DNA of 64,000 bases from Cellvibrio sp. KY-YJ-3 (GTDB taxonomy: Bacteria; Pseudomonadota; Gammaproteobacteria; Pseudomonadales; Cellvibrionaceae), in NCBI RefSeq assembly GCF_008806955.1, contig NZ_CP031727.1:4230001-4294000 (forward strand), written 5' to 3'. Positions 1-64,000 of the stretch are shown here, in pieces. The first letter of the stretch is position 1; every line of letters begins with the position of its first letter. Position numbers and translations under genes: made by a program. The notes under the pieces are model-generated. The model was not told the origin of the DNA. It saw only the letters and a list, made by a program, of their open reading frames with translations, and did no database searches.

Positions 1-230
1 TTCAAATGCGGATTATGGATGGTTACACCGCTACCGAAAAAATCAGGGCGCAACAAAATGTTGCGGGCCAACCCTGGATCATCGCACTCACGGCGGGCGT
101 ACAACAGGCGGATGCGGAACGCGCCTTTGCCTGTGGCATGAATGCTTTTGCTACCAAACCTATTCAACTGCTTGAATTAAATAATGCGCTTATCCAGGCA
201 GAGACTGCTCTGCTCAGCACCAGCGCCTAA
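1..230 (+). CDS. C-terminal receiver domain, hybrid sensor kinase or response regulator (5' partial)
   Basis: The reading frame is open from the left edge, so the start lies outside the window. What is visible is the second half of a phospho-receiver (REC) domain. An MDGYTATEKIR segment is typical of the loop and helix after the phosphorylated Asp. The ALTA block carries the conserved switch Thr, and the ATKP segment carries the conserved Lys-Pro pair. The protein ends about 20 residues after the KP motif, so the receiver is the last domain. A C-terminal receiver without an output domain is most often the tail of a hybrid histidine kinase, but a stand-alone CheY-like protein cannot be excluded. 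The next gene starts 61 bases downstream on the same strand and is metabolic, so no functional link is evident. Confidence 0.85.
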   Translation, partial: QMRIMDGYTATEKIRAQQNVAGQPWIIALTAGVQQADAERAFACGMNAFATKPIQLLELNNALIQAETALLSTSA

Positions 231-291
231 GTGTTCAAGGCGTGAAAGGCATCTGTTAAACTGATGCTCCAATCATTATGACCACGTTGCT

Positions 292-1194
292 ATGACTCTC
301 CCCAACCAGGTACGCATTGTTGAAGTAGGCCCGCGCGATGGTTTGCAAAACGAAAAGCAAACCATCACCACCGCCACCAAAATTCAATTAATCGAAAATT
401 TAGTCGCTGCTGGTTTAACCTATATTGAAGCCGGTAGTTTTGTGAACTCGAAATGGGTGCCGCAAATGGCTGACAGTGGCGATGTATTTTCTGGCGTCGC
501 ACGCAAACCCGGCGTAACTTACGCTGCACTCACCCCCAACCTGCAAGGTTATGAACGTGCGATTGCCGTTAACGCCAATGAAGTGGCCATTTTTGCGGCG
601 GCATCGGAAGCCTTTAGTCAAAAGAATATTAATTGCTCCATTAGCGAAAGTATCCAACGTTTTGAAACCTTAATTAGCGCCGCCAAAGCGCAACAGATCC
701 CGGTGCGCGGTTATATCTCCTGTGTTGCCGGCTGCCCCTATTCCGGCGCAGTAAATGCACAAACCGTTGCCAGTATCGCCAAAGAATTATTAGCCATGGG
801 CTGCTACGAAATTTCGCTGGGCGACACCATCGGCGTCGGCACTGCCGGACAAATCAAACATTTAATTGAAACACTCGCGCGCGACATTCCCATCGAAAAA
901 ATCGCTGCGCACATGCACGACACTTACGGACAGGCACTCGCTAACATTTATGCCGCATTGGAAATGGGCGTGAGTGTGATCGATTCATCCGTCGCTGGTT
1001 TAGGCGGCTGCCCCTACGCCGCCGGTGCAACCGGCAATGTCGCCACTGAAGATGTAGTCTATTTATTAAATGGCTTGGGTATTCAACACGGTGTTGATCT
1101 GGATAAATTAATTTATGCCGGCAATACCATCAGCGCAGCATTAAATAAACCAAGCAATTCAAAGGTTGCGAAGGCAAAAAGCAAATCCCTCTAA
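292..1194 (+). CDS. mvaB: Hydroxymethylglutaryl-CoA lyase
   Basis: Cleaves HMG-CoA to acetyl-CoA and acetoacetate, the last step of leucine and isovalerate breakdown, in the cytoplasm. The 300 residues match the usual bacterial length. The N-terminal EVGPRDGLQNE block carries the Arg-Asp pair of the HMGL-like TIM barrel. The metal-binding His pair is visible in AAHMHDTYGQ, and GLGGCPYAAGATGN contains the active-site loop Cys. The tail is Lys-rich (KVAKAKSKSL). Other leucine-degradation genes (MCC subunits, isovaleryl-CoA dehydrogenase) are not next to it, which is unusual because in pseudomonads the gene is normally in the liu operon. Family assignment is firm; the pathway role is from family knowledge. 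Confidence 0.93.
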   Translation: MTLPNQVRIVEVGPRDGLQNEKQTITTATKIQLIENLVAAGLTYIEAGSFVNSKWVPQMADSGDVFSGVARKPGVTYAALTPNLQGYERAIAVNANEVAIFAAASEAFSQKNINCSISESIQRFETLISAAKAQQIPVRGYISCVAGCPYSGAVNAQTVASIAKELLAMGCYEISLGDTIGVGTAGQIKHLIETLARDIPIEKIAAHMHDTYGQALANIYAALEMGVSVIDSSVAGLGGCPYAAGATGNVATEDVVYLLNGLGIQHGVDLDKLIYAGNTISAALNKPSNSKVAKAKSKSL

Positions 1195-1245
1195 CCCCAT
1201 CTGAAAAAGCGAGCGTCGGGGAGGGATTAAAATATCGAGGAAAAA

Positions 1246-1536
1246 ATGACAAACGAAATCGAACAACAAATCAATTTGGAAACCGCGCAAATTCACTGGC
1301 ACGAACTGCAGCGTTTTTTCGCCAGCGGCAATGCCATCGCTGTAGATCCAACATTGGATCTAACTCACGTCGCCGCCCAAATTGTCGCTGACAATGCCGC
1401 GCAAATTAAAATCTGGATGGATGCGGGCTTGGTTGATGCAGTCAAAGATACCCAAGCCCAATCATGGTACGAACAAAATGCATTGGTATGGGCCGTGGTG
1501 ATAAAACCTTGGGTGTTGGTGCAGCCGATAATTTAA
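1246..1536 (+). CDS. DUF2288 family protein
   Basis: A 96-residue soluble protein that matches the DUF2288 family as I remember it: an N-terminal helical half (HWHELQRFFASGNAI) and a strongly conserved end of the type WAVVIKPWVLVQP. No catalytic motif is visible and no function is established for the family. There is no signal peptide or membrane segment. A purine-rich stretch (gaggaaaaa) precedes the ATG. It follows HMG-CoA lyase by 51 bases and is followed 14 bases later by a GNAT gene, so these three genes may be co-transcribed. Confidence 0.75.
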   Translation: MTNEIEQQINLETAQIHWHELQRFFASGNAIAVDPTLDLTHVAAQIVADNAAQIKIWMDAGLVDAVKDTQAQSWYEQNALVWAVVIKPWVLVQPII

Positions 1537-1550
1537 AAGGTAAACTAAGC

Positions 1551-1997
1551 ATGCGCCACATTCGCCGCGCCACAAAAGAAGATGCAGAAGCCGTAACTAA
1601 TTTATACCGCGAACTCAATACACTCTCACCCGTCTCAGTATTGCCAGAGCGAATTGACGCAGTAGCAAATAGCAGCAATACATTCTTGCTAGTGTGCGAT
1701 GATAGCGGCGAAATTATCGCCACCGCACTCCTCTGTCTATGCCAGGATGTGATGTTCGACAACCAACCTTTTGCAGTGGTTGAAAATGTAGTGGTCAGTG
1801 CCAACTATAAACGCGAAGGCAGCGGCAAAAGTATGATGGATTATATTGAAGCGTTTTGCTTGGCGCAGGATTGCTCCAAAATTATGTTGCAGACCAGCAG
1901 TGAAAACCGCGACGCACAGGATTTTTACACGGCGATGGGTTACGACCCGAACGCCAAAATCGGTTTTATAAAATATCGCCGCTACTTCTCACGATAG
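1551..1997 (+). CDS. GNAT family N-acetyltransferase
   Basis: 148-residue single-domain GNAT acyltransferase, expected to transfer an acetyl group from acetyl-CoA to an amine; the substrate is unknown. The N-terminal RRATKEDAEAVTNLYREL is the usual beta1-alpha1 region. VVENVVVSANYKREGSGKSMM is motif A with the acetyl-CoA pyrophosphate-binding loop (R-x-x-G-x-G/S). The C-terminal ENRDAQDFYTAMGY is motif B. An in-frame ATG exists at 1464, but it lies inside the preceding DUF2288 gene and would add residues foreign to the fold, so the ATG at 1551 is preferred. Confidence 0.88.
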   Translation: MRHIRRATKEDAEAVTNLYRELNTLSPVSVLPERIDAVANSSNTFLLVCDDSGEIIATALLCLCQDVMFDNQPFAVVENVVVSANYKREGSGKSMMDYIEAFCLAQDCSKIMLQTSSENRDAQDFYTAMGYDPNAKIGFIKYRRYFSR

Positions 1998-2063
1998 GTC
2001 GCTACTTTTTACTATAGATAGTTTGGCTAATAATTTCTTTACTCAATCATCAGGATACACATT

Positions 2064-2477
2064 ATGAATCTTACTGCCAGCGGCGTTGCATTGCGCTTTT
2101 TGTTCGCGCTCTTATTGGTACTACTCAGTTATAACCCAAGTGGCTACTCTTATTTTCACTGGGTTCATAGCAGCTTCAGTGACATTACGCCCTATGTAGT
2201 AATTGCGGGAGTTATTTTGCTCATAGGCTGGGGAATCTACATTAAAGCCACGCTTAACTCGCTCGGGTTAATTGGCATAATTGCCCTCGCAGCGCTTTTT
2301 GCATGCCTTGTATGGCTGTTTGTTTACTGGGGATTTTTAAGCGTTACCGACATCTCGGCAATGGCTTGGGTCATTGAGATATTGCTAGCTGCATTGCTCG
2401 CCGTAGGAATGTGCTGGTCGCACTTCACTCGCCGCATGAGTGGGCAAGTGGATGTGGATGAGATAGAAGATAAGTAG
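2064..2477 (+). CDS. Small four-helix inner-membrane protein (DUF6524-like)
   Basis: 137 residues with four hydrophobic segments, at roughly 10-25, 42-60, 66-90 and 101-118, and an acidic cytoplasmic tail (DVDEIEDK). The N-terminal stretch RFLFALLLVLLSYNPSGYSYFHW resembles small membrane proteins grouped as DUF6524, as I recall them; this is not verified. No catalytic residues can be named. It stands alone: 66 bases separate it from the GNAT gene, and a strong hairpin terminator follows the stop codon. Confidence 0.7.
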   Translation: MNLTASGVALRFLFALLLVLLSYNPSGYSYFHWVHSSFSDITPYVVIAGVILLIGWGIYIKATLNSLGLIGIIALAALFACLVWLFVYWGFLSVTDISAMAWVIEILLAALLAVGMCWSHFTRRMSGQVDVDEIEDK

Positions 2478-2485
2478 CACTTTAG

Positions 2486-2520
2486 GAGGATTAGCCAAGG
2501 TTTTGGCTAATCCTCTTTCC
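2486..2520 (+). terminator. Rho-independent terminator after the DUF6524-like gene
   Basis: A perfect 13-bp inverted repeat (2486-2498 pairs with 2503-2515) with a 4-base loop, followed by a short T-rich stretch. It sits between two convergent genes, so it may also stop transcription arriving from the right. Confidence 0.8.
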
Positions 2521-2555
2521 GATTATTTTTTGCGTCAAACCTTTTAATTGAAAAA

Positions 2556-3431
2556 TTACTGCGCTGCAGTCATATCCCGCTCTAACCCACTTGGCCCTGC
2601 GGGCTTTTTATTTTTCCACACCCACATTAACCCGCGCACATAGCCGTCACCTTTTACGGTGGTGTGATCAAGCCCTTCCATTACATAATTTTGCAACTTA
2701 AGCCCTTGGTAGTTGCGTGCAACTAACTGCTGCTGGAATTTAATTATAGGGTCGCGAAAAGCGGGATACTCTGTGGTGCCATAAGAAATAAACATACGGC
2801 CATTGAGTGCTTTGTGTGTTTTTGCGTAGCTGTTATCCAACTTCACGAGTGCTTGTTTATCCCACTCCACTGCCGGGCTTAATGCGATAAAACCACTGAA
2901 AAAATCAGGCGCTTGATACGCGGCGGTAATAGCAAATAATCCACCCAATGAATTACCGGCAATCACCCTGTCGGCTTTTTCACCGCGATATTGTTTTTCT
3001 ATGAGCGGAGCGACTTCTTGTTGGATGAATTGTAAAAACAAATTAGCTTTGCCTGAACCCTCATCCACCGAGGTAAAAGTGTAATCAATGCGTCTTTCTT
3101 TGCCGTAATCTGCAACTGAAGGATAAGACAGGCCAACCATAATAAATTCGGGCACTTGATTGTCATAAATTAAATTGCCGTAGGTTGATACCAGTAGTGG
3201 CGTATCCCAATAAGCATCGAGATAGTAAAGAACCGGATATTTCTTTTCAGGATTGGTTTTGTAACTGGATGGATAGACCAAGACTAATTCATGATCTCTG
3301 CCAGTGATTGCTGATTGGATGGGAATAATTTCGGTATTACTCAATACAAACTGCTTGGTGCTTTGCTGTGCAAAAGCCATGTTGGCCGTTGCGAAGAATA
3401 CAATTAGAAAAGCGCCACAGATATAACGCAT
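2556..3431 (-). CDS. Secreted alpha/beta-hydrolase, esterase-D/Fes-like
   Basis: A 291-residue exported serine hydrolase of the putative-esterase (PF00756-like) type. The signal peptide is MRYICGAFLIVFFATANMAFA, ending in AFA. The nucleophile elbow is GNSLGG, the YPVLYYLDAYWD segment is typical of the family near the oxyanion hole, and LDHTTV carries the probable catalytic His. Relatives act on siderophore esters, acyl esters or feruloyl esters; the substrate cannot be read from the sequence. An ATG lies 12 bases upstream, but it is part of the GGAGG ribosome-binding site of the ATG at 3431, so the shorter start is chosen. Confidence 0.82.
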   Translation of the reverse strand: MRYICGAFLIVFFATANMAFAQQSTKQFVLSNTEIIPIQSAITGRDHELVLVYPSSYKTNPEKKYPVLYYLDAYWDTPLLVSTYGNLIYDNQVPEFIMVGLSYPSVADYGKERRIDYTFTSVDEGSGKANLFLQFIQQEVAPLIEKQYRGEKADRVIAGNSLGGLFAITAAYQAPDFFSGFIALSPAVEWDKQALVKLDNSYAKTHKALNGRMFISYGTTEYPAFRDPIIKFQQQLVARNYQGLKLQNYVMEGLDHTTVKGDGYVRGLMWVWKNKKPAGPSGLERDMTAAQ

Positions 3432-3461
3432 AAATACCTCCATTAATAATTAACAACACCA

Positions 3462-4043
3462 CTAGCGTTTATTGTGCAGCTCCCAGGTTTCCTGTTTTTT
3501 CTTTTCACTTTTGCGCAGCAGTACATAAGTGGCGCCAAGCCAACCGTGGCGTTTCTGTGCTGAATGAAATGCCATCACCTCATCCAATTGCGGCAGCCAG
3601 TGGGCAACGCAGCTTTTTAATTGCGCCGGTTGTTCGCGCCCTTCACCTTTGCCATGGGTAATGAGTGCGCAGCGAATATCGTGCGCCATGCAGTCTTTAA
3701 TAAATTGAAATACAGCGGTGCGCGCTTGATCAATGGTCATATTGTGCAAATCGAGCCGTGCATCAATTTGGTATTTACCCATACGCAAACTGCGATAGAC
3801 ACCATGCTGCACACCATCGCGTTTGAATTCAATGACCGCAAGCGGATCAAGCGGCTCTATATATTCGCCGGAGAGAAAGTTTTGGTCTTTCGCGAGCTCA
3901 GCAGTCGCGGCCTTGCGGCGGGTTGCGATACTGGTTTTGTCCTTATGCGGCGATGCCAGCACCACTTTCTCTTCTACCTTGATGGGTTTTACATCTTTCA
4001 TCTGGGAGAGGAAGAAATCGCTATCAGAATTGTTAGTAGACAT
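3462..4043 (-). CDS. Smr domain protein (SmrA/YdaL-like nuclease)
   Basis: 193 residues: a charged, probably disordered N-terminal part followed by a C-terminal Smr domain at about 100-185. The Smr signatures are both present: LDLHNMT early in the domain and THGKGEG in the middle. Smr domains are nucleases also found at the C-terminus of MutS2; stand-alone versions such as E. coli YdaL (SmrA) nick DNA or cleave RNA. The frame is open upstream to 4181, but that extension runs through the acs terminator hairpin, so the ATG giving MSTNNSD is preferred. The C-terminus is Lys/Glu-rich. Confidence 0.85.
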   Translation of the reverse strand: MSTNNSDSDFFLSQMKDVKPIKVEEKVVLASPHKDKTSIATRRKAATAELAKDQNFLSGEYIEPLDPLAVIEFKRDGVQHGVYRSLRMGKYQIDARLDLHNMTIDQARTAVFQFIKDCMAHDIRCALITHGKGEGREQPAQLKSCVAHWLPQLDEVMAFHSAQKRHGWLGATYVLLRKSEKKKQETWELHNKR

Positions 4044-4080
4044 AAGCGGGAATCTAAACAGCAGTAAAGGATGTGGAATT

Positions 4081-4123
4081 GTAAAACAAAAGGCCACCCT
4101 TGTGAGGCGGCCTTTTGTTTTAC
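4081..4123 (-). terminator. Rho-independent terminator of acs
   Basis: A perfect 15-bp inverted repeat (4081-4095 with 4109-4123) with a 13-base loop. Read on the minus strand the 3' arm ends in a T-rich run, directly after the acs stop codon and before the Smr gene. Confidence 0.85.
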
Positions 4124-4158
4124 GTAGAGCACGGAACGCGCGATTATTTACCGCACAA

Positions 4159-6096
4159 CTATTGATTGGCGCGATTGGCAATCAACTCATTCACCACTGC
4201 TGGATCAGCAAGCGTTGAAGTATCACCCAATGAATCCAATTCATTAGCGGCAATTTTGCGCAAGATGCGGCGCATGATTTTGCCAGAGCGGGTTTTGGGC
4301 AAACCCGGTGCCCACTGGATAATGTCGGGACGGGCGATAGCGCCAATCTCTTTCACCACCAAGGCCAACAATTCTTTCTTCAATTCGTCACTCGGTTGCT
4401 CTCCCGCCATCAAGGTGACATAGGCGTAAATGCCCTGGCCTTTAATGTCGTGCGGATAGCCAACCACTGCCGCTTCCGCAACCTTGTCGTGCAACACCAA
4501 TGCACTCTCCACTTCCGCCGTACCCATGCGGTGGCCGGAGACGTTTAATACATCGTCCACACGACCAGTGATCCAGTAGTAACCATCAGTATCGCGGCGG
4601 GCGCCGTCGCCAGTGAAGTAATAGCCGGGATAGGTGCTGTAATAGGTGTCGATGCAGCGCTGATGATCGCCATACACGGTGCGGATCTGGCTTGGCCATG
4701 CAGCTTTGATACAGAGGTTGCCTTCGCCTGCGCCGATAACCTCTTTACCTTCCGGATCAAGCAGCACTGGCTGCACACCAAAGAAAGGCACTGTTGCGGA
4801 ACCGGGTTTGAGGTCAATAGCACCGGGCAATGGGGTGAGCATGTGAGCGCCGGTTTCGGTTTGCCACCAGGTATCCATAATCGGGCAGCGGCTATCGCCC
4901 ACCACACGGTAGTACCACTCCCAAGCTTCGGGGTTAATCGGTTCGCCTACGCTGCCGAGGATTTTTAAACTGGCGCGCGAAGTTTTGGTGACATAGTCGT
5001 CACCTGCGCCCATCAGGGCGCGAATTGCGGTGGGTGCGGTATAAAAGCTGTTTACGCCGTGTTTGTCGATCACCTGCCAGCAGCGCGAAGCATCCGGGTA
5101 AGTGGGCACGCCTTCAAACATTAGCGTGGTCGCGCCATTGGTAAGCGGGCCGTAAACGATATAGCTATGGCCGGTCACCCAACCCACGTCGGCGGTACAC
5201 CAGTAAACATCGCCTTCCTGATAATCGAATACGTATTTGTGGGTCATGGCCGCTTGCAGCAAATAGCCGCCGGTGGTGTGCAATACGCCTTTGGGTTTGC
5301 CGGTGGAGCCGGAGGTGTAGAGGATAAACAGTGGATCTTCGGAATCCATGATCTCCGGTTCACAATCATTGGCCTGACGCTCAACCAGATCTTCGTACCA
5401 GAAATCGCGCTTTTCATCCCAAGCGATATCACCACCAGTGCGTTTAACCACGATACAAGTGTGTACACCGGAGCATTGTGCCAGGGCGATATCGGCATTC
5501 TTTTTGAGTGGCACACGTTTGCCACCGCGCAGACCTTCGTCCGAGGTAATCACTACCTGACATTCCGCATCCTGAATACGGTCTTTCAACGCCTCGGGTG
5601 AGAAACCGCCGAATACGATTGAGTGGATCGCGCCGATACGGGTACAAGCGAGCATGGCATAAGCGGCTTCTGGAATCATCGGCATATAGATGCACACACG
5701 ATCACCCTTTTTCACCCCGCGTTCGCGCAAAGCGTTGGCGAGACGACAAACTTGGTCGTGCAATTCTTGGTAGGTAATAAATTGGTCTTCGGAAGGATCA
5801 TCGCCTTCCCAGATAATCGCCGTTTGTTTGGCGCGGGCCGGTAAATGGCGGTCGATGCAGTTAACACTGACATTCAATTTGCCATCGATAAACCAACTCA
5901 CTTCGCCTTTGCGCAGATCACTTTTGGTCACTTGCGACCAAGGCTGCTGCCAGGTCAGGAAGGTTTTTGCCTGCTCCGCCCAAAAGGTATCGGGCGCATT
6001 GATTGATTGGTCGTACATTTCCTTGTAGCGCGCCAGAGTGATCGCTGCGCTGCGTTTAAAGGATTCGGGAACCGGATACAGATGGACTTCAGACAT
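4159..6096 (-). CDS. acs: Acetyl-CoA synthetase (AMP-forming)
   Basis: Activates acetate with ATP through acetyl-AMP to acetyl-CoA, in the cytoplasm. At 645 residues it has the normal Acs length. Motifs in order: the P-loop-like [11 protein letters not shown], the WWQTETG region, [10 protein letters not shown] with the hinge region, [11 protein letters not shown], and the C-terminal [11 protein letters not shown] whose Lys is the residue acetylated for regulation by Pat/CobB in relatives. It is a single gene closed by its own terminator. The upstream gap to the next gene (6097-6287) shows no recognised operator. Acetate use fits with cleavage of acetyl esters from plant polysaccharides, but that link is inference. 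Confidence 0.97.
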
Positions 6097-6287
6097 GTTG
6101 ATCTCTCTTCGACGTTATCTTGTTATTCGCGGGAAAGGCTGCAGGAATGATTCCGATGTCACACGCCACCTAACTCAAAAACTGCCCCTCAAAAAATCGC
6201 TTCAAGCTTAGCAGTTCTGGAGCTTAAATCTCAATGACAACGTTGTCCATCAAGGTTAAAAAATGTTTATTTGCCCAAGCGCAGCTA

Positions 6288-6497
6288 TTAGCGCTTAGGT
6301 GTGCCCGGCCCCTCCCGATCCATGCGCTCCAACTCCTGCTTGTAGGCCTCCACTTCTTCCCAGTCAAACGCGGTTCCCGCATTCAAATGATCGGGATGCA
6401 GAGCGCGCTCCTTGGCGTTTTCCTGCAAGCTATGTTCTTTTTGCGGCTCGTCATCAGCGCCAAACTGCTTGAGAAGTTCATCGGTTTTTTTGGACAT
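6288..6497 (-). CDS. Small acidic hypothetical protein (69 aa)
   Basis: 69 residues, highly charged and without signal peptide or membrane segment; the second half (HPDHLNAGTAFDWEEVEAYKQ) looks like a conserved helix. It is preferred over a longer overlapping frame on the plus strand because it has a good ribosome-binding site (GGAG, 8 bases before the ATG) and protein-like composition. It lies downstream of panD behind a terminator, so it is probably transcribed separately. No function can be assigned. Confidence 0.65.
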   Translation of the reverse strand: MSKKTDELLKQFGADDEPQKEHSLQENAKERALHPDHLNAGTAFDWEEVEAYKQELERMDREGPGTPKR

Positions 6498-6543
6498 AGT
6501 GATATCTCCGGAAAGACACTCTTATTGATTAAATCGCAGACAT

Positions 6544-6572
6544 AAAAAAGGGCGGTTGATCCGCCCTTTTAT
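6544..6572 (-). terminator. Terminator of panC-panD
   Basis: GC-rich stem (6550-6555 with 6561-6566) extended by A/T pairs, 5-base loop, and T-runs on either strand. It lies between the panD stop codon and the small 69-residue gene. Confidence 0.8.
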
Positions 6573-6608
6573 ACGTAACTCAGATTACAGTCATCACATG
6601 GATAAGAC

Positions 6609-6989
6609 TTATTCCATCTGCATAGGAATGGTGTTGCTGGTGCGATTGACGCTGTTGTCTTCATTTAAATAGACCAGCTTGGGTTTGTGCGCCACCAGCT
6701 CTTCATTGTTGAAATAGCCATAGGTCGCAATAATTACGCGATCACCCACCGCTACCTTACGTGCTGCCGCACCATTCATAGAAAAGGTGCCTGAACCCGG
6801 CTCAGCCAAAATGATGTAAGTGTGAAAACGCTCGCCATTATTGACGTTGTAAATATCGATTTGCTCGAATTCACGCATACCAGCCAGGGCTACCAGATCG
6901 GCGTCAATCGCGCAGGAGCCGTCGTACCACAGCTCGGCCTGGGTCACTTTGGCCATGTGTAATTTTGCTTTAAGCATATGAGTCAGCAT
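6609..6989 (-). CDS. panD: Aspartate 1-decarboxylase
   Basis: Makes beta-alanine from L-aspartate for pantothenate synthesis. The protein is 126 residues, the usual length, and carries the self-cleavage site Gly24-Ser25 in WYDGSCAID; Ser25 becomes the pyruvoyl cofactor. TYGYFNNEE near residue 90 is also typical. The frame is open further upstream to 7055, but the start at 6989 ([11 protein letters not shown]) matches the family and has a GGAGGA ribosome-binding site 4 bases before the ATG. The gene follows panC by 37 bases in the same direction. Confidence 0.95.
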
Positions 6990-7026
6990 GGAATCCTCCG
7001 GGGAATCACTGGTGCAGTGGCGGCGT

Positions 7027-7878
7027 TTAGACCAGCACCACAGAAACATTGTCAATTAGTCGTGCGCCCTGGGTATACATGGCGCCGAGTATAGTGATCT
7101 CCCGATCATCGTGTGCCGCCATTTCCAGTGTGCGGCTATTGCAAATGCTGATGTAGTCCACCCGAAAACCCGCCGCTTCAATCTGCGCGCGCGCCTCGTC
7201 CACCAGCACTGAAAAATCGCGGCGACCATCAGTGATCGCCTGTTTGATCGCATTTAAACTGCGGTTGAGCACCGCGACCTTTGGGCGCTCGTCGGCAGTG
7301 ATAAAGCCATTGCGCGAGCTCATCGCCAGGCCGTCTTCCTCGCGAAAAATCTCACCAGCGGTGATTTTAATCGGAATACATAGGTCTTCCACCATGCGAC
7401 GAATAACCGCCAGCTGTTGAAAATCCTTGACGCCAAACACCGCTTCGTCCGGCTGCACAATATTAAACAACTTGGTGACTACGGTTGTCACGCCCTCAAA
7501 GTGGCCGGGGCGACTCGCACCGCAGAGTACATCGGTCATAGTTGGCACTATTACACGGGTCTGCTCGGCCATACCATTGGGGTAGATTTCTTTTTCATCG
7601 GGGCAAAACAGGTAGTTGCAACCTACCGCTTCCAATTTGGCCGAATCAGCTGCCAAGGTGCGCGGGTATTTATCCCAATCTTCATTCAAGCCAAATTGCA
7701 GCGGGTTGACAAAAATACTGGTCACTACCACATCGCAATTGCGCTGGGCGATTTTCACCAGCTCGATATGGGCACTGTGCAAGTTGCCCATAGTTGGCAC
7801 AAAACCAATACGTTTACCGGCTTTGCGCTCGGCCGCCAAGGCTTCACGAAGGGATTGAATGTGATGAAAAACCTGCAT
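7027..7878 (-). CDS. panC: Pantothenate synthetase (pantoate--beta-alanine ligase)
   Basis: Condenses pantoate and beta-alanine with ATP to give pantothenate. 283 residues, normal length. The [12 protein letters not shown] block contains the first ATP-binding (HIGH-like) motif, [10 protein letters not shown] the pantoate site, [16 protein letters not shown] the central conserved helix, and AMSSRNGFI the KMSKS-equivalent loop. panD lies directly downstream, so two successive-pathway enzymes form one unit. panB, usually the first gene of a panBC(D) operon, is not adjacent: the upstream neighbour is a MOSC protein. Confidence 0.97.
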
Positions 7879-8005
7879 ATTACTGCCTCAAACTGCCCAT
7901 CAACCGAGCTTGGATTCGGGCGCGCGATAATACACGGTCGGGATTGAGAAGTACATTTTTAGATCAAAAAACAACCAGATATTCCGGGTGCGCCGGCTTA
8001 CCTGA

Positions 8006-8530
8006 TCAAGGGAAAAGCCGAGCCTGATTATCGATTACGGGTAAACGAACAACCGCATCGCCAAGGGTAAAAGTGCCGCCCTGAATCACCTTGGCACACA
8101 AGCCGCCGTAACCAAACATTGCCGCTGTACCGCCCGCCCCCAGCGCTTCATCCATACGCGAGCAGGGGTGACACAGGGCGTTGGTTTCGAGGATTACTTC
8201 GCCGATTTGCAAACGCTGATAGCGAAGCAAATTCATATTCATCCCGGAGATGACAAGATTGCGGCGCAGCAGGCGCGGATCAACCGATGCATGCCCCGTG
8301 TGATAGCAAATTTGCTGGATATATTCACTGCTGATCAGCGTGACTTGGCGCGCTGATCCCGGTGTTTTTTTCATGCGGTGATCACCCACCAACCCCAAAC
8401 CCACCACCGCCTCGGCTTGATCAACTACCACTACCTCGCCGCGCCGTTCACTGCGCAAACCAATCCACTCCAATTTTCCGGGAGCGATACTGGCACAGAG
8501 TTTGTCGAGCAGACGGGCTTGGCTGTTCAT
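8006..8530 (-). CDS. MOSC domain protein
   Basis: 174 residues forming a MOSC (molybdenum cofactor sulfurase C-terminal) domain, a fold that binds molybdopterin-type cofactors or transfers sulfur through a conserved Cys. Visible signatures are GLVGDHR near residue 47, the middle block RRNLVISGMN, and CHPCSRMDEALG with the conserved Cys and neighbouring acidic residues. No second domain is attached. It starts 36 bases from the dnaB stop codon on the same strand and may be read through from dnaB. Confidence 0.85.
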   Translation of the reverse strand: MNSQARLLDKLCASIAPGKLEWIGLRSERRGEVVVVDQAEAVVGLGLVGDHRMKKTPGSARQVTLISSEYIQQICYHTGHASVDPRLLRRNLVISGMNMNLLRYQRLQIGEVILETNALCHPCSRMDEALGAGGTAAMFGYGGLCAKVIQGGTFTLGDAVVRLPVIDNQARLFP

Positions 8531-8565
8531 CGGGAAAACTCACTGGGGATTACTATTGATAGCGA

Positions 8566-9972
8566 TTAATACTGATCCTGCTGGAAATACTCAGGCGCGA
8601 GATTATCAAAGCGGGTGTATTTGCCGACAAACGCGGCGCGGCAGGTGCCGATTTCGCCGTTACGTTGCTTGCCGATAATCAATTCGGCCATGCCTTTGTC
8701 AGGACTGTCTTCGTTGTAGTATTCGTCGCGGTAGATAAACAGGATTACGTCCGCGTCCTGCTCGATGGCGCCAGATTCACGTAAGTCCGAGTTCATCGGG
8801 CGCTTGTTGGGGCGCTGTTCCACGCCGCGGTTTAACTGCGAAAGGGCGATCATCGGGCATTCAAATTCTTTGGCCATGCCTTTGAGCGAGCGGGAGATTT
8901 CGGAAATTTCCTGGGTACGGCCTTCACCACTGCCAGCAACCGTCATCAACTGCAGGTAGTCGACCATGATCATGCCGGGGTTGCCGTGTTCACGTGCGAT
9001 ACGCCGGATACGGGCGCGCATTTCCTGGGGGTTCAAACCGCCGGTATCGTCGATAAACAGCAATTTGTCTTTGAGTTTGGCAACGGCAGAGGAAAGTTTC
9101 GGCCAATCCTCTTCGGTGAGTTTACCGTTACGCATTTTGCCTTGGTCGATACGACCAATGGAGGACATCATCCGCATCACCAGCGCGGAAGATGGCATTT
9201 CCATACTAAACACCACCACCGGCTTAGGCTGGTTAAACAGCGCGCCCTCCACGAAGTTGAGCGCCAGCGCGGTTTTACCCATGGACGGACGCGCGGCGAG
9301 GATAATCAATTCGCCCGGCTGCCAGCCGGAGGTGCGCTGATCCAGGTCAGTAATACCCGTGGGCACCCCGGTGATGTCACTACCGGAGCGGAACAGCTCA
9401 TCAATGCGCTGCACCGTTTGTTTCAGCAGCTCATTCACACCGACCAAACCACCTTCTTTGGGGCGATCTTCAGCGATCTCGGCCACACGTTTTTCGGCCA
9501 GCTGCAACAGGTCATCGGAATCCAGACCTGCGGGGTTCATACTGGATTTACTAATATCCTGTGCGGCGGCAATCAGTTGGCGCAGGGTTGAACGCTCGCG
9601 TACGATTTTGGCGTAAGCAGCAATGTTAGCGGCGCTTGGCGTATTGTTGGCCATTTCGACCAAGTAGCCTAAACCGCCCACACGCTCCAATTCGTCGTGT
9701 TTATGCAACTCTTCCGAGAGGGTGATAACGTCCAGCGGTTGACCGGCTTCCTGTAACGCCAGCATCATGCGGAAAATGAGTTTGTGATCCTCGCGGAAAA
9801 AATCCGATTCAGTGACCACTTCGAGCACTGCATCCAGGCGGTTGTTATCCAACATCAAACCACCCAGCACCGATTGTTCGGCCTCTACCGAATGCGGCAG
9901 TGCAGACTGGGCGGTGAGTTGGCTCGCGAGGCGATCCTCAAAACTGGCAGATTCGAAGCTGGATTCAGGCAT
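8566..9972 (-). CDS. dnaB: Replicative DNA helicase DnaB
   Basis: Hexameric 5'-3' helicase of the replication fork. 468 residues: N-terminal DnaB_N domain (about 20-125, including PHSVEAEQSVLGGLML), linker helix, and RecA-like C-terminal domain with Walker A (ARPSMGKTALALN), Walker B (IMVDYLQLM) and the LSQLNRGVEQRPNKRP loop with the arginine finger region. No intein interrupts it. It follows rplI in the same direction, the conserved order in gammaproteobacteria, but a strong terminator lies between them. Confidence 0.98.
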   Translation of the reverse strand: MPESSFESASFEDRLASQLTAQSALPHSVEAEQSVLGGLMLDNNRLDAVLEVVTESDFFREDHKLIFRMMLALQEAGQPLDVITLSEELHKHDELERVGGLGYLVEMANNTPSAANIAAYAKIVRERSTLRQLIAAAQDISKSSMNPAGLDSDDLLQLAEKRVAEIAEDRPKEGGLVGVNELLKQTVQRIDELFRSGSDITGVPTGITDLDQRTSGWQPGELIILAARPSMGKTALALNFVEGALFNQPKPVVVFSMEMPSSALVMRMMSSIGRIDQGKMRNGKLTEEDWPKLSSAVAKLKDKLLFIDDTGGLNPQEMRARIRRIAREHGNPGMIMVDYLQLMTVAGSGEGRTQEISEISRSLKGMAKEFECPMIALSQLNRGVEQRPNKRPMNSDLRESGAIEQDADVILFIYRDEYYNEDSPDKGMAELIIGKQRNGEIGTCRAAFVGKYTRFDNLAPEYFQQDQY

Positions 9973-10035
9973 AAGTCGTTAAAACACTGGCGTAGTTATT
10001 TGTCTAATCGATATTGATCGAATTGGGTGCAAAAA

Positions 10036-10084
10036 AAATCGGGCACATCTAAACCCCGAAAGGGTTGTCGATAGTGCCCGATTT
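10036..10084 (-). terminator. Terminator of the rpsF-rpsR-rplI operon
   Basis: An 11-bp inverted repeat (10036-10046 with 10074-10084) enclosing a smaller hairpin. Read on the minus strand it is followed by eight T residues. It lies after the rplI stop codon and before dnaB. Confidence 0.87.
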
Positions 10085-10133
10085 CCTCTAGCTTGTCAGC
10101 AGAAGCTGACCAGCAGAACTGTGCGCCAAAGTA

Positions 10134-10580
10134 TTACTCTGGAACAACAGCCAATTTAACCGCTTGAATCACTTCAGCGTGCAACTGAACGTCGATCTCG
10201 TATTGACCGATTTCACGCAGTACGCCTTGTGGCAAGCGAATTTCTGACTTGGCAACTTCAACGCCAGCTGCAGTGATTGCATCAGCGATGTCGCGAGTGC
10301 CGATAGAACCGAACAAACGGCCTTCGTCACCAGCATTAGCCGCGATAGTCACTTGCAATGCAGCCAGTTTCTCAGCGCGTGCAGTTGCTTCAGCAATTTT
10401 TGCAGCAGCTGCCGCTTCCAAACCAGCGCGACGCGCTTCGAAGTCAGCGATGTTTTTTGCAGTAGCAGCAATTGCTTTGCCTTGCGGCAACAAGAAATTG
10501 CGGCCATAGCCAGACTTAACGGTAACTTTGTCACCAATAGCGCCTAAACGGCCTACTTTATCGAGCAGAATAACTTCCAT
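10134..10580 (-). CDS. rplI: 50S ribosomal protein L9
   Basis: 148 residues with the typical L9 plan: an N-terminal globular domain ([36 protein letters not shown] contains the L9 signature), a long Ala/Glu-rich connecting helix at about 45-75, and the C-terminal rRNA-binding domain. It is the last gene of rpsF-rpsR-rplI; 11 bases separate it from rpsR. Confidence 0.98.
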
Positions 10581-10591
10581 CTCTATACCCC

Positions 10592-10819
10592 TTACTCGTG
10601 GCTGTCAGTGTATGGAATCAAAGCCAGGTAACGAGCACGCTTGATAGCAGTAGCCAACTGACGTTGGTATTTAGCTTTGGTGCCAGTGATACGGCTTGGA
10701 ACGATCTTGCCAGTTTCGGTGATGTAAGCTTTCAGCGTTTCAACATCTTTGTAATCGATGCGCTTGGTGCCTTCAGCGGTAAAACGGCAGAATTTGCGAC
10801 GACGGAAAAAACGGGCCAT
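10592..10819 (-). CDS. rpsR: 30S ribosomal protein S18
   Basis: 75 residues, normal length. Conserved blocks [40 protein letters not shown] and [12 protein letters not shown] are all present. It binds next to S6 on the 30S platform and is encoded 2 bases after rpsF. There is no priB between rpsF and rpsR, unlike in E. coli and as in Pseudomonas. Confidence 0.98.
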
Positions 10820-10821
10820 GG

Positions 10822-11259
10822 TTATACCTCCTGCTCTTCTTCAAAATCATCTGCATCAACACCGTCTTCATCAGACAGGTCTTCTGCGTCATCACGACGT
10901 TCAGCGCGCGCTGGGCGAGCTTTGCGTTCACGGCCTTCTTTTTCGGCTTTCATGATGAATGATTCTTCAGTGATGGCGGCATCTTCACGCAGAACAAGGC
11001 TACGCAAAATGGCATCGTTGTAACGGAAGTTGGTAGTCAACTCTTCCAATACAGCGTCAGAGCACTCTACGTTCATCAGAATGTAGTGAGCTTTGTGCAC
11101 TTTATTGATGGAGTAAGCCAGTTGACGACGGCCCCAATCTTCCAAACGGTGAACTTGACCACCGTCGTTTTTGATAGCTGAGCTGTAACGCTCAACCATG
11201 GCTGGAACTTGTTCGCTCTGGTCAGGATGAACCAGGAAAACGATTTCGTAATGACGCAT
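10822..11259 (-). CDS. rpsF: 30S ribosomal protein S6
   Basis: 145 residues with the S6 core ([21 protein letters not shown]..., [31 protein letters not shown]) and a long acidic C-terminal tail ([22 protein letters not shown]). In E. coli such Glu tails are extended by RimK. It is the first gene of the operon and is preceded by a GGAG-type ribosome-binding site (gtaaggagctaaac). Confidence 0.98.
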
Positions 11260-11603
11260 GTTTAGCTCCTTACGGGTTAAAGCCTCCTACTTTGCTGATA
11301 AATAACGAAGCAGTGAGACAAGGAGTAGCCGATTTTACAGTCACAGGGTGACTTTACCCCCGGCCAGTTTGGGGTGCGGAATTGTACGCATAACACCCCC
11401 TACAGGCAAGTAAAACCACGGCCCGCATCACCTTTTCCCCACTTCACTGCACTATCGCCCCTTTCCCGAAAAAAATGGCACTGCCACTTTATGCCGAAAC
11501 CTGAAGCAGGTGGTCATGCCACCTACCCTTACATGACATTAGGTGGGCTCTGGTAAGTATCCAGAGCGAAGACATCACTACACAACCTAGTAGGAGCAAA
11601 GTC
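11260..11603. promoter_or_regulatory. Divergent intergenic region rpsF / GH5 with structured leader
   Basis: No convincing gene. It must hold the rpsF operon promoter (minus strand) and the GH5 promoter. The last 100 bases before the GH5 start contain several short hairpins: AGGTGG 11508-11513 can pair with CCACCT 11519-11524, which can instead pair with AGGTGG 11541-11546. A separate 7-bp stem joins 11547-11553 and 11561-11567. The ATG at 11604 has a TAGGAG ribosome-binding site. Confidence 0.45.
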
Positions 11604-13460
11604 ATGAAGAATAATCATCCCGGTTGCGCAGCGCCAACTGCTGCGCGCTCCGCAAATCCACGCAACAGGCTATTCGCGAGCCTGGTTACAGGCCTTGCCA
11701 GTATTGCTTTCTGCAGTACAGCGCTAGCTGCCGTACCCGCGTTACAGGTGCAGGGCAATAAAGTCCTCGTCGGCGGTAAATCCGTTAGCCTTGAAGGTGT
11801 CTCCCTGTTTTGGAGTAACACCGGCTGGGGCGCAGAAAAGTTTTATACCGCCGCTGCGGTCAAACGCGCTAAAACCGAATTCAACGCCAACCTGATCCGC
11901 GCCGCCATCGGCCACGGGGAAGGTGGTGGTATCCAGGATGACTGGAACGGCAACATGGCGCGCCTCGATACCGTTATCCAGGCAGCCATCGACAACGATA
12001 TGTATGTAATCGTTGACTATCACAGCCACAAAGCACACGAGAATTGGGGTTCAGCAGAAGCCTTCTTCAAACAAGTGGCGCAAAAGTGGGGCCAACATAA
12101 CAACGTCATTTACGAACTCTACAACGAGCCATTGGGTGTGGATTGGCACTCGGTACTCAAACCCTATGCAGAGCATGTGGGTGGCAAAATCCGCGCGATT
12201 GACCCGGACAACCTGATCATTATGGGCACGCCTAACTGGTCGCAAGATGTTGATGTCGCATCAACCAACAAAGCCAACGTCTCCAACCTGGCCTATACCG
12301 TTCATTTTTATGCTGATAGCCACCAGGGGTCCTATCGCGCCAAGGCGCAAACGGCACTCAATAACGGTGCTGCGCTGTTTGCCACTGAATGGGGCGTGGG
12401 CCATGCCAATGGCCGCGGTGCGGTGAACTACGCCGAAACCTGGGCCTGGATCGACTTCCTGCGCGTTAACGGCATCAGCCATGCGGGCTGGGCGTTCCAC
12501 GACAAAGAGCGCGACCAGGCGACGGGCGAAGTGGAAACCTCATCCTTTTTCTGGGCCGATGGCTCATTGAAAGAATCCGGCAGATTTGTGAAAGAAATTC
12601 TCGCTGGCCGTAAATCTATCGATGGCGGTGGTGGCGACGGCTCTGGTGGTACCTGCACCAAAGCCAATCCGGGCGATGCCATCCAGGCCGAAAGCTGGTG
12701 CCAGATGTCTGGCGTGAAGACCGAAACGACCAGCGATGCAGGTGGTGGTTTGAATGTCGGCTATATCGATGGCGGCGACTGGATGACTTACTCAGTCAAT
12801 ATACCTACCACCGGCACCTACAAAGTCAGCTACCGCGTTGCAGCTCAGGCAGGTGGCGGACAGCTCCAATTGGAAAAAGCCGGTGGCAGCCCGGTGTATA
12901 GCAATATCAACGTTCCCGCGACGGGAGGCTGGCAAAACTGGCAGACCATTTCCCACAATGTAGTGTTGCCCGCAGGCGAGCAACTGATCGCGCTCTCGGC
13001 GATTACCGGCGGCTTCAATATCAACTGGCTGAAAGTAGAAAGCACTGGCGGCGACAACACCGGTACCGTAATCGCGACTATTCAGGCGGAAGACCATAGC
13101 CAACAGAGCGGCACACAACAAGAAACCACTACTGATGCAGGTGGTGGCAAGAATGTGGGTTATATCGATGCCGGTGATTGGTTGTCTTACTCCGGTACGC
13201 CGGTGAATATCCCCAGCACCGGCAGCTATGTGATCGAGTATCGCGTTGCCAGCCAAAACGGTGGCGGCAGTCTGGCATTTGAGGAAGCGGGCGGTGCGCC
13301 GGTGCATGGCACTATCGCTATCCCAGCAACCGGCGGCTGGCAGACCTGGACGACCATCAAACACACCGTCAACCTGAGTGCGGGCAACCATCAATTTGGA
13401 ATTAAAGCCAATGCCGGTGGTTGGAACCTCAATTGGATTCGCATCAGCAAGGCACATTAA
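11604..13460 (+). CDS. Secreted GH5 endo-beta-1,4-glucanase with two CBM6 modules
   Basis: 618 residues. A long signal peptide ends near residue 42 (STALA). A GH5 (subfamily 2-like) catalytic domain spans about 46-337; Glu175 in ELYNEP is the probable acid/base and Glu262 in FATEWG the nucleophile, with VDYHSH and HFYADSH as supporting conserved His sites. A Gly-rich linker (GGGGDGSGG) follows at about 342-350. Two CBM6 modules of about 125 residues (about 353-478 and 488-617) share the pattern IQAE...GGG.NVGYID.GDW...WQ.W. Cellulose is the likely substrate, inferred from similarity to Cellvibrio and Saccharophagus Cel5 enzymes; xyloglucan or mixed glucan is possible. A membrane AraC regulator is convergent downstream. 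Confidence 0.92.
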
Positions 13461-13491
13461 TCCCGACAAGATATGATAAGTGCGGTTTTTT

Positions 13492-13514
13492 GCCGCCTTC
13501 GGGCGGCTGTTTTC
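13492..13514 (+). terminator. Terminator of the GH5 gene
   Basis: GCCGCC-TTCG-GGCGGC hairpin (13492-13497 with 13502-13507; a stable UUCG-type loop) followed by TGTTTTC. It lies between the convergent GH5 and AraC genes. Confidence 0.8.
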
Positions 13515-13515
13515 G

Positions 13516-14694
13516 TTATGTCTGAACCGGCGCGGAGTCAACCGGCGGCAATGCTTGCTTGCGATACTCCGAGGGCGTCATTCCCGTTATGCGTTTAAAA
13601 AATCGATGAAACGCCGATTGGCTGTTAAAACCGGATTTATACAGAATGTCCAGCACCGTATCGCCCGCGCACTCAGGCGCAGCCAATAACCGCTTGGCCT
13701 CTTCAACCCGCTGGGTATTGATGAACTCAAAGAAATTCTGCTGGTGATGGTCATTGATAATGGTCGATAGCTCGCGCGGCTTGATGCCAATCTGTTCAGC
13801 AAATCGCTCCAGATTGATCTGGCTTTCCAAATGCAATCGCTGTTCGCGAATACCGCGCGCGACCGCTTCGCGCTTTTCGTCCACCTGCGGAATATCCTGT
13901 AACCGGTCTTTTTCCGGCGCTACGGCCACCACCAATTCATGCTGCAGCAGCTCGCGGGTATTGCGCCAGCCAAACAGGAACAGGCCATTCACCAACAGCA
14001 CCGTGAGGTAGTTATTGATTATGCCCAGCAGGTCATTGGTCTCGCCGCTCACATAACCGCCCAGGAAATAGGCGATAAATGACCAAAGCCAGTGGATAAA
14101 AAATCCCCCCAACACCCAATCCGCCAGCCGCAATTCCCGCTCAGCGATGCTGGAGTACATTTGTTTTAACTGCTGACGCAAACGGAACTCGGTGTAGAAA
14201 CACGCGAGCACATAAATGAGCGGCGAGCATTTGACCAGGAACCACACAAAAGCCAAGGCCGCACGATCTGCCTCTGTAAGGGCCGCCCAGTGCCAGGGCA
14301 GCCAGTCATGGAGACTCAAGTCATAAGCAAAAATAACCCCCACCGCCAACAGGGCAGGCAACAGATGCACACCATGGCGCCACTGATAGACGTCGCGCTC
14401 ACAGGACAGTGAGCGCAAATAAAAGAACAACACCGGCCCTTGCAACAAGAGGCAAGCCGATAACAGCGCAGGTATCCAAGGGTAATGAGCAATCGATATC
14501 GACTGGAAGCTGGTATTCCAGGTGATGAGAGTAGTGGTAAGCGTTCCTATCACCAGCATGAAAAAGAGTTGTAGCAACCGACGTGACGGTTTCCTGCCGC
14601 CAGGCAAAATGCCCAGAGCAATACACAGGATCAGGGTTTCCAAAATAGTCAGGGCGATGACCACTTCATGCAAATTAAGTAAGAGATGTTTCAT
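13516..14694 (-). CDS. AraC-family regulator with N-terminal membrane domain (paralogue 1)
   Basis: 392 residues. The first ~245 residues contain about seven hydrophobic segments (beginning VVIALTILETLILCIALGIL), so the sensor half is in the inner membrane. The C-terminal ~105 residues form an AraC helix-turn-helix domain: INLERFAEQIGIKPRELSTIIN is the first HTH and LDILYKSGFNSQSAFHRFFKRITGMTPSEYRK is the second HTH with the family signature. Such proteins are thought to sense an extracytoplasmic signal and bind DNA from the membrane. It is convergent with the GH5 gene and divergent from the GH16 gene, its likely targets (inference). It is clearly similar throughout to the protein at 23280-24404. 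Confidence 0.9.
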   Translation of the reverse strand: MKHLLLNLHEVVIALTILETLILCIALGILPGGRKPSRRLLQLFFMLVIGTLTTTLITWNTSFQSISIAHYPWIPALLSACLLLQGPVLFFYLRSLSCERDVYQWRHGVHLLPALLAVGVIFAYDLSLHDWLPWHWAALTEADRAALAFVWFLVKCSPLIYVLACFYTEFRLRQQLKQMYSSIAERELRLADWVLGGFFIHWLWSFIAYFLGGYVSGETNDLLGIINNYLTVLLVNGLFLFGWRNTRELLQHELVVAVAPEKDRLQDIPQVDEKREAVARGIREQRLHLESQINLERFAEQIGIKPRELSTIINDHHQQNFFEFINTQRVEEAKRLLAAPECAGDTVLDILYKSGFNSQSAFHRFFKRITGMTPSEYRKQALPPVDSAPVQT

Positions 14695-14884
14695 TATTTT
14701 TATGTGTCGGTAATTCGGCGATAGTTTTTGTGGAATAGCCTGTCAGCATTTCATATTCTCGCGCTGCTAAATTATCACAGCCTGTAGCGCCATCACTGAC
14801 CCCACTTTGCATTTTCAGCACATGACGTTGGCCGGTTTTATCCACCGGGTAATACGCGCAATAGGCTTTCGATACCAATCCCAT
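14675..14884 (-). CDS. Possible small ORF upstream of the AraC gene (doubtful)
   Basis: A 69-residue frame (starting MGLVSKAYCAYYPVDK) that overlaps the AraC start by 20 bases in another frame. No signal peptide or domain is seen. It could be a leader peptide translationally coupled to the regulator, or chance. The composition is protein-like but the ribosome-binding site is poor. Confidence 0.25.
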   Translation of the reverse strand: MGLVSKAYCAYYPVDKTGQRHVLKMQSGVSDGATGCDNLAAREYEMLTGYSTKTIAELPTHKNNETSLT

Positions 14885-15033
14885 TTATGTATCACAAGTG
14901 GGAACTCCCACTTTCTCGATAAACCCGCACGAAGGAAGCCTCCCTCCAGCTGCTCGCATACATTGGGCAAGCCCTTTACGGCGCTACTCCAAAATCTCCT
15001 GTTATAAAAAACAATAATTCCCCCGGAGGAACT
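14695..15033. promoter_or_regulatory. Divergent promoter region AraC / GH16
   Basis: 339 bases that must contain the promoters of the AraC regulator (minus) and the GH16 gene (plus). An inverted repeat AAGTGGG-aact-CCCACTT lies at 14896-14913 and is a plausible operator or leader hairpin. The GH16 start is preceded by CCGGAGGAACT, a strong ribosome-binding site. Apart from the doubtful small ORF nothing else is seen. Confidence 0.45.
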
Positions 15034-18000
15034 ATGAAACTCAAACATTCGGCGAGTATCCATTCGCTGGCGCTGGCCATGTTCAGCCTCGGCGCGGCCA
15101 ATACCCTTGCGACAGACTACAACGACCCCTGGTGGGCAAGCCCCAATACCAATACCAGTTTTGTCGACCAGTTCGATGGAGTGAGCATCAACCGCAACAA
15201 ATGGTTGGTGGAGCAAAACATTTTTGTGAATGGCGAGGATATTGATTATCAGGATGTGGAATACCCCGCCGCTGACTGGACTTTTCGTGTCGGCCAACCC
15301 GATGCCGGTGCCACAGATGGCAAGGTACTCAACCTGAAAGCCCGCTATATGGATGGCCAGATCCAGGACTATTACGGTGGCACTGCCGGTCAGGGCAAGC
15401 CGCTGTTTATTCGCGCGGGCCGGATTGAATCGCAAATTACCGATGACTCCACCTTTGTGTATGGCAAATTTGAAGCGCGCATCAAAATGCCGCCGGCGCG
15501 CAACGCCGAATTCCCGGCCTGGTGGTTGTTGGGCAACTTTCCCGATGTGGGTTGGACTGCTTGCCAGGAGCTGGACATTATTGAGTTCACTGGCGCCAAT
15601 GTCAGTAAAGCGCCGCAAACCCATTGGTCGGCGCCCTACCCGGCCTATGGCGGCAACCCTTATGGCACCACTTACGCGCAACTGGGCATTAGCCCAAGCG
15701 ATGAATATGTCACTTACGGCGTGATCAAAACCCCGGAATCGGTCGATTACTACATCAACGGCGTTAAAACCTACAGCTGGACCAAAGCCGAGCGCGGCGA
15801 CCAGCCCTGGCCTTACCTCACCCCCATGCGCATGATCCTCAACCACGCCATCACCCATGTGGAATGGCCGGACGTGGGCAATTACAACCAATTCAGCACC
15901 AACGCCAATGTGGCCAACAAAACCGGTTATACCCGCGTCAATAACGGTGTGACCGAGTATGAATATTTGGATACCGCCGCGATGAACGCCAATATCGGTC
16001 GTGCGGGCACGGATTTCCTGGTCGATTACGTTGCCCACTGGCCACTGCCGACCACCGACACTTGGCACAAGTACATCGACGAGAGCAAATACAGCTTCTT
16101 CCGCCCCACCAATAACACCAAAGGTTTCTATTCGCTGAAAGGCTGGATGGCGCCGGTGTCCGTCAACGCAGATGCTTACTTACAAGAAGGTGATAACGCC
16201 TACCGCGATAACAGCGCCAAAAATGCCGCTGACGGCTATGTCGGCTCCAAGTGGGCAACCCCGCGCGACGACAATATGCATTCAGTCACCATCGACTACG
16301 GCGTGGACAAACCCATCAAATACTTCTGGATTGAATGGAGCTGGAACCTGCCCAAGTCTTACGACATCTTCGGTAAAACTGCGTCCGGCAACTGGGAATT
16401 TATCCTCAATTCAGAGCAGCAAAGTGTGGGTTGGGCGACACATACTTTTGATATAAACAAGACCTATCGCTACATCAAACTGGTCACCAAAGGTCGCATA
16501 GATAAAGCCGAGCCAATTTGGCTGCTGGAATTCAAAGCCTTTGAGGATGTGCCCAATGTATACCCCAAACCAGCGGGTACACCGGTGGTGGATCGCACCG
16601 TCAATATGCTTGGCAACGGCAACTTTGCCGACGGCCTGACCGGTTGGGGGAGCGAGAACTACGACGGTGCAGGCGCGACCTATAGCGTTATCAATGGTGA
16701 AGCGCGCATTACCGCCGCCACGCAAGGCACCGGGTCTGGCTCCTACCAGTTGCACACCCAGGGGTTTGGCCTGAAGCGCAACTATCGCTACCAGATCAGC
16801 TTCCGCGCCCGCGCTGAAACGCCGCGCAACATCCAACTGCGTCTGGCGGAAAACCAATTGAATCCATCACCGGCCGGAACCTATTTGCTGCAGACCATCG
16901 CCCTTGGTACCAGCATGACCAGCTACAGCTTTAACATCGATTTTACCGGTGGCGATAACCCCGGCCGCCTCGCCTTCCTGCTTGGCGCCATGGGTAATGC
17001 AACGACCTACATCGATGATGTGGTGATTAAAGAAATCGCCTACATAGGCTCCGGTGACCCGCTGGTTCCGGCAATTACCGCCACCGATTTCAGCGGCGCC
17101 AGCAGTGGCTGGGAAACTGACTGGTGGGGCGTAGCGCAACGCGCGGTGGATGGTGCAACCGGCAACAAAGCCAGCGGTAACGATGGTGTCGCCGAAGGTC
17201 AGGACTTGTGGGTGAGCGTGAACATCGATGCCAACTATGAAGTGAAAGAGGTACTGGTAGCGGGCGATAAATCCGCACCGCGCAGCCTCGCGCAGTTCAA
17301 AGTGGAATACGGCACCGCTAACAACACCCTGATCGACTGGAGCAACAGCAATACCGATGGCGCCTATGAAAGCTTCAGCAACTTCGTCGCCTACCCACCC
17401 GCGAATGAACGTCGCTTCCGCTTCTGGTTCCGCCCACCGGCAGGTCAATTGGTGGAAGTGGCCGATGTGCAGTTGATGGCCGTCGACCTGAAGCCCCACC
17501 GCATCTACACCATTAATTTGGACAACGGTGGCAGCATCAGCCCGGCGGACACCTTGCGCTACAGCAAAAACAACACCGATTCCGCGACCTACAGCTTCAC
17601 ACCGCCACCGGGTGGATCGGTCGCCAATGTGATAGTGGACGGCGTATCGCTCGGCGCTATGAACAGTTACACCTTCAATAATATTGCTGCCAGCCACACC
17701 ATCGCCGTCGCTTACAACACCACTGGCGCCAGCTCATCGGCGGCCAGCTCCAGTGCCCCCTCCTCTGCCTCGTCCAGCAGTTCGAGTGTGGCACCGGTAT
17801 TGTTATCCCAAGGCCGTCCGGTTACTGCCAGCAGCAACTTTCAACACGCAGCCAATGCAGTGGATGGCAACGGCGGCACGCGCTGGGAATCCACCCACGG
17901 TGTCAGCCCCAGTTGGATCATGGTGGATTTGGGCAGCAGCAAAAACCTGAGCCAGGTGATTATTGATTGGGAAGCGGCCAACGCCGCCAACTATCTGGTG

Positions 18001-18186
18001 CAGGCATCCAACAACGGCATGAGCTGGACCACCTTGAAAACCATCACCACTGGCGCCTTTGGTGATCGCACCGACACCCACAGCGTTGCAGGCAACTACC
18101 GCTATGTGCGCATTTATGCCACGGCACGCAGCGCAGGAAACCAATGGGGTTATTCAATTTGGGAACTGAAAATAACGGGTAATTAA
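15034..18186 (+). CDS. Secreted multimodular GH16 glucanase/agarase-type enzyme
   Basis: 1050 residues. Signal peptide to about residue 27. The GH16 jelly-roll spans about 35-350 with catalytic ELDIIE: Glu179 nucleophile, Asp181 and Glu184 acid/base. Downstream modules, read by eye, are: F5/8-type (CBM32-like) about 364-508; CBM4/9-like (NMLGNGNFADGLTGWG...) about 522-672; a second F5/8-like about 683-822; a small beta-repeat (YTINLDNGGSISP...) about 825-893; a polyserine linker about 899-920; and a C-terminal F5/8 module about 921-1050. GH16 covers beta-1,3-glucanases, lichenases, agarases and others. The binding modules and soil-type context suggest a beta-glucan, but the subfamily is not settled. 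A PEP-CTERM gene follows after a terminator. Confidence 0.88.
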   Translation: MKLKHSASIHSLALAMFSLGAANTLATDYNDPWWASPNTNTSFVDQFDGVSINRNKWLVEQNIFVNGEDIDYQDVEYPAADWTFRVGQPDAGATDGKVLNLKARYMDGQIQDYYGGTAGQGKPLFIRAGRIESQITDDSTFVYGKFEARIKMPPARNAEFPAWWLLGNFPDVGWTACQELDIIEFTGANVSKAPQTHWSAPYPAYGGNPYGTTYAQLGISPSDEYVTYGVIKTPESVDYYINGVKTYSWTKAERGDQPWPYLTPMRMILNHAITHVEWPDVGNYNQFSTNANVANKTGYTRVNNGVTEYEYLDTAAMNANIGRAGTDFLVDYVAHWPLPTTDTWHKYIDESKYSFFRPTNNTKGFYSLKGWMAPVSVNADAYLQEGDNAYRDNSAKNAADGYVGSKWATPRDDNMHSVTIDYGVDKPIKYFWIEWSWNLPKSYDIFGKTASGNWEFILNSEQQSVGWATHTFDINKTYRYIKLVTKGRIDKAEPIWLLEFKAFEDVPNVYPKPAGTPVVDRTVNMLGNGNFADGLTGWGSENYDGAGATYSVINGEARITAATQGTGSGSYQLHTQGFGLKRNYRYQISFRARAETPRNIQLRLAENQLNPSPAGTYLLQTIALGTSMTSYSFNIDFTGGDNPGRLAFLLGAMGNATTYIDDVVIKEIAYIGSGDPLVPAITATDFSGASSGWETDWWGVAQRAVDGATGNKASGNDGVAEGQDLWVSVNIDANYEVKEVLVAGDKSAPRSLAQFKVEYGTANNTLIDWSNSNTDGAYESFSNFVAYPPANERRFRFWFRPPAGQLVEVADVQLMAVDLKPHRIYTINLDNGGSISPADTLRYSKNNTDSATYSFTPPPGGSVANVIVDGVSLGAMNSYTFNNIAASHTIAVAYNTTGASSSAASSSAPSSASSSSSSVAPVLLSQGRPVTASSNFQHAANAVDGNGGTRWESTHGVSPSWIMVDLGSSKNLSQVIIDWEAANAANYLVQASNNGMSWTTLKTITTGAFGDRTDTHSVAGNYRYVRIYATARSAGNQWGYSIWELKITGN

Positions 18187-18214
18187 TAAAAATTTAAGCA
18201 ATGGTTATTAACCG

Positions 18215-18244
18215 CCACCCGCATTTTTTTGCGGGTGGTTTTTT
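18215..18244 (+). terminator. Terminator of the GH16 gene
   Basis: CCACCCGC (18215-18222) pairs with GCGGGTGG (18231-18238), followed by six T residues. Its position forces the downstream gene to start at 18267 rather than at an ATG at 18201 that precedes the hairpin. Confidence 0.88.
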
Positions 18245-18266
18245 AAAAATAAATGGACGACATACC

Positions 18267-18893
18267 ATGAAAAAAATTCACTCACTTTTATTATCTGCAA
18301 TTTTTTCTATCGCCATTTTCAGCAGCGCCGCCCACGCCGCTGTCATTACCTTTGATGATTTACCCGCAACCGAAGCCGATGCGATTCACAATGGTTATCA
18401 CGGTTTCAATTGGGGTGCAGACTTTATGACCAGCGTAGCCTACATCAACAAAAATACTTTGCTCGGCACCGGCTTTGCTTCGGGGGTTGTGTCAGGTGAT
18501 TACGCCGCGTTTAATAATTTCGCAACCACCAGCACTATTAGTAGCAATCTGTTTGATTTTAACGGCGTCTATTTAACTGCCGCGTGGAATGAAGGTTTAT
18601 TGATTGAAGTCACTGGTTTTTTAGACAACCTTGCCCTCTTCACCACAACCGTCACGGTCAGTACACAACAGGCGCAATGGTTCGATTTTAATTTTATCGG
18701 CATCAACCAACTCAGCTTTCGCTCCTGGGGCGGAACCTCCAATAATCCCGACGAAGGCGGCGAACATTTTGTGATGGATAATTTCACCTACAACGAATCT
18801 ACCAGCACATCAGTACCCGAATCATCATCACTCGCCTTATTGCTACTCGGCGCCGCCGGTATTTTATTAGGCCGCAAAACCAAAAAACCCTGA
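18267..18893 (+). CDS. PEP-CTERM-type exported protein (VPES variant)
   Basis: 208 residues. Signal peptide MKKIHSLLLSAIFSIAIFSSAAHA; a mature beta-rich part (ITFDDLPATEADAIHNGYHGFNW...) resembling secreted PEP-CTERM proteins of unknown function; then the C-terminal sorting signal: a VPESSS motif, a hydrophobic helix (LALLLLGAAGILLG) and a basic end (RKTKKP). Proteins with this tail are processed by an exosortase/archaeosortase system encoded elsewhere. The canonical motif is PEP; here the third residue is Ser. It lies directly behind the GH16 enzyme, suggesting surface carbohydrate binding, but this is inference. Confidence 0.85.
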   Translation: MKKIHSLLLSAIFSIAIFSSAAHAAVITFDDLPATEADAIHNGYHGFNWGADFMTSVAYINKNTLLGTGFASGVVSGDYAAFNNFATTSTISSNLFDFNGVYLTAAWNEGLLIEVTGFLDNLALFTTTVTVSTQQAQWFDFNFIGINQLSFRSWGGTSNNPDEGGEHFVMDNFTYNESTSTSVPESSSLALLLLGAAGILLGRKTKKP

Positions 18894-18921
18894 TTTCCAG
18901 CAGTAAAAACAACCCTGCTTT

Positions 18922-18958
18922 GCCGCCACCAAGCGATTGGTAGCGGCGTTTTTGTTTT
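18922..18958 (+). terminator. Terminator of the PEP-CTERM gene
   Basis: 11-bp stem with one mismatch (18922-18932 with 18937-18947), 4-base loop, followed by a T-rich run. Confidence 0.75.
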
Positions 18959-19039
18959 TGGGGTAGAGTCGTACGCCGCATCCAAATAAATTCCGGCTGC
19001 ACTAACGCTATATATCAATAATTATTCGCGCGAGATTCC

Positions 19040-19561
19040 ATGATGGACACCCCAAATCCCTATACCCCACCCAACAGCAATCTTGAAAATAAAACGGATA
19101 TTCAAGACATAACACGGTACCGCAAAAAACTCATTCCGATGTGGATAAAAATATTTGGCTGGCTGTTTATCGTCATAGGTACAGCGGTGCCATTTGTAGG
19201 AATTTTCTCGGTGGTAACAGGCGTAGAGGGCAATTATTCTCTATATGGGCTTGAGGAGACCGGCAGCTTATTTTCGCCTATTCCATTACTGATAGTTACG
19301 CTGTTTGTAGTTCACTCTGTTTGCGCATTTGGGCTGCTGTTTGGAAAATCATGGGGCGTTAGGGCTTGTCTAATTCTGGCTTACATTAGCGTAGCAATTT
19401 GCTTATTCACTACATTTTCAGGAGATGGGAGTATTCGATTAGAGATCCTGTTACTTATTTTTTATATTTTAAAACTTCGTAAATTACAGCCCATTTGGTT
19501 TGGCCCTTTAACTGATGAAAATAGTGAATCTACACCTATTGGTACAGATGGGGTCAATTAA
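19040..19561 (+). CDS. Small membrane protein, unknown function (173 aa)
   Basis: 173 residues starting with a Pro/Asn-rich cytoplasmic segment (NPYTPPNSNLEN), a start often seen in small bacterial membrane proteins, followed by four hydrophobic segments at about 35-60, 78-100, 106-126 and 131-145. There is no recognisable domain. Two consecutive ATG codons make the exact start uncertain by one residue. Its base composition is AT-richer by eye than the peptidase gene that follows 2 bases after its stop codon. Confidence 0.65.
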   Translation: MMDTPNPYTPPNSNLENKTDIQDITRYRKKLIPMWIKIFGWLFIVIGTAVPFVGIFSVVTGVEGNYSLYGLEETGSLFSPIPLLIVTLFVVHSVCAFGLLFGKSWGVRACLILAYISVAICLFTTFSGDGSIRLEILLLIFYILKLRKLQPIWFGPLTDENSESTPIGTDGVN

Positions 19562-19563
19562 TA

Positions 19564-20844
19564 ATGACTTACCAAGGAAGCTGCCATCCCAGCGCAATAA
19601 AATGTGAAGTAAAAAACTGCAACGGCTCGATCTGCAATATAAGCGGTTTTTTACATTCGATCCGACTGCATCGCCTTTTCCTCCGATTGATCGTGATGTT
19701 AACGGGGCTCTTCATCCTGAACGCTGCTGCGCAGGAGGAACCGCGAGTACGAGCGCGAGATTTAGGTGTCGCACCGGGTATCTTCAGTCCTGGCACTAAC
19801 AACGCGATCACCGACGTCGCCGGTGTACGTGTCGGCCAGGTGACGCTGCGAAAAGGCGATAAGGTTCGTACCGGTGTCACCGCGATCCTGCCGCACCCCG
19901 GCAATGCCTACCGCTCACGGGTACCCGCTGCATTGCATGTAGGCAATGGCTTCGGCAAATTCATCGGCACCACCCAAATCAATGAGCTGGGCGAGTTGGA
20001 AAGCCCGATCTTGTTGACCTGCACCTTGTGCGTGTGGAAGGCGGCCGATGCCATGGTTGAGTGGATGCTGGCGCAACCGGATATGGAGCAGGTACGCTCG
20101 CTGAATGTGGTCGTGGGCGAGACTAATGACGGCAGACTCAATGACATACGCGCACGCCCGATCACCGCAGCTGCGGTGCGTACTGCATTGGAAAGCGCGA
20201 AGAGTGGGCCGGTGCAGGAAGGTAGCGTTGGTGCAGGCACCGGCACTACGGCATTCGGCTGGAAGGCAGGTATAGGAACGTCATCGCGCAAACTGCCCGA
20301 CAGCTTGGGTGGATTTACGGTGGGTGTGCTGGTACAGGCTAACTTCGGTGGAGTACTGCAGGTGGCAGGTGCGCCCGTGGGGCGTGAGCTGGATCGCTAT
20401 GCGTTCCAAAACGCAGTCGCTGCGCAAGAGAACACCCGTGGATTAGCCGATGACCGCGGCGATGGCTCAATCATTATTGTGATCGCCACCGATGCGCCCT
20501 TATCGGATCGCAATCTGCAGCGCTTGGCCTCACGCGGCATGATGGGATTGGGGCGTACCGGCAGTTCCGCATCCAACGGTAGCGGCGATTACATATTGGC
20601 ATTTTCGACTGCCGAATCGGTGCGACGCCAATTTGATGCGGCGCGGTTGCAAACTACCGAATTGGCGAACGAGCAAATGAGCGCTGTATTCCAGGCCAGC
20701 GTGGATGCAGTGGAAGAGTCGGTCTACAACGCCTTGTTTATGGCGACCACGGAAAGTGGCAATGGTCAAACAGTGGAGGCTATTCCGCTGGATCAGGTGC
20801 GGAAAGTGCTGAAGGCTCACGGTATAGAAGTACCTGCGCGATAG
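19564..20844 (+). CDS. P1-family (DmpA-like) peptidase fused to a GFA gene remnant
   Basis: Residues from about 58 to 426 form a DmpA/P1-type N-terminal-nucleophile aminopeptidase. ARDLGVAPGIFSPGTNNAITDVAGVRVGQVTL is the typical start, and GSVGAGTGTT is the autocleavage region before the nucleophile. A hydrophobic segment (LIVMLTGLFILNAAAQ) looks like a signal peptide, so export is likely. The first ~36 residues (MTYQGSCHPSAIK...NCNGSICNISGFLH) are not peptidase: they match the N-terminus of the GFA protein at 21596, with two zinc-ligand Cys replaced and about 10 residues missing. The frame is continuous from 19564. The true start may be 19564 (fusion) or an internal codon such as ATG 19696. 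Confidence 0.8.
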   Translation: MTYQGSCHPSAIKCEVKNCNGSICNISGFLHSIRLHRLFLRLIVMLTGLFILNAAAQEEPRVRARDLGVAPGIFSPGTNNAITDVAGVRVGQVTLRKGDKVRTGVTAILPHPGNAYRSRVPAALHVGNGFGKFIGTTQINELGELESPILLTCTLCVWKAADAMVEWMLAQPDMEQVRSLNVVVGETNDGRLNDIRARPITAAAVRTALESAKSGPVQEGSVGAGTGTTAFGWKAGIGTSSRKLPDSLGGFTVGVLVQANFGGVLQVAGAPVGRELDRYAFQNAVAAQENTRGLADDRGDGSIIIVIATDAPLSDRNLQRLASRGMMGLGRTGSSASNGSGDYILAFSTAESVRRQFDAARLQTTELANEQMSAVFQASVDAVEESVYNALFMATTESGNGQTVEAIPLDQVRKVLKAHGIEVPAR

Positions 20845-20897
20845 GCAGCGCAGATGCTCCTACATCTGCAACACCGAAAATCAAAGGACAATAAACA

Positions 20898-21593
20898 ATG
20901 TGGAAAGTATTAATAATTACATCAGTGCTATTCATTGCTGCCTGTAGCACCACAAAAATCCATGTTTACACATCGGGAATTGATCAGCCTACCCAACAGC
21001 AACTGCTTCAATCGTTAAACAATGCCGGTTTGAAGGCTCATCAACAGACAACCCCAATGCAGCCCCTCAAAGAAGGGGCTTATATCATTTACACACCCAA
21101 CTCTCGTTCAACGCAGATCAACCGAGAGATTGAACAGATTTTAAAATCATTAAATTTACCGGCACCTGAATCACGCCTGTTTAGTTTGGGCGAAGGAATT
21201 AGCGCACACCGATATACCAAAGGAAATATTGGCCTCTATGTGATCGCAAATACAAACCAACCAACAGATAGCTTAAAAAAAATACTGGAAGAAAGCAGTA
21301 TCTTGGATTGGGAGCTTGGTTCGATCAGCTGCACCCAAAATTACATTCTGGACATCATGGGCGATGGTAAAATTTACATAAGTACACTCGAAGATGGTAA
21401 AGAAATAACCTCACTCAACTGGAAAATACAAGATAAACAATTAGTGCTGACTAAATTATTTAACCGCTACGTTTACGACATTTCAGAAGAAAAGAAAATC
21501 ATAACACCGACTCAACAGTATCCCGAACCTTACGGCTGCCAATTCCGCAGCAACTTTGACACTGTCGTGCACGTAAAAAATATCAGGAATTAG
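20898..21593 (+). CDS. Predicted lipoprotein, unknown function (231 aa)
   Basis: 231 residues. The signal peptide ends in a lipobox (LFIAAC), predicting acylation of Cys16. The mature part is mixed alpha/beta; the first ~120 residues (IHVYTSGIDQPTQQQLLQSLNNAGLKAH...) recall sequences with an SPOR- or LytR-like two-strand repeat, but I do not recognise a family. The second half contains a beta-rich segment ending with a Cys (PYGCQF). It stops 2 bases before the intact GFA gene, the same spacing as the membrane protein in front of the GFA remnant. Confidence 0.65.
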   Translation: MWKVLIITSVLFIAACSTTKIHVYTSGIDQPTQQQLLQSLNNAGLKAHQQTTPMQPLKEGAYIIYTPNSRSTQINREIEQILKSLNLPAPESRLFSLGEGISAHRYTKGNIGLYVIANTNQPTDSLKKILEESSILDWELGSISCTQNYILDIMGDGKIYISTLEDGKEITSLNWKIQDKQLVLTKLFNRYVYDISEEKKIITPTQQYPEPYGCQFRSNFDTVVHVKNIRN

Positions 21594-21595
21594 TA

Positions 21596-21973
21596 ATGAT
21601 CTACCAAGGCAGCTGCCATTGCGGCGCAATAACATTTGAAGTGGAAGCCCCCGACGAAGTGGAAGTCGAAAACTGTAATTGTTCGATCTGCAATATGAGC
21701 GGTTTTTTACATTTGATTGTGCCGCAGCGCAGTTTTCGCCTCAGCAGTGGCGAGGACAACATCACTACTTACACATTCAACACCGGTGTAGCCAAGCACA
21801 AGTTTTGCAAAACCTGCGGTATCAAACCCTTTTACATTCCCCGCTCAAACCCGGATGGGGTGGATGTCAATTTGCGCTGCTTAACACCGCAGCCAAAAGC
21901 AGTAAAAATTGTGGCTTTTGACGGACAAAATTGGGAGCAACATGCTTATACCCTTGCGCATAAAAGCCTTTAA
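21596..21973 (+). CDS. GFA/CENP-V family zinc protein
   Basis: 125 residues. It has the Cys pattern of the GFA fold (glutathione-dependent formaldehyde-activating enzyme family): GSCHCGAITFEVE, NCNCSICNMSG and KFCKTCGIKPFYIPRS, giving two zinc sites. Members include Gfa and many proteins of unproven function; formaldehyde or other small electrophile handling is only a family-level guess. The first ~36 codons and the bases before the ATG have a degenerate copy at 19555-19672. Confidence 0.88.
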   Translation: MIYQGSCHCGAITFEVEAPDEVEVENCNCSICNMSGFLHLIVPQRSFRLSSGEDNITTYTFNTGVAKHKFCKTCGIKPFYIPRSNPDGVDVNLRCLTPQPKAVKIVAFDGQNWEQHAYTLAHKSL

Positions 21974-21983
21974 CCATGCAGGG

Positions 21984-22178
21984 TCAGGACTTATAACCAA
22001 GAATCCGCGATGGCAAGAATAAAAGCGCGCGCAAAAATGCAAACACCGCATCAAAGGCGATACCAAGGATGCGAAACGGAATAGAGATCAACCAGACAAT
22101 TGGCCAAAGTACCAAGGCGAGCAGCGCCAAGGGCCAACAGATTGCCCATAACAATAACCAGCAGATAAATGTGAGCAT
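21984..22178 (-). CDS. Small hydrophobic membrane protein (64 aa)
   Basis: 64 residues, almost entirely hydrophobic, with two probable membrane helices (about 3-35 and 38-57) and Trp-rich stretches (WLLLWAICWPLALLALVLW). It ends with a basic tail (PSRILGYKS). It is convergent with the GFA gene. The composition and the lack of a competing frame support it, but no family is recognised. Confidence 0.55.
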   Translation of the reverse strand: MLTFICWLLLWAICWPLALLALVLWPIVWLISIPFRILGIAFDAVFAFLRALLFLPSRILGYKS

Positions 22179-22297
22179 ACGCCCCCCGTTGTAAACATTG
22201 TTTTGGGATTAGATGCAGATTACAACAGATTAGATTCAGCTCAACCCTTTATAATGGTAAACCTTCGACAACCCTCTCCCAACGCCAGAGCCCTCCT

Positions 22298-22750
22298 ATG
22301 AAACCCATTCACCTTCCTGTGTTTGTTTTTGCCCTAAGCCTGATTGCCTGTAGCAGCCAACCACAGCCGCAAGAAAAAAGCTCAGAGGATGAACTGACAG
22401 ATGCGTTGGCGGCTGTTTTTGGTGAGCGTAAAAAGCCGGATATGAAAATGGTAGAAAAATACCCCTTGGGCACGGCGGAAAATCCTGTACGGGTGGCTAT
22501 GCCGATTGGTCAGCGGGATTATTTATCGCGTTTGGTGTGCAGCAACGGCGAGCAAGTTTCAGCATTTGCGCGCGAAGGTAGCGCAGGTATTGGTCCCTAT
22601 GGCTCGATGATAGATTCCTACACCGTCATTTGCGACACCTATCAGGGTGCGGTTGAGCACACAGTTTATTTGGATATGTATCACGGCGACTATGAAGAAA
22701 CGCGCCCGGCGCAGGGATTCAAAGCACTGCTACCCCAGAAAAACAATTAA
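22298..22750 (+). CDS. Predicted lipoprotein, unknown function (150 aa)
   Basis: 150 residues. Signal peptide with lipobox LSLIAC (Cys18), a Gln/Ser-rich spacer, then a compact domain with YPLGTAENPVRVAMPIGQRDYLSRLVCSNGE and a second Cys (VICDTYQG), which could form a disulfide. The domain is predicted beta-rich by composition. It is followed at 78 bases by a META-domain lipoprotein in the same direction. No family was recognised. Confidence 0.65.
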   Translation: MKPIHLPVFVFALSLIACSSQPQPQEKSSEDELTDALAAVFGERKKPDMKMVEKYPLGTAENPVRVAMPIGQRDYLSRLVCSNGEQVSAFAREGSAGIGPYGSMIDSYTVICDTYQGAVEHTVYLDMYHGDYEETRPAQGFKALLPQKNN

Positions 22751-22828
22751 CAAATTCGACCTAATGGCAACGCTATACTGGTTAGGCTTGTTCGTATCAA
22801 TAGGTGTTATCTACTCAAGGAGACTGCA

Positions 22829-23254
22829 ATGAAAACAACTCTGCTCTTGGTGTTGGCTATAGGTTTTATCAGCTTAACTGGCTGCACACACAACAACACC
22901 GGCACTGCCAGCTTGATCAATACCTATTGGAAACTGGTTGAAATAAAAGGTACCGCCGTGGCTGTCAGCGACAATCAGCGCGAGCCGCATATTGTGCTGA
23001 ACACGGAGCGGCGTGTAGCAGGCTCCGATGGTTGCAATCGCATGATGGGTGGCTATCAGGTGTCGGGCGATAAATTACAATTCACCCAAATGGCCGGTAC
23101 GCGCATGGCGTGCATGCAAGGTGCAGAACAAGCGCAGCTGATTGGCGCCACCCTGCCGAAGGTTGCCAGTTATGACATAGCTGGCGATCAACTGGAATTG
23201 CGCGATGCCGGGGGTGTAGCTATTGCACGCTTTAAAGCGGTTGCACTTCCCTGA
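22829..23254 (+). CDS. META/HslJ-domain lipoprotein
   Basis: 141 residues. Signal peptide with lipobox (FISLTGC), then a META domain: NTYWKLVEIKGTAV, RVAGSDGCNRMMGGYQVSGDKLQF and GTRMACM are the usual blocks, with the conserved GCNR. META-domain proteins such as HslJ are linked to heat and novobiocin tolerance, but the molecular role is not known. It converges on the second AraC regulator, whose stop codon is 25 bases away. Confidence 0.85.
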   Translation: MKTTLLLVLAIGFISLTGCTHNNTGTASLINTYWKLVEIKGTAVAVSDNQREPHIVLNTERRVAGSDGCNRMMGGYQVSGDKLQFTQMAGTRMACMQGAEQAQLIGATLPKVASYDIAGDQLELRDAGGVAIARFKAVALP

Positions 23255-23279
23255 TTTTTTTACGGCTAGCGTTTAAGGG

Positions 23280-24404
23280 CTAACCCTGCTGACGAAACTC
23301 GGTGGGCGTTACGCCCACCATGCGTTTGAAAAAACGGTGAAAAGCGGAGGGACTGTTAAAACCGGATTTATAGATAATCTCCAACACCGTTTCATTTTTA
23401 TAGTCGGGCGACAACAACAACCGTTTAGCTTCTTCCACACGGTAGCGATTAATAAATTCAAAAAAATTTGATTGGTAATGCATTTTTAAAATCGCGGAAA
23501 TGTCGCGCGGCTTTAATCCCGTCTGCTCTGCAAAACGCTCCAGGTTAATATTGCTCTCCAGGTACAACTTGTCTTCATTCATGGCTTTTTCAATAACTGC
23601 GACTTTGTGATCCATTTTGGTCGGCTGTATCGGCTTGGCAACCGGCATAGCGTTCACGCTGAGCAATTGACGGGTATTAATCAAACCAAATACAAATAAC
23701 GCGTTTACCAATATTACCGTTAGATAATTGTCGATAATTCCCAGGCTATCACTTACCCCGGCACTCACCTGCCCCTCAAGCACATAAGCCAGCAGCGACC
23801 ACAGCCAGTGAATACAGAAACCTGCAAGCACTGCATCTGCCAATTTCAATTCAGACATGGAAATAGCTGAATAAAGTGCTTTCAAGTTCTCACGCAATTT
23901 ATATTCGGCGATAACACAGGCAACGATGTAACCCAGCGGGGATATTTTTACCAGCGCCCAAATAAAAGCAACCGCCGTATTTTCCGCCCCAACCAATTCT
24001 GTTGTTGGCCACCATTCAAGGCTATTAATATCAAATAAAACCAATAACAGCGCCGCCACCAGTGCCGGTACTAAATGCAGAAAATTCCACCATCGCAACA
24101 ACTGCATTTTTTGTGATAAAGAGCGCAAATAAAAATACAGCACCGGCCCCTGCAATAATAAACACACCGCAAGAATCGTAACAACCAATGGCGACTGATT
24201 GATAGCCGCACCTTTTAAATCGCCATTCCAGACAATGAGCGTAGTAGTTAGCACCAGTGCGATTAACACGAAAAAAGCAGAGAGAATTCGACGCGGCTGC
24301 AGGTGCTTGGCGGGTAACAAATTCAGTAGCGCAGCCAATACACAACACTCAAGGGCGGTAAGCAGCAACACCACGTCGTGAATATTTAGAAAGTTGGTTT
24401 TCAT
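23280..24404 (-). CDS. AraC-family regulator with N-terminal membrane domain (paralogue 2)
   Basis: 374 residues, the same plan as the protein at 13516-14694: about seven hydrophobic segments in the first ~240 residues (NIHDVVLLLTALECCVLAALLNLLP at the start) and a C-terminal AraC HTH domain (INLERFAEQTGLKPRDISAIL; LEIIYKSGFNSPSAFHRFFKRMVGVTPTEFRQ). Many blocks are shared almost unchanged with paralogue 1, for example LLLQGPVLYFYLRSLS and GIIDNYLTVILVN. An in-frame start at 24422 exists, but the ATG at 24404 has a GAAAGG ribosome-binding site. Its target genes are not evident; the region upstream contains a perfect 12-bp inverted repeat. Confidence 0.9.
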   Translation of the reverse strand: MKTNFLNIHDVVLLLTALECCVLAALLNLLPAKHLQPRRILSAFFVLIALVLTTTLIVWNGDLKGAAINQSPLVVTILAVCLLLQGPVLYFYLRSLSQKMQLLRWWNFLHLVPALVAALLLVLFDINSLEWWPTTELVGAENTAVAFIWALVKISPLGYIVACVIAEYKLRENLKALYSAISMSELKLADAVLAGFCIHWLWSLLAYVLEGQVSAGVSDSLGIIDNYLTVILVNALFVFGLINTRQLLSVNAMPVAKPIQPTKMDHKVAVIEKAMNEDKLYLESNINLERFAEQTGLKPRDISAILKMHYQSNFFEFINRYRVEEAKRLLLSPDYKNETVLEIIYKSGFNSPSAFHRFFKRMVGVTPTEFRQQG

Positions 24405-24426
24405 TAGACCTTTCTCGCACACAGAA

Positions 24427-24466
24427 ATACCGCCACCTTTTCCGGTGACAAAACAGGTGGCGGTAT
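24427..24466 (-). terminator. 12-bp inverted repeat between DUF3012 and AraC genes
   Basis: ATACCGCCACCT (24427-24438) and AGGTGGCGGTAT (24455-24466) pair perfectly around a 16-base loop. On the minus strand it lies after the DUF3012 stop and 22 bases before the AraC start. It is followed by only ATTTCTGT, so it is a weak terminator by T-run and could equally be a regulatory leader of the AraC gene. Confidence 0.55.
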
Positions 24467-24532
24467 CATCAGGAATTGAATTAGAGCGAATGACAAATGG
24501 CGTGATTTTAGTAAACGATTTACTTCACGTTA

Positions 24533-24709
24533 TTATTTAAATACACAATGCTTGGCGTAATCCTTGGCTTCATTCATCGTCATCTCGCCCTTGGGTTTGG
24601 TTTCGATGGATTTACACCAATCAGGGCTGCCCACTTCGGGCGCACAAGCAGAGAGCAAACTCGCAGCAGCGAGCAGAGGTAATGATTTAACGACAGGTAG
24701 AATTTTCAT
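24533..24709 (-). CDS. DUF3012-type small lipoprotein (58 aa)
   Basis: 58 residues, easily missed because of its length. Sequence features: signal peptide MKILPVVKSLPLLAAASLL, lipobox LLSAC (Cys22), then APEVGSPDWCKSIETKPKG and a conserved end NEAKDYAKHC. This matches the small DUF3012 lipoproteins as I remember them, with two further Cys that could form a disulfide. The function is unknown. A GGGGATG stretch lies 6 bases before the ATG. The gene lies just downstream of rlmB on the same strand. Confidence 0.75.
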   Translation of the reverse strand: MKILPVVKSLPLLAAASLLSACAPEVGSPDWCKSIETKPKGEMTMNEAKDYAKHCVFK

Positions 24710-24748
24710 AACAACATCCCCGGGTTTTATTATAAGAGATCAATGTTT

Positions 24749-25489
24749 TTAACTGCGACGCTGGCGCACCGCTTCAAACAAACAAATACCGGTAGCGACC
24801 GAAACATTCAAACTGCTCACTGTGCCGGCCATCGGAATATTCATTAAATGATCGCAGGTGTCTTGTGTAAGCCGGCGCAAACCATCTCCTTCAGCCCCCA
24901 TTAAAATACCAATTGGCCCCTTGAGGTTGGATTGGTAAATAGAATGCTCCGCGTCGCCCGCCGCACCAAATAACCAGATGCCTTTTTCCTGCAATTTTTT
25001 CAGGGTACGCGCCAAATTAGTCACGGGCACAAAAGGTAAAACCTCGGCGGCACCGCATGCCACTTTGCGCGCAATCGGCGTGAGGCCAGCGGATTTATCT
25101 TTTGGCGCAATGACCGCATGCACACCCGCCGCTTCCGCTGAACGCATGCAGGCGCCCAAATTATGCGGGTCAGTGACACCATCCAGAATTAATAAAAACG
25201 CAGGCTCATTGAGATTATCAAGCAAATTAAACAACCAGGTTTCGTCGTAGGTTTCGCCGGGTGTGCATACCGCCACCACCCCCTGATGATTTTCATCGCT
25301 CACCAACTCATCCAGTTTATTGCGATTAACCACCTGGCAGTGAATACCATTACTCTGCGCCGCATTCACAATTTTTTGCAGTTTCTGATCGTTGCGCCCC
25401 TGCACCATGTAAATTTCAATCACACGCTGGGGTGCGCTTTTCAGCAGCGCCTGCACTGCGTGCAAGCCAAATATAAATTCACGTTTCAA
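24749..25489 (-). CDS. rlmB: 23S rRNA (guanosine-2'-O-)-methyltransferase RlmB
   Basis: Methylates the 2'-O of G2251 (E. coli numbering) in the 23S peptidyl-transferase P loop. 246 residues: an N-terminal substrate-binding domain (FIFGLHAVQALL) and a C-terminal SPOUT domain with the trefoil-knot motifs DGVTDPHNLGACMRSAEAAGV, GILMGAEGDGL and IPMAGTVSSLNVSVATGICLFE. It lies downstream of rnr on the same strand, the usual order. Confidence 0.97.
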   Translation of the reverse strand: MKREFIFGLHAVQALLKSAPQRVIEIYMVQGRNDQKLQKIVNAAQSNGIHCQVVNRNKLDELVSDENHQGVVAVCTPGETYDETWLFNLLDNLNEPAFLLILDGVTDPHNLGACMRSAEAAGVHAVIAPKDKSAGLTPIARKVACGAAEVLPFVPVTNLARTLKKLQEKGIWLFGAAGDAEHSIYQSNLKGPIGILMGAEGDGLRRLTQDTCDHLMNIPMAGTVSSLNVSVATGICLFEAVRQRRS

Positions 25490-25651
25490 AACACTTACCT
25501 TAAAAAAATCGTTAATTACCGCACCGGTATTCGCGCGAACTAGCGTTCAGAGATCCGGGTTTCGCGCTCGCGCCAAATGCGGTCTTTAACCACATAGATT
25601 TCGCGCGTCAGGCTTTCATCGGAAACAAAATGCTCGCTTTGCAGCCAGCAA

Positions 25652-28531
25652 TCACTTCGTTGTCTTAGCCTTAGCCACCGGCTTTTTAGCAGTTGGCGCC
25701 GCAGCCCGAGCGACAGCCTTGCCTTTTGTCGCTCCTGACGGCGACGGTTGAACTGTTGCTGGCGCTGCCTTGCTTGTAGCTTTCGCATTTTTACGGCCAT
25801 GACTCACCTCACTTGCAGCCTTAGTGGTTTTTTTGGCGGGCACTGCAGCAGCTACCTTTTTAACAGCTGCGGTTTTCGGTGCTGCAGTTTTCTTGGCAGC
25901 ACCGGCACTCTCCGCTTTAGCCACAGAGACCTTACTATTGGATTTTTTTACCGCGGGTTTCGCTGCTGCAACATCAGTTGCAGCTAATTTTTTGCCGGTC
26001 ACTTTAGCCACTGCCGCCTTAGCGCCACCAGATTTGCTGCCCTCAGGCTTGGTGCTTGCAGGCTTAACTGACGCCGGCTTTTTAACTGCTGGTTTTTTTG
26101 CAGTGGTCTTTTTTGTGGCAGTGTTTTTTGTAGCTGGTTTTTTCGTCGCGGCTTTTTCCGGCACAGCTGTTGCGATAGCCGGTTTGGCCACAACCTGTTT
26201 AACATCTTGCTTATTGGCAGCGGATTTTTTAGCCGCATTTTTTGCATCGCGTTTAGCGACTTTAGGTTTGACTTGGGATTTAGGGCGACGAATGGCAGCC
26301 TCCGACTCCAACTCAAAATCAATTTTTCGGTTGTCCAAATCCACGCGCACTACGCGCACCACCAAACTATCACCCAAACCAAATACTTTACGCGTGCGCT
26401 CACCCATCAAGCGATGTTGCGCCGGTTCAAAACGATAATAATCGTGTGGCAATGAGGTGATATGAATCAAACCTTCCACATACAATTCATTGAGTTCAAC
26501 AAATAAACCAAAGCTGGTTACTGCACTTACATGGCCATCATAAATGGCGCCAACTTGATCGCGCAGGTATTCACATTTGAGCCAGCTCACCACATCGCGG
26601 GTCGCCTCATCGGCGCGGCGTTCAGTGCGTGAACACTGTTCGCCGAATACCAACATTTCTGCAGCCGTATAGGGGTAAATAAATTTCTTCGGAATGGCTT
26701 TGGCGGTGTCCACCCGACGTACATGGGTGGTGGGTTCGGTGCTGCGAATTACCGAGCGAATCGCGCGATGCACTAACAAATCCGGGTAGCGACGAATAGG
26801 CGAGGTGAAGTGGGTATAAGCTTCGTAACCCAAACCAAAGTGGCCGTGGTTTTCTACCTGATACATCGCCTGACGCAAACTGCGCAGCATTACTGTTTGG
26901 ATTAAATGGCCGTCGCTGCGATCCTGAATCATTTGCAGCAATTGTTGGTAATCCCCCGGTGTGGGCTTATCGCCACCGGCCAAACCTAAACCCAACTCCG
27001 ATAAATAAGCGCGCAGGTTGGCGAGCTTGGTTTCCGTCGGGCCTTCATGTACGCGGAACAAACCCACCAAATTATGTTTTTCAATAAAGGTAGCTGCACA
27101 CACATTGGCGCACAACATACATTCTTCAATTAACTTGTGGGCGTCGTTGCGTTTGATGGGAACAATACGTTCAATTTTGCGCTCATCATTAAATTGGATG
27201 CGTGTTTCAGTGGTCTCAAAATCGATAGCACCACGTTCATCGCGCGCTGCACGCAAACACTCATACAGTTTATGCAACAATTCGAGCTGCGGAATAACCG
27301 CTTTATATTCTTCGCGCAGCGCCGCGCGGGTTTCACCTTCGCCGGTGAGAATCTCGCCCACTTTGGTGTAAGTGAGGCGCGCATGGGAGTGCATAACCCC
27401 TTCATAAAATTGATAACCGGTAATACGCCCCGCCGTGCTGATATTCATCTCGCAGATCATGCACAAGCGATCCACATTCGGGTTGAGCGAACACAGGCCA
27501 TTGGATAAGGCCTCGGGCAACATGGGCACTACGTAATCGGGGAAATACACCGAGTTGCCGCGTGCACGCGCCTCTACATCCAGCGCACTCTCCACTTGCA
27601 CATAGTGGGATACATCGGCAATCGCCACATATAACCGCCAACCACCTTTGCGCCGCTCGCACAACACGGCATCGTCAAAATCGCGGGCATCTTCACCATC
27701 GATAGTCACAAAGGGCAAATGGCGCACATCCACCCGGTGCAATTTGTCTTTTTCTTCCACTTCATGGGACAGACGCGCCGCTTCGGCAATCACCGCCTCC
27801 GGCCACACACTGGGGATACCATGAGCTTGAATCGCCAGCTCGATTTCCATGCCCGGCGCCATATGATCGCCCAGCACTTGCACTACGCGGCCGGTAGGCA
27901 GGCGGTTTTTATCCGGCTGCTGGGTAATTTCGGCCACCACAATCTGACCGTGTTTAGCACCGCCATAGGCGCCAAACGGGATCATTATGTCATGGGTAAT
28001 ACGTGGGTTTTCCGGGCGCACAAACTGCACCCCCTCTTCATTAAAGAAGCGCCCCGCCAATTGAGTGGTATTGCGGATCAGCACTTCAATAATCGCGCCC
28101 TCTTCTTTACCGCGATACTGCTCACCCGAAAGGCGCACCAGCACCTCATCGCCATCAAACACTTTGCGCATCTGGCGATTGTGTAAATAAATGTCTTCGC
28201 CGCCCTCAGAGGGGATCACAAAGCCATAACCATCGCGATGCCCCTGCACCCGTCCACGCACCACATCAATTTTATCCAGCCGCACATAGGCATCGCGGCG
28301 GTTGCTGATCAGCTGACCATCGCGCGCCATCGCAATCAACCGACGGCGCAAGGCTTCAATCTGGTCTTCGCCGGTCAGCTTAAGCATCGCGCACATCTGC
28401 TCATGGGTCACTGGCTCGGCAGCGGTATCCAGAAGCTCAAGAATGTATTCGCGGCTGGGAATGGGGTTTTCATACTTCTCAGCTTCGCGTGCGGCAAAAG
28501 GGTCTTTGAAGGGGGATTTACGTTTGCTCAA
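25652..28531 (-). CDS. rnr: Ribonuclease R with long Lys/Ala-rich C-terminal tail
   Basis: 3'-5' exoribonuclease that degrades structured RNA and acts in rRNA and mRNA quality control. 959 residues: an N-terminal HTH and cold-shock domains (about 20-230), the RNB catalytic domain with the metal-binding HLPFVTIDGEDARDFDDAV and HFTSPIRRYPDLLVHRAI, and an S1 domain ending near 745. The last ~210 residues are a low-complexity Lys/Ala/Pro tail (many AAKK, TKKPA repeats) like histone H1 or AlgP, far longer than the basic tail of E. coli RNase R (813 residues in total). The tail may bind RNA or ribosomes; that is inference. Confidence 0.97.
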   Translation of the reverse strand: MSKRKSPFKDPFAAREAEKYENPIPSREYILELLDTAAEPVTHEQMCAMLKLTGEDQIEALRRRLIAMARDGQLISNRRDAYVRLDKIDVVRGRVQGHRDGYGFVIPSEGGEDIYLHNRQMRKVFDGDEVLVRLSGEQYRGKEEGAIIEVLIRNTTQLAGRFFNEEGVQFVRPENPRITHDIMIPFGAYGGAKHGQIVVAEITQQPDKNRLPTGRVVQVLGDHMAPGMEIELAIQAHGIPSVWPEAVIAEAARLSHEVEEKDKLHRVDVRHLPFVTIDGEDARDFDDAVLCERRKGGWRLYVAIADVSHYVQVESALDVEARARGNSVYFPDYVVPMLPEALSNGLCSLNPNVDRLCMICEMNISTAGRITGYQFYEGVMHSHARLTYTKVGEILTGEGETRAALREEYKAVIPQLELLHKLYECLRAARDERGAIDFETTETRIQFNDERKIERIVPIKRNDAHKLIEECMLCANVCAATFIEKHNLVGLFRVHEGPTETKLANLRAYLSELGLGLAGGDKPTPGDYQQLLQMIQDRSDGHLIQTVMLRSLRQAMYQVENHGHFGLGYEAYTHFTSPIRRYPDLLVHRAIRSVIRSTEPTTHVRRVDTAKAIPKKFIYPYTAAEMLVFGEQCSRTERRADEATRDVVSWLKCEYLRDQVGAIYDGHVSAVTSFGLFVELNELYVEGLIHITSLPHDYYRFEPAQHRLMGERTRKVFGLGDSLVVRVVRVDLDNRKIDFELESEAAIRRPKSQVKPKVAKRDAKNAAKKSAANKQDVKQVVAKPAIATAVPEKAATKKPATKNTATKKTTAKKPAVKKPASVKPASTKPEGSKSGGAKAAVAKVTGKKLAATDVAAAKPAVKKSNSKVSVAKAESAGAAKKTAAPKTAAVKKVAAAVPAKKTTKAASEVSHGRKNAKATSKAAPATVQPSPSGATKGKAVARAAAPTAKKPVAKAKTTK

Positions 28532-28692
28532 TTGGGCATCCTGTGTTCAATAATTGGCGGATCTCTAACTATCCTGGCAGTTGATTTGAATTATAGGGCA
28601 GCAATCATGACAAACCTACAAATAAAATGGATAAGGCCGTTGACAAGGCAAATCCGGATAATTATAGTGCGCGGCCTCAGCTAGCTGAGATT

Positions 28693-28779
28693 GCCCAGGT
28701 GGTGAAATTGGTAGACACGCCAGCTTCAGGTGTTGGTGGCTTAACGGCCGTGAAGGTTCAAGTCCTTTCCTGGGCACCA
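28693..28779 (+). tRNA. tRNA-Leu (anticodon CAG)
   Basis: An 87-base class II tRNA. The acceptor stem GCCCAGG pairs with CCTGGGC, the anticodon loop TTCAGGT sits between CCAGC and GTTGG (anticodon CAG, reading CTG), there is a long variable arm, a GGTTCAAGTCC T-arm, and an encoded CCA end. It is divergent from rnr and followed by its own terminator. Reading-frame calls over it on both strands are artefacts. Confidence 0.96.
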
Positions 28780-28786
28780 CACAATG

Positions 28787-28819
28787 AAAACCCCCGCTAT
28801 GAAAATAGCGGGGGTTTTT
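28787..28819 (+). terminator. Terminator of tRNA-Leu
   Basis: A 14-bp perfect stem (28787-28800 with 28805-28818) with a GAAA loop and a T-run. It starts 8 bases after the CCA end. Confidence 0.9.
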
Positions 28820-28986
28820 GCTTTTGGGCGATTTAAACATCGCCATGCTCAACAACAATTACAGGATTGATTTAAATTAACCCCTAACCCGTATAGAGCC
28901 CAATAGAATACGGTGTTATTAATCTTTAATTGCTTTTCAACGAACAACCCTGTTCTTATTGAATATCCCCAACAGGAACGCCAATC

Positions 28987-29733
28987 ATGCCAGACAAACG
29001 CCAGAGTATTCGTGAGGCTTTTTTGAAGGCGGCGTTTAGCTTTTTGGGGTATATCGCCGGTTGCGATGGGGCGATCAATCGCGATGAGGTGAATCGCCTT
29101 AAGATTCACATGAAAAAAATGCACTTGTCGGAGGATGAGCAGCGCAGTGCTTTGCATTTGTTTAAAGCGGGTACGGCAGCTGAGTTTAACGCGAGCCAAG
29201 CGCTGCAAGAATTTCGCACTGCCACAACGCCTAAACTGATACAGATTTTATTGGTGCATCTGCTCGCTATGGCGCGCGCCGATGGATGCCTGGTGGAGAA
29301 GGAGCTGCATGCATTGCAGTGGATCGCGCGGGAAGTTGGTTATGACAGCGTTGTGTTCAATCACTTATTAAAAATGATTTACGAGCAAGACCAACTTGCG
29401 CTGAGCATCAACACGCAAAAACCTGCGCAACCGAATACTTACAGCGCTCCCGCAAAAGAACAGACGAAGGCAAACCACAACGCGCATCGCCCGACAGCCA
29501 ATCACAATCAGGATTTACAAAAAGCTTACAAAATTTTAGGTGTAAATGCCGGGATGACCGAAGATGAAATGCGGCGAACTTATAAAAAATTGGCCAGCCA
29601 ACTTCATCCCGATAAATTAATGAGCCAAGGCCTGGCGCCAGAACAACTCGCTGCCAGCAATGAACGCTTTAAACAGATTCAAGCAGCCTATGCTTTTATT
29701 AAAAAATATCGGTCAATCTACTCGGCAGGTTAA
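28987..29733 (+). CDS. DjlA-like co-chaperone (TerB-like plus C-terminal J domain)
   Basis: 248 residues. The N-terminal TerB/DjlA-like helical domain (about 10-135; GYIAGCDGAINRDEVNRL and ARADGCLVEKELHALQWIA carry the repeated acidic pattern) is followed by a polar linker and a J domain at about 180-245 (AYKILGVNAGMTEDEMRRTYKKLASQLHPDKL) with the HPD tripeptide needed to stimulate DnaK. E. coli DjlA begins with a transmembrane helix; here no clear one is present, so the protein may be soluble or peripherally bound. The J domain occurs at the C-terminus, as in DjlA. Confidence 0.88.
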   Translation: MPDKRQSIREAFLKAAFSFLGYIAGCDGAINRDEVNRLKIHMKKMHLSEDEQRSALHLFKAGTAAEFNASQALQEFRTATTPKLIQILLVHLLAMARADGCLVEKELHALQWIAREVGYDSVVFNHLLKMIYEQDQLALSINTQKPAQPNTYSAPAKEQTKANHNAHRPTANHNQDLQKAYKILGVNAGMTEDEMRRTYKKLASQLHPDKLMSQGLAPEQLAASNERFKQIQAAYAFIKKYRSIYSAG

Positions 29734-29763
29734 GCCTAGGCATTATGTCGTGGCAAAGTGAAT

Positions 29764-30789
29764 TTACTTTATTCGCGTCACAGTCAGCCCCACAGCGGCA
29801 ATACGATTCGCTTTTTTATAATAGGGTTGCTCAAGTTCCTCTCCAAATATGTCCGGATCGATTTCTTCATACGACCATTGAAATTTATCGCTCGCCAACG
29901 AGGGTAATAATTCCGATAGCAGTGGATTATTGTCATCGCTGGTGATGGCCATGCCCGTATACAAAAGAAAGTGGCCGCCCGGTGCAAGTAAACCCAGCGC
30001 ATGCTTTGCAATACGTAAACTTAACGCTAACCCGAGATGTGAGCCGCCATCTCGATACAAGCGCCCCGCCGGATCACTGAGGTAAGGCGGGTTGGATACA
30101 ATCAGATCAAATTCCAAACCCCTGATATTAAAAAAATCACCCGGCAGTGCATTTATTGGTATGCCGGCCACATTGGCGCAGATACGCGCATAATCCAGCG
30201 CCGTGGAATTTAAATCATTTAAATTTAATTCATAGAGCTGGTGAGTTGGTAAGGCGCGGATTGCCGCGATTCCTCCGGCCCCGCTGCCACAACCAACATC
30301 CAATACCCTAACGGGAATACTGCGATGCGCAAAGCTGGAGCGCGATTGAAACAAGCGCAGCGAATGTTGCACGAAGCGAGCAAAGCGGTAAGTATCTGGC
30401 CCAAAAAAAACGGCATCCGCATCATTGGTCGGGAAATAGGAATGCAAAAATAAATCCTCACCCAAGGAGGAAATACGGATTTTGCTGCGGAAACAATCGC
30501 CGCCATTAAACAACAAATCGGCCTCGGTCATTAATGTAAATATAAGGGGCGGTAGAACGGCGGCATTAAATGGCAGGTTCCAGCCAAACACATCGCGCGC
30601 ATTCTTTGCAAGGCCGTCAAAACCCAGTAAAAACCGTTCATGGGTGCGCGGTGTCACCGTGGTAAAACTGTAGCCCTGTAAGGCAATGGAACGCAGTAAT
30701 TCCTCTAACAACATAATGCGTTTAGCATTGGATGTACGCATAAGATATTGATCACCATAACGCGCAACCTCATACCGACGATTAGGCAT
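29764..30789 (-). CDS. Class I SAM-dependent methyltransferase (NPPY type)
   Basis: 341 residues. The middle carries a Rossmann methyltransferase: motif I VLDVGCGSGAGG, then LNDLNSTALDYARICANVAGI, and the catalytic-type motif IVSNPPYLSD, which occurs in enzymes methylating planar nitrogen atoms (protein glutamine N5, adenine N6). The N-terminal ~130 residues (RYGDQYLMRTSNAKRI...) are not a PrmC or PrmB domain I recognise and may define the substrate. The ATG at 30789 overlaps the stop codon of the diiron-protein gene by 8 bases, so the two are translationally coupled; a start 18 bases earlier is possible. The target is unknown. Confidence 0.8.
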   Translation of the reverse strand: MPNRRYEVARYGDQYLMRTSNAKRIMLLEELLRSIALQGYSFTTVTPRTHERFLLGFDGLAKNARDVFGWNLPFNAAVLPPLIFTLMTEADLLFNGGDCFRSKIRISSLGEDLFLHSYFPTNDADAVFFGPDTYRFARFVQHSLRLFQSRSSFAHRSIPVRVLDVGCGSGAGGIAAIRALPTHQLYELNLNDLNSTALDYARICANVAGIPINALPGDFFNIRGLEFDLIVSNPPYLSDPAGRLYRDGGSHLGLALSLRIAKHALGLLAPGGHFLLYTGMAITSDDNNPLLSELLPSLASDKFQWSYEEIDPDIFGEELEQPYYKKANRIAAVGLTVTRIK

Positions 30790-31702
30790 AAACCGGTTCC
30801 GCCACAACAGATTTTTTGCGTGAAATCGCCGGAAGCCTGAGTTTCATATGTTGACTATATTTGTCGTAGCAGAGCTGACCACAACTCAACCGCATGAGCG
30901 CACCTTCAGCGATGAATCGTGCGCTTTCAGGGTGCGAACTCACCAGCGGCCGTACAATTTCCTGAATCCATGCGCGCGAATGAAAAACATCAATCGCTGC
31001 ATGCAAATCAAAATAGCGGCGTGATCTACGTGGAAATTTCAGCCGCTGCATTGCGCGCGATACTTTTGCGGCGCGCCGGGGTGCAGTTAATTCGATAGCG
31101 CCCAGCGCGCCCAGGGATTGATAGGTATACCGGCGCGATGTCGCTAACCCCAACATGGTATTTGCCAAAGCCAGAGATTCCCACTCTGTAGTTTCAATGG
31201 ATGGAGTTAACTGTAATTCCTGCACCATCGCTTCCAATAATGGGCCGTGCATTGCTTTGGTTTTGCCGCGCCCCATTTCATCCCAGTAATTACGGGCACA
31301 TTCGAGTTTGGCTTGGGTTGGTAGCTTAACTTGCGTGTAGGCCACCAGATCATCAAAGCCCGCCTCACCCGCTGCCTCCTGCGTGAGAAACCATTTCATT
31401 TCTTCGGCAGACGCGTGATCTGCCAACCAATCAAATAAGGGATGATTTTGACCAGGCCCCCACTCAATAAGGGACTCAAACCAGCCAACAAATTCATCAG
31501 GATTTGTTGTTACACCATCGACCAGCGAGCAAACAGATGAGCGCATCTCCTCCAAAAATCGACCTTCGAGTAAACGCATTTTAAGACTTGCACTTTCATC
31601 CGCTTCCCACTCGTCACACGGAATAGCAACCGCCGTTCGTGAACGATTAAAGTTAGCAAGCGTAACGTGAAATGTTTGCGGGTCTATTCCAGAGAGATAC
31701 AT
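30782..31702 (-). CDS. Haem-oxygenase-like (iron-containing redox) protein
   Basis: 306 residues, all-helical by composition. It resembles the iron-containing redox enzyme family (haem-oxygenase-like diiron oxidases and oxygenases). Likely metal-ligand blocks are HPLFDWLADHASAEEMKWFLTQEAAGEAGFDDL, NYWDEMGRGKTKAMHG and YFDLHAAIDVFHSRAWIQ, spaced as in that family. Known relatives carry out N-oxidation, C-C cleavage or decarboxylation of amino or fatty acids; the reaction here cannot be read. It is the first gene of a two-gene unit with the methyltransferase. No peptide-synthetase, transporter or regulator is adjacent. Confidence 0.72.
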   Translation of the reverse strand: MYLSGIDPQTFHVTLANFNRSRTAVAIPCDEWEADESASLKMRLLEGRFLEEMRSSVCSLVDGVTTNPDEFVGWFESLIEWGPGQNHPLFDWLADHASAEEMKWFLTQEAAGEAGFDDLVAYTQVKLPTQAKLECARNYWDEMGRGKTKAMHGPLLEAMVQELQLTPSIETTEWESLALANTMLGLATSRRYTYQSLGALGAIELTAPRRAAKVSRAMQRLKFPRRSRRYFDLHAAIDVFHSRAWIQEIVRPLVSSHPESARFIAEGALMRLSCGQLCYDKYSQHMKLRLPAISRKKSVVAEPVYA

Positions 31703-32084
31703 AAAACCTCCGCATCACCAATATTTTCCGACATGAATTTACTATCATCCGGCGACCTTAGTGGATCACATGCACCGTCTCTGTACGCTGCTGCACACAA
31801 CCTCCATAAGAGAATGGTTTATGGGGTATTTATTGAAATAGTTTTTAAAACACACACTTAAAAATAATTTTAATTACTCATAAATATAATGAAAATATTT
31901 ATGCCTGTTGGCCCATGCGCATTTTCAGCAAGTTGAATTAGACGCAACAATTTATTCTGCTTCACGCACAACTATCAAAGCGCAAAGCGAATTTTAATTG
32001 CCCTCACGTTAGCTACCGCACAGATGCAGCGGAAAGATAAGACCACCCTCTTTCACATTCACCGATCAACCTAAGGAGGATGTG
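31703..32084. promoter_or_regulatory. Divergent intergenic region, diiron gene / SDR gene
   Basis: 382 AT-rich bases without a supported gene. It must contain the promoter of the diiron-protein/methyltransferase unit (minus) and that of the SDR-katE group (plus). Near the right end, AAGGAGG at 32073-32079 is the ribosome-binding site of the SDR gene. No clear inverted repeat was found. Confidence 0.4.
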
Positions 32085-32993
32085 ATGAAAAATTCTGATC
32101 AGCACGCCATGCAAGATCCACGAACGCAATACCCCAAAAGCCAAGGTCAAGGCGAGGCCGATGAGCAACAACCAGACCCGGGATTGGATGCAGTTTTAGC
32201 ACCACAGGCAGATCACGGTGAACGGAGTTATCGCGGCGCAGGCCGGCTCGATGGGCGCAAGGCACTTATTACCGGTGGCGATTCCGGTATCGGCCGCGCG
32301 GTGGCAATCGCGTTTGCCCGTGAAGGGGCAGATGTAGTGATTAACTTCTTGCCCAGTGAAGAAATTGATGGTCAGAAAACACTGAATATGATTCGCCAGG
32401 CGGGACAAAAAGCAATTGCAATTCCAGGTGACATTACCGACGAAAATTTTTGCAAAACCTTGGTAAAACAAGCCGTTGAAGCATTAGGGTCGATTGATAT
32501 TTTGATCAACAATGCAGGCAAACAGCAATTTGTGGAAGAGCTGGAAGATCTCACTACCAAACAATTTGTTGAAACCTACGCGACCAATGTATTTGGTATG
32601 TTTTGGATTACCAAAGCCGCAGTACCGCACATGCCTCCCGGCGCCAGCATTATCAATACCACGTCCATTCAATCCTATCAGCCCTCCCCCGGTTTATTGG
32701 ACTACGCATCCACCAAAGGTGCCATCACTGCATTCACCAAAAGTTTGGCGAAAATGCTGATTAAAAAAGGCATTCGTGTGAATGCCGTTGCACCCGGCCC
32801 GGTGTGGACACCACTCCAACAAAGTGGCGGTCAGCCCGAAGAAAAACTGCGTCGGTTTGGCGACAAAGTTCCACTGGGGCGCGCAGGACAACCAGCAGAA
32901 GTTGCACCCGCATTTGTTTTTCTCGCTTCGCAAGAATCCAGTTACATCACCGCTGAAGTGATTGGTGTCACCGGCGGTGCACATTTACCTTGA
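32085..32993 (+). CDS. SDR-family oxidoreductase (YghA/general-stress type)
   Basis: 302 residues. A 45-residue polar N-terminal extension (QDPRTQYPKSQGQGEADEQQPDPGLD) typical of the YghA/YhdF group, then a Rossmann SDR core: TGGDSGIGRAVAIAFAREGADV for NAD(P), NNAGKQ, catalytic Ser in NTTSIQSYQ, and YASTK with the catalytic Tyr and Lys. These enzymes reduce aldehydes or ketones, and in many bacteria they lie in general-stress regulons. A GTG three bases upstream is too near AGGAGG, so the ATG at 32085 is preferred. katE follows in the same direction, consistent with oxidative-stress use. Confidence 0.92.
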   Translation: MKNSDQHAMQDPRTQYPKSQGQGEADEQQPDPGLDAVLAPQADHGERSYRGAGRLDGRKALITGGDSGIGRAVAIAFAREGADVVINFLPSEEIDGQKTLNMIRQAGQKAIAIPGDITDENFCKTLVKQAVEALGSIDILINNAGKQQFVEELEDLTTKQFVETYATNVFGMFWITKAAVPHMPPGASIINTTSIQSYQPSPGLLDYASTKGAITAFTKSLAKMLIKKGIRVNAVAPGPVWTPLQQSGGQPEEKLRRFGDKVPLGRAGQPAEVAPAFVFLASQESSYITAEVIGVTGGAHLP

Positions 32994-33052
32994 GCTGAAA
33001 TATTTCAAAACAATTCCTCCGATTAATAGGCGATTTTAGTAAGGATATTTTT

Positions 33053-35497
33053 ATGAACGATTCATCCAAAACAACCCAACATAAATCCGGTAGCCATGAT
33101 AAACGCGGCGCTGGCAAGCCAGAGACAGCGGGTGCCGGTTCAGTGCTGAGCACCGTTGCCGGGCCCTCCGCTGATCAGCCGCCACAAACGCTGGGGGCAG
33201 ATGACCCGATTCAACAGCGACTGTTGGACAAAACAGTAGGCGGTCAAAAGCTGGCAGAAAAAATCCCTTCGAACCTCAATAAACCGCACGAATACGGTGA
33301 GGCTTCACGCACACCGGTTACGGGAGCGACAGTGGAACCTGATTCGCCCGCTGCCGGCGGCAGCACCTCAACAGAAATTATTGAGTCGCCCAAAACAGGT
33401 GATGGAACAACAATGCCTGGATTAAACCCCACGGTTAGTTCCTTGGATCGCGTGAGAGTGGATAGCAGCAACCAACAGCTAACCACCAACCAAGGCGTAC
33501 CGATTGCCGATAACCAACACTCGTTAAAAATTGGTTTGCGCGGCCCAACAGCGCTGGAAGATTTTATTCTGCGCGAAAAAATTACCCATTTTGATCATGA
33601 ACGTATTCCAGAACGTGTGGTGCACGCGCGTGGCTCGGCCGCCCATGGTTATTTTGAGTGCTATCGCGCCTTAACCGAATTCACTACCGCCGCGCCGTTT
33701 AGTGAAAAAGGAAAACGCACGCCGGTATTCACGCGTTTTTCTACAGTCGCCGGTGAACGTGGATCTGCCGATACGGTGCGCGATGTGCGCGGTTTTGCAG
33801 TGAAATTTTATACCGATGAAGGCAATTGGGATTTGGTGGGCAATAATATTCCGGTGTTTTTTATTCAGGATGCAATGAAGTTTCCCGACTTGGTTCACGC
33901 CGTTAAACCCGAGCCACATCACGCTATGCCGCAGGCATCCAGTGCCCACGATACCTTTTGGGATTTTGTGTCGCTAATGCCGGAAGCCACGCATATGTTG
34001 CTCTGGCAAATGTCCGACCGGGCCATTCCACGCAGCTATCGCACTATGCAAGGTTTTGGTGTGCACACCTTTCGTTTGGTGAATGCAGACGGCGCATCGG
34101 TATTTTGTAAATTCCACTGGACACCGCTTGCCGGTACGCACTCCTTGGTGTGGGATGAGGCCGCAAAAATTATCGGCGCCGATCCGGATTTTCATCGCCG
34201 CGATTTATGGGAGGCAATTGAAGCAGGCGCGTTTCCGGAATATGAATTGGGCCTACAAATATTTTCAGAGGAGACCGCTAATAGTTTCCCCTTTGATGTG
34301 CTCGACCCCACCAAATTAGTACCGGAAGAATTGGTGCCAGTGATCGCGGTGGGCAAGATGGTATTGAATCGAAACCCGGATAATTTTTTTGCCGAAACTG
34401 AACAAGTTGCATTTTGTACGGCGCATGTCATTCCAGGTATCGATTTCACCAATGACCCGCTATTGCAAGGCCGGATTCACTCTTATGTGGATACCCAAAT
34501 TAGTCGCTTGGGCGGCGCAAACTTTCATGAGATCCCCATCAATTCACCCCTAGCGCAAGTGCATAACAATCAACGCGATGGCATGCATCGCCAGGCAATT
34601 AATCGCGGCCGGGTGAATTACGAACCCAATTCACTGGCAGGCGGATGTCCATTTCAAGCGGGAATGTCGGGCTACAAAAGTTTTCCTGAACCCATTGCGG
34701 AAGATAAAGTACGCGGCAATCCCGAACTATTTTCGGATCACTATTCGCAAGCAAGACTTTTTTGGCAGAGCCAATCACCGGACGAACAAACACACATTAT
34801 TAACGCGTTTCGTTTTGAACTGACACGGGTGCAAACACCGGCTGTGCGTGCGCGGGTGGTGTCACTGCTGGTGAATGTTGATGCGCTATTGGCAAAGTGT
34901 GTTGCCGATGGTTTGGGTATCGAACTGCCACCGGCAATGCCACTTGCATCCAACTTACCTATTCCATCCTACCCTCCCTCTCCGGCGCTATCGTTATTAA
35001 CCCGCCCTGGCGTAACCGGTATAGCCACACGCCGGGTAGCGATTTTGGTGTGCGAGGGCGTTGCGCAAAAAAGTGTGTTCGCAGTTTATAACGACTTGCT
35101 GCAAGAAGGTGCCGTACCAAGATTAGTGGGGGCACGCCTGGGCAAAATAAAAACCGCTGAAGGTACGACGCTGGATATAGAGATCACTTTGGAAGCAGGC
35201 CCTGCAGTGCTCTATGACGGCGTAATTATTATGCAAGGTGATGCATCGCTCCCCCGCAGTGCTGATCCCCTCGAATTTGTGCGGCAACAACATCGCCACT
35301 GCAAACCGATTTATGCCATCGGTGGCGGAATGTTAATAGCCGCAGCAGGCATTCCCACGGTTTTTGCCGATGGCGATGCCGATCCCGCCATTATTATTGA
35401 TGAGGAAAAAATGCAAACCGATTCACTCGCCAAATTTAAAACCGCCTTAGCCGGGCACCGTTCATTTGAGCGCGAAACAGATCCATCAGCAATGTAA
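33053..35497 (+). CDS. katE: Large-subunit catalase HPII with extended N-terminus
   Basis: Decomposes hydrogen peroxide in the cytoplasm. 814 residues: a disordered polar N-terminal extension (about 1-140), the catalase core starting at [17 protein letters not shown] with catalytic His191 in [12 protein letters not shown], the proximal haem region, and a C-terminal class I amidotransferase/DJ-1-like domain (about 655-800; [11 protein letters not shown] at the start) typical of HPII. E. coli HPII is 753 residues with His128 as the catalytic residue, so the extension here is about 63 residues longer. It lies between SDR and Zn-dehydrogenase genes as part of a stress group. Confidence 0.96.
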
Positions 35498-35561
35498 TGC
35501 CGGAGCCTATAAGCAGGGAGCAAAAAATCAAGTAAGTCATTTCACTGGATGGGAGTTCACT

Positions 35562-36728
35562 ATGCGCGCGCTCACGTATCACGGCAGCAATGATGTCCGG
35601 GTAGATAATATGCCCGATCCAATTATTCAAGAAAGCGACGATATTATTTTGAGAGTCACCGCCACCGCCATTTGCGGTTCTGACTTACACCTTTATCGCG
35701 GAAAAATTCCCGAGACTAAAGATGGCGATATTTTTGGTCACGAATTTATGGGCGTTGTGGAGGAAGTGGGCAGCGGCGTAACGGCTGTTGCCAAGGGTGA
35801 TCGTGTAGTGGTGCCATTTGTGATTGCCTGTGGCAGTTGCTTTTTTTGTGCCATGAATTTGCAAGCTGCGTGCGAAACCACTAACACCGGGCGCGGTGCA
35901 ATTCTCAACAAAAAACAAATTCCTGCCGGTGCTGCGCTGTTTGGTTTTAGTCATTTATACGGGGGAATTCCCGGCGGTCAGGCAGAATTTGTTCGCGTGC
36001 CAAAAGCCAACGTCGGGCCCTTCAAAATTCCCGACAGCATTGACGATGAACGTGTCCTTTTCCTCTCGGATATTCTCCCCACCGGGTATCAAGCCGTGCT
36101 CAATGCCGGCATTGGCCACGGCAGTAGTCTGGTCATTCATGGTGCAGGGCCAGTGGGACTTATGTCCGCCGCCTGTGCTCGCCTGCTCGGCGCGCAACAA
36201 ATATTTATGGTGGATCATCATCAATACCGTCTGGATTTTGCGGTGCAACATTATGGTGTTATCCCCATTAATTTTGATGAGATAGATGACCCGGCCGCGG
36301 CGATTATTGAACAGACCGCTGGTTATCGCGGAGTTGACGCCGCCATTGACGCTGTGGGTTTTGAAGCGAAAGGCAGCACGCTGGAAACAGCACTCACCGC
36401 ATTAAAAATGGAAGGCAGCAGTGGTGCCGCCCTGCGCCAATGTATAGCCGCCGTAAGGCGCGGTGGCACCATTAGCGTACCGGGTGTATACGCCGGTTTT
36501 ATTCACGGCTTTATGTTTGGCGACGTATTTGAAAAAGGGCTAAGTTTTAAAACGGGGCAGACTCATGTGCAATCTTATTTGCCGACGCTGATTGAATATA
36601 TTCTGCAAGGTGATTTGCGCCCGGAAATTATTATTTCCCACCGTCTAAGCCTTGAGCAAGCCGCCGAGGGATATCGAATATTTGATAAAAAAGAAGATGC
36701 ATGCAGGAAAATAATTTTACGACCTTAA
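35562..36728 (+). CDS. Zinc-dependent alcohol dehydrogenase (formaldehyde-dehydrogenase-like MDR)
   Basis: 388 residues of the medium-chain dehydrogenase family. Catalytic zinc ligands are in CGSDLH and GHEFMG; the structural zinc lobe region is [16 protein letters not shown], and the Rossmann fold begins at [20 protein letters not shown]. The long loop [28 protein letters not shown] resembles glutathione-independent formaldehyde dehydrogenases and related enzymes; the natural substrate is unproven. The frame is open upstream into katE, but the ATG at 35562 has a GGGAG ribosome-binding site and begins the conserved MRALTYHG. Confidence 0.92.
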
Positions 36729-36886
36729 AACAATTTTTTAATCAGGAAATTTTTATTGGTAATAAATAACTCCCTGATTTTTATCACTGTATGTTAGTTG
36801 CAGCACCGAGATAGCGTCACCAATCACCTATAAATACTCAAGGCTCGCACTGGAGCCCTCCCCCAAACCAAGATCCGGAGATTGAT

Positions 36887-37372
36887 ATGGCAACCGCACA
36901 AAAGAAACCCGTTAGCACCGATAAATCACCCAAGGCCCAAGAAGCTACTGCACTGTTAAAAGCGGATCACAAAGCAGTGGATTTGTTGTTTCAGCAATAT
37001 GAAGCGGCTCGTTCATCCACCAAAAAGAAAGCACTGGTTTCACAAATCTGTACCGAATTAACCGTGCACGCACAAATTGAAGAAGAAATTTTTTACCCTC
37101 CAGTGCAGGCTGAACTCAAAGATAAAGAATTAATTCCAGAAGCCATTGTTGAACATGCAACACTGAAAGATCTGATCGCGCAAATTGAAGACGGCAACCC
37201 GGAAGATGCGCTATACGATGCAAAAGTCAAAGTACTTTCTGAATACGTAAAACACCACGTCAAAGAAGAACAGAACGAACTATTTCCCAAAGTAAAAGCC
37301 AGCAAACTAGATTTGTACGCACTTGGCGAGCAATTGGCGCAACGCAAAGAAGAGTTAATGGCAAAGCCATAG
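36887..37372 (+). CDS. Hemerythrin-domain protein
   Basis: 161 residues: a Lys/Thr-rich N-terminus, then a four-helix HHE domain. Iron-ligand blocks are LLKADHKAVDLLFQQYE, HAQIEEEIFYPPV, VEHATLKDLI and HHVKEEQNELFPKV. Such proteins bind a non-haem diiron site and are linked to oxygen or nitrosative-stress sensing and iron storage; the exact role is unknown. It is placed after katE and the dehydrogenase, and it ends with a hairpin at 37380. Confidence 0.92.
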   Translation: MATAQKKPVSTDKSPKAQEATALLKADHKAVDLLFQQYEAARSSTKKKALVSQICTELTVHAQIEEEIFYPPVQAELKDKELIPEAIVEHATLKDLIAQIEDGNPEDALYDAKVKVLSEYVKHHVKEEQNELFPKVKASKLDLYALGEQLAQRKEELMAKP

Positions 37373-37797
37373 ATGTTATTGCCGGGCGCCGTACACTGGT
37401 GCCCGGCATTTAAAACCCGGTTGACCCCTCCATATTATTGCTCACATGCAATTACTGTAGATCCCTACTACAGACCCACTCCATTACAGAAATTAACCCC
37501 AAACGCCTTGCGCAACACTTGTCATATAATATAGTTTATTTTGCTATTAAATCGCCCCCTTAGATATATGGGCTTGCGCATTTATATATGCCAAGGATTT
37601 TACTAATAAATATTTTTTGCTGATTCATAAAAACCAAACACGCCCATTGTTCTGCGCAACAACAACCGACGAAGCTCAAGAGCTAATAAATAATCACCAG
37701 ATTATGCGCAGAACTCCGCGATGAACTTTACTGGCGACTGAATAATTGCAGCCGCCGTGAAGTTTTACATAATGAAATGCTGTATGGAGATAACACA
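37373..37797. other. Intergenic region hemerythrin / alpha-beta hydrolase
   Basis: 425 bases. The left end has a GC-rich hairpin (TGCCGGGC 37380-37387 with GCCCGGCA 37401-37408, followed by ATTTAAAA), probably the hemerythrin terminator. The rest is AT-rich and shows no supported gene. The hydrolase promoter should lie in the last 150 bases; GGAG at 37785-37788 is its ribosome-binding site. Confidence 0.5.
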
Positions 37798-38727
37798 ATG
37801 CAACGGCAATTAAAGGTATTTTTACGGTCAATGGTTTTTGGGTTCATTTGCCTGAACAGCGCAGCAATTTTTGCGCAAGATGGAAAAATGTACCCCATGG
37901 ATGCACCTAATGAACCGGGCGCAATTCCACTGAATACCGGCGGGGTGGAGAATCAACCCGCGCAGGAATCCTGGTTTCGCCAGTGGGGTGACCCTATGGC
38001 GCGGAACATTACCAAAGCAACACTCACACCGTTTTTGGCTGACCCGAAAAAAGCCAATGGCACCAGTGTAATTGTGGCGCCCGGTGGTGGTTTTATGTGG
38101 CTTTCCATGAAAAATGAAGGCTGGGAAGTGGCTGAGGCTTTGGCAGCGCGCGGCATTAATGCGTTTGTACTTAAATATCGCCTGCAGCCCACCGCAGATT
38201 CACTGGAAGCATTTGAAAATCAAATGAACCAACGTTTTGCCGACGCCGCAAAACCGGCGGATGATAAAAAAGCCCCCGCACGGCCGCAGTGGGATTTAAG
38301 TAATCAATTAGCCGATGTGGAAGCCGCTTACGCCTTAATTAACAGCCGCGCGAAAGAATGGAATGTGGATATGAAAAAAATCGGCATGATGGGTTTTTCT
38401 GCCGGCGCCGGTTTAACCATGGCCACCACCTTGCAATCCAAAAAAGTTAAGCTGGCATTTATCGCACCGATTTATGGCGGCATGAATGCGGTTGAGGTAC
38501 CTAAAAATGCACCACCTATGTTTGTTGCTATCGCGGTGGATGACTTTTTATTTCACGGAGAAGCTGGATTAATTAAATCCTGGTACGACGCAAAAATCCC
38601 CGTGGAATTTCACTTGTATCAAAACGGTGGTCACGGCTTCGGCTTAGGCAACCCTGATCGCACCAGTAACAAGTGGTTTGAATCCTTTATGTATTGGCTG
38701 GAAGTGAATGGTTTTGTTAAATCTTAA
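37798..38727 (+). CDS. Secreted alpha/beta-hydrolase (acetylxylan-esterase-like)
   Basis: 309 residues. Signal peptide ending near AAIFAQ, then an alpha/beta-hydrolase of the BD-FAE/acetylxylan-esterase-like group: oxyanion strand VIVAPGGGFMWLSMKNEG, nucleophile GFSAGAG, acid AVDDFLF, and His in GGHGFGLG. A Lys/Pro-rich insert (about 155-170) is unusual. Related secreted enzymes deacetylate xylan or other hemicelluloses; substrate not shown. An upstream in-frame ATG at 37777 lies before the ribosome-binding site, so 37798 is preferred. It converges on the trimodular gene across a terminator. Confidence 0.85.
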   Translation: MQRQLKVFLRSMVFGFICLNSAAIFAQDGKMYPMDAPNEPGAIPLNTGGVENQPAQESWFRQWGDPMARNITKATLTPFLADPKKANGTSVIVAPGGGFMWLSMKNEGWEVAEALAARGINAFVLKYRLQPTADSLEAFENQMNQRFADAAKPADDKKAPARPQWDLSNQLADVEAAYALINSRAKEWNVDMKKIGMMGFSAGAGLTMATTLQSKKVKLAFIAPIYGGMNAVEVPKNAPPMFVAIAVDDFLFHGEAGLIKSWYDAKIPVEFHLYQNGGHGFGLGNPDRTSNKWFESFMYWLEVNGFVKS

Positions 38728-38742
38728 TTAACGACTACGAGT

Positions 38743-38774
38743 AAAGTCCGCCGTTATGGCGGCGGACTTTTATT
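38743..38774 (+). terminator. Bidirectional terminator, hydrolase / trimodular gene
   Basis: A 10-bp stem AAAGTCCGCC (38743-38752) with GGCGGACTTT (38761-38770) and T-rich bases after it on the plus strand (TTTTATTCTTT). It separates two convergent genes. Confidence 0.85.
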
Positions 38775-38776
38775 CT

Positions 38777-41700
38777 TTAAGAGCCAACTTCTGCAGTCGT
38801 TTTTAATACATTCATTTGATGAACCACTTTTTCAGCCGCTTTTTTCCCGGCAAGAAACGCGTGGTCAGAATTATAATATTCCCACTCGCTGTAACGCCCC
38901 GCGAGAATAATGTCCTGCTTTTCCAGCCACGCTTTTACGATTGCAACATTTTTTGCGCGTGCGTGATCATAAATGACATAAGCGTAAGGCATGTCCACCA
39001 GATTTGCGGTGATCACTTTATCGTCGGCATCCATCATTCCTACTTTTATGCAGTCCTCAATGCAGCGCGAAATTAATGCATCGCCATCGAGAGGCAAGGG
39101 TTTCCAGGGGGAGTAGGAAATTTCACAGGTAAAGCCAAAACCACCGGGTGCGTTACATTCCGGGCTGGCATTTCCCTGCACAAAAATGCGATGAAAAATG
39201 GTGTCTTCCGGATAATAAATCCAATGTTTGTCGGTAACCTTTTCGCGATTAATACCGATGTTCACACAGCGCACGGAAATATGGCGTAACCCACGGGCGG
39301 CGTCGTGAACTTCCTTCGGTGCTTGGCTCCCCATTAACCGGACTAATTCCGGTAGCGGCATAGTGCTGATTAAATTGTCGTACTGAAAACGGCGCCCATC
39401 TGCCAGGGAAATGATGTGCTCGCGCGGTAGCAATTGCACCACATTGGCATTCACTTCGATCTGCCCTTTTATATGCGGCAAAAAGCCAGACACCAACGCT
39501 TGGAAACCGCCCTGGCGAGGATATCCAAAACGGGCGTTTGGCCCCATTGGTTTGCCAACGGGTTGCAACGCACCATCAATAATTTCGCTCAAGTCTGGCA
39601 AAGGTACTCGCCCACCCAGCCATGAGGTTTCCATTTCAGTTAGCGGTAGCGTCCACAATTTTTGGTTGTAGGGTATGGCGAAATGTTTGGCAATACCTGC
39701 GCCCCACACGGTGTAAATAAACTCCTCAAAATTTTGCGTTTCGCGTTTACTGGCAGTTTTACTGGCATTGGCGACGTCGGTAGTGCCGTCAGCGCAGCAG
39801 TCTTCTACATTTGCTGCACCATCCCCTTTGGTGGTGATGCATTGCGCGGCAGCAGATTCTTTTTTGTTGGTGGGATTATGGCGAGCGTCGACGGCGCCGA
39901 TAATACATTCTTTAATCGTTTCCGGAGGCAAACCAAATAGTGCGCCCTGAAATGGATAGCGCGTGTGAACATTTTTGCTATAGACCCAGGCTTCGCGATT
40001 TTGCCAATGTTGATTGTCACCCAATAAAATATCGTAGAGTTTTAATACATAGGGATCATTGGAAAACATAATGTGACCCGCATAATCAAACGTGAAGCCG
40101 TTATCCTTAATGGACCTGCACCAGCCACCCACTGTTGAATTGCGTTCAAGTAAAAGCGTATCTGCCCCTAAATGATAGGCCGCACTTAACCCTGTAGGCC
40201 CTGCACCAATAATGGCGCAGCTAATGGACTGCAGCGCTGTGGGGGGACGCAGGGAATTAATTTTTGCAGTCGCAGGCGAGCCTGAAAAAGCATCGGCATT
40301 TTTGGCTTCTGCTGTTTCAATACGGCGTGTTTTATCTAGCGGGGTTAATGAATCAATTAATTGAAACATGGAATCCGTTGTACGCTCCCAGGAGGTGGCC
40401 GCGACTACGGCGCGCATTTTGTCAGCCAGTGCCAGTTGTTGCTGAGCAGATAGCACCAAGGCTGCCTCACAGGCATCGATAAATTCTTGGGTGTCGTAGC
40501 CAATCGCAACTATGTCGCCATAGGGAACTACAACGTCGTTGATTGCGGTACTTACGATAGGCAGTTGCGCTGCCATGTATTCCAATACTTTGGTGGGGCT
40601 GATAAAACGTGTGGCTTCATTCAATGCAAAAGGCAGTAAACATACATCCCATTGCGACAAAAATTGCGGTAATACTTGATAAGGTTGTTGGCCAAAATAA
40701 TGAATATTGGCGCGTTTTGGCAAAGTATCCGGATTAATTTTTACCACCGGCCCCACCACAATAATTTGCCAGGTTGAATGGGCATCGGCGAGTGCGGTAA
40801 TTAAATTCAAATCTAGGCGTTCATCGATCACCCCATAAAAACCCAACCGTGGGCCGGCAATATTGTCTTGTAAGGGATGGCCATTGCTGCGATCCAATGC
40901 CTGCTCAAAATGCACAGCATCGACGCTGCTTGGAAAACAATACACGTTGGGATGTAAATTGCGTTTCGCCTGGTACAAACTTGGCCCACCGGTAAACACA
41001 ATGTCGGCAACCTTTAGCAAGGCTGCCTCGCGCTGTAATAATTGTTTGGGCGCATTTTGAAATGCGGAGAGTTCATCCATACAATCATAAACAACCAGCG
41101 CCGCCGGTAATTGTTTCAATAAGGGCAAGGCCATAGGTGTATAAAACCAGACGATGGGCTTCTCACCTGGGCGCATTAATCCTGCAATCAAAGGCTCTAA
41201 TTCCTGTAACTGATCGTCGTGAAAGCCGCCAGCATGAATAGGCGTATGCGGCTGACACACAGTAATATTGGCAGCGGGTGAGTAAGTTTTAATAAAACTC
41301 GCGCCTTCGTGATAGAAGGGTTCTTCAACAACAATAATTTCAAAATGCTGCGCCAATCGGCTGAGTAAATGTTGTGGTCTTTGATAAACAAAATCCCAGC
41401 GCAAATGACAAAATACAATAATGGTTGGCATATAAGCTCCTGAAGCTGTTTGGGCAGATGTCGTTGTGTGAAATTTTTGTAATAGGCGTTGTGCTTGTCG
41501 CAAACCTTCTGCATAAGCGGCAGGTAAAATTCGCTGCATATTTTCGGGGGCATTTTCGATATCCCACAGGCCACTGTGGTGCCAATAGTGTTCATTTTCC
41601 CAATCGTGTCGGTCGATCGCGGGGTAGAGACAAATGCCGATGCACGCCACACCTTTTGTTAAAGCGAATGCTATTTCTTCCGCAACTTGTCGCAGCCATA

Positions 41701-42613
41701 TTCCGCGCCCGCTTCCTACATGACTGGTTTCAGCGAGTAATATTGGGCGGTTATAGCGCGCTTGTAATTGAACTAACATTTCATGCAGCGGTTGCCGGCG
41801 CGCATCGCCCAAATGCCACCACAACTTGGTGTGGGTACCACACTCCCATTGATTGTCGTGGTAGTAATTAGCACCAATAAGATCAAGATAACGGGGATGC
41901 CCACCTAACTCCGGTTCACGCCGTCCACATAGCATGTCCCATGAATCGTATTGCGCTGAATTCCAATCCACAGCCCATTGTTTCCATTCCGGCCGTTCAG
42001 TGGGTGCAACCACATGAATAATTGGATCGCAATGCAAAATGCGCGCTGCCGGATTCACCGCCCAAATCGCATCGCACCCCGCAATGGTGGCGCGCACTAA
42101 TTGACGTTTGGCTTCAGTTTGCGCCCGCTCATCAAACATGTTTTTACAGTGAAACAAATGAATTGACAGGCCCCAACTGGTAAATGAAATTTCATTGAGC
42201 GGCGAATAAATTGGCGGGGAATCACAAAAGGGTTCTAAAAATTCGGCGGCGGCACGACAAAAACGGGCGAAACGGGTAATAAATTCCGCAGCGTAGACAT
42301 CAACATCATCGGGCCAACCGTAGTGACAAAATGTCCAGCAGACTTGAATACCTAATGCCTGTGCGGCACGTGCACGAAATTCAACGGAAGAAAAATCGAA
42401 TTCGTTATTGATTTCTACTAGCCGCCAACCAATCGATTCCCTTACGGTTTTTATACCGAACTGTTGCAGCATTGCATAATCATCAAAAGCCTTAGTGGCA
42501 TGACCCGTCGATTGATTCATCGACAAAGCTTTTTGAGCGCGATTGACGTGATCAGCTCCTTCATACCCTGCTTGCCAAAAGGAGGCAAATGGGGTTTTGG
42601 AGGAGTCACTCAT
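38777..42613 (-). CDS. Trimodular fusion: clan-A glycosidase, glycosyltransferase, UGM-like flavoprotein
   Basis: 1278 residues, no signal peptide, so cytoplasmic. Residues about 10-375 form a TIM-barrel glycosidase resembling family 1 or clan A: probable acid/base Glu141 in SPLNEISF and nucleophile Glu295 in LLAETSH. Residues about 395-758 form a GT-B glycosyltransferase: HLRWDFVYQRPQHLLSRL at the start, donor-site blocks PTKVLEYMAAQLPIV. Residues about 797-1278 form an FAD-binding protein like UDP-galactopyranose mutase or protoporphyrinogen oxidase: IIGAGPTGLSAAYHL, ERNSTVGGWCRS, GHIMFSNDP. A polar insert at about 945-985 looks disordered. Three carbohydrate-active domains in one chain is unusual. 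It is divergent from a GH2 gene across a 14-bp palindrome. Confidence 0.85.
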   Translation of the reverse strand: MSDSSKTPFASFWQAGYEGADHVNRAQKALSMNQSTGHATKAFDDYAMLQQFGIKTVRESIGWRLVEINNEFDFSSVEFRARAAQALGIQVCWTFCHYGWPDDVDVYAAEFITRFARFCRAAAEFLEPFCDSPPIYSPLNEISFTSWGLSIHLFHCKNMFDERAQTEAKRQLVRATIAGCDAIWAVNPAARILHCDPIIHVVAPTERPEWKQWAVDWNSAQYDSWDMLCGRREPELGGHPRYLDLIGANYYHDNQWECGTHTKLWWHLGDARRQPLHEMLVQLQARYNRPILLAETSHVGSGRGIWLRQVAEEIAFALTKGVACIGICLYPAIDRHDWENEHYWHHSGLWDIENAPENMQRILPAAYAEGLRQAQRLLQKFHTTTSAQTASGAYMPTIIVFCHLRWDFVYQRPQHLLSRLAQHFEIIVVEEPFYHEGASFIKTYSPAANITVCQPHTPIHAGGFHDDQLQELEPLIAGLMRPGEKPIVWFYTPMALPLLKQLPAALVVYDCMDELSAFQNAPKQLLQREAALLKVADIVFTGGPSLYQAKRNLHPNVYCFPSSVDAVHFEQALDRSNGHPLQDNIAGPRLGFYGVIDERLDLNLITALADAHSTWQIIVVGPVVKINPDTLPKRANIHYFGQQPYQVLPQFLSQWDVCLLPFALNEATRFISPTKVLEYMAAQLPIVSTAINDVVVPYGDIVAIGYDTQEFIDACEAALVLSAQQQLALADKMRAVVAATSWERTTDSMFQLIDSLTPLDKTRRIETAEAKNADAFSGSPATAKINSLRPPTALQSISCAIIGAGPTGLSAAYHLGADTLLLERNSTVGGWCRSIKDNGFTFDYAGHIMFSNDPYVLKLYDILLGDNQHWQNREAWVYSKNVHTRYPFQGALFGLPPETIKECIIGAVDARHNPTNKKESAAAQCITTKGDGAANVEDCCADGTTDVANASKTASKRETQNFEEFIYTVWGAGIAKHFAIPYNQKLWTLPLTEMETSWLGGRVPLPDLSEIIDGALQPVGKPMGPNARFGYPRQGGFQALVSGFLPHIKGQIEVNANVVQLLPREHIISLADGRRFQYDNLISTMPLPELVRLMGSQAPKEVHDAARGLRHISVRCVNIGINREKVTDKHWIYYPEDTIFHRIFVQGNASPECNAPGGFGFTCEISYSPWKPLPLDGDALISRCIEDCIKVGMMDADDKVITANLVDMPYAYVIYDHARAKNVAIVKAWLEKQDIILAGRYSEWEYYNSDHAFLAGKKAAEKVVHQMNVLKTTAEVGS

Positions 42614-42940
42614 GACCGGTGCACTGGCATGATTATTTTTCTCGCAGATAAAATTTGCATCGGTTTTTTTTGCATCCTGTTTATTAACAGTCGCGACTAA
42701 TAGTTCAGGGGCTGGAGATTTTATTTTTCCAAAAATAGCCCCGTTGTCGCTTCTGTCATTAAAGTGAGGTGCTTTTAATAAAAGCCCCTAATCCTGTTCA
42801 TATTAGGGTGCATTGCAGAGCAGCTCTGTACGTTAACGTACCTTACATTTTTATTTTAATTGCTATAGTCGGGCTGATTTTTAAACACGCGTTCTATTGC
42901 GATATCGATCAGCAATAGCAACAGGCTCCCGGAGCATAAA
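42614..42940. promoter_or_regulatory. Divergent promoter region, trimodular gene / GH2
   Basis: 327 AT-rich bases without a gene. A perfect 14-bp palindrome, GTACGTTAACGTAC, occupies 42828-42841 about 100 bases before the GH2 start and is the best operator candidate. A second small palindrome (GCTTTTAATAAAAGC) lies at about 42771-42785. The GH2 ATG has a GGAG ribosome-binding site (cccggagcataaaatg). Confidence 0.55.
42828..42841. promoter_or_regulatory. 14-bp perfect palindrome, operator candidate
   Basis: GTACGTTAACGTAC is its own reverse complement. It sits between two divergent carbohydrate genes, where one dimeric regulator could control both. No regulator gene is adjacent. Confidence 0.5.
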
Positions 42941-44746
42941 ATGACAGCAGCTGTATTTGCCTACCCTCGCCCGCAATTGGTTCGGGAAAATTGGTTATCA
43001 CTGAACGGGATATGGAAATTTTCGTTTGATGATGAAAATCAATTTTCCGATCCTTCTTATTCCACTGAGACGGATTCAATTAAGCCGACTTCCATTAAAT
43101 GGGACTTGGAAATTCTTGTACCTTATCCGCCGGAGTCAAAAGCCAGTGGTATTGGCAATTGTGATTTCCACCATGCGTGCTGGTATCAACGTGACTTTCA
43201 ATTGCTCGCGCAAGGCCAACGCGTATTACTGCATTTTGGCGCAGTGGATTATCGGGCGCGAGTATGGGTGAACGGGCATTTAGTGGTGGAGCACGAAGGT
43301 GGGCATACGCCATTTACCGCTGACATTACTCATGCCATGGGCGATAGCGAACATCATCTGGTGACAGTTTATGCGGAAGATGACCCGCACGATTTAGCAA
43401 AACCGCGCGGAAAACAGGATTGGGAATTACAACCACACTCCATATGGTATCCGCGCACCACGGGTATTTGGCAAACTGTATGGTTGGAATCTGTTGCATC
43501 TACCTATATTCAAAAAATTCGCTGGACCCCAAATTTTGATGGTTTTGAAATCGGGTGCGATACCATTATTGCCGGTGACCTGAAGGCTGACTTTACTGTT
43601 CAAGTAAAAATCTCTCACCAGGGAAAATTATTAGCCGATGATCACTACAAAATTTTCAGCAACGAAGCGGCGCGGAAATTAAGTTTGTCTGACCCTGGTA
43701 TAGATGATTCGCGCAACGAATTACTCTGGAGCCCGGAGCGCCCCACATTGCTGGATGCAGAAATAATGTTGTGGCGTGACGGCGAAATAATTGACAGGGT
43801 ATGCTCCTACACCGCATTGCGCTCGGCCCACATTAATCGTGATCGTTTTATGCTGAATGGCCGCCCCTATTTTTTACGCCTTGTGCTGGATCAGGGATAC
43901 TGGCCCGATACTTTAATGACTCCCCCCTCCGATGATGCCCTGCGGCGCGATGTAGAACTCGCCAAAGCCATGGGGTTTAACGGTGTTAGAAAACATCAAA
44001 AAATTGAAGATCCGCGCTATTTATATTGGGCCGACAAATTGGGATTATTGGTGTGGGAAGAAATGCCCTCGGCTTATCGTTTTACACCAACAGCAGTGCG
44101 GCGCCTGGTGCGCGAATGGGCTGAAGTTATTGAGCGCGATTACAATCATCCCTGCATTATTGTTTGGGTACCGTTTAATGAATCCTGGGGCGTGCCGAAT
44201 TTAACTTCCACCCAAGCGCATCGCAATGCAGTTGAAGCGCTTTATCATTTAACGCGCACGTTTGACTCTACACGCCCGGTTATTGGCAACGACGGTTGGG
44301 AAGCATCGGCAACGGATATCATCGGCATTCACGATTACGATGCCAACCCGCAAAGTCTGGCCGCACGCTATGGCTCATCCGCACAACAAGAATTGTTTGA
44401 TCGCCGTCGCCCGGGAGGAAGAATACTCACGCTGGATGGATACCCCCATCGCGGACAGCCAATTGTATTGACCGAATTCGGCGGGATAGCCTACGCCAAA
44501 CCAAATGCAGGTGACGGAGAAGAAGTCTGGGGTTATTCACAAGCCTTTAGCGACGAAGAATATTTTCACAGCTATCGCGATTTGCTGCATGTCGTTAACG
44601 AGACCAGCATGTTCAGCGGATTTTGCTACACCCAATTTGCAGACACCTTTCAAGAAGCCAACGGTTTGCTTTTTGCTGACAGAACCCCAAAATTACCGCT
44701 CGATAAAATCGCCGCGGCAACTTGCAATAAACTGGTTGGCGATTAA
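42941..44746 (+). CDS. Cytoplasmic GH2 glycosidase (beta-galactosidase/glucuronidase family)
   Basis: 601 residues, no signal peptide. N-terminal sugar-binding domain (about 12-185; RENWLSLNGIWKFSFD, DYRARVWVNGHLVVEHEGGHTPF), an immunoglobulin-like middle domain (about 186-295), and a TIM barrel from about 300. Glu414 in VWVPFNESWG is the acid/base and Glu512 in LTEFGGIAY is the nucleophile. The length fits the shorter GH2 group related to beta-glucuronidase; galactosidase or mannosidase activity cannot be excluded. Lack of export means it acts on imported oligosaccharide or on a product of the divergent trimodular enzyme. Confidence 0.9.
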   Translation: MTAAVFAYPRPQLVRENWLSLNGIWKFSFDDENQFSDPSYSTETDSIKPTSIKWDLEILVPYPPESKASGIGNCDFHHACWYQRDFQLLAQGQRVLLHFGAVDYRARVWVNGHLVVEHEGGHTPFTADITHAMGDSEHHLVTVYAEDDPHDLAKPRGKQDWELQPHSIWYPRTTGIWQTVWLESVASTYIQKIRWTPNFDGFEIGCDTIIAGDLKADFTVQVKISHQGKLLADDHYKIFSNEAARKLSLSDPGIDDSRNELLWSPERPTLLDAEIMLWRDGEIIDRVCSYTALRSAHINRDRFMLNGRPYFLRLVLDQGYWPDTLMTPPSDDALRRDVELAKAMGFNGVRKHQKIEDPRYLYWADKLGLLVWEEMPSAYRFTPTAVRRLVREWAEVIERDYNHPCIIVWVPFNESWGVPNLTSTQAHRNAVEALYHLTRTFDSTRPVIGNDGWEASATDIIGIHDYDANPQSLAARYGSSAQQELFDRRRPGGRILTLDGYPHRGQPIVLTEFGGIAYAKPNAGDGEEVWGYSQAFSDEEYFHSYRDLLHVVNETSMFSGFCYTQFADTFQEANGLLFADRTPKLPLDKIAAATCNKLVGD

Positions 44747-44805
44747 GGTGAATTGACTGTACGGCAGGAAATAATTTGCTGCAATTATAACACCGCGGGA
44801 CAAAT

Positions 44806-45717
44806 CTAAAGGCTTACACCTGCTTGTGCATCGCTACCAAAAGTTGCAAGTGCAAAATCAATAAAACTCCTCAGTTTTGGCGTCATGCGGCGATCAGGGG
44901 CGTGAAGCAAATGAAATGGGCGCGCCGCCACCGGGTAATCGGTAAGCACTTGTACTAATCGCCCTGCAGCCAATTCGTCGCGCACCAACTCGCAAGGCTG
45001 CAACAAAATACCTAAGCCTGCACGTGCAGCCATTAATAATGCCTCACCGTTATCCACCATTAATTTTCCTGCAACTGACACAGAAATTGCCGCACCCGTC
45101 TTGTCTTCAAATGTCCAGCGCGCGCGCAACTCGGTGTGTGAAAAACCGAGGCATTCGTGGTGCGCCAGATCATTGGGGTGAGTGATTGCCGGGCGATTGG
45201 CAAGGTAGGCCGGGGCAGCGCACAAACGCAACCGATAAGGCGCAAGCACGCGCGCAACAAGGCCGCTGTCTGCCAACTCTCCCACACGGAAAGCCACGTC
45301 AAACCCTTCGTCAATAAGGTCCACATAGCGATTGGAAAGCGACATATCGACGGAAACTTCCGGGTACATTGCCAGGTATTCAGGTAGACGCTTGGACAAG
45401 GCATGCACGCCAAATGTCACCGGGGCATTAATACGCAAGCGACCGCGCGGAACGCCTCCGCTCATAGCCGCGACGCCTTCTGCTGCGTCTACCTCCGCCA
45501 AGATGATTTTCACGCGCTCGTAAAATGCAAACCCCGCCTCGGTCACGTGATGCCTGCGCGTAGTGCGGTTGATCAAGCGCACCCCCAAATGCTGCTCCAG
45601 GCTTTGGATATGTTTACCCACCAACTGGGAGGACATAACCAAGGCATCTCCCGCTGCTGAAAAAGACCCTGCTTCCACCGCTTTGGCAAACACACTCATG
45701 CTAAGTAATCGATCCAT
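44806..45717 (-). CDS. LysR-family transcriptional regulator
   Basis: 303 residues: an N-terminal winged HTH (MDRLLSMSVFAKAVEAGSFSAAGDALVMSSQLVGKHIQSLEQHLGVRLINRTTRR, all typical) and a periplasmic-binding-like effector domain (about 90-295). It belongs to the group with the RGRLRINAPVTFG start of the effector domain, often regulators of neighbouring oxidoreductases. The frame is open three codons upstream to a GTG, but the ATG at 45717 has AGGG at a fitting distance. It is divergent from the dinucleotide-binding oxidoreductase gene, its probable target. Confidence 0.93.
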   Translation of the reverse strand: MDRLLSMSVFAKAVEAGSFSAAGDALVMSSQLVGKHIQSLEQHLGVRLINRTTRRHHVTEAGFAFYERVKIILAEVDAAEGVAAMSGGVPRGRLRINAPVTFGVHALSKRLPEYLAMYPEVSVDMSLSNRYVDLIDEGFDVAFRVGELADSGLVARVLAPYRLRLCAAPAYLANRPAITHPNDLAHHECLGFSHTELRARWTFEDKTGAAISVSVAGKLMVDNGEALLMAARAGLGILLQPCELVRDELAAGRLVQVLTDYPVAARPFHLLHAPDRRMTPKLRSFIDFALATFGSDAQAGVSL

Positions 45718-45817
45718 TCCAAACACCCTGTTTCAAGTATCGATCCATTTTCACCATTTATCTCAATAGGTTTCAAGTCCTAGAGTAGGTACTCCAACTC
45801 ATCCAGCGGAGAACGTC

Positions 45818-46444
45818 ATGAAAGTAGCAATTATCGGAACCGGAAATATGGCAACAGGTTTGGCGCAATCATTGAGCGAGGCCAAGATCGAATTGGTTAT
45901 TGGCAGCCGCGACCCCGCCAAAGCAGCGGCGCTGGCAGCAAAAACTGGAGCAAGTGTTGAGGGTGGCGGCATAGCGGCGGCGGTGAAATTGGCCGAGGTG
46001 ATTATTATTGCGCTGCCCTTTGGCGCGGTTGCAGAGGTCTTGCAGCAAGCCGGTGATTTATCGAACAAAATACTGGTCGATATCAGCAACCCCATCAGTG
46101 CTGATTACAAGAGCCTGGTGATTGGCCATACCACATCAGCAGCAGAGGAAATTCAGGCGCTGGCCCCCAATGCCAACGTGGTTAAAGCATTCAACACTAT
46201 TTTTGCGCCCTTGCTGCCGCAGTCAGCGCGTTTAAATAAAACAGTGCAAGTGTTTATTGCCAGCGATGATGAGAATGCAAAAACGAAAGTAACACAACTC
46301 ACTACAGCAATAGGTTTTAAAGCGGTAGATGCTGGCCCACTACGCAATAGCCGTTTTATCGAACCCATCGGCGAGATGAATATTCATTTTGGATTTTTTC
46401 TCGGCAAAGGCACTGCTATAGCACCAGCATGGGTGACCTTGTAA
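45818..46444 (+). CDS. NAD(P)-binding oxidoreductase (F420-reductase-like)
   Basis: 208 residues. N-terminal Rossmann motif VAIIGTGNMATGLAQSLSEA followed by VIGSRDPAKA, the pattern of NADPH-dependent F420 reductases and related NADP oxidoreductases (PF03807-like). IIIALPFGAVAEVL and VDISNPIS are also conserved. The C-terminal half contains NVVKAFNTIFA. The true cofactor partner is unknown, since proteobacteria usually lack F420. The end is unusually short after FFLGKGTAIAPAW. It is divergent from LysR with 100 bases between the starts, and the GTTTCAAGT sequence occurs twice in that gap. Confidence 0.85.
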   Translation: MKVAIIGTGNMATGLAQSLSEAKIELVIGSRDPAKAAALAAKTGASVEGGGIAAAVKLAEVIIIALPFGAVAEVLQQAGDLSNKILVDISNPISADYKSLVIGHTTSAAEEIQALAPNANVVKAFNTIFAPLLPQSARLNKTVQVFIASDDENAKTKVTQLTTAIGFKAVDAGPLRNSRFIEPIGEMNIHFGFFLGKGTAIAPAWVTL

Positions 46445-46477
46445 ATTAAGGTCTGTATTTTCCAGTGAGGCGACATC

Positions 46478-47146
46478 ATGAAATTTTTTATTGTGCTTGC
46501 AGCTAATTTTTTACTCGTATCCCTAAGCACTTTTGCAACTGAAGTTAATTTCAGCCGTGCCAAACTAACGGCAGTTGATGTCTCTTATTCACTGGAAGAT
46601 ATTAACGGCGTTAAGGCAATTAAGGTTGTTAAAAACCCCAAGGTAACAAAGTTTGATGAACCCACTTTTGTGCGCATTCAAGGAACGGATTTCAAAGACG
46701 GCACCATTGAAGTCAAGGTATTGAGCCGGTTACTGGCCGATGCGCCGGATTTTGCACGCGGTTTTATCGGCATAGCCTTTCGTATTAACAACGAAAATTC
46801 TGCGTTTGAAAGTATCTACGTTCGTCCCACCAATGGGCGCAGCGACGATATCAAAAGGCGCAACCATGCCACCCAGTATTTTTCCTATCCAGATTTCAAA
46901 TTTGATCGGCTGCGCAGCGAGTTTCCCGGTCGCTACGAGTCGCCTGCCGATATAGGTTTGAATGAATGGATTCAATTAAAAATTGTGGCAACAGGTCAAC
47001 GTGCCAGCTTATTTATCAATAATGCAGATACACCGGCGTTAATCGTTGATGAATTAAAACGTGGTGCAGATACAACCGGAGCAATTGGATTATGGGTAGA
47101 TGTAGGTACTGATGGTTATTTTTCTGACCTTCGAGTGTATCGCTGA
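46478..47146 (+). CDS. Exported beta-sandwich protein, unknown function
   Basis: 222 residues. Signal peptide MKFFIVLAANFLLVSLSTFA, then a predominantly beta mature domain. The segments GTDFKDGTIEVKVLSR, GFIGIAFRINNENSAFESIYVRPTNGRSDD and the end GAIGLWVDVGTDGYFSDLRVYR are typical of concanavalin-like (DUF1080/LamG type) folds that bind or cleave sugars. No catalytic residues can be named. It is 33 bases downstream of the oxidoreductase, possibly in one transcript, and followed by a bidirectional terminator. Confidence 0.7.
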   Translation: MKFFIVLAANFLLVSLSTFATEVNFSRAKLTAVDVSYSLEDINGVKAIKVVKNPKVTKFDEPTFVRIQGTDFKDGTIEVKVLSRLLADAPDFARGFIGIAFRINNENSAFESIYVRPTNGRSDDIKRRNHATQYFSYPDFKFDRLRSEFPGRYESPADIGLNEWIQLKIVATGQRASLFINNADTPALIVDELKRGADTTGAIGLWVDVGTDGYFSDLRVYR

Positions 47147-47213
47147 TTCCCCCAATGAAAACCAACATTATGAAAGTTAATTCCACGCAAGATGAGAATC
47201 ATATGCCAGTAGT

Positions 47214-47248
47214 AAACTTCTCCATGCTCAAGCGTGGAGAAGTTTTAA
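47214..47248 (+). terminator. Bidirectional terminator, beta-sandwich gene / membrane gene
   Basis: An 11-bp perfect stem (47214-47224 with 47235-47245), 10-base loop, followed by a T on the plus strand and T-rich on the minus side. It lies between convergent genes. Confidence 0.7.
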
Positions 47249-47269
47249 AAAAATTCAGCTGTGAATTTC

Positions 47270-47719
47270 CTAACGTAAAACGCCTAACTGTTTAAAGCGC
47301 AAACAATAAAAAAACATCACCGCAGTAAATAGAGCCATGACAATTGGCATAAACCATAACTGCCCCATTGCTTCACGACCTTCAGAAAGGACAAGGACGT
47401 ACAATATATAAATCAGGGTGCCAACTAACGAGACCAAAAATAAGTTGGCCGCTAAACCATAGCGAAGCAGTAATCCAACGGAACCCAATAATCCACCCCA
47501 CACTGAAAGCGACCACCCAATGACAGCCCAGATTGGAACAGTTAAGAAATAGTTAATTTGGGATTCCGTCATACCAGAGGCTTTATAGTATGTTTCACCT
47601 TGACTTACACTCATGATGTAGTCGAAACCAGCAGCTAAACTGTACAAAAGGAAAATCCCTCCCAACAGGAATGCATGCCAAGGTAAACCCAACTCTTTAT
47701 TTTTAACAAAACCATCCAT
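47270..47719 (-). CDS. Small four-helix membrane protein (149 aa)
   Basis: 149 residues with four hydrophobic segments (about 14-35, 58-88, 90-110 and 122-142) and a periplasmic loop containing SQGETYYKASGMTESQINYF. It resembles a widespread type of small, uncharacterised proteobacterial inner-membrane protein; I cannot assign a family name. It is transcribed separately from the GH53 gene, which has its own terminator. Confidence 0.65.
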   Translation of the reverse strand: MDGFVKNKELGLPWHAFLLGGIFLLYSLAAGFDYIMSVSQGETYYKASGMTESQINYFLTVPIWAVIGWSLSVWGGLLGSVGLLLRYGLAANLFLVSLVGTLIYILYVLVLSEGREAMGQLWFMPIVMALFTAVMFFYCLRFKQLGVLR

Positions 47720-47819
47720 ATTTCACCTCAAATATTTGAAGAGCAGTTAAATCCCACCTAGCTTAGACACAGCACTTGCGCCTCTGGATTCAGATAAGAC
47801 AAAAAATCCCAACTCATAA

Positions 47820-47855
47820 AAAAACCAGCGCCGCTTTCACGATGCTGGTTTTTGT
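47820..47855 (-). terminator. Terminator of the GH53 gene
   Basis: A 10-bp stem (47820-47829 with 47844-47853) with a 14-base loop; on the minus strand a T-run follows. It lies 30 bases after the GH53 stop. Confidence 0.8.
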
Positions 47856-47884
47856 TACTACAAAAAAATGATTACACAAATACG

Positions 47885-49981
47885 TTAATAACACGCTCTC
47901 CATGCATCTTTTTGGATGCGCGAATTAGTGAAACTGTATTTGCGATCTTTACCGCCGTATAACAGAGTGCACGCGGCGGGTAATTTTTCGCGGGTGTTGG
48001 CGCTGCTACCCGTGAGGTAATAGTAGCTGCCGCTAGCGGGAAGAGTGATGCCGGTGGCGTAGACGAAGGTTTTCTCTTTTTTCAATTTCATCGGCACATT
48101 GCTGCCCGCTGCAACATTGGGCAGTGCGCCAGAAATATAGGCCGCTGTATTTGGTGTGGCATTGGTCATATCCACTTCAAATACACCGACTTCCGGTTGG
48201 CTGCAGCTATTCCAGCGCGCGCGAATTAATGACGTGCCGTGACTAATGCTGTAGGCGCGGTCGGTATTCCACATGAGCGCACATTCAGTGGGGACTTGTT
48301 CACGTGCAGCCCAGTTGTTGCCATTTAGAAAGTAGTACGCGCCAGTTGAGCCAGCGGGCAGCGTGGCGTAGTGATAATAAATACGCCCGTCGGTGGTGCT
48401 CATGGGCACTATTTTCCAATTGGGTGTGCCGGTAAAGGAGCCAGTGATGTACACACCATTGGCAGTGTTGACGCCGGTCATATCCACTACAAACATGACC
48501 TCGGGGTTGGCGATAGCCGCACAACTGCCCCACTTTACCGCGTAGGTCACATCGCCATTGGCGATAAAACCGCGATCCACTCCCCACCAGGGCGCACATT
48601 CGGCGGGCACGGTTTCGCGCGCACTCCAGCTGTTGGCGTTGAGGAAGTAGTAAGCACCCTCGGCACCCGGCGCTACTTCGGCGGTGTGGGTGTAAATGTT
48701 GTTGCCTTCCAACGTCATGGGCACCAGCGCCCAGTTGCCCGCACCGCTAAAGCTGCCGGTCACGTACACACCTTGGCTCACATCCACGCCGGTCATATCC
48801 ACTTTTAACGTAAGTTTGGCAGTTGGCTCCGGCGCTACTGTCGGGTAGTCCTGCGCCAAAAATTCCACCCCGCCGGGGATCATCAACTCGCCGTTAAAGT
48901 CGAAAAAGGTTTGGTTTTCCCAGTGCGACCCATGACCCCATTGGGTATAGGCATTGCTGCTAATCCACAGCGGCTCCCAGTAGATCACCCCTAGCCCGCC
49001 GTTTTGCGCCACGGCGGTCGTCAGGTCGATCAGGTAATCCTTTTGCACTTGCGGGCTGGGCGCCGGGTAGCCGGGAGCCGAGTCATTAATAATGTTACCT
49101 GCCGGATCTATTCCCTCGGTAGTCCAGGGGTGACTCACTTCCACGATCATCACATCTTTTTGGAAATCCTGTTTCAACTGCGCGATCAATGCTGCCGTTT
49201 GATTGATGGAGTAACCGTGCCAGTGGTAGTAATAAGACATACCGATAATGTCGTAACCGGTCAGCCCGGCGTTGCGCACGCCAGCAAAAAAACCATAAAC
49301 ATGAGCGGGATTGGCAATATGGATAATGGTTTTCGGTGTTAAGGAACCCAGCGCGCCAGCATCTTTTACCGCGCGAATGCCTTCGTTCATCAGCGCCGCC
49401 TGCCGCGCATAGTTCACGGGCGATAAGGGTTCACCCGGGCCAATTGCCATGTTGTTATTGGTCTCATTACCGATTTGCACCAACTCCGGCATCAGGCCCT
49501 CGGCATCCAGATCGCGCAGGGTTTGGAAGGTGTAGTTGTAGAGCAGCACTTTGAGCTGATCGAGAGTAGTTGCTGAATCCCACGCAAACGGCCGACGCTG
49601 GTGACTGGGGTCGGCCCAATTGTCGGAGTAATGGAAATCCAATAGCACTTGCATGCCATTAGCTTTAGCACGGGCGATGGAGCGCTTGGCATCGGCATAG
49701 TTGGAGTAAGTGTTTACATTGCCGGCAAAATCCAGCCAGTTGGGGTTATGCCACAAGCGAATGCGCACTAGGTTCGCGCCGTAGTCATACATAATCGCGT
49801 AGGGATCTTGCGTCACCCCGTTTACTTTAAAAACGGCGCCGTTGTCTTCCACTTGATTGACGTAAGAGAGATCCACCCCCTTGTAAAACGTATTACTGAG
49901 CGCTGCCTGACTAAACAGCAGGGTCAATAACATACATAGCCAGCCGACGGATGTTGGGTTGGGTTGTGTTGGTAAGCGCAT
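47885..49981 (-). CDS. Secreted GH53 endo-beta-1,4-galactanase with three C-terminal repeats
   Basis: 698 residues. Signal peptide to about residue 29. The GH53 TIM barrel spans about 30-375 with Glu173 in VQIGNETNNN (acid/base) and Glu281 in MIVEVSHPW (nucleophile). It hydrolyses beta-1,4-galactan side chains of pectin (arabinogalactan type I). Three tandem repeats of about 100 residues follow (about 392-493, 494-595, 596-698). They share VDMTG...N..GVYITGSF....W..VPM, GAYYFLN, REQVP.EC and a C-terminal W.SC and are probably carbohydrate-binding or structural beta-sandwiches. The third is the most divergent. A PEP-CTERM gene lies upstream on the same strand. Confidence 0.92.
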   Translation of the reverse strand: MRLPTQPNPTSVGWLCMLLTLLFSQAALSNTFYKGVDLSYVNQVEDNGAVFKVNGVTQDPYAIMYDYGANLVRIRLWHNPNWLDFAGNVNTYSNYADAKRSIARAKANGMQVLLDFHYSDNWADPSHQRRPFAWDSATTLDQLKVLLYNYTFQTLRDLDAEGLMPELVQIGNETNNNMAIGPGEPLSPVNYARQAALMNEGIRAVKDAGALGSLTPKTIIHIANPAHVYGFFAGVRNAGLTGYDIIGMSYYYHWHGYSINQTAALIAQLKQDFQKDVMIVEVSHPWTTEGIDPAGNIINDSAPGYPAPSPQVQKDYLIDLTTAVAQNGGLGVIYWEPLWISSNAYTQWGHGSHWENQTFFDFNGELMIPGGVEFLAQDYPTVAPEPTAKLTLKVDMTGVDVSQGVYVTGSFSGAGNWALVPMTLEGNNIYTHTAEVAPGAEGAYYFLNANSWSARETVPAECAPWWGVDRGFIANGDVTYAVKWGSCAAIANPEVMFVVDMTGVNTANGVYITGSFTGTPNWKIVPMSTTDGRIYYHYATLPAGSTGAYYFLNGNNWAAREQVPTECALMWNTDRAYSISHGTSLIRARWNSCSQPEVGVFEVDMTNATPNTAAYISGALPNVAAGSNVPMKLKKEKTFVYATGITLPASGSYYYLTGSSANTREKLPAACTLLYGGKDRKYSFTNSRIQKDAWRACY

Positions 49982-50009
49982 GATTCACCTTCATTATTGT
50001 TAGTTGATA

Positions 50010-50609
50010 TCACTGTTGATGGCGGGTACGGCCGAAAACCAAGCCCAGTAGACCTAGGACCAAGAGCATCAATGAGGAGGATTCAGGCACCTTGCTGGTA
50101 CTACCGCCGATGGTTGCCAACACATTGTCAATGGCCACATCGCCCTCCACGTAATCACCCACAATAGAAAAACCTTTCAGACCATTACTGCTGCTAAAAC
50201 TGAGGGTTTGATAGCTAGCGGGATTAAAAAATGCATCGTCAAACGCGGTAATAAGCGAGGAGAAAATCAAGTGGTCAGCCATATCAAACGCTACAAACCA
50301 ATAACCCTCAGTCCAGGTCGCGAGGTCGATGGAGAAGTGAGAAATGCCACTGCCAAAACCAGCGTCAAACACAATGTCCGCATTGCCAGTATTGTCGCCA
50401 TCGGAGATCCACAAGCCATCCAGCGGCATACCGCGATAGCTGGTGTCATTGATAAAGTAATTGCTGAGGTTGGAATTAAGCCCGAGCCAGTTGCTCTCCC
50501 AGGCCGGTAAATCTGCATTGAAATCTTCGCTGTACATCACCGGGCCAGCGGTAGCAAAACCGGAACTCAACAGCAGCGACAAGATTAGGGGGGATCTTTT
50601 TTTCATCAT
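50010..50609 (-). CDS. PEP-CTERM-type exported protein (VPES variant)
   Basis: 199 residues. Signal peptide to about residue 21 (SSGFATA), a beta-rich mature part with VMYSEDFNADLPAWESNWLG, several Asp/Gly turns, and the sorting tail: VPESSS, hydrophobic LMLLVLGLLGLVFG, basic RTRHQQ. It is the same tail variant as the protein at 18267. It lies 28 bases upstream of GH53 and is probably co-transcribed with it. The function is not known; a surface-bound galactan-binding role is inferred from its place only. Confidence 0.85.
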   Translation of the reverse strand: MMKKRSPLILSLLLSSGFATAGPVMYSEDFNADLPAWESNWLGLNSNLSNYFINDTSYRGMPLDGLWISDGDNTGNADIVFDAGFGSGISHFSIDLATWTEGYWFVAFDMADHLIFSSLITAFDDAFFNPASYQTLSFSSSNGLKGFSIVGDYVEGDVAIDNVLATIGGSTSKVPESSSLMLLVLGLLGLVFGRTRHQQ

Positions 50610-50775
50610 CTATTCCTTATTTATATTTATGGTTGAACTGCATGAACGAACTGCCAGCATCAAAAGCTGAAGTACCAGCAGACGCTGCATCATACAATAT
50701 CATAATTATATTATTAATAGGCTTTTGTAGATTTTTTGATCAGACAGGAGAGGTCTAATCACCCGGTGCAGGGCA

Positions 50776-50814
50776 AAAAAAAGAGAAGGGGCGCAAGGCC
50801 GCTTCTCTTTTTTT
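50776..50814 (-). terminator. Second hairpin downstream of the 251-aa membrane gene
   Basis: A 13-bp A/T-rich stem (50776-50788 with 50802-50814) flanked by A- and T-runs on both strands. It could stop transcription from the right after the hairpin at 50841. Confidence 0.6.
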
Positions 50815-50840
50815 GGGGGGGACAGTAAAACCGCATAAAC

Positions 50841-50866
50841 AAAATACCCGAGCCAACCTCGGGTGT
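50841..50866 (-). terminator. Terminator of the 251-aa membrane gene
   Basis: A 7-bp stem ACCCGAG (50846-50852) with CTCGGGT (50858-50864); on the minus strand it is followed by ATTTTGTTT. It lies 8 bases after the stop codon. Confidence 0.75.
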
Positions 50867-50873
50867 TTTAAAA

Positions 50874-51629
50874 CTACAAAGGAAAAGCAATAGCACGGCC
50901 GATTTCAGTACCGGGCAATATTCCAATACAGATTATTTGCGTAACGACATAAATGGGAACGCACCATTTGAATACAGGGTGGATAGCGTTGAATGCAAGG
51001 CGATCTATAACCATCGGCGTAAGCAAAAAAGCATAGGTCGCCACCAGCGTTAAAATCGTGCCCTCAACGGGAATAAATGGCAAAAAAGCAACGCGAGTTA
51101 CAGAAGCGGACACCATACTCAACGAGGCCATCAGCATAAAACGCTTATGAAGTTGTAGTTGCTTCCTAAAAAAAATACCCAGGATATAGAAAATAAAAAA
51201 GCTGAATAACGTGTGCAAAATACCCCACACAAAACTCGCTCTTGAGTGTACATGCCCACCCGTCCAGTTGGGATCATAGGCAGCCATAACCCCTATTAGC
51301 ATTTCAACGCCACTGATAATTAAAAAAACAAACAGAGCCACACTCATGTAGCCAAGTTTTTTGTGCGCAGAAAAATTGCCCGACGAAACAAGATTAGATT
51401 GAGCAGCAAATAGAATGTACCAGCCCAAATACAAAATGGAATGCACTATAAATGTGGCCGAAAAAATTTCAGGAGTGTTATAAACCTTCACATAGTAAGG
51501 AAGGATCGAAACAAAAATCAGGCCCAGCAACACAATGGAAAATTTTCCATAAATAGGCCGATTCGAAAATCTTACCGTTTTGACAGATGAAATCTGATTA
51601 GCTGGCGTCGATATATTTGTGTGATCCAT
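50874..51629 (-). CDS. Polytopic membrane protein, unknown function (251 aa)
   Basis: 251 residues with about seven hydrophobic segments beginning near residue 27 (FSIVLLGLIFVSILPYYVKV). His residues near membrane ends (VHSILYLGWY, GGHVHSRASF, LHKRFMLMASLS) are reminiscent of DUF2306-type or cytochrome-b561-like membrane proteins, in which they could be haem or metal ligands. I cannot assign a family with confidence. The composition is AT-richer than the surrounding GH53 and TBDR genes by eye, and there is no partner gene. Confidence 0.7.
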   Translation of the reverse strand: MDHTNISTPANQISSVKTVRFSNRPIYGKFSIVLLGLIFVSILPYYVKVYNTPEIFSATFIVHSILYLGWYILFAAQSNLVSSGNFSAHKKLGYMSVALFVFLIISGVEMLIGVMAAYDPNWTGGHVHSRASFVWGILHTLFSFFIFYILGIFFRKQLQLHKRFMLMASLSMVSASVTRVAFLPFIPVEGTILTLVATYAFLLTPMVIDRLAFNAIHPVFKWCVPIYVVTQIICIGILPGTEIGRAIAFPL

Positions 51630-51724
51630 AATTATTTCCTTTTATTTGAACACAAACACTATCACCAGACACATTTTGACTCTATAACAAAGCCGTAAAA
51701 ACAAATGCGTGCAGATTACAAACA

Positions 51725-51753
51725 AAAAACCCGAGCAAGGCTCAGGTTTTTGT
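51725..51753 (-). terminator. Terminator-like hairpin
   Basis: A stem of 12 bp with one mismatch (AAAAACCcGAGC with GCTCaGGTTTTT); on the minus strand it is followed by six T. It lies between two minus-strand genes, downstream of the gene ending at 51927. Confidence 0.65.
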
Positions 51754-51844
51754 GGGGTGGGTTTTGTGAAGTACAGTTGCATGGATATGGAAATAGAAGC
51801 AGCTGAGCTTTGTGTAACGGTCAAATTCTAAAGATAGTTCTTGA

Positions 51845-51918
51845 TGTAGGTTGGGCGGTAATGCCCAACATTTTTTGATATTGAATATTATTGTTGGGCA
51901 TGGCTGCCTAACCTACGT
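51845..51918. repeat. Nested palindromic element (REP-like)
   Basis: Outer arms TGTAGGTTGGGC (51845-51856) and GCCTAACCTACG (51906-51917) are inverted with two mismatches; inner arms GCCCAACA (51863-51870) and TGTTGGGC (51892-51899) are exact. The GTAGGTTGGGC/GCCCAAC motif recalls dispersed palindromic repeats common in gammaproteobacterial intergenic DNA. Only one copy was seen in this window. Confidence 0.55.
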
Positions 51919-51926
51919 ACTACGTG

Positions 51927-52391
51927 CTACCTATTAGAATTATTCGCTTCATCGCCATAGCACTGCATATTTGCACCTTCCGATTTTATATTGGTGTTGT
52001 AGGTTTCATTCTCTTTAGCCTCGAAACAATACAACTCTCTCTTCTCTCCCCACCCTATAATTTGATAGGCAGCTTCATGCTCCGGTGGTAACGGCCTTAA
52101 CTTTGCCACCATGTTTTTAATATTGCCTTTCTTTAACGCGTGAATACCAAGCCATACATGAAATCTGCGTGCTTTGAGTTCACCGGATACAACTTTTTTT
52201 ACGCGAGCGTCAAAGAGATAAAATGTCGCCCAGGTTCCGCAGTTTTGTTCCTCACTCCCATTATCAAAACAAAGAGTGGATGCGACCTCACCTGTGTCCC
52301 TTACAAACTTGAGATCAACTACGGCAATGATTTCTTCAGCGCTAGATGCGAAAGAGTAAAGTAGAACAATAATAAAAATAATTCGATTCAT
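51927..52391 (-). CDS. Exported hypothetical protein (154 aa)
   Basis: 154 residues. Signal peptide MNRIIFIIVLLYSFASSAEE, with the cleavage likely after SSA. The mature protein has four Cys (TLCFDNGSEEQNCG, LYCFEAKE, NMQCYGDE), enough for two disulfides, and a C-terminal Asn-rich end. No domain is recognised. It stands alone between hairpins and the TonB receptor gene. Confidence 0.62.
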   Translation of the reverse strand: MNRIIFIIVLLYSFASSAEEIIAVVDLKFVRDTGEVASTLCFDNGSEEQNCGTWATFYLFDARVKKVVSGELKARRFHVWLGIHALKKGNIKNMVAKLRPLPPEHEAAYQIIGWGEKRELYCFEAKENETYNTNIKSEGANMQCYGDEANNSNR

Positions 52392-52520
52392 GATTTTGCT
52401 CTCACAATCTATTAAACAGCTACCACCGGATATTCTTTCTAATGCAGTTTGCGGCGACTTACTACAAGCACTGAATTAAAGACCACTCCAGCAAAATCCA
52501 CAAACGTAAATCGCAGGCAA

Positions 52521-52548
52521 AAAAAAGCGGCTACCGAAGTAGCCGCAA
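52521..52548 (-). terminator. Terminator of the TonB-dependent receptor gene
   Basis: GCGGCTAC (52529-52536) pairs with GTAGCCGC (52541-52548) around CGAA; on the minus strand eight T follow. A textbook intrinsic terminator. Confidence 0.9.
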
Positions 52549-52581
52549 GGGAAAGGGCATTGCAATTGTTTCAAGCGGGGC

Positions 52582-55200
52582 TTAAAGCTTCCAGGTGAAA
52601 TCGATCAGGTAGCTGCGGCCGTAGTCGTCGTAACGTTTCAGGTTGGCAGACTCGTTGTTTTGGGTTAAACGCAGTGGCTCGTTGGTCAGGTTGAAAACCT
52701 GGAAGCGTACGTTGTAGTTCTCGTTAATTTCGTAAGCGAGGCTGAAGCCAACACCTAATTCCGCATCAAGTGTGGTCAGGTCGTAACTGTCCCAGGTGAA
52801 GGCGCTGGTGTAGGCGGAGTGATATTTCCAGCCCAAGCGTGCGTCGATACCGTAGTTGCTGTACCACAAGTCCAAGGTTGCCGTGTCTCTTGCCAAACCT
52901 GCCATGGGCAGTGGGTTGTTGGACGGTGCGAACTCTTCAATGTTGGATTCCGCAAACGCGTAGTTGGAGTAAACACCAAAACCTTCTACCGGCAGGAATT
53001 CAAACGGCATTTGGAAGGTCACTTCCGCACCGCGCACGTAACCGCCGTTGCCATTTACTGGGCCGTAGATGTCAAAGTCCACACCGTTTTCATTTTGGAA
53101 AGTACCAACTACCGCGTTGCCGATGTAGTTGTCGATGTCTTTGTAGTACAGGCTCAATGCCGCAAGGGATTCGGAAGCAAAATACCATTCGTAAGACACG
53201 TCAATTTGATCAGAGGTAAATGGATCCAACAGTGGGTTACCCGCACCACCGGATGAACCATTTTCAATAGCGCTGATGTACTGGCCTGCGCGCAACTCAT
53301 CCAGTGGTGGACGGGAAATCGCTTGGGCGACACCAATACGCAGTTTGCGGGTGTCGTCCAGATCCAGGTTCAAGTTGGCGCTTGGCAATGCTTTGGAATA
53401 ATCATTTTCAATGTATTCGCCGTTCAATGCGTAACTCTTGGTATTGATTTCAACTTGACGCACACCGATGTTGGCGTTGTAGTCCAAGCCGCCCAGTTGG
53501 CCTTCAAAATCCAACTTCACGTAGGCCGCATCGTTGCGCTCGTCTACTTTCCAGTAGCGATCTGCATTAACTTCCGCCGAATCATAATCAACGCCACCAA
53601 AAATCACGTCTGCGGTTTTGGCGTAAGACGGTGCATTCAGGAAGGGAATAGTGTCGAAAGCGCCAAGGGTGTAAGAGCTCAGGAAGCCTTCAGGAAAGGC
53701 TACTGCAACGCTGTTATCCACACTGCGATTCATGGTGAAATCAGTCCAGATAACTTCTTTCTCGCGGTCTGCTGTGCGCGCACCAAAACTGATTGAACGC
53801 AGGTGACCGGCATCCAAATCCCGTTTGATATCAAACTGCGCACTTTGCAATTCGTCTTCCAGAGTTGAACCTTCGTTGACATTGCCAATCCAGTTGTAGG
53901 AAGCATTTTCTGGGGTTAACAACGGCGAGCCAGCAGGTGCTGAAATTGACGGTGTACCGCGAGTATCAAAGCTCCAGGTTTCGGCGTATTGATCCAGATA
54001 AATCGCATTCCAGTAGTTTTTACGCTCAGCAGTAGAGTGGGAGAAATCCACATCGATCTGCCAGTTGTCAAAACCAGTGTGGCTGAACTTCAAGCCTTGG
54101 GTGACACCACTGTTTTCCTGTTGGTAGGCGGCAATCACGTGACGCATAGTGCCTTCCCAACCATTAAACGTACCGGCTACCACGCGATTACCCTGCATTA
54201 CTACGTTGCTCATCGGGTTATCTACCGCGCCATCGCCGTTTGCATCGCCCAGGCCCCAGCCTTCACCGGAAGGTGGTGTGCCAATGTCTTGCGCCCAGGT
54301 TTGGTTTTGCTGCTCATCCATCGCAAATTCGGTGTAGAGCACATCGTATTTCACGTTGAGCGCGTCAGTCGCCTGCCACTCAAAGGTGCTCATGATGCCT
54401 TCGCGGTCGGTGTCGAGTTTTTTCACCTCACCGGCAACACCCCAGGGGGTAGTACCAATGGTGCCGTTGCCATCCAGGTCCAGCGCGCTATCGCCATAAC
54501 CCCAGCCTTGCATTGAGCCATAGGCATTCTTTTGGGTTTGGGTGGAAGCGCCAATCGCAACAGCAAAGGTGTCGCTGAATTGGTGTACAAAAGCGGCGCT
54601 CATGCGATTGCCCAGCGGATCGTAATCCGGAACGTCTTCGCCGCTTTCATTGTGCTGCAAACCTACGCGCACGGTGGCTGTAGGGCCGGTGTGCGACAAA
54701 GGCGAAATAGTTTTCAGGTTGATGGTGCCGGCGATGCCGCCTTCCACCAGATCTGCTGACTGGGTTTTGTAAACTTCCGCAGCAGATACCAACTCGGAGG
54801 GGTATTGCTCGTAGCGAATAGCGCGACCCGGCTCGGGGCTGGCCACTTCGCGACCATTTACGGTGCCTAATACCATGCGTGGGCCAAGGCCACGAATCGC
54901 GGCCTGGCTTTCGTTGCCACGGTCGCGTGAACCGTTAATACCGGGCAGGCGTACCAATGCTTCGGCGATAGTGACCGCTGGCGTCGCATTAATATCGTCC
55001 ATTGCCAGGGCTTCCATCACCTTGGTGCTTTGTTGCTTTACCGCAATCGCCTTTTCCAAGGATGCACGCATGCCGGTTACAACAACTTCTTCAACAGCGC
55101 CGGCTTCTTGTGCCTGAACGCCGCTAATGCTGCCGAGCAGCCCCAGCGCAAACAGCAAGCTGGCTTTGGATATTTGGGTTTCGGGAGTTTTGTATTTCAT
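52582..55200 (-). CDS. TonB-dependent receptor (Xanthomonas/Caulobacter type)
   Basis: 872 residues. Signal peptide to about residue 30 (GSISGVQA). A TonB-interacting start EEVVVTGMRASLEKAIAVKQQSTKVMEALAMDDI, then the plug (about 65-170; IAEALVRLPGINGSRDRGNESQAAIRGLGPRMVLGTVNGREVASP, typical of the group often classed as TonB-Xanth-Caul), and a beta barrel to the end (GRSYLIDFTWKL). Such receptors import oligosaccharides in plant-biomass degraders. It is encoded near the GH53 enzyme, so galactan oligosaccharides are a reasonable guess. An imperfect palindrome at 55244-55270 lies in its promoter region. Confidence 0.93.
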   Translation of the reverse strand: MKYKTPETQISKASLLFALGLLGSISGVQAQEAGAVEEVVVTGMRASLEKAIAVKQQSTKVMEALAMDDINATPAVTIAEALVRLPGINGSRDRGNESQAAIRGLGPRMVLGTVNGREVASPEPGRAIRYEQYPSELVSAAEVYKTQSADLVEGGIAGTINLKTISPLSHTGPTATVRVGLQHNESGEDVPDYDPLGNRMSAAFVHQFSDTFAVAIGASTQTQKNAYGSMQGWGYGDSALDLDGNGTIGTTPWGVAGEVKKLDTDREGIMSTFEWQATDALNVKYDVLYTEFAMDEQQNQTWAQDIGTPPSGEGWGLGDANGDGAVDNPMSNVVMQGNRVVAGTFNGWEGTMRHVIAAYQQENSGVTQGLKFSHTGFDNWQIDVDFSHSTAERKNYWNAIYLDQYAETWSFDTRGTPSISAPAGSPLLTPENASYNWIGNVNEGSTLEDELQSAQFDIKRDLDAGHLRSISFGARTADREKEVIWTDFTMNRSVDNSVAVAFPEGFLSSYTLGAFDTIPFLNAPSYAKTADVIFGGVDYDSAEVNADRYWKVDERNDAAYVKLDFEGQLGGLDYNANIGVRQVEINTKSYALNGEYIENDYSKALPSANLNLDLDDTRKLRIGVAQAISRPPLDELRAGQYISAIENGSSGGAGNPLLDPFTSDQIDVSYEWYFASESLAALSLYYKDIDNYIGNAVVGTFQNENGVDFDIYGPVNGNGGYVRGAEVTFQMPFEFLPVEGFGVYSNYAFAESNIEEFAPSNNPLPMAGLARDTATLDLWYSNYGIDARLGWKYHSAYTSAFTWDSYDLTTLDAELGVGFSLAYEINENYNVRFQVFNLTNEPLRLTQNNESANLKRYDDYGRSYLIDFTWKL

Positions 55201-55243
55201 TGCTAAAGCCTCGCGTTCGTCTCGATTGTTTTATTATTAAATA

Positions 55244-55270
55244 TGACGCATATATCATATTTATACGTCA
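55244..55270 (-). promoter_or_regulatory. Imperfect palindrome upstream of the TonB receptor
   Basis: TGACGCATA (55244-55252) and TATACGTCA (55262-55270) form an inverted repeat with one mismatch, in a very AT-rich stretch 45-70 bases before the ATG. A possible operator or promoter overlap. Confidence 0.4.
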
Positions 55271-55400
55271 ATATGATGTAATCGCCGCCATGTGTCAAGA
55301 GTGAAGCCGGGAAGGGAATTAAAAACAATGCTCGCTATTGGCCAGAAAAGGCCTAGGCTTAAAGAGCGGTACTCAGATCCACCAACCGGAGAGAAGCATC

Positions 55401-55517
55401 ATGAGTAAAAGTCAGGATAAACGTAAAGAAAGCAAAAAGCCCGCGACCAAAACCGCCAAAGAGAAACATCAGGCCAAAAAGTTGAAGCAGGCTGAACAGG
55501 CGCATCGCGAGTTTTAA
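55401..55517 (+). CDS. Small basic protein (38 aa)
   Basis: A 38-residue Lys-rich peptide (starting MSKSQDKRKESKKP), with no hydrophobic segment. Support comes from a GGAGAG ribosome-binding site 7 bases before the ATG and a terminator 50 bases after the stop. Similar short Lys-rich proteins are common in Pseudomonas-type genomes, but no function is known. Nucleic-acid binding is possible from charge alone. Confidence 0.6.
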   Translation: MSKSQDKRKESKKPATKTAKEKHQAKKLKQAEQAHREF

Positions 55518-55566
55518 CACCCGGCAATAAAAGCCCTAGGGCTGAACGAAGTCATAAAAGAGGTAG

Positions 55567-55609
55567 GGGCGCGGTCTATTCACTCAAGAATAGCATGCGC
55601 CCTTTTTGT
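55567..55609 (+). terminator. Terminator of the small basic gene
   Basis: GGGCGC (55567-55572) pairs with GCGCCC (55597-55602), with an inner stem CTATTC/GAATAG, followed by TTTTTG. Confidence 0.8.
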
Positions 55610-55618
55610 TTTTAGGAA

Positions 55619-55690
55619 GCAGTAAGCTAGGAAACAATAAGCCAAGAAGTAATACACCAGAAAGTAATACACCAGAAATCAATAAATCAG
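55619..55690. repeat. Degenerate ~15-bp tandem repeats
   Basis: Two exact 15-bp units lie at 55647-55661 and 55662-55676 (AAGTAATACACCAGA), flanked by degenerate copies on both sides. The stretch is non-coding and lies between the small basic gene and the YqjK-like gene. Confidence 0.6.
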
Positions 55691-55711
55691 GGCGCAAAAA
55701 AGCGGCGGGGA

Positions 55712-55987
55712 TTATTTGATGTTCCAAAACACCAAACTTGGAAAATGACGCGCCAGTTGCCACTTGGCAAATAGTATTAGCAACGAGGAATGTTTACTGC
55801 GGGTTAAAAACCGCATGGTGGCACTGCGCGGGAACTGCGCTTTATTCAGCGGCTCGCCTTGTGCATCCACGGGAGACCACTGCTGCTTGAGCAATTGGCG
55901 CTGTTGCTCCAATTGTCGCCGCAACACAATACACTGCTGCATTTGCCGCTGCCGTTTGCTGGTGGTGACGCTATCTGGCTCATTCAT
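55712..55987 (-). CDS. YqjK-like small protein
   Basis: 91 residues. The N-terminal half is a Gln/Arg-rich helix (RQRQMQQCIVLRRQLEQQRQLLKQQW), the second half is mixed. It overlaps the YqjE-like gene by 4 bases (ATGA), the third gene of a YqjD-YqjE-YqjK type unit. In E. coli that unit is stationary-phase induced. The gene is short and divergent, so the YqjK assignment rests on order and size. Confidence 0.55.
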   Translation of the reverse strand: MNEPDSVTTSKRQRQMQQCIVLRRQLEQQRQLLKQQWSPVDAQGEPLNKAQFPRSATMRFLTRSKHSSLLILFAKWQLARHFPSLVFWNIK

Positions 55988-56352
55988 AGCTGACTCCGGA
56001 TCAACGCGACATCCGCTGCTATTTCAGCGCGAGTTCCTGCAAAAGCATTGGCGCCCTGGGCAGAAAAATGTTTGCAGCGCAGATAACACATGGTGGCTCC
56101 TGCTGCATAAAACACAATCACACCAGCGATGGTTTGCAAACGGTAGGCGGTGGGCCAACCTAATGTAATGACCAAAAGCCCGATACAAAAAAGGCAGCAA
56201 GTAAAAAAAACCAGCCCCAGCACACTGAAGACCAGCATTTGCTGTAAACGATTTTTTTCCTGCTGCCATTCAATACCCGCGAGCCGCCCATGCAGTTCCA
56301 TCTGCACAAGCACTATTGCCGCTGAAGCGCGCAAACGCTGGATAATTTCCAA
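55984..56352 (-). CDS. YqjE/holin-superfamily membrane protein
   Basis: 122 residues in this model. Two hydrophobic segments (MLVFSVLGLVFFTCCLFCIGLLVI and IAGVIVFYAAGATMCYL) follow an amphipathic helix, the plan of the YqjE (PF07332-type) family. The frame is open to a TTG at 56379, but a GGGAG sequence stands 7 bases before the TTG at 56352, so that start is preferred. It lies in an operon with the DUF883 protein upstream and the YqjK-like gene downstream. Confidence 0.75.
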   Translation of the reverse strand: MEIIQRLRASAAIVLVQMELHGRLAGIEWQQEKNRLQQMLVFSVLGLVFFTCCLFCIGLLVITLGWPTAYRLQTIAGVIVFYAAGATMCYLRCKHFSAQGANAFAGTRAEIAADVALIRSQL

Positions 56353-56403
56353 AATTCTACTCCCGGGTTTGACGCTCAAGAATTAACAAGTAACAACCAC
56401 TAA

Positions 56404-56781
56404 TTAATTGCGACGCGCCAACAAATAACCCAACAACAAACCAACCGCTGCACTGGCACCAATGGCATTCCATGGCTGCTCATGAACATAGGTATTAGTA
56501 GTTTCCGCTGTTTTACGAGCGCGATTCATCACCGTTTCGCCCATTTCTGTCGCTGCATCTTTCGCGGCAGTGATGCGTTGATTTACTTTGTCTTTGGCGC
56601 GCTGTAAATCTTCACCGGTGAGATTGGTGGTGGCTTTGATCAAGTCTTCTATATCTGCAACAAAACTTTGAAATTCGTGCGCAATACCACTAGAGCCTTC
56701 TGCTTTTTGTGCTGGAGCCGCATGTGTATCAACTGCTTTACTGTTTCCTGACGAAGATCCAATACCAGATGGATTTTGCAT
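56404..56781 (-). CDS. DUF883 (YqjD/ElaB) membrane-anchored ribosome-binding-type protein
   Basis: 125 residues: a polar N-terminal part, a helical middle (VADIEDLIKATTNLTGEDLQRAKDKVNQRITAAKDAATEMGETVMNRARK) and the C-terminal signature YVHEQPWNAIGASAAVGLLLGYLLARRN with the transmembrane anchor. E. coli YqjD and ElaB bind ribosomes and sit at the inner membrane in stationary phase. It is the first gene of the YqjD-YqjE-YqjK-like unit. Confidence 0.93.
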   Translation of the reverse strand: MQNPSGIGSSSGNSKAVDTHAAPAQKAEGSSGIAHEFQSFVADIEDLIKATTNLTGEDLQRAKDKVNQRITAAKDAATEMGETVMNRARKTAETTNTYVHEQPWNAIGASAAVGLLLGYLLARRN

Positions 56782-57024
56782 AAATAATTCCTGCTATATA
56801 AAGGGTAAGTTTAAAGGCTGTTCCCGTGTACCGATTTCAATCCAGTAGGCGCTATAACCTGCATTCATAGTATCCAGCCCCCCTCCCCAAGTCTGTTCGC
56901 TAACGCACTGATACTTTGTTACCTCAATGCTAACTTGCTCATCACAGCAGTTATCGCGAATTACAAAAAAACATCAACGCAGTAAACCCGTAATTTTTCC
57001 CGCTAGGGATTTTGGAGCAACACC

Positions 57025-57849
57025 ATGAACAAGCCACTACAAAAATTATTTATTCCCTCTATCGCACTGTTGGCGTCTATGACTATCAGCAGTTTTATCA
57101 TGGCGGCGACCCCGGAGCAGGAAATCACTAACGCACGACAAGAAAGTCAAATTTGGACAACCTATGCACTCAGCCCTTATTTACGCGCTAACGATATAAA
57201 AGTATCGGTAGTGGATGGCAAAGCAACACTCACTGGCACAGTGGAAGAAGCTGTGAATAAAGATTTGGCCACTGCCATCGCCATGGGCGTCAACGGCATA
57301 AAAGATGTAGACAATAAAATTGATGTGCGCGCGGATTACCAGCCCACCAAAAGTGAACGCCGCTATGGCGATCAAATGGATGACCTGGCAATTTCCAGCA
57401 CTATTAAATCCAAACTGTTGTGGAGCAAATACACCAACAGTCAATCCATTAAGGTGAATACGCTGGACGGTAAGGTGACGCTGGAAGGCAATGTCGAAAC
57501 TGAAGAAGCGAAAAAACTCGCTGGCCGTTTAGCCAAAGATACACGCGGTGTGCGCGCGGTAGAAAACAAATTAGTTATCAATAAAACACCCGGCATAACC
57601 GGCATGGCAAAAGCATCCACTAAAGAAGTAGGCGATGTTATTTCTGATAGCTGGATCACCACCAAAGTGAAATCCACCCTGCTCTATTCAAGCAATGTAA
57701 AAGGCTCGGATATTGAAGTCACCACTAATGCTGGCGTAGTAACGCTGAGTGGAAAATTGGATACCGGTGTGGAGCGCGCTCTGGCAGTTGAATTAGCCGA
57801 GAACGTGCGCGGTGTTAAAAGTGTACAAGCAAAAACATTAACCAATTAA
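57025..57849 (+). CDS. OsmY-like periplasmic protein with three BON domains
   Basis: 274 residues. Signal peptide to about residue 27, then three BON repeats (about 35-101, 115-180 and 205-270), each with the pattern I.V....G.VTL.G.V....E...A..LA....GV..V.N. OsmY-type proteins bind phospholipids or help outer-membrane proteins in the periplasm under osmotic or envelope stress. It is the first of three genes in the same direction that end with an OmpA-type lipoprotein. Confidence 0.92.
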   Translation: MNKPLQKLFIPSIALLASMTISSFIMAATPEQEITNARQESQIWTTYALSPYLRANDIKVSVVDGKATLTGTVEEAVNKDLATAIAMGVNGIKDVDNKIDVRADYQPTKSERRYGDQMDDLAISSTIKSKLLWSKYTNSQSIKVNTLDGKVTLEGNVETEEAKKLAGRLAKDTRGVRAVENKLVINKTPGITGMAKASTKEVGDVISDSWITTKVKSTLLYSSNVKGSDIEVTTNAGVVTLSGKLDTGVERALAVELAENVRGVKSVQAKTLTN

Positions 57850-57879
57850 ATCCCATTTTATTCACCAAAAGGTAAGCTT

Positions 57880-58293
57880 ATGACAACTTCAACAGTCACC
57901 CAAAAAATGGCGAACTGGTTAAAACCAGGCACCTCATTTATCGCATTGCTCGCAGGTTTTTTATTCTTAACTGCCTGCGCCTCCACCCCACCACCCACCA
58001 AAGAAATCAGCGCGGCTGAACAATCCATGATCGATGCTGAACAAGCGCGGGTTGCACAATATGCACTGCCGGAGCTGCAAGAAGCGCGCAGCAAATTAGC
58101 GGCTGCACGCACTGCCGTTTTAAATGAAGAGATGGAAGAAGCAAAACGTTTGGCGGTGGAAGCCAGTGCCGGCATTAAATTCGCAACAGCCAAAGCAGAG
58201 TTAGCCAAGGCAGAAGCCGTTAATGCTGACATGCAAAAAAATATTCGTGTTCTTAAAGAAGAAATGCAACGCATCAGTGGAGAACAACAATGA
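57880..58293 (+). CDS. DUF4398 lipoprotein
   Basis: 137 residues. Signal peptide with lipobox LFLTAC; mature helical domain (SAAEQSMIDAEQARVAQYALPELQEARSKLAAARTAV), the DUF4398 pattern. It ends with an overlapping ATGA shared with the next gene, so the two are translationally coupled, and the next protein carries a DUF4398-like domain too. The role is probably structural in the outer membrane, as inferred from the partner. Confidence 0.85.
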   Translation: MTTSTVTQKMANWLKPGTSFIALLAGFLFLTACASTPPPTKEISAAEQSMIDAEQARVAQYALPELQEARSKLAAARTAVLNEEMEEAKRLAVEASAGIKFATAKAELAKAEAVNADMQKNIRVLKEEMQRISGEQQ

Positions 58294-59156
58294 AATTATC
58301 AACGTCGATGAACTTAAAAGCGCAAACCAAACGCGGTCTGCATTTATCCAAACCACTGATCATGGCGCTGGGCAGTGCACTTATTCTGGCCGCCTGTGTA
58401 AATTCTCCTAAAAGCCCGAGCGGTGCAGTTGCTGCACGCGAGCGTTTGGTGCAGTTACAAAATGATCCCGCTCTGGCGAGCCGGGTGTCGGTTGCGATTC
58501 GTGAAGCAGATGATGCAGTGACTGCCGCCGAAGTACCCATGAAAGACAAAGTGAAATCCGATCACCTGGTATTTGTTGCCACACGTGAGGTGGATGTCGC
58601 CTGGGCGCAAGCCAAGACCCGTCAACTGGAAGACCAGCGTGCCGGCCTGAGCGAACGCCGCGACAGTGAACGTTTGGAATCGCGCACCCGCGAAGCAGAT
58701 CGCGCTCTTGATGCAGCAGAACAAGCGCGCGCCGATGCAGAAGCCGCACGCGATGATAGCGACGCACTGCGCCGCGAAATTGCCGAGTTAAATGCAAAAG
58801 AAACCGAGCGTGGTTTGGTGGTTACCTTGGGCGATATGTTATTTGAAACCGGCAATTCGCAATTAAAAGGCAATGCTTTTGCAAACCTGAGCAAGCTGTC
58901 CAGTTTTCTCAATAAATACCCTGAGCGCACGCTGATTATTGAAGGCCACACCGATAGCGTGGGCAGCGAATCCAGCAACCAGTCGCTGTCACAGCGCCGC
59001 GCCGATTCCGTACAACAGTATTTGTTGCAACAGGGCGTTGCCTCTAACCGCCTGACAGCGGTTGGCCAGGGAGAAAATTCTCCGGTAGCCAGCAATGATT
59101 CAACATCCGGGCGCGCACTGAATCGCCGCGTGGAAGTGATTATTGCCAACCCGTAA
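58290..59156 (+). CDS. OmpA-family lipoprotein with DUF4398-like domain
   Basis: 288 residues. Lipobox LILAAC (about residue 36), an alpha-helical DUF4398-like middle (about 60-180, Ala/Arg/Glu-rich), and a C-terminal OmpA domain (FETGNSQLKGNAFANLSKLSSFL, IEGHTDSVGSESSNQSLSQRRADSVQQYLL, GQGENSPVASNDSTSGRALNRRVEVII) with the peptidoglycan-binding Asp and Arg. It links the outer membrane to peptidoglycan. It is coupled to the DUF4398 gene. Confidence 0.92.
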   Translation: MKLSTSMNLKAQTKRGLHLSKPLIMALGSALILAACVNSPKSPSGAVAARERLVQLQNDPALASRVSVAIREADDAVTAAEVPMKDKVKSDHLVFVATREVDVAWAQAKTRQLEDQRAGLSERRDSERLESRTREADRALDAAEQARADAEAARDDSDALRREIAELNAKETERGLVVTLGDMLFETGNSQLKGNAFANLSKLSSFLNKYPERTLIIEGHTDSVGSESSNQSLSQRRADSVQQYLLQQGVASNRLTAVGQGENSPVASNDSTSGRALNRRVEVIIANP

Positions 59157-59192
59157 ACCAACACTCCATCACTTTTTTGTTGAGTAACCGTC

Positions 59193-59351
59193 ATGACCTT
59201 AGGAACAATTATATTAATTATTGTGGTGTTAATGCTTATTGGCGCCATACCGAGTTGGCCGCACAGCCGCTCCTGGGGTTATGGCCCCAGTGGTGGCTTG
59301 GGGCTGGTATTAATTATTCTATTAATTCTGGTCCTCATGGGCCGGATATAA
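59193..59351 (+). CDS. DUF3309 small membrane protein (52 aa)
   Basis: 52 residues with two hydrophobic segments (TLGTIILIIVVLMLIGAIP and GGLGLVLIILLILVLMGRI) joined by WPHSRSWGYGPS. This is the plan of the small DUF3309 proteins found in many proteobacteria. The gene follows the OmpA lipoprotein by 36 bases, and a terminator overlaps the stop codon region, so it is the last gene of the unit. Confidence 0.85.
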   Translation: MTLGTIILIIVVLMLIGAIPSWPHSRSWGYGPSGGLGLVLIILLILVLMGRI

Positions 59352-59391
59352 AAAACAGCGCCGTGGCGTGACAACCACGGCGCTGTTTTAC
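59352..59391 (+). terminator. Terminator after DUF3309
   Basis: A 15-bp perfect stem (59352-59366 with 59375-59389) with a T-run in the 3' arm. It closes the BON-DUF4398-OmpA-DUF3309 unit. Confidence 0.9.
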
Positions 59392-59436
59392 TGTGTCGCT
59401 CTTCATTTAACCCAAGCGTATTCACTGGAGCCAAAC

Positions 59437-59556
59437 ATGTTTCGTCAAAGTTTATTTAACCGCTACCCTCGCAGCATTCTGGTAATAACCATTATTGTGC
59501 TGATGGCGGTTATCAGTATCGGTTTGCTTGCACTGGATAAGGGTTATTCCTTGTAA
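59437..59556 (+). CDS. Tiny single-span membrane peptide (39 aa)
   Basis: 39 residues: a basic start (MFRQSLFNRYPR) and one hydrophobic helix (ILVITIIVLMAVISIGLLAL) then DKGYSL. A longer start upstream would begin inside the terminator, so the ATG at 59437 with CTGGAG before it is preferred. No family was recognised. It sits among envelope-stress genes. Confidence 0.5.
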   Translation: MFRQSLFNRYPRSILVITIIVLMAVISIGLLALDKGYSL

Positions 59557-59607
59557 CACGGCCGACAAATTATCGACCGCGCTTAATTTCCTTATTGTTT
59601 AATTCCC

Positions 59608-59973
59608 TTATTGCTTAATGCGCAGCAAATCACTAATGCGATCCACACCGTCCACATCCCGCGTAACTTTCACGACTAAATCGTGCTCCGCACGGGTTTC
59701 TACTTCACCGGACAATTGAACTACACCATTGGTCGCCATAACTGCAATCACAAATTCGCTCAACGCTTCTTCATCCGCAATTGCCTGCTCCACTTTTTTT
59801 GCCAGCTGCATATCAAACGCTTTTTGCCCCTCATCCAGACTGGATTGATTGGCATCGGCAACTGACTGTTGCGAATCAACAACGCCTTCCGATTTTTCAC
59901 AGCCGCTAAAACTAATAATGAGCAGAGAACTTAGCAGGCCCATAAACACATAGGATTGATAGGAATCTTTCAT
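59608..59973 (-). CDS. BON-domain lipoprotein
   Basis: 121 residues. Lipobox FSGC (Cys25) after a hydrophobic segment, a polar Gln/Ser-rich linker, then one BON domain (about 55-121; VIAVMATNGVVQLSGEVETRAEHDLVVKVTRDVDGVDRI). It probably sits on the inner face of the outer membrane. It is transcribed opposite to the three-BON protein at 57025. Confidence 0.88.
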   Translation of the reverse strand: MKDSYQSYVFMGLLSSLLIISFSGCEKSEGVVDSQQSVADANQSSLDEGQKAFDMQLAKKVEQAIADEEALSEFVIAVMATNGVVQLSGEVETRAEHDLVVKVTRDVDGVDRISDLLRIKQ

Positions 59974-60029
59974 AATATAAACCTCGCGTTAACACCTCCA
60001 GAATTGAAGGTGCCCTTTAACAATGACGG

Positions 60030-60449
60030 TTATTCGTAGCTGCGTTGCGCCTTATCAAATGGCTTGGTGCGATAATAGGTGTGAATGTCGTTCGACCAAC
60101 TATTATCTGCCATATCCGGCCAATCGGATTTATCAAAACCCGGCGCATCTTTCAGCCGATCTTTAGTGACATCCAAAATAAAACGTTTATGTTCGGTATC
60201 GAGTTTTAACGCCGTCCAAGGCACAGCAAATAATTTTTCGCCCATGCCCAGGAAAGAACCGAACGATAAAACGGCATAACATACCTTGCCGCTACTCATA
60301 TCCAACATAATTTCCTTAATATCGCCGATGTCTTCATTCTGGCAGTTATAGACATCATTGCCGACCAATGTTTCTGCGCCCATTAAACCCGGGCCAGGGC
60401 CATTATTGATTTTATACATACCATAGGTGTCGCGACTTTCGTAATTCAT
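60030..60449 (-). CDS. PRC-barrel domain protein
   Basis: 139 residues, no signal peptide. A PRC-barrel domain (about 20-95): SAETLVGNDVYNCQNEDIGDIKEIMLDMSSGKVCYAVLSFG (with the sequence beginning MGAETLVG) and FAVPWTALKLD are the classical blocks, followed by a short tail with YRTKPFDKAQRSYE. Such proteins occur widely in stress-related gene groups; the role is not defined. It lies 56 bases upstream of the BON lipoprotein gene and in the same direction. Confidence 0.88.
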   Translation of the reverse strand: MNYESRDTYGMYKINNGPGPGLMGAETLVGNDVYNCQNEDIGDIKEIMLDMSSGKVCYAVLSFGSFLGMGEKLFAVPWTALKLDTEHKRFILDVTKDRLKDAPGFDKSDWPDMADNSWSNDIHTYYRTKPFDKAQRSYE

Positions 60450-60731
60450 AATAAGTTCCTTGTAAAAAATGGATTAAATTCCCAGTAGCAGACACACAGC
60501 AAAACTTAAAAAAAATCGCGCCATACTGTGTGATGAGCACTGATAATCGGCTTAATTTTTTTTAGCGTCTGTACGCAACCCCCCTTATAGATTTGATTAA
60601 TACGCGCTACTGCAACCGTTAATCGCCCTTTGTGCCGTAGCGCACGGACGCCGGTCTGGCTGACGAACACACTGGCGAGACACTGCCCCGTGCGAGTGCA
60701 ACTATTTATTTTTATGTTGCAGGATTAATCG

Positions 60732-61460
60732 ATGAATCACCTTTCTAACAAGCTAAACCCTATTGATCTGCAGATGAGTGGGAATCGTTTAATCGATGGT
60801 TTATCACTGGCGGTACGCACCCGTTTACTACAACACTGCAAAACCGTAGAGCTCACCTTTGGCGATATTCTCTGCGAACCGCAGGAGCTGCTGCGCTATG
60901 CTTTTTTTCCGCTGACTGGATTCATTTCACTGTTGACTCTGGTGGAAGATCACCAGCCATTGGAAATTTGCTTAATCGGCAATGAAGGCATGATGGGAGC
61001 AACCCTCTCCCTGAGCGTGAGTGCCGCACCTATGCGCGCATTAGTGCAAGGCACTGGCCACGCTTTGCGCATCACCGCCGCACAGTTGCGCAGGGAGCTC
61101 AATAATTCACCGGAATTAATGGCGCAATTACATCGCTATGTGTATGTAGTACTGGAACAATTGGCAAAAACCGCCGCGTGCATTCATTTTCATGAAGTGG
61201 CGCAGCGATTGGCACGCTGGCTCTTAATGACTCACGACCGCACTCACAGCGACCAACTGCATTTAACCCAGGAATTTCTGGCCGATATGTTAGGCGTAAG
61301 GCGCAGCAGTATTACTGTTGCCGCAGGCATACTGCAAAATGACCAATTGATTAATTACAATCGCGGCGAAATTATTATTGTGGATCGAAAGGGATTGGAA
61401 AAAGTTGCCTGTGAATGTTACCAAACACTGAAACGCGATTATGAACTGGTATTTGCCTGA
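60732..61460 (+). CDS. Crp/Fnr-family transcriptional regulator
   Basis: 242 residues: an N-terminal cyclic-nucleotide-binding-type beta roll (about 20-140; FFPLTGFISLLTLVEDHQPLEICLIGNEGMMG) without the clear cAMP-site Arg/Ser pair, a dimer helix, and a C-terminal winged HTH (about 165-235; LTQEFLADMLGVRRSSITVAAGILQ). No Cys cluster for an iron-sulfur centre is seen. The HTH has the pattern of Crp proteins found next to stress-response genes. Its stop lies 22 bases inside the convergent GGDEF gene. Confidence 0.9.
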   Translation: MNHLSNKLNPIDLQMSGNRLIDGLSLAVRTRLLQHCKTVELTFGDILCEPQELLRYAFFPLTGFISLLTLVEDHQPLEICLIGNEGMMGATLSLSVSAAPMRALVQGTGHALRITAAQLRRELNNSPELMAQLHRYVYVVLEQLAKTAACIHFHEVAQRLARWLLMTHDRTHSDQLHLTQEFLADMLGVRRSSITVAAGILQNDQLINYNRGEIIIVDRKGLEKVACECYQTLKRDYELVFA

Positions 61461-63202
61461 GGCCGCGGCGCTGAATCCGTGGCGGCAATAAGTGGTGTAT
61501 CTACACCACTGCTATAAAACTGGTAATTATTGCGCCCGCACATTTTTGCGCGATACATAGCGCTATCGGCGCGCTGGAACAGCGCATCTACATTACCGCC
61601 ATCATTGGGGTAAAGACTAATACCAATACTCAGGGTGACCGCAATTGGCTGCTCGTGAACCTGTTGTGGTGCAGCAAAGGCTGCAATCATTTTATCGGCG
61701 ACATGCGCGGCATCTTCACTGTGTTCAATTTCAGTTAGCAAGACTACAAACTCATCACCACCCTGGCGGCATACCGTATCGGTAACACGCACAACGGATT
61801 CCAATCGCCGCGCAATAATTTGTAACAACCTGTCACCCACGGCGTGGCCGCGCGAATCGTTAATATTTTTAAAATTATCAATATCAATAAATAACAAACC
61901 GATTTTTTTCTGTTTGCGTTTTGCCAACCCAAGTGCGCGCGTGAGGCGCTCGGTAAGCAGGGTGCGATTGGCCAAACCGGTGAGCACATCGTGCTGCGCC
62001 ATGTGCAGAATTTTTTTAGCCATGGCCCGTGCATCACTTACATCGTGAAATACAATGACCGCACCGCTAATAGCACCGAGGCGATTGCGAATGGGCGCGA
62101 TAGAGTCTTCAATGGGAATTTCCGCACCATCGCGCCGCACCAATAAACAATTGCTCGGCAGTTTGATGGTTTTATTCGCTTTTAATGCGCGCCGCACCGG
62201 GTTGGGCGGTGGTTGGCGGGAGTCGGCATCTATCACTTTAAACACGTCTTCCAGTGGCAAACCCAATGCCTCTTTCAACGACCAGCCGGTCATAGTTTCT
62301 GCAGTGCGATTGAGGTAACTGATTTTACCGGCAAGGTTAGTGGTGAGCACCGCATCGCCAATCGAATTCAACGTTACTTGCGCGCGCTCTTGCTGATCAA
62401 ACAACGCATCTTCCGATACGCGCAAAATAGTTTCTATGGCTTTGCGATCACTGATGTCTTCAACAATTTGTACATAGCCCTGCGCTTTTTTATTTGCTTT
62501 GCTATTAATTGCTGCGGCATTTAAGCGTGTCCACACCATGGTATTGTCGCTGCGCACAAACCGTACTTCTGCCAAAAATGGCTCACGCTTATTCACGGCG
62601 GCGTGCCACTCCTTCACCGCTTGTTGACGGTCATCCGGGTGAATAGCTTCTGTCCAATTAGTGCCAAGGGTTTCGTCGAGTGTCTGCCCGGAAATTGTGT
62701 GATAGGCCGCGTTGGTGTAAATGCAATCGCCTTGCGCATCGGATAGAAAAATGCCCAGTGGCGATGCATCACTCATTACCTGAAAACGCTCTTCGCTTTC
62801 GCTCAGTGCGCTGCGCGATTCTTTGCGCTCTAAAATATAATTCAGCGCGCGCGGCAACCAGTGCGCATCTATATGCCCCTTGGCAAAATAATCATGGGCG
62901 CCGCGCTCCATAGCGGCACGCCTCAATTCGTCATCACTCGCTGAGCTCAATACCAAAATCAACGCATCGGGTGCGGCGGCAATTACTTTATCGAATGCGC
63001 CCAACCCTTTTCCGTCGGGCAAGGCCAGATCCAGCAGCACCACTTCAATTGGATTGTTAACAAGGTATTCCAACGCTTCCGCCAGTGACTTTACCCACTC
63101 CACGACAAATGCAGCACTGTCGTCATGCAGCGCATCCTTTATCACCTTGGCATCGGCAGGATCGCTTTCTATTAACAATAAATGGGTCGCAGAACTCTTC
63201 AT
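61439..63202 (-). CDS. REC-PAS-PAS-GGDEF diguanylate cyclase
   Basis: 587 residues. Receiver domain (1-125) with phospho-Asp58 in VVLLDLALPDG; two PAS domains with PAC-like segments (about 140-260 and 275-400); GGDEF domain (about 410-565) with the intact catalytic motif GGDEF at about 480-484. An RVTD sequence five residues upstream is a product-inhibition I-site. It has no EAL domain. It should make cyclic di-GMP in response to phosphorylation or PAS ligands. No cognate kinase is adjacent. It overlaps the Crp/Fnr gene tail-to-tail. Confidence 0.94.
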   Translation of the reverse strand: MKSSATHLLLIESDPADAKVIKDALHDDSAAFVVEWVKSLAEALEYLVNNPIEVVLLDLALPDGKGLGAFDKVIAAAPDALILVLSSASDDELRRAAMERGAHDYFAKGHIDAHWLPRALNYILERKESRSALSESEERFQVMSDASPLGIFLSDAQGDCIYTNAAYHTISGQTLDETLGTNWTEAIHPDDRQQAVKEWHAAVNKREPFLAEVRFVRSDNTMVWTRLNAAAINSKANKKAQGYVQIVEDISDRKAIETILRVSEDALFDQQERAQVTLNSIGDAVLTTNLAGKISYLNRTAETMTGWSLKEALGLPLEDVFKVIDADSRQPPPNPVRRALKANKTIKLPSNCLLVRRDGAEIPIEDSIAPIRNRLGAISGAVIVFHDVSDARAMAKKILHMAQHDVLTGLANRTLLTERLTRALGLAKRKQKKIGLLFIDIDNFKNINDSRGHAVGDRLLQIIARRLESVVRVTDTVCRQGGDEFVVLLTEIEHSEDAAHVADKMIAAFAAPQQVHEQPIAVTLSIGISLYPNDGGNVDALFQRADSAMYRAKMCGRNNYQFYSSGVDTPLIAATDSAPRPQANTSS

Positions 63203-63358
63203 GAGAAAACATCACCCGAAGTGAAAAAGATGCACCAAGGTTAACGCACCGATTCACCCGCTTCGGTGCGGTGTCGTACAGAGAGGGGTTTCAGGGGTTT
63301 GAGTGCCGTGCGGTTATCTAACGCGATACAGATGTTCTCGTATTACGTTAGATATGCA

Positions 63359-64000
63359 TTATTTTTTTTCTTCATTTAAGGTTGCAGGGATAAAACCTTC
63401 AGCAGATAAGGCTCTAATGACACCGCGCATCAAGTAGTTATTACTAAAGCCGAAGGTATATTGGCGCGCACCATCGCTTACGGGTTGTAGCATTTTTCGC
63501 TCAACTAACTTTTTAATTTGATAAGTACGCTGATGCGCAGTCAAATGTGGCATTGCTTCTGCCAAATCAGCCGCTTTTGCAATGCCCATTTTGGCCGCTA
63601 TGTGCAATATGCTTTCCTCTTGCGCGGTAATAAGCTCGCGTTGTTTTGCATAAGCCAATGCCGGTGTGAGAATTTTGTTACGCAAATAAGCAAAATCAGT
63701 TAGCTGATCAACTTTTCTCAGCTCATCTAAAATACCCGTTAGTACATAGGTACACCAAGCTTCTTGCCCCTCCGGTAAACCTGAATCAGCAAGAGCAAGC
63801 ATGGAATAATACTTATCCCTATCATTGCAAAATACTGCAGTCGGATTCAGCACACGCCCACCAGCTTGCACATTAAAACCATACTTAATCAGCAAGGCAT
63901 AAGTAAGCAGTCGCACCACGCGGCCATTACCATTACCGAAGGGGTGAATCCAACCGAAACGATGATGAGCCAGAGCCACTTTAATCAGATCATATTTAGG
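63359..64000 (-). CDS. Fic family protein (5' end beyond window)
   Basis: The frame is open across the right edge, with [27 protein letters not shown] near its start, so the N-terminal part is missing and the GTG at 63979 is internal. The Fic core motif is HPFGNGNGR followed by VVR; the usual acidic residue before GNGR is Asn here. Fic proteins transfer AMP or other groups to target proteins. The C-terminal ~100 residues contain a winged-helix domain ([27 protein letters not shown]) typical of Fic proteins that bind DNA or act as toxin-like regulators. Substrate unknown. Confidence 0.9.

Follow-up and report, generated by a model that had tools for sequence, protein, structure and literature searches.

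The DNA analyzed here, hereafter the window, is a stretch of 64,000 nucleotides from the soil bacterium Cellvibrio sp. KY-YJ-3, and it carries a chimeric gene. The 5′ end of a peptidase reading frame derives from a GFA gene, and the peptidase itself, judged by its relatives, was acquired from a distant Stenotrophomonas-like bacterium of the Lysobacteraceae. Our overall account is that a GFA gene was duplicated, that a Lysobacteraceae peptidase was joined to one copy and became dependent on the start of that gene, and that the product was then exchanged between species. We consider this account probable.

Results

The features of the locus are as follows, with the basis of each in parentheses.

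19040–19561, + strand: small ORF whose end lies 2 bases upstream of the chimeric ATG (ORF list, genus search)
19556–19563, + strand: GFA-type leader, 8 bases before the chimeric ATG (whole-genome match, alignment, shuffles)
19564–19662, + strand: GFA-derived segment of about 33 codons that has a 24-base in-frame gap and supplies the start codon of the chimeric ORF (whole-genome match, alignment, shuffles)
19663–20841, + strand: S58 (DmpA-type) peptidase derived from the Lysobacteraceae, with the signal-peptide-like stretch RLHRLFLRLIVMLTGLFILNAAAQ (Pfam, PDB, relatives, tree, native N-termini)
20467–20469, + strand: codon of Ser302, the expected N-terminal nucleophile after self-cleavage at Gly301-Ser302 (1b65 alignment)
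20842–20857, + strand: peptidase stop codon plus 13 bases, end of the tract shared with genome G001 (blastn)
20898–21593, + strand: ORF20898, which matches no Pfam family and whose N-terminus, by eye, resembles that of a lipoprotein (Pfam, locus comparison)
21596–21973, + strand: intact GFA gene (Pfam, locus comparison)

Positions 19556–19661 align with 21588–21717, the intact GFA gene. A whole-genome search with this stretch at E ≤ 0.001 returned only the stretch itself and the intact gene, the latter at 1.1e-13, and the alignment score was reached by 0 of 1,000 shuffles. The first-pass annotation had proposed just such a GFA remnant, fused in frame to the peptidase and with an intact copy nearby, and the alignment bears it out, including the match of the bases before the ATG, which extends to 8; this leader also contains the stop that ends the ORF at 19040. 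The remnant had been put at about 36 codons, but the match covers about 33. The deletion of about 24 bases and the loss of two cysteines (C9 to P and C29 to G) were read correctly: one 24-base in-frame gap turns E15-V16-[E17..V24]-E25-N26 of the intact protein into E15-V16-K17-N18, and by eye two imperfect direct repeats spaced 24 bases apart, GAAGTGGAA and GAAGTCGAA, flank it. Either GFA or the donor leader may have supplied the VKN codons.

The Cys pairs of GFA proteins have a metal-binding role. The intact copy matches Pfam GFA (PF04828) at 5.2e-16 over residues 3–98, and its translation carries CHC, CNCSIC, and CKTC. The chimera, with its roughly 33 codons, holds no complete GFA domain with Cys pairs, as no Pfam GFA match is found at E ≤ 0.1. 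Its GFA-derived part has a GC content of 41.7% and is weakly constrained, with no strong purifying selection between the window and G001 (dN 0.147, dS 0.235, 32 codons).

The body of the gene is of a different character. Pfam Peptidase_S58 (PF03576) matches residues 80–403 at 1.1e-113, over profile positions 1–306 of 307, and the entire catalytic part aligns with peptidases of the DmpA/BapA type (PDB 1b65, 3n2w, 2drh). Gly301-Ser302 and Asn260 align with Gly249-Ser250 and Asn218 of DmpA (1b65), in which Ser250 is the nucleophile, so that both the Gly-Ser cleavage site and the Asn218 equivalent are kept. PMC9570944 names Asn218 as an active-centre residue, reports a reconstructed DmpA relative cleaved before SIIVVIATDA, and describes position Tyr146, which is Asn in the window peptidase, as variable. 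Unlike these relatives, the window peptidase has an extra signal-peptide-like stretch preceded by the residues of GFA origin. Translated from the GFA ATG, the product would be an aminopeptidase that is exported, cleaves itself, and bears a long N-terminal extension. Between the window and G001, the body shows strong purifying selection (dN 0.004, dS 0.206).

The peptidase had been noted by eye to be richer in GC than its neighbors, and so it is: 58.6% (GC3 62%) versus 40.2% for the ORF at 19040, 40.3% for ORF20898, 47.2% for GFA, and 44.6% for the AraC-type gene. However, a GH-like gene at 15034 is likewise GC-rich (55.7%), and foreign origin therefore cannot be proven from GC alone. The tree, built from 34 of 66 loci of relatives, nests the three Cellvibrio peptidases inside the Lysobacteraceae (98/97 in the 18-row set). 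The fork that joins them to S. terrae is weak (84/66), and we therefore give the donor only as Lysobacteraceae, Stenotrophomonas-like. Lysobacteraceae peptidases have their own start (MPRTPHRLF.., MLHAPHRL.., and similar N-termini) and follow rlmB; of 69 loci checked, 17 show the order rnr, rlmB, peptidase on one strand, and all 17 carry the name Stenotrophomonas or Pseudoxanthomonas. Searches of 18 donor-type loci with the remnant DNA and with its 33 residues gave no match better than E = 0.3. The first-pass annotation had reasoned that an N-terminus common to all orthologues would speak against a recent chimera; the GFA-like N-terminus is confined to the Cellvibrio copies. At the junction in genome G007, TGTAAAGAACCTC precedes ATGCCCCGCA; compared with S. 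terrae, where TGTAAGGAACACC precedes ATGCCCCGCA, 20 of 23 bases are identical.

Several routes of import were considered and set aside. The peptidase body matched 12 of 72,556 plasmid records by blastn, at most 40% covered and all at 60–80% identity, and no vehicle was found. An import anchored at rlmB was not adopted: the peptidase has the opposite orientation, five genes lie between, and the rlmB proteins are 45–48% identical. In its favor, the recipient place lies about 4 kb from rlmB and the donor order is rnr-rlmB-peptidase, which is suggestive; a random insertion would fall within 5,185 bases either side of rlmB with a chance of about 0.23%, a figure judged after the fact. A GFA-family gene does lie between rnr and rlmB in 6 of the 18 donor-type loci (L072–L076 and L083, all Pseudoxanthomonas), with 26–30% identity by tblastn and, in the two tested, Pfam GFA matches at 1e-19 and 2e-19. 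The remnant is not derived from this gene: its DNA scores 16–22 against it versus 108 against the window's own GFA. The longest DNA likeness is 20–24 bases at 83–90% (E 0.21–0.72). As an import anchor, this distant gene is only a lead.

The chimera is present in 3 of 21 genus genomes (the window genome, G001, and G007), and the peptidase is absent from the other 18 at E ≤ 1e-60, some of these assemblies being incomplete. By blastn, window positions 19557–20857 correspond to G001 L053 5814–7114 at 94%; G001 shares the GFA stub, and G007 has it in shorter form. Peptidase dS from the window is 0.206 for G001 and 0.37 for G007, far below the values of about 0.9–1.9 for most linked genes (rnr 0.97, rlmB 1.5–1.8, AraC 1.8–1.9), so that the chimera probably moved between species and is no fresh event. 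Nor is it private to the window genome, as G001 and G007 have it too. ORF20898 is similarly low between the window and G007 (dS 0.39). The linked GH-like gene is an exception at 0.118, so that low divergence to G007 is not special to the chimera. We dropped the dS values for the PEP-CTERM gene against G007 (dN 1.4, the alignment crossing a frame break) and the saturated ones for AraC-G004 and META-G001.

The surroundings support duplication of the GFA gene at this locus. The window has the remnant beside an intact gene, G014 has two intact copies (dS 0.13), and G001 has a decayed extra copy (score reached by 0 of 1,000 shuffles) whose likeness to its intact copy includes about 55 bases ahead of the ATG. 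Extra copies or pieces lie next to unrelated genes in 3, probably 4, of 10 genomes, and ORF20898 precedes GFA in the window, G004, and G014. Downstream of the peptidase, a search for the GFA 3′ half gave nothing convincing (best E 0.20). The proposal that GFA was duplicated and the peptidase joined to one copy thus holds up, except that it was not a clean insertion. Conserved flanks with differing cargo occur in part of the 12 regions compared; the flanks were not seen in G005, G006, G017, and G020. No counterpart of the ORF at 19040 was found in the other 20 genus genomes searched. PADLOC gave no family for it or for ORF20898, and NCBIfam none at E ≤ 0.01 for four proteins tried. A repeat element after the peptidase stop was rejected, as the 65 bases at 20835–20899 find just one convincing match in the genome, at their own place (the two others listed have E 0.88 and 3.1).

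Discussion

We propose the following history. A Cellvibrio ancestor would have had a locus with a duplicated GFA gene, perhaps as an ORF20898-GFA pair. A Lysobacteraceae DNA fragment with an S58 peptidase, beginning at or near the rlmB stop codon, would have joined inside the 5′ part of one copy, the remainder of which was presumably lost. In the window/G001 type, the peptidase would then have become dependent on the GFA start. Finally, the chimera (in G007 together with ORF20898) would have passed between Cellvibrio species without a change of chromosomal place; homologous recombination via common flanking sequence is the simplest route. We infer the order of events, like the recombination mechanism and export, from sequence comparison; with three chimeras known, duplication followed by insertion is the likeliest order.

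Where translation begins bears on whether the GFA part is more than a decaying leader. The window genome and G001 have lost the native start codon together with its leader, and translation there most likely begins at the GFA ATG. Indeed, among the starts tested in these two genomes, only this ATG has an SD-like sequence (−5.4 kcal/mol in the window, −5.1 kcal/mol in G001), in keeping with the chimeric start first suggested. The SD-like GGGG at 19550–19553 lies just upstream of the GFA-matched stretch, within the final codons of the small ORF at 19040; thus GFA supplied the start codon but possibly not the bases that bind the ribosome. Alternatively, with the joining itself unchanged, the GFA stretch could go untranslated: the peptidase would be made from an internal start, the native ATG in G007 and one of codons 42–45 in the window, and the frame would be open by luck. 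Its weak constraint would fit, and G007 does keep the native start with a donor-like leader behind its stub, which could therefore be untranslated. Yet codons 42, 44, and 45 lack SD-like pairing in the window and G001 (+0.3 to +1.9 kcal/mol), and such starts would cut the basic part off the signal-peptide-like stretch. In each of the three chimeras, moreover, the frame reads through from the GFA ATG despite 33-base length differences; this is weak evidence, as the chance of it is not small. We regard an untranslated leader as unlikely. Still less likely is vertical inheritance of one old insertion, lost in most species and with synonymous-site constraint lowering divergence. All three copies do lie at one locus, with the GH/PEP-CTERM genes on one side and META/AraC on the other, but most of the genus genomes searched lack the peptidase, and the ratio of peptidase pS to rlmB or rnr pS is 0.26–0.54 in Cellvibrio versus 0.99–3.9 (rlmB) and 1.05–1.40 (rnr) in 21 Lysobacteraceae pairs. 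Moreover, G007 is closer to the window than G001 is when judged by the dN of rnr, rlmB, and AraC, whereas the nearest peptidase is that of G001. Exchange of the chimera between Cellvibrio species is therefore the probable reading.

The layout of fragment, cargo, and intact GFA in the window, and borders close to the GFA ATG in several genomes, might also suggest a site-specific mobile unit, with GFA starts acting as attachment-like sites and insertion restoring GFA on one side while leaving a 5′ fragment on the other. This is highly improbable: Pfam revealed no recombinase or integrase among the 17 locus proteins scanned, leaders vary between genome groups, and the full-length pair in G014 and the decayed copy in G001 with its shared upstream bases fit tandem duplication better. 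A more speculative idea, and one we hold to be quite doubtful, is that GFA starts are a repeated docking point: duplicated GFA genes would give both homology for uptake, for which the distant GFA-family gene near rlmB and the peptidase in some donor-type genomes might serve, and a ready start codon, and GFA-headed chimeras would circulate among species through recombination between GFA copies. If so, landed cargo would be expressed at once as a GFA-headed chimera.

The locus resembles turnover hotspots with homologous recombination: one chromosomal place carries differing cargo in different Cellvibrio genomes, exchange between species is probable, and no mobile element was recognized among the proteins scanned. 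Here, however, the variable region contains the repeated gene, which has itself been duplicated and broken. In the effector-immunity arrays of Vibrio cholerae, built by successive displacement (PMC5361080), additions also leave older gene copies behind; the Cellvibrio leftover is a GFA-family gene, and no effector or immunity genes were seen. Homology-facilitated illegitimate recombination (PMC3240628) would link foreign DNA at an end that lacks homology, such as the GFA/peptidase joint, although no homologous anchor from the donor was established here, the distant GFA-family gene being only a lead.

In the literature on Cellvibrio horizontal gene transfer, chimeric-gene starts, and DmpA, no title or abstract among the matches listed describes this locus. 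It is a clear example of a kind of event already known, in which a horizontally transferred gene captures a start at a site of gene turnover, and no new kind of system. Its value lies in its legibility as a case of a foreign bacterial gene gaining a local translation start: the donor gene order, the donor start with its leader, the intermediate-like G007 form, and the apparently dependent window/G001 form can all be compared, and the chimeric gene itself seems to move from species to species.

A GFA-derived start on a peptidase frame

The peptidase frame of the window belongs to a small group of genes, placed as follows (with GC content where calculated):

15034-18186: GH-like gene, 55.7%
19040: ORF, 40.2%
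19564-20844: chimeric ORF; GFA-derived 5′ part (the remnant), 41.7%; peptidase body, 58.6%
20850-20869: short inverted repeat, GCAGATG-CTCCTA-CATCTGC, directly 3′ of the peptidase stop; present in the Cellvibrio genome G007 with one change
20898-21593: ORF20898, 40.3%
21596-21973: intact GFA gene, 47.2%
nearby: AraC-type gene, 44.6%

The chimera is a single open frame of 426 codons. When the alignment proposed in the first-pass annotation was run, about 33 codons and 8 bases 5′ of the ATG matched the intact GFA gene, so that the GFA-like start stands with an extent somewhat shorter than the ∼36 codons first given. When this stretch was searched against the complete genome (a single contig of 4.49 Mb; E≤0.001), the only matches were itself and the intact gene (E 1.1e-13). 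The internal deletion of ∼24 bases and the loss of two Cys, both noted earlier from the sequence, correspond to a 24-base in-frame gap, which by eye is flanked by imperfect direct repeats in the GFA sequence, and to C9 and C29; a new Cys, C14, has been gained. The body is indeed GC-richer than the adjacent genes listed (40.2–47.2%), the GH-like gene being unlike these other neighbors.

The Peptidase_S58 family match spans chimera residues 80–403, and 2drh, DmpA (1b65) and BapA (3n2w) are among the solved chains that match best. Gly301-Ser302 and Asn260 align with Gly249-Ser250 and Asn218 of DmpA. PMC9570944 places cleavage of a reconstructed DmpA relative directly before SIIVVIATDA; the window has SIIIVIATDA at the equivalent site. 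N-terminal to the catalytic part, RLHRLFLRLIVMLTGLFILNAAAQ resembles a signal peptide, with its most hydrophobic 11 residues starting at residue 42 in the window and residue 12 in S. terrae.

Lysobacteraceae origin of the peptidase

A scan of GTDB contigs with the peptidase gave 66 loci, the best of which, besides Cellvibrio sp. UBA7671, were from Stenotrophomonas and Pseudoxanthomonas (76–89% identity, best segment). In a 37-row tree (34 of these loci plus the window and the Cellvibrio genomes G001 and G007), the three Cellvibrio peptidases group as a single clade (100/100) nested in Lysobacteraceae (98/97 for the set of 18 rows). Measured by path, S. terrae and Stenotrophomonas sp. PS02298 are closest to them, at a weak fork (84/66). 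In 17 of 69 loci checked (L066–L069 and L071–L083), every one of them named Stenotrophomonas or Pseudoxanthomonas, the peptidase is closely preceded by rnr and rlmB on the same strand; L070 starts at the peptidase and thus cannot reveal them. These donor-type loci have native N-termini (MPRTPHRLF.., MLHAPHRL.. and similar) preceded by an SD-like leader, and in some of them tblastn matches reach residue 1. Across 18 donor-type loci, the remnant DNA matched nothing at E≤1; its 33 residues gave a single hit at chance level (E 0.30), which is distant from the peptidase.

In Cellvibrio the acquired gene lies ∼4 kb downstream of rlmB in opposite orientation (window 19564–25489); in donor-type loci it directly follows rnr-rlmB. 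The chance of a random insertion as near to rlmB is ∼0.23%. Six Pseudoxanthomonas loci (L072–L076 and L083, there at 3761–4234) also have a GFA-family gene, upstream of the peptidase and flanked by rnr and rlmB. It is only 26–30% identical to the window GFA, and DNA comparison ruled it out as the source of the remnant. It may be by chance that a gene from a GFA-rlmB-peptidase neighborhood arrived inside a GFA gene close to rlmB, because a genome can carry two or more GFA-family genes: a genus-wide search gave 27 matches in 19 of 21 genomes, with up to three per genome at E≤1e-20. The same coincidence may instead hint at a route of DNA uptake.

Junctions and translation start

At E≤1e-60 the peptidase body occurs in 6 of 144 family genomes: three of the 21 in the genus (the window genome, G001 and G007; 97–100%) and three outside it (46–55%). 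The 33-codon GFA part recurs in G001, where C9 is retained. G007 has a shorter GFA stub followed by CTCATGCCCCGCAGACTACATCGCC, a donor-type start, and its leader TGTAAAGAACCTC resembles TGTAAGGAACACC of S. terrae; G007 therefore retains the native start together with some of its leader. The window and G001 have lost that start and keep more of GFA than G007 does; the tract that they share runs from 7 bases 5′ of the ATG to 13 bases 3′ of the stop. These junctions fit an ancestor in which the native start stood behind the long GFA part, followed by different in-frame losses. They also fit an older G007 joint, with GFA sequence regained in the window and G001 by conversion from an intact copy. 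The VKN codons common to the chimeras can be read under either history.

Pairing with the 16S tail at the GFA ATG is −5.4 (window), −5.1 (G001) and −2.9 kcal/mol (G007). It is −0.9 kcal/mol at the native ATG of G007 and +0.3 to +1.9 at internal starts (codons 42, 44 and 45) in the window and G001. The SD-like GGGG of the window (19550–19553) sits just 5′ of the leader bases that match GFA, and the equivalent G001 bases fall within a 67-base match (84%) to the GFA gene and leader of G019. Initiation at M45 would cost the basic residues preceding the hydrophobic core. Since pairing is best at the GFA ATG and an M45 start drops these residues, we infer from sequence that translation in the window and G001 begins at 19564. 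That the frame is open in three genomes argues only weakly for its use.

Probable exchange between species

Synonymous divergence (dS) from the window
Peptidase: G001 0.206; G007 0.37
ORF20898: G007 0.39
rnr: G001 0.97; G007 0.97
GFA: G001 0.94
ORF22298: G007 1.14
rlmB: G001 1.81; G007 1.50
AraC: G001 1.81; G007 1.85
META: G007 1.79
GH-like: G001 1.16; G007 0.118

Between the window and G001 the body is strongly conserved (dN 0.004 at this dS); the GFA part is not conserved as the body is (dN 0.147, dS 0.235; 32 codons). Peptidase pS in a Lysobacteraceae control (21 pairs from seven of the 17 loci with all three genes) was 0.99–3.92 times that of rlmB and 1.05–1.40 times that of rnr; in Cellvibrio the ratio was 0.26–0.54. 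By linked proteins the genome nearer to the window is G007 (rnr dN 0.022 vs 0.046 for G001); by the peptidase it is G001. The remnant in G001 is closer to the intact GFA of the window (78 of 96 bases) than to that of G001 itself (71 of 96), small counts that fit arrival from a window-like lineage.

The GH-like gene is near-identical in G007 (98% protein), most linked genes having dS of ∼1–1.9. This similarity marks another exchange here, more recent than that of the chimera.

Turnover at the locus

We compared 12 regions, those of the GFA matches of 56–92% identity plus G007 for its peptidase. The cargo between the GH/PEP-CTERM genes and META/AraC varies, and both flanks are seen in only part of the regions:

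ORF20898: window, G004, G014, G007
AAA ATPase and DUF4276 pair: G014 (L056 10874–12573; best match PADLOC HEC-01A/HEC-01B) and G011 (L057 287–1986; by protein clustering)
TonB-type receptor and AraC-type regulator: G013
Histidine kinase: G007
ORFs without Pfam match: G001, G014, G019

The ATPase pair adjoins ORF20898 or its remnant, just upstream, and is a candidate defense pair.

This GFA type occurs in ten genomes (window, G001, G004, G007, G011, G013, G014, G015, G019, G020), with more than one copy or piece clear in three: the window, G014 and G001. G014 has two intact copies (dS 0.128). Besides its remnant and intact gene, G001 has a decayed copy (∼L053 7677–7739; with its upstream bases, L053 7629–7739); the ∼55 bases upstream of it also precede the intact gene, which makes it a tandem duplication. 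G007, with no GFA match at E≤1e-20, is probably a fourth: besides the stub it has a second GFA of which only the start is left. That second piece (score 37 vs a maximum of 34 in 1000 shuffles) stands where an unbroken match to the window ends, after passing through ORF20898 and into the start of GFA. This second GFA (L054 7913–8179) is seemingly cut down to its first codons (ATGATTCATCAGGG..), with other sequence behind them.

Thus, the peptidase is horizontally acquired, with the 5′ end of a duplicated GFA gene fused in front of it, in substance as the first-pass annotation proposed, and the chimera is common to three Cellvibrio genomes, among which it was probably exchanged at a locus of gene turnover. 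PMC5635113 describes hotspots that are renewed through recombination at core genes. Horizontal acquisition and joining at a turnover locus is an already known kind of event, and the chimera is an instance of it in Cellvibrio.
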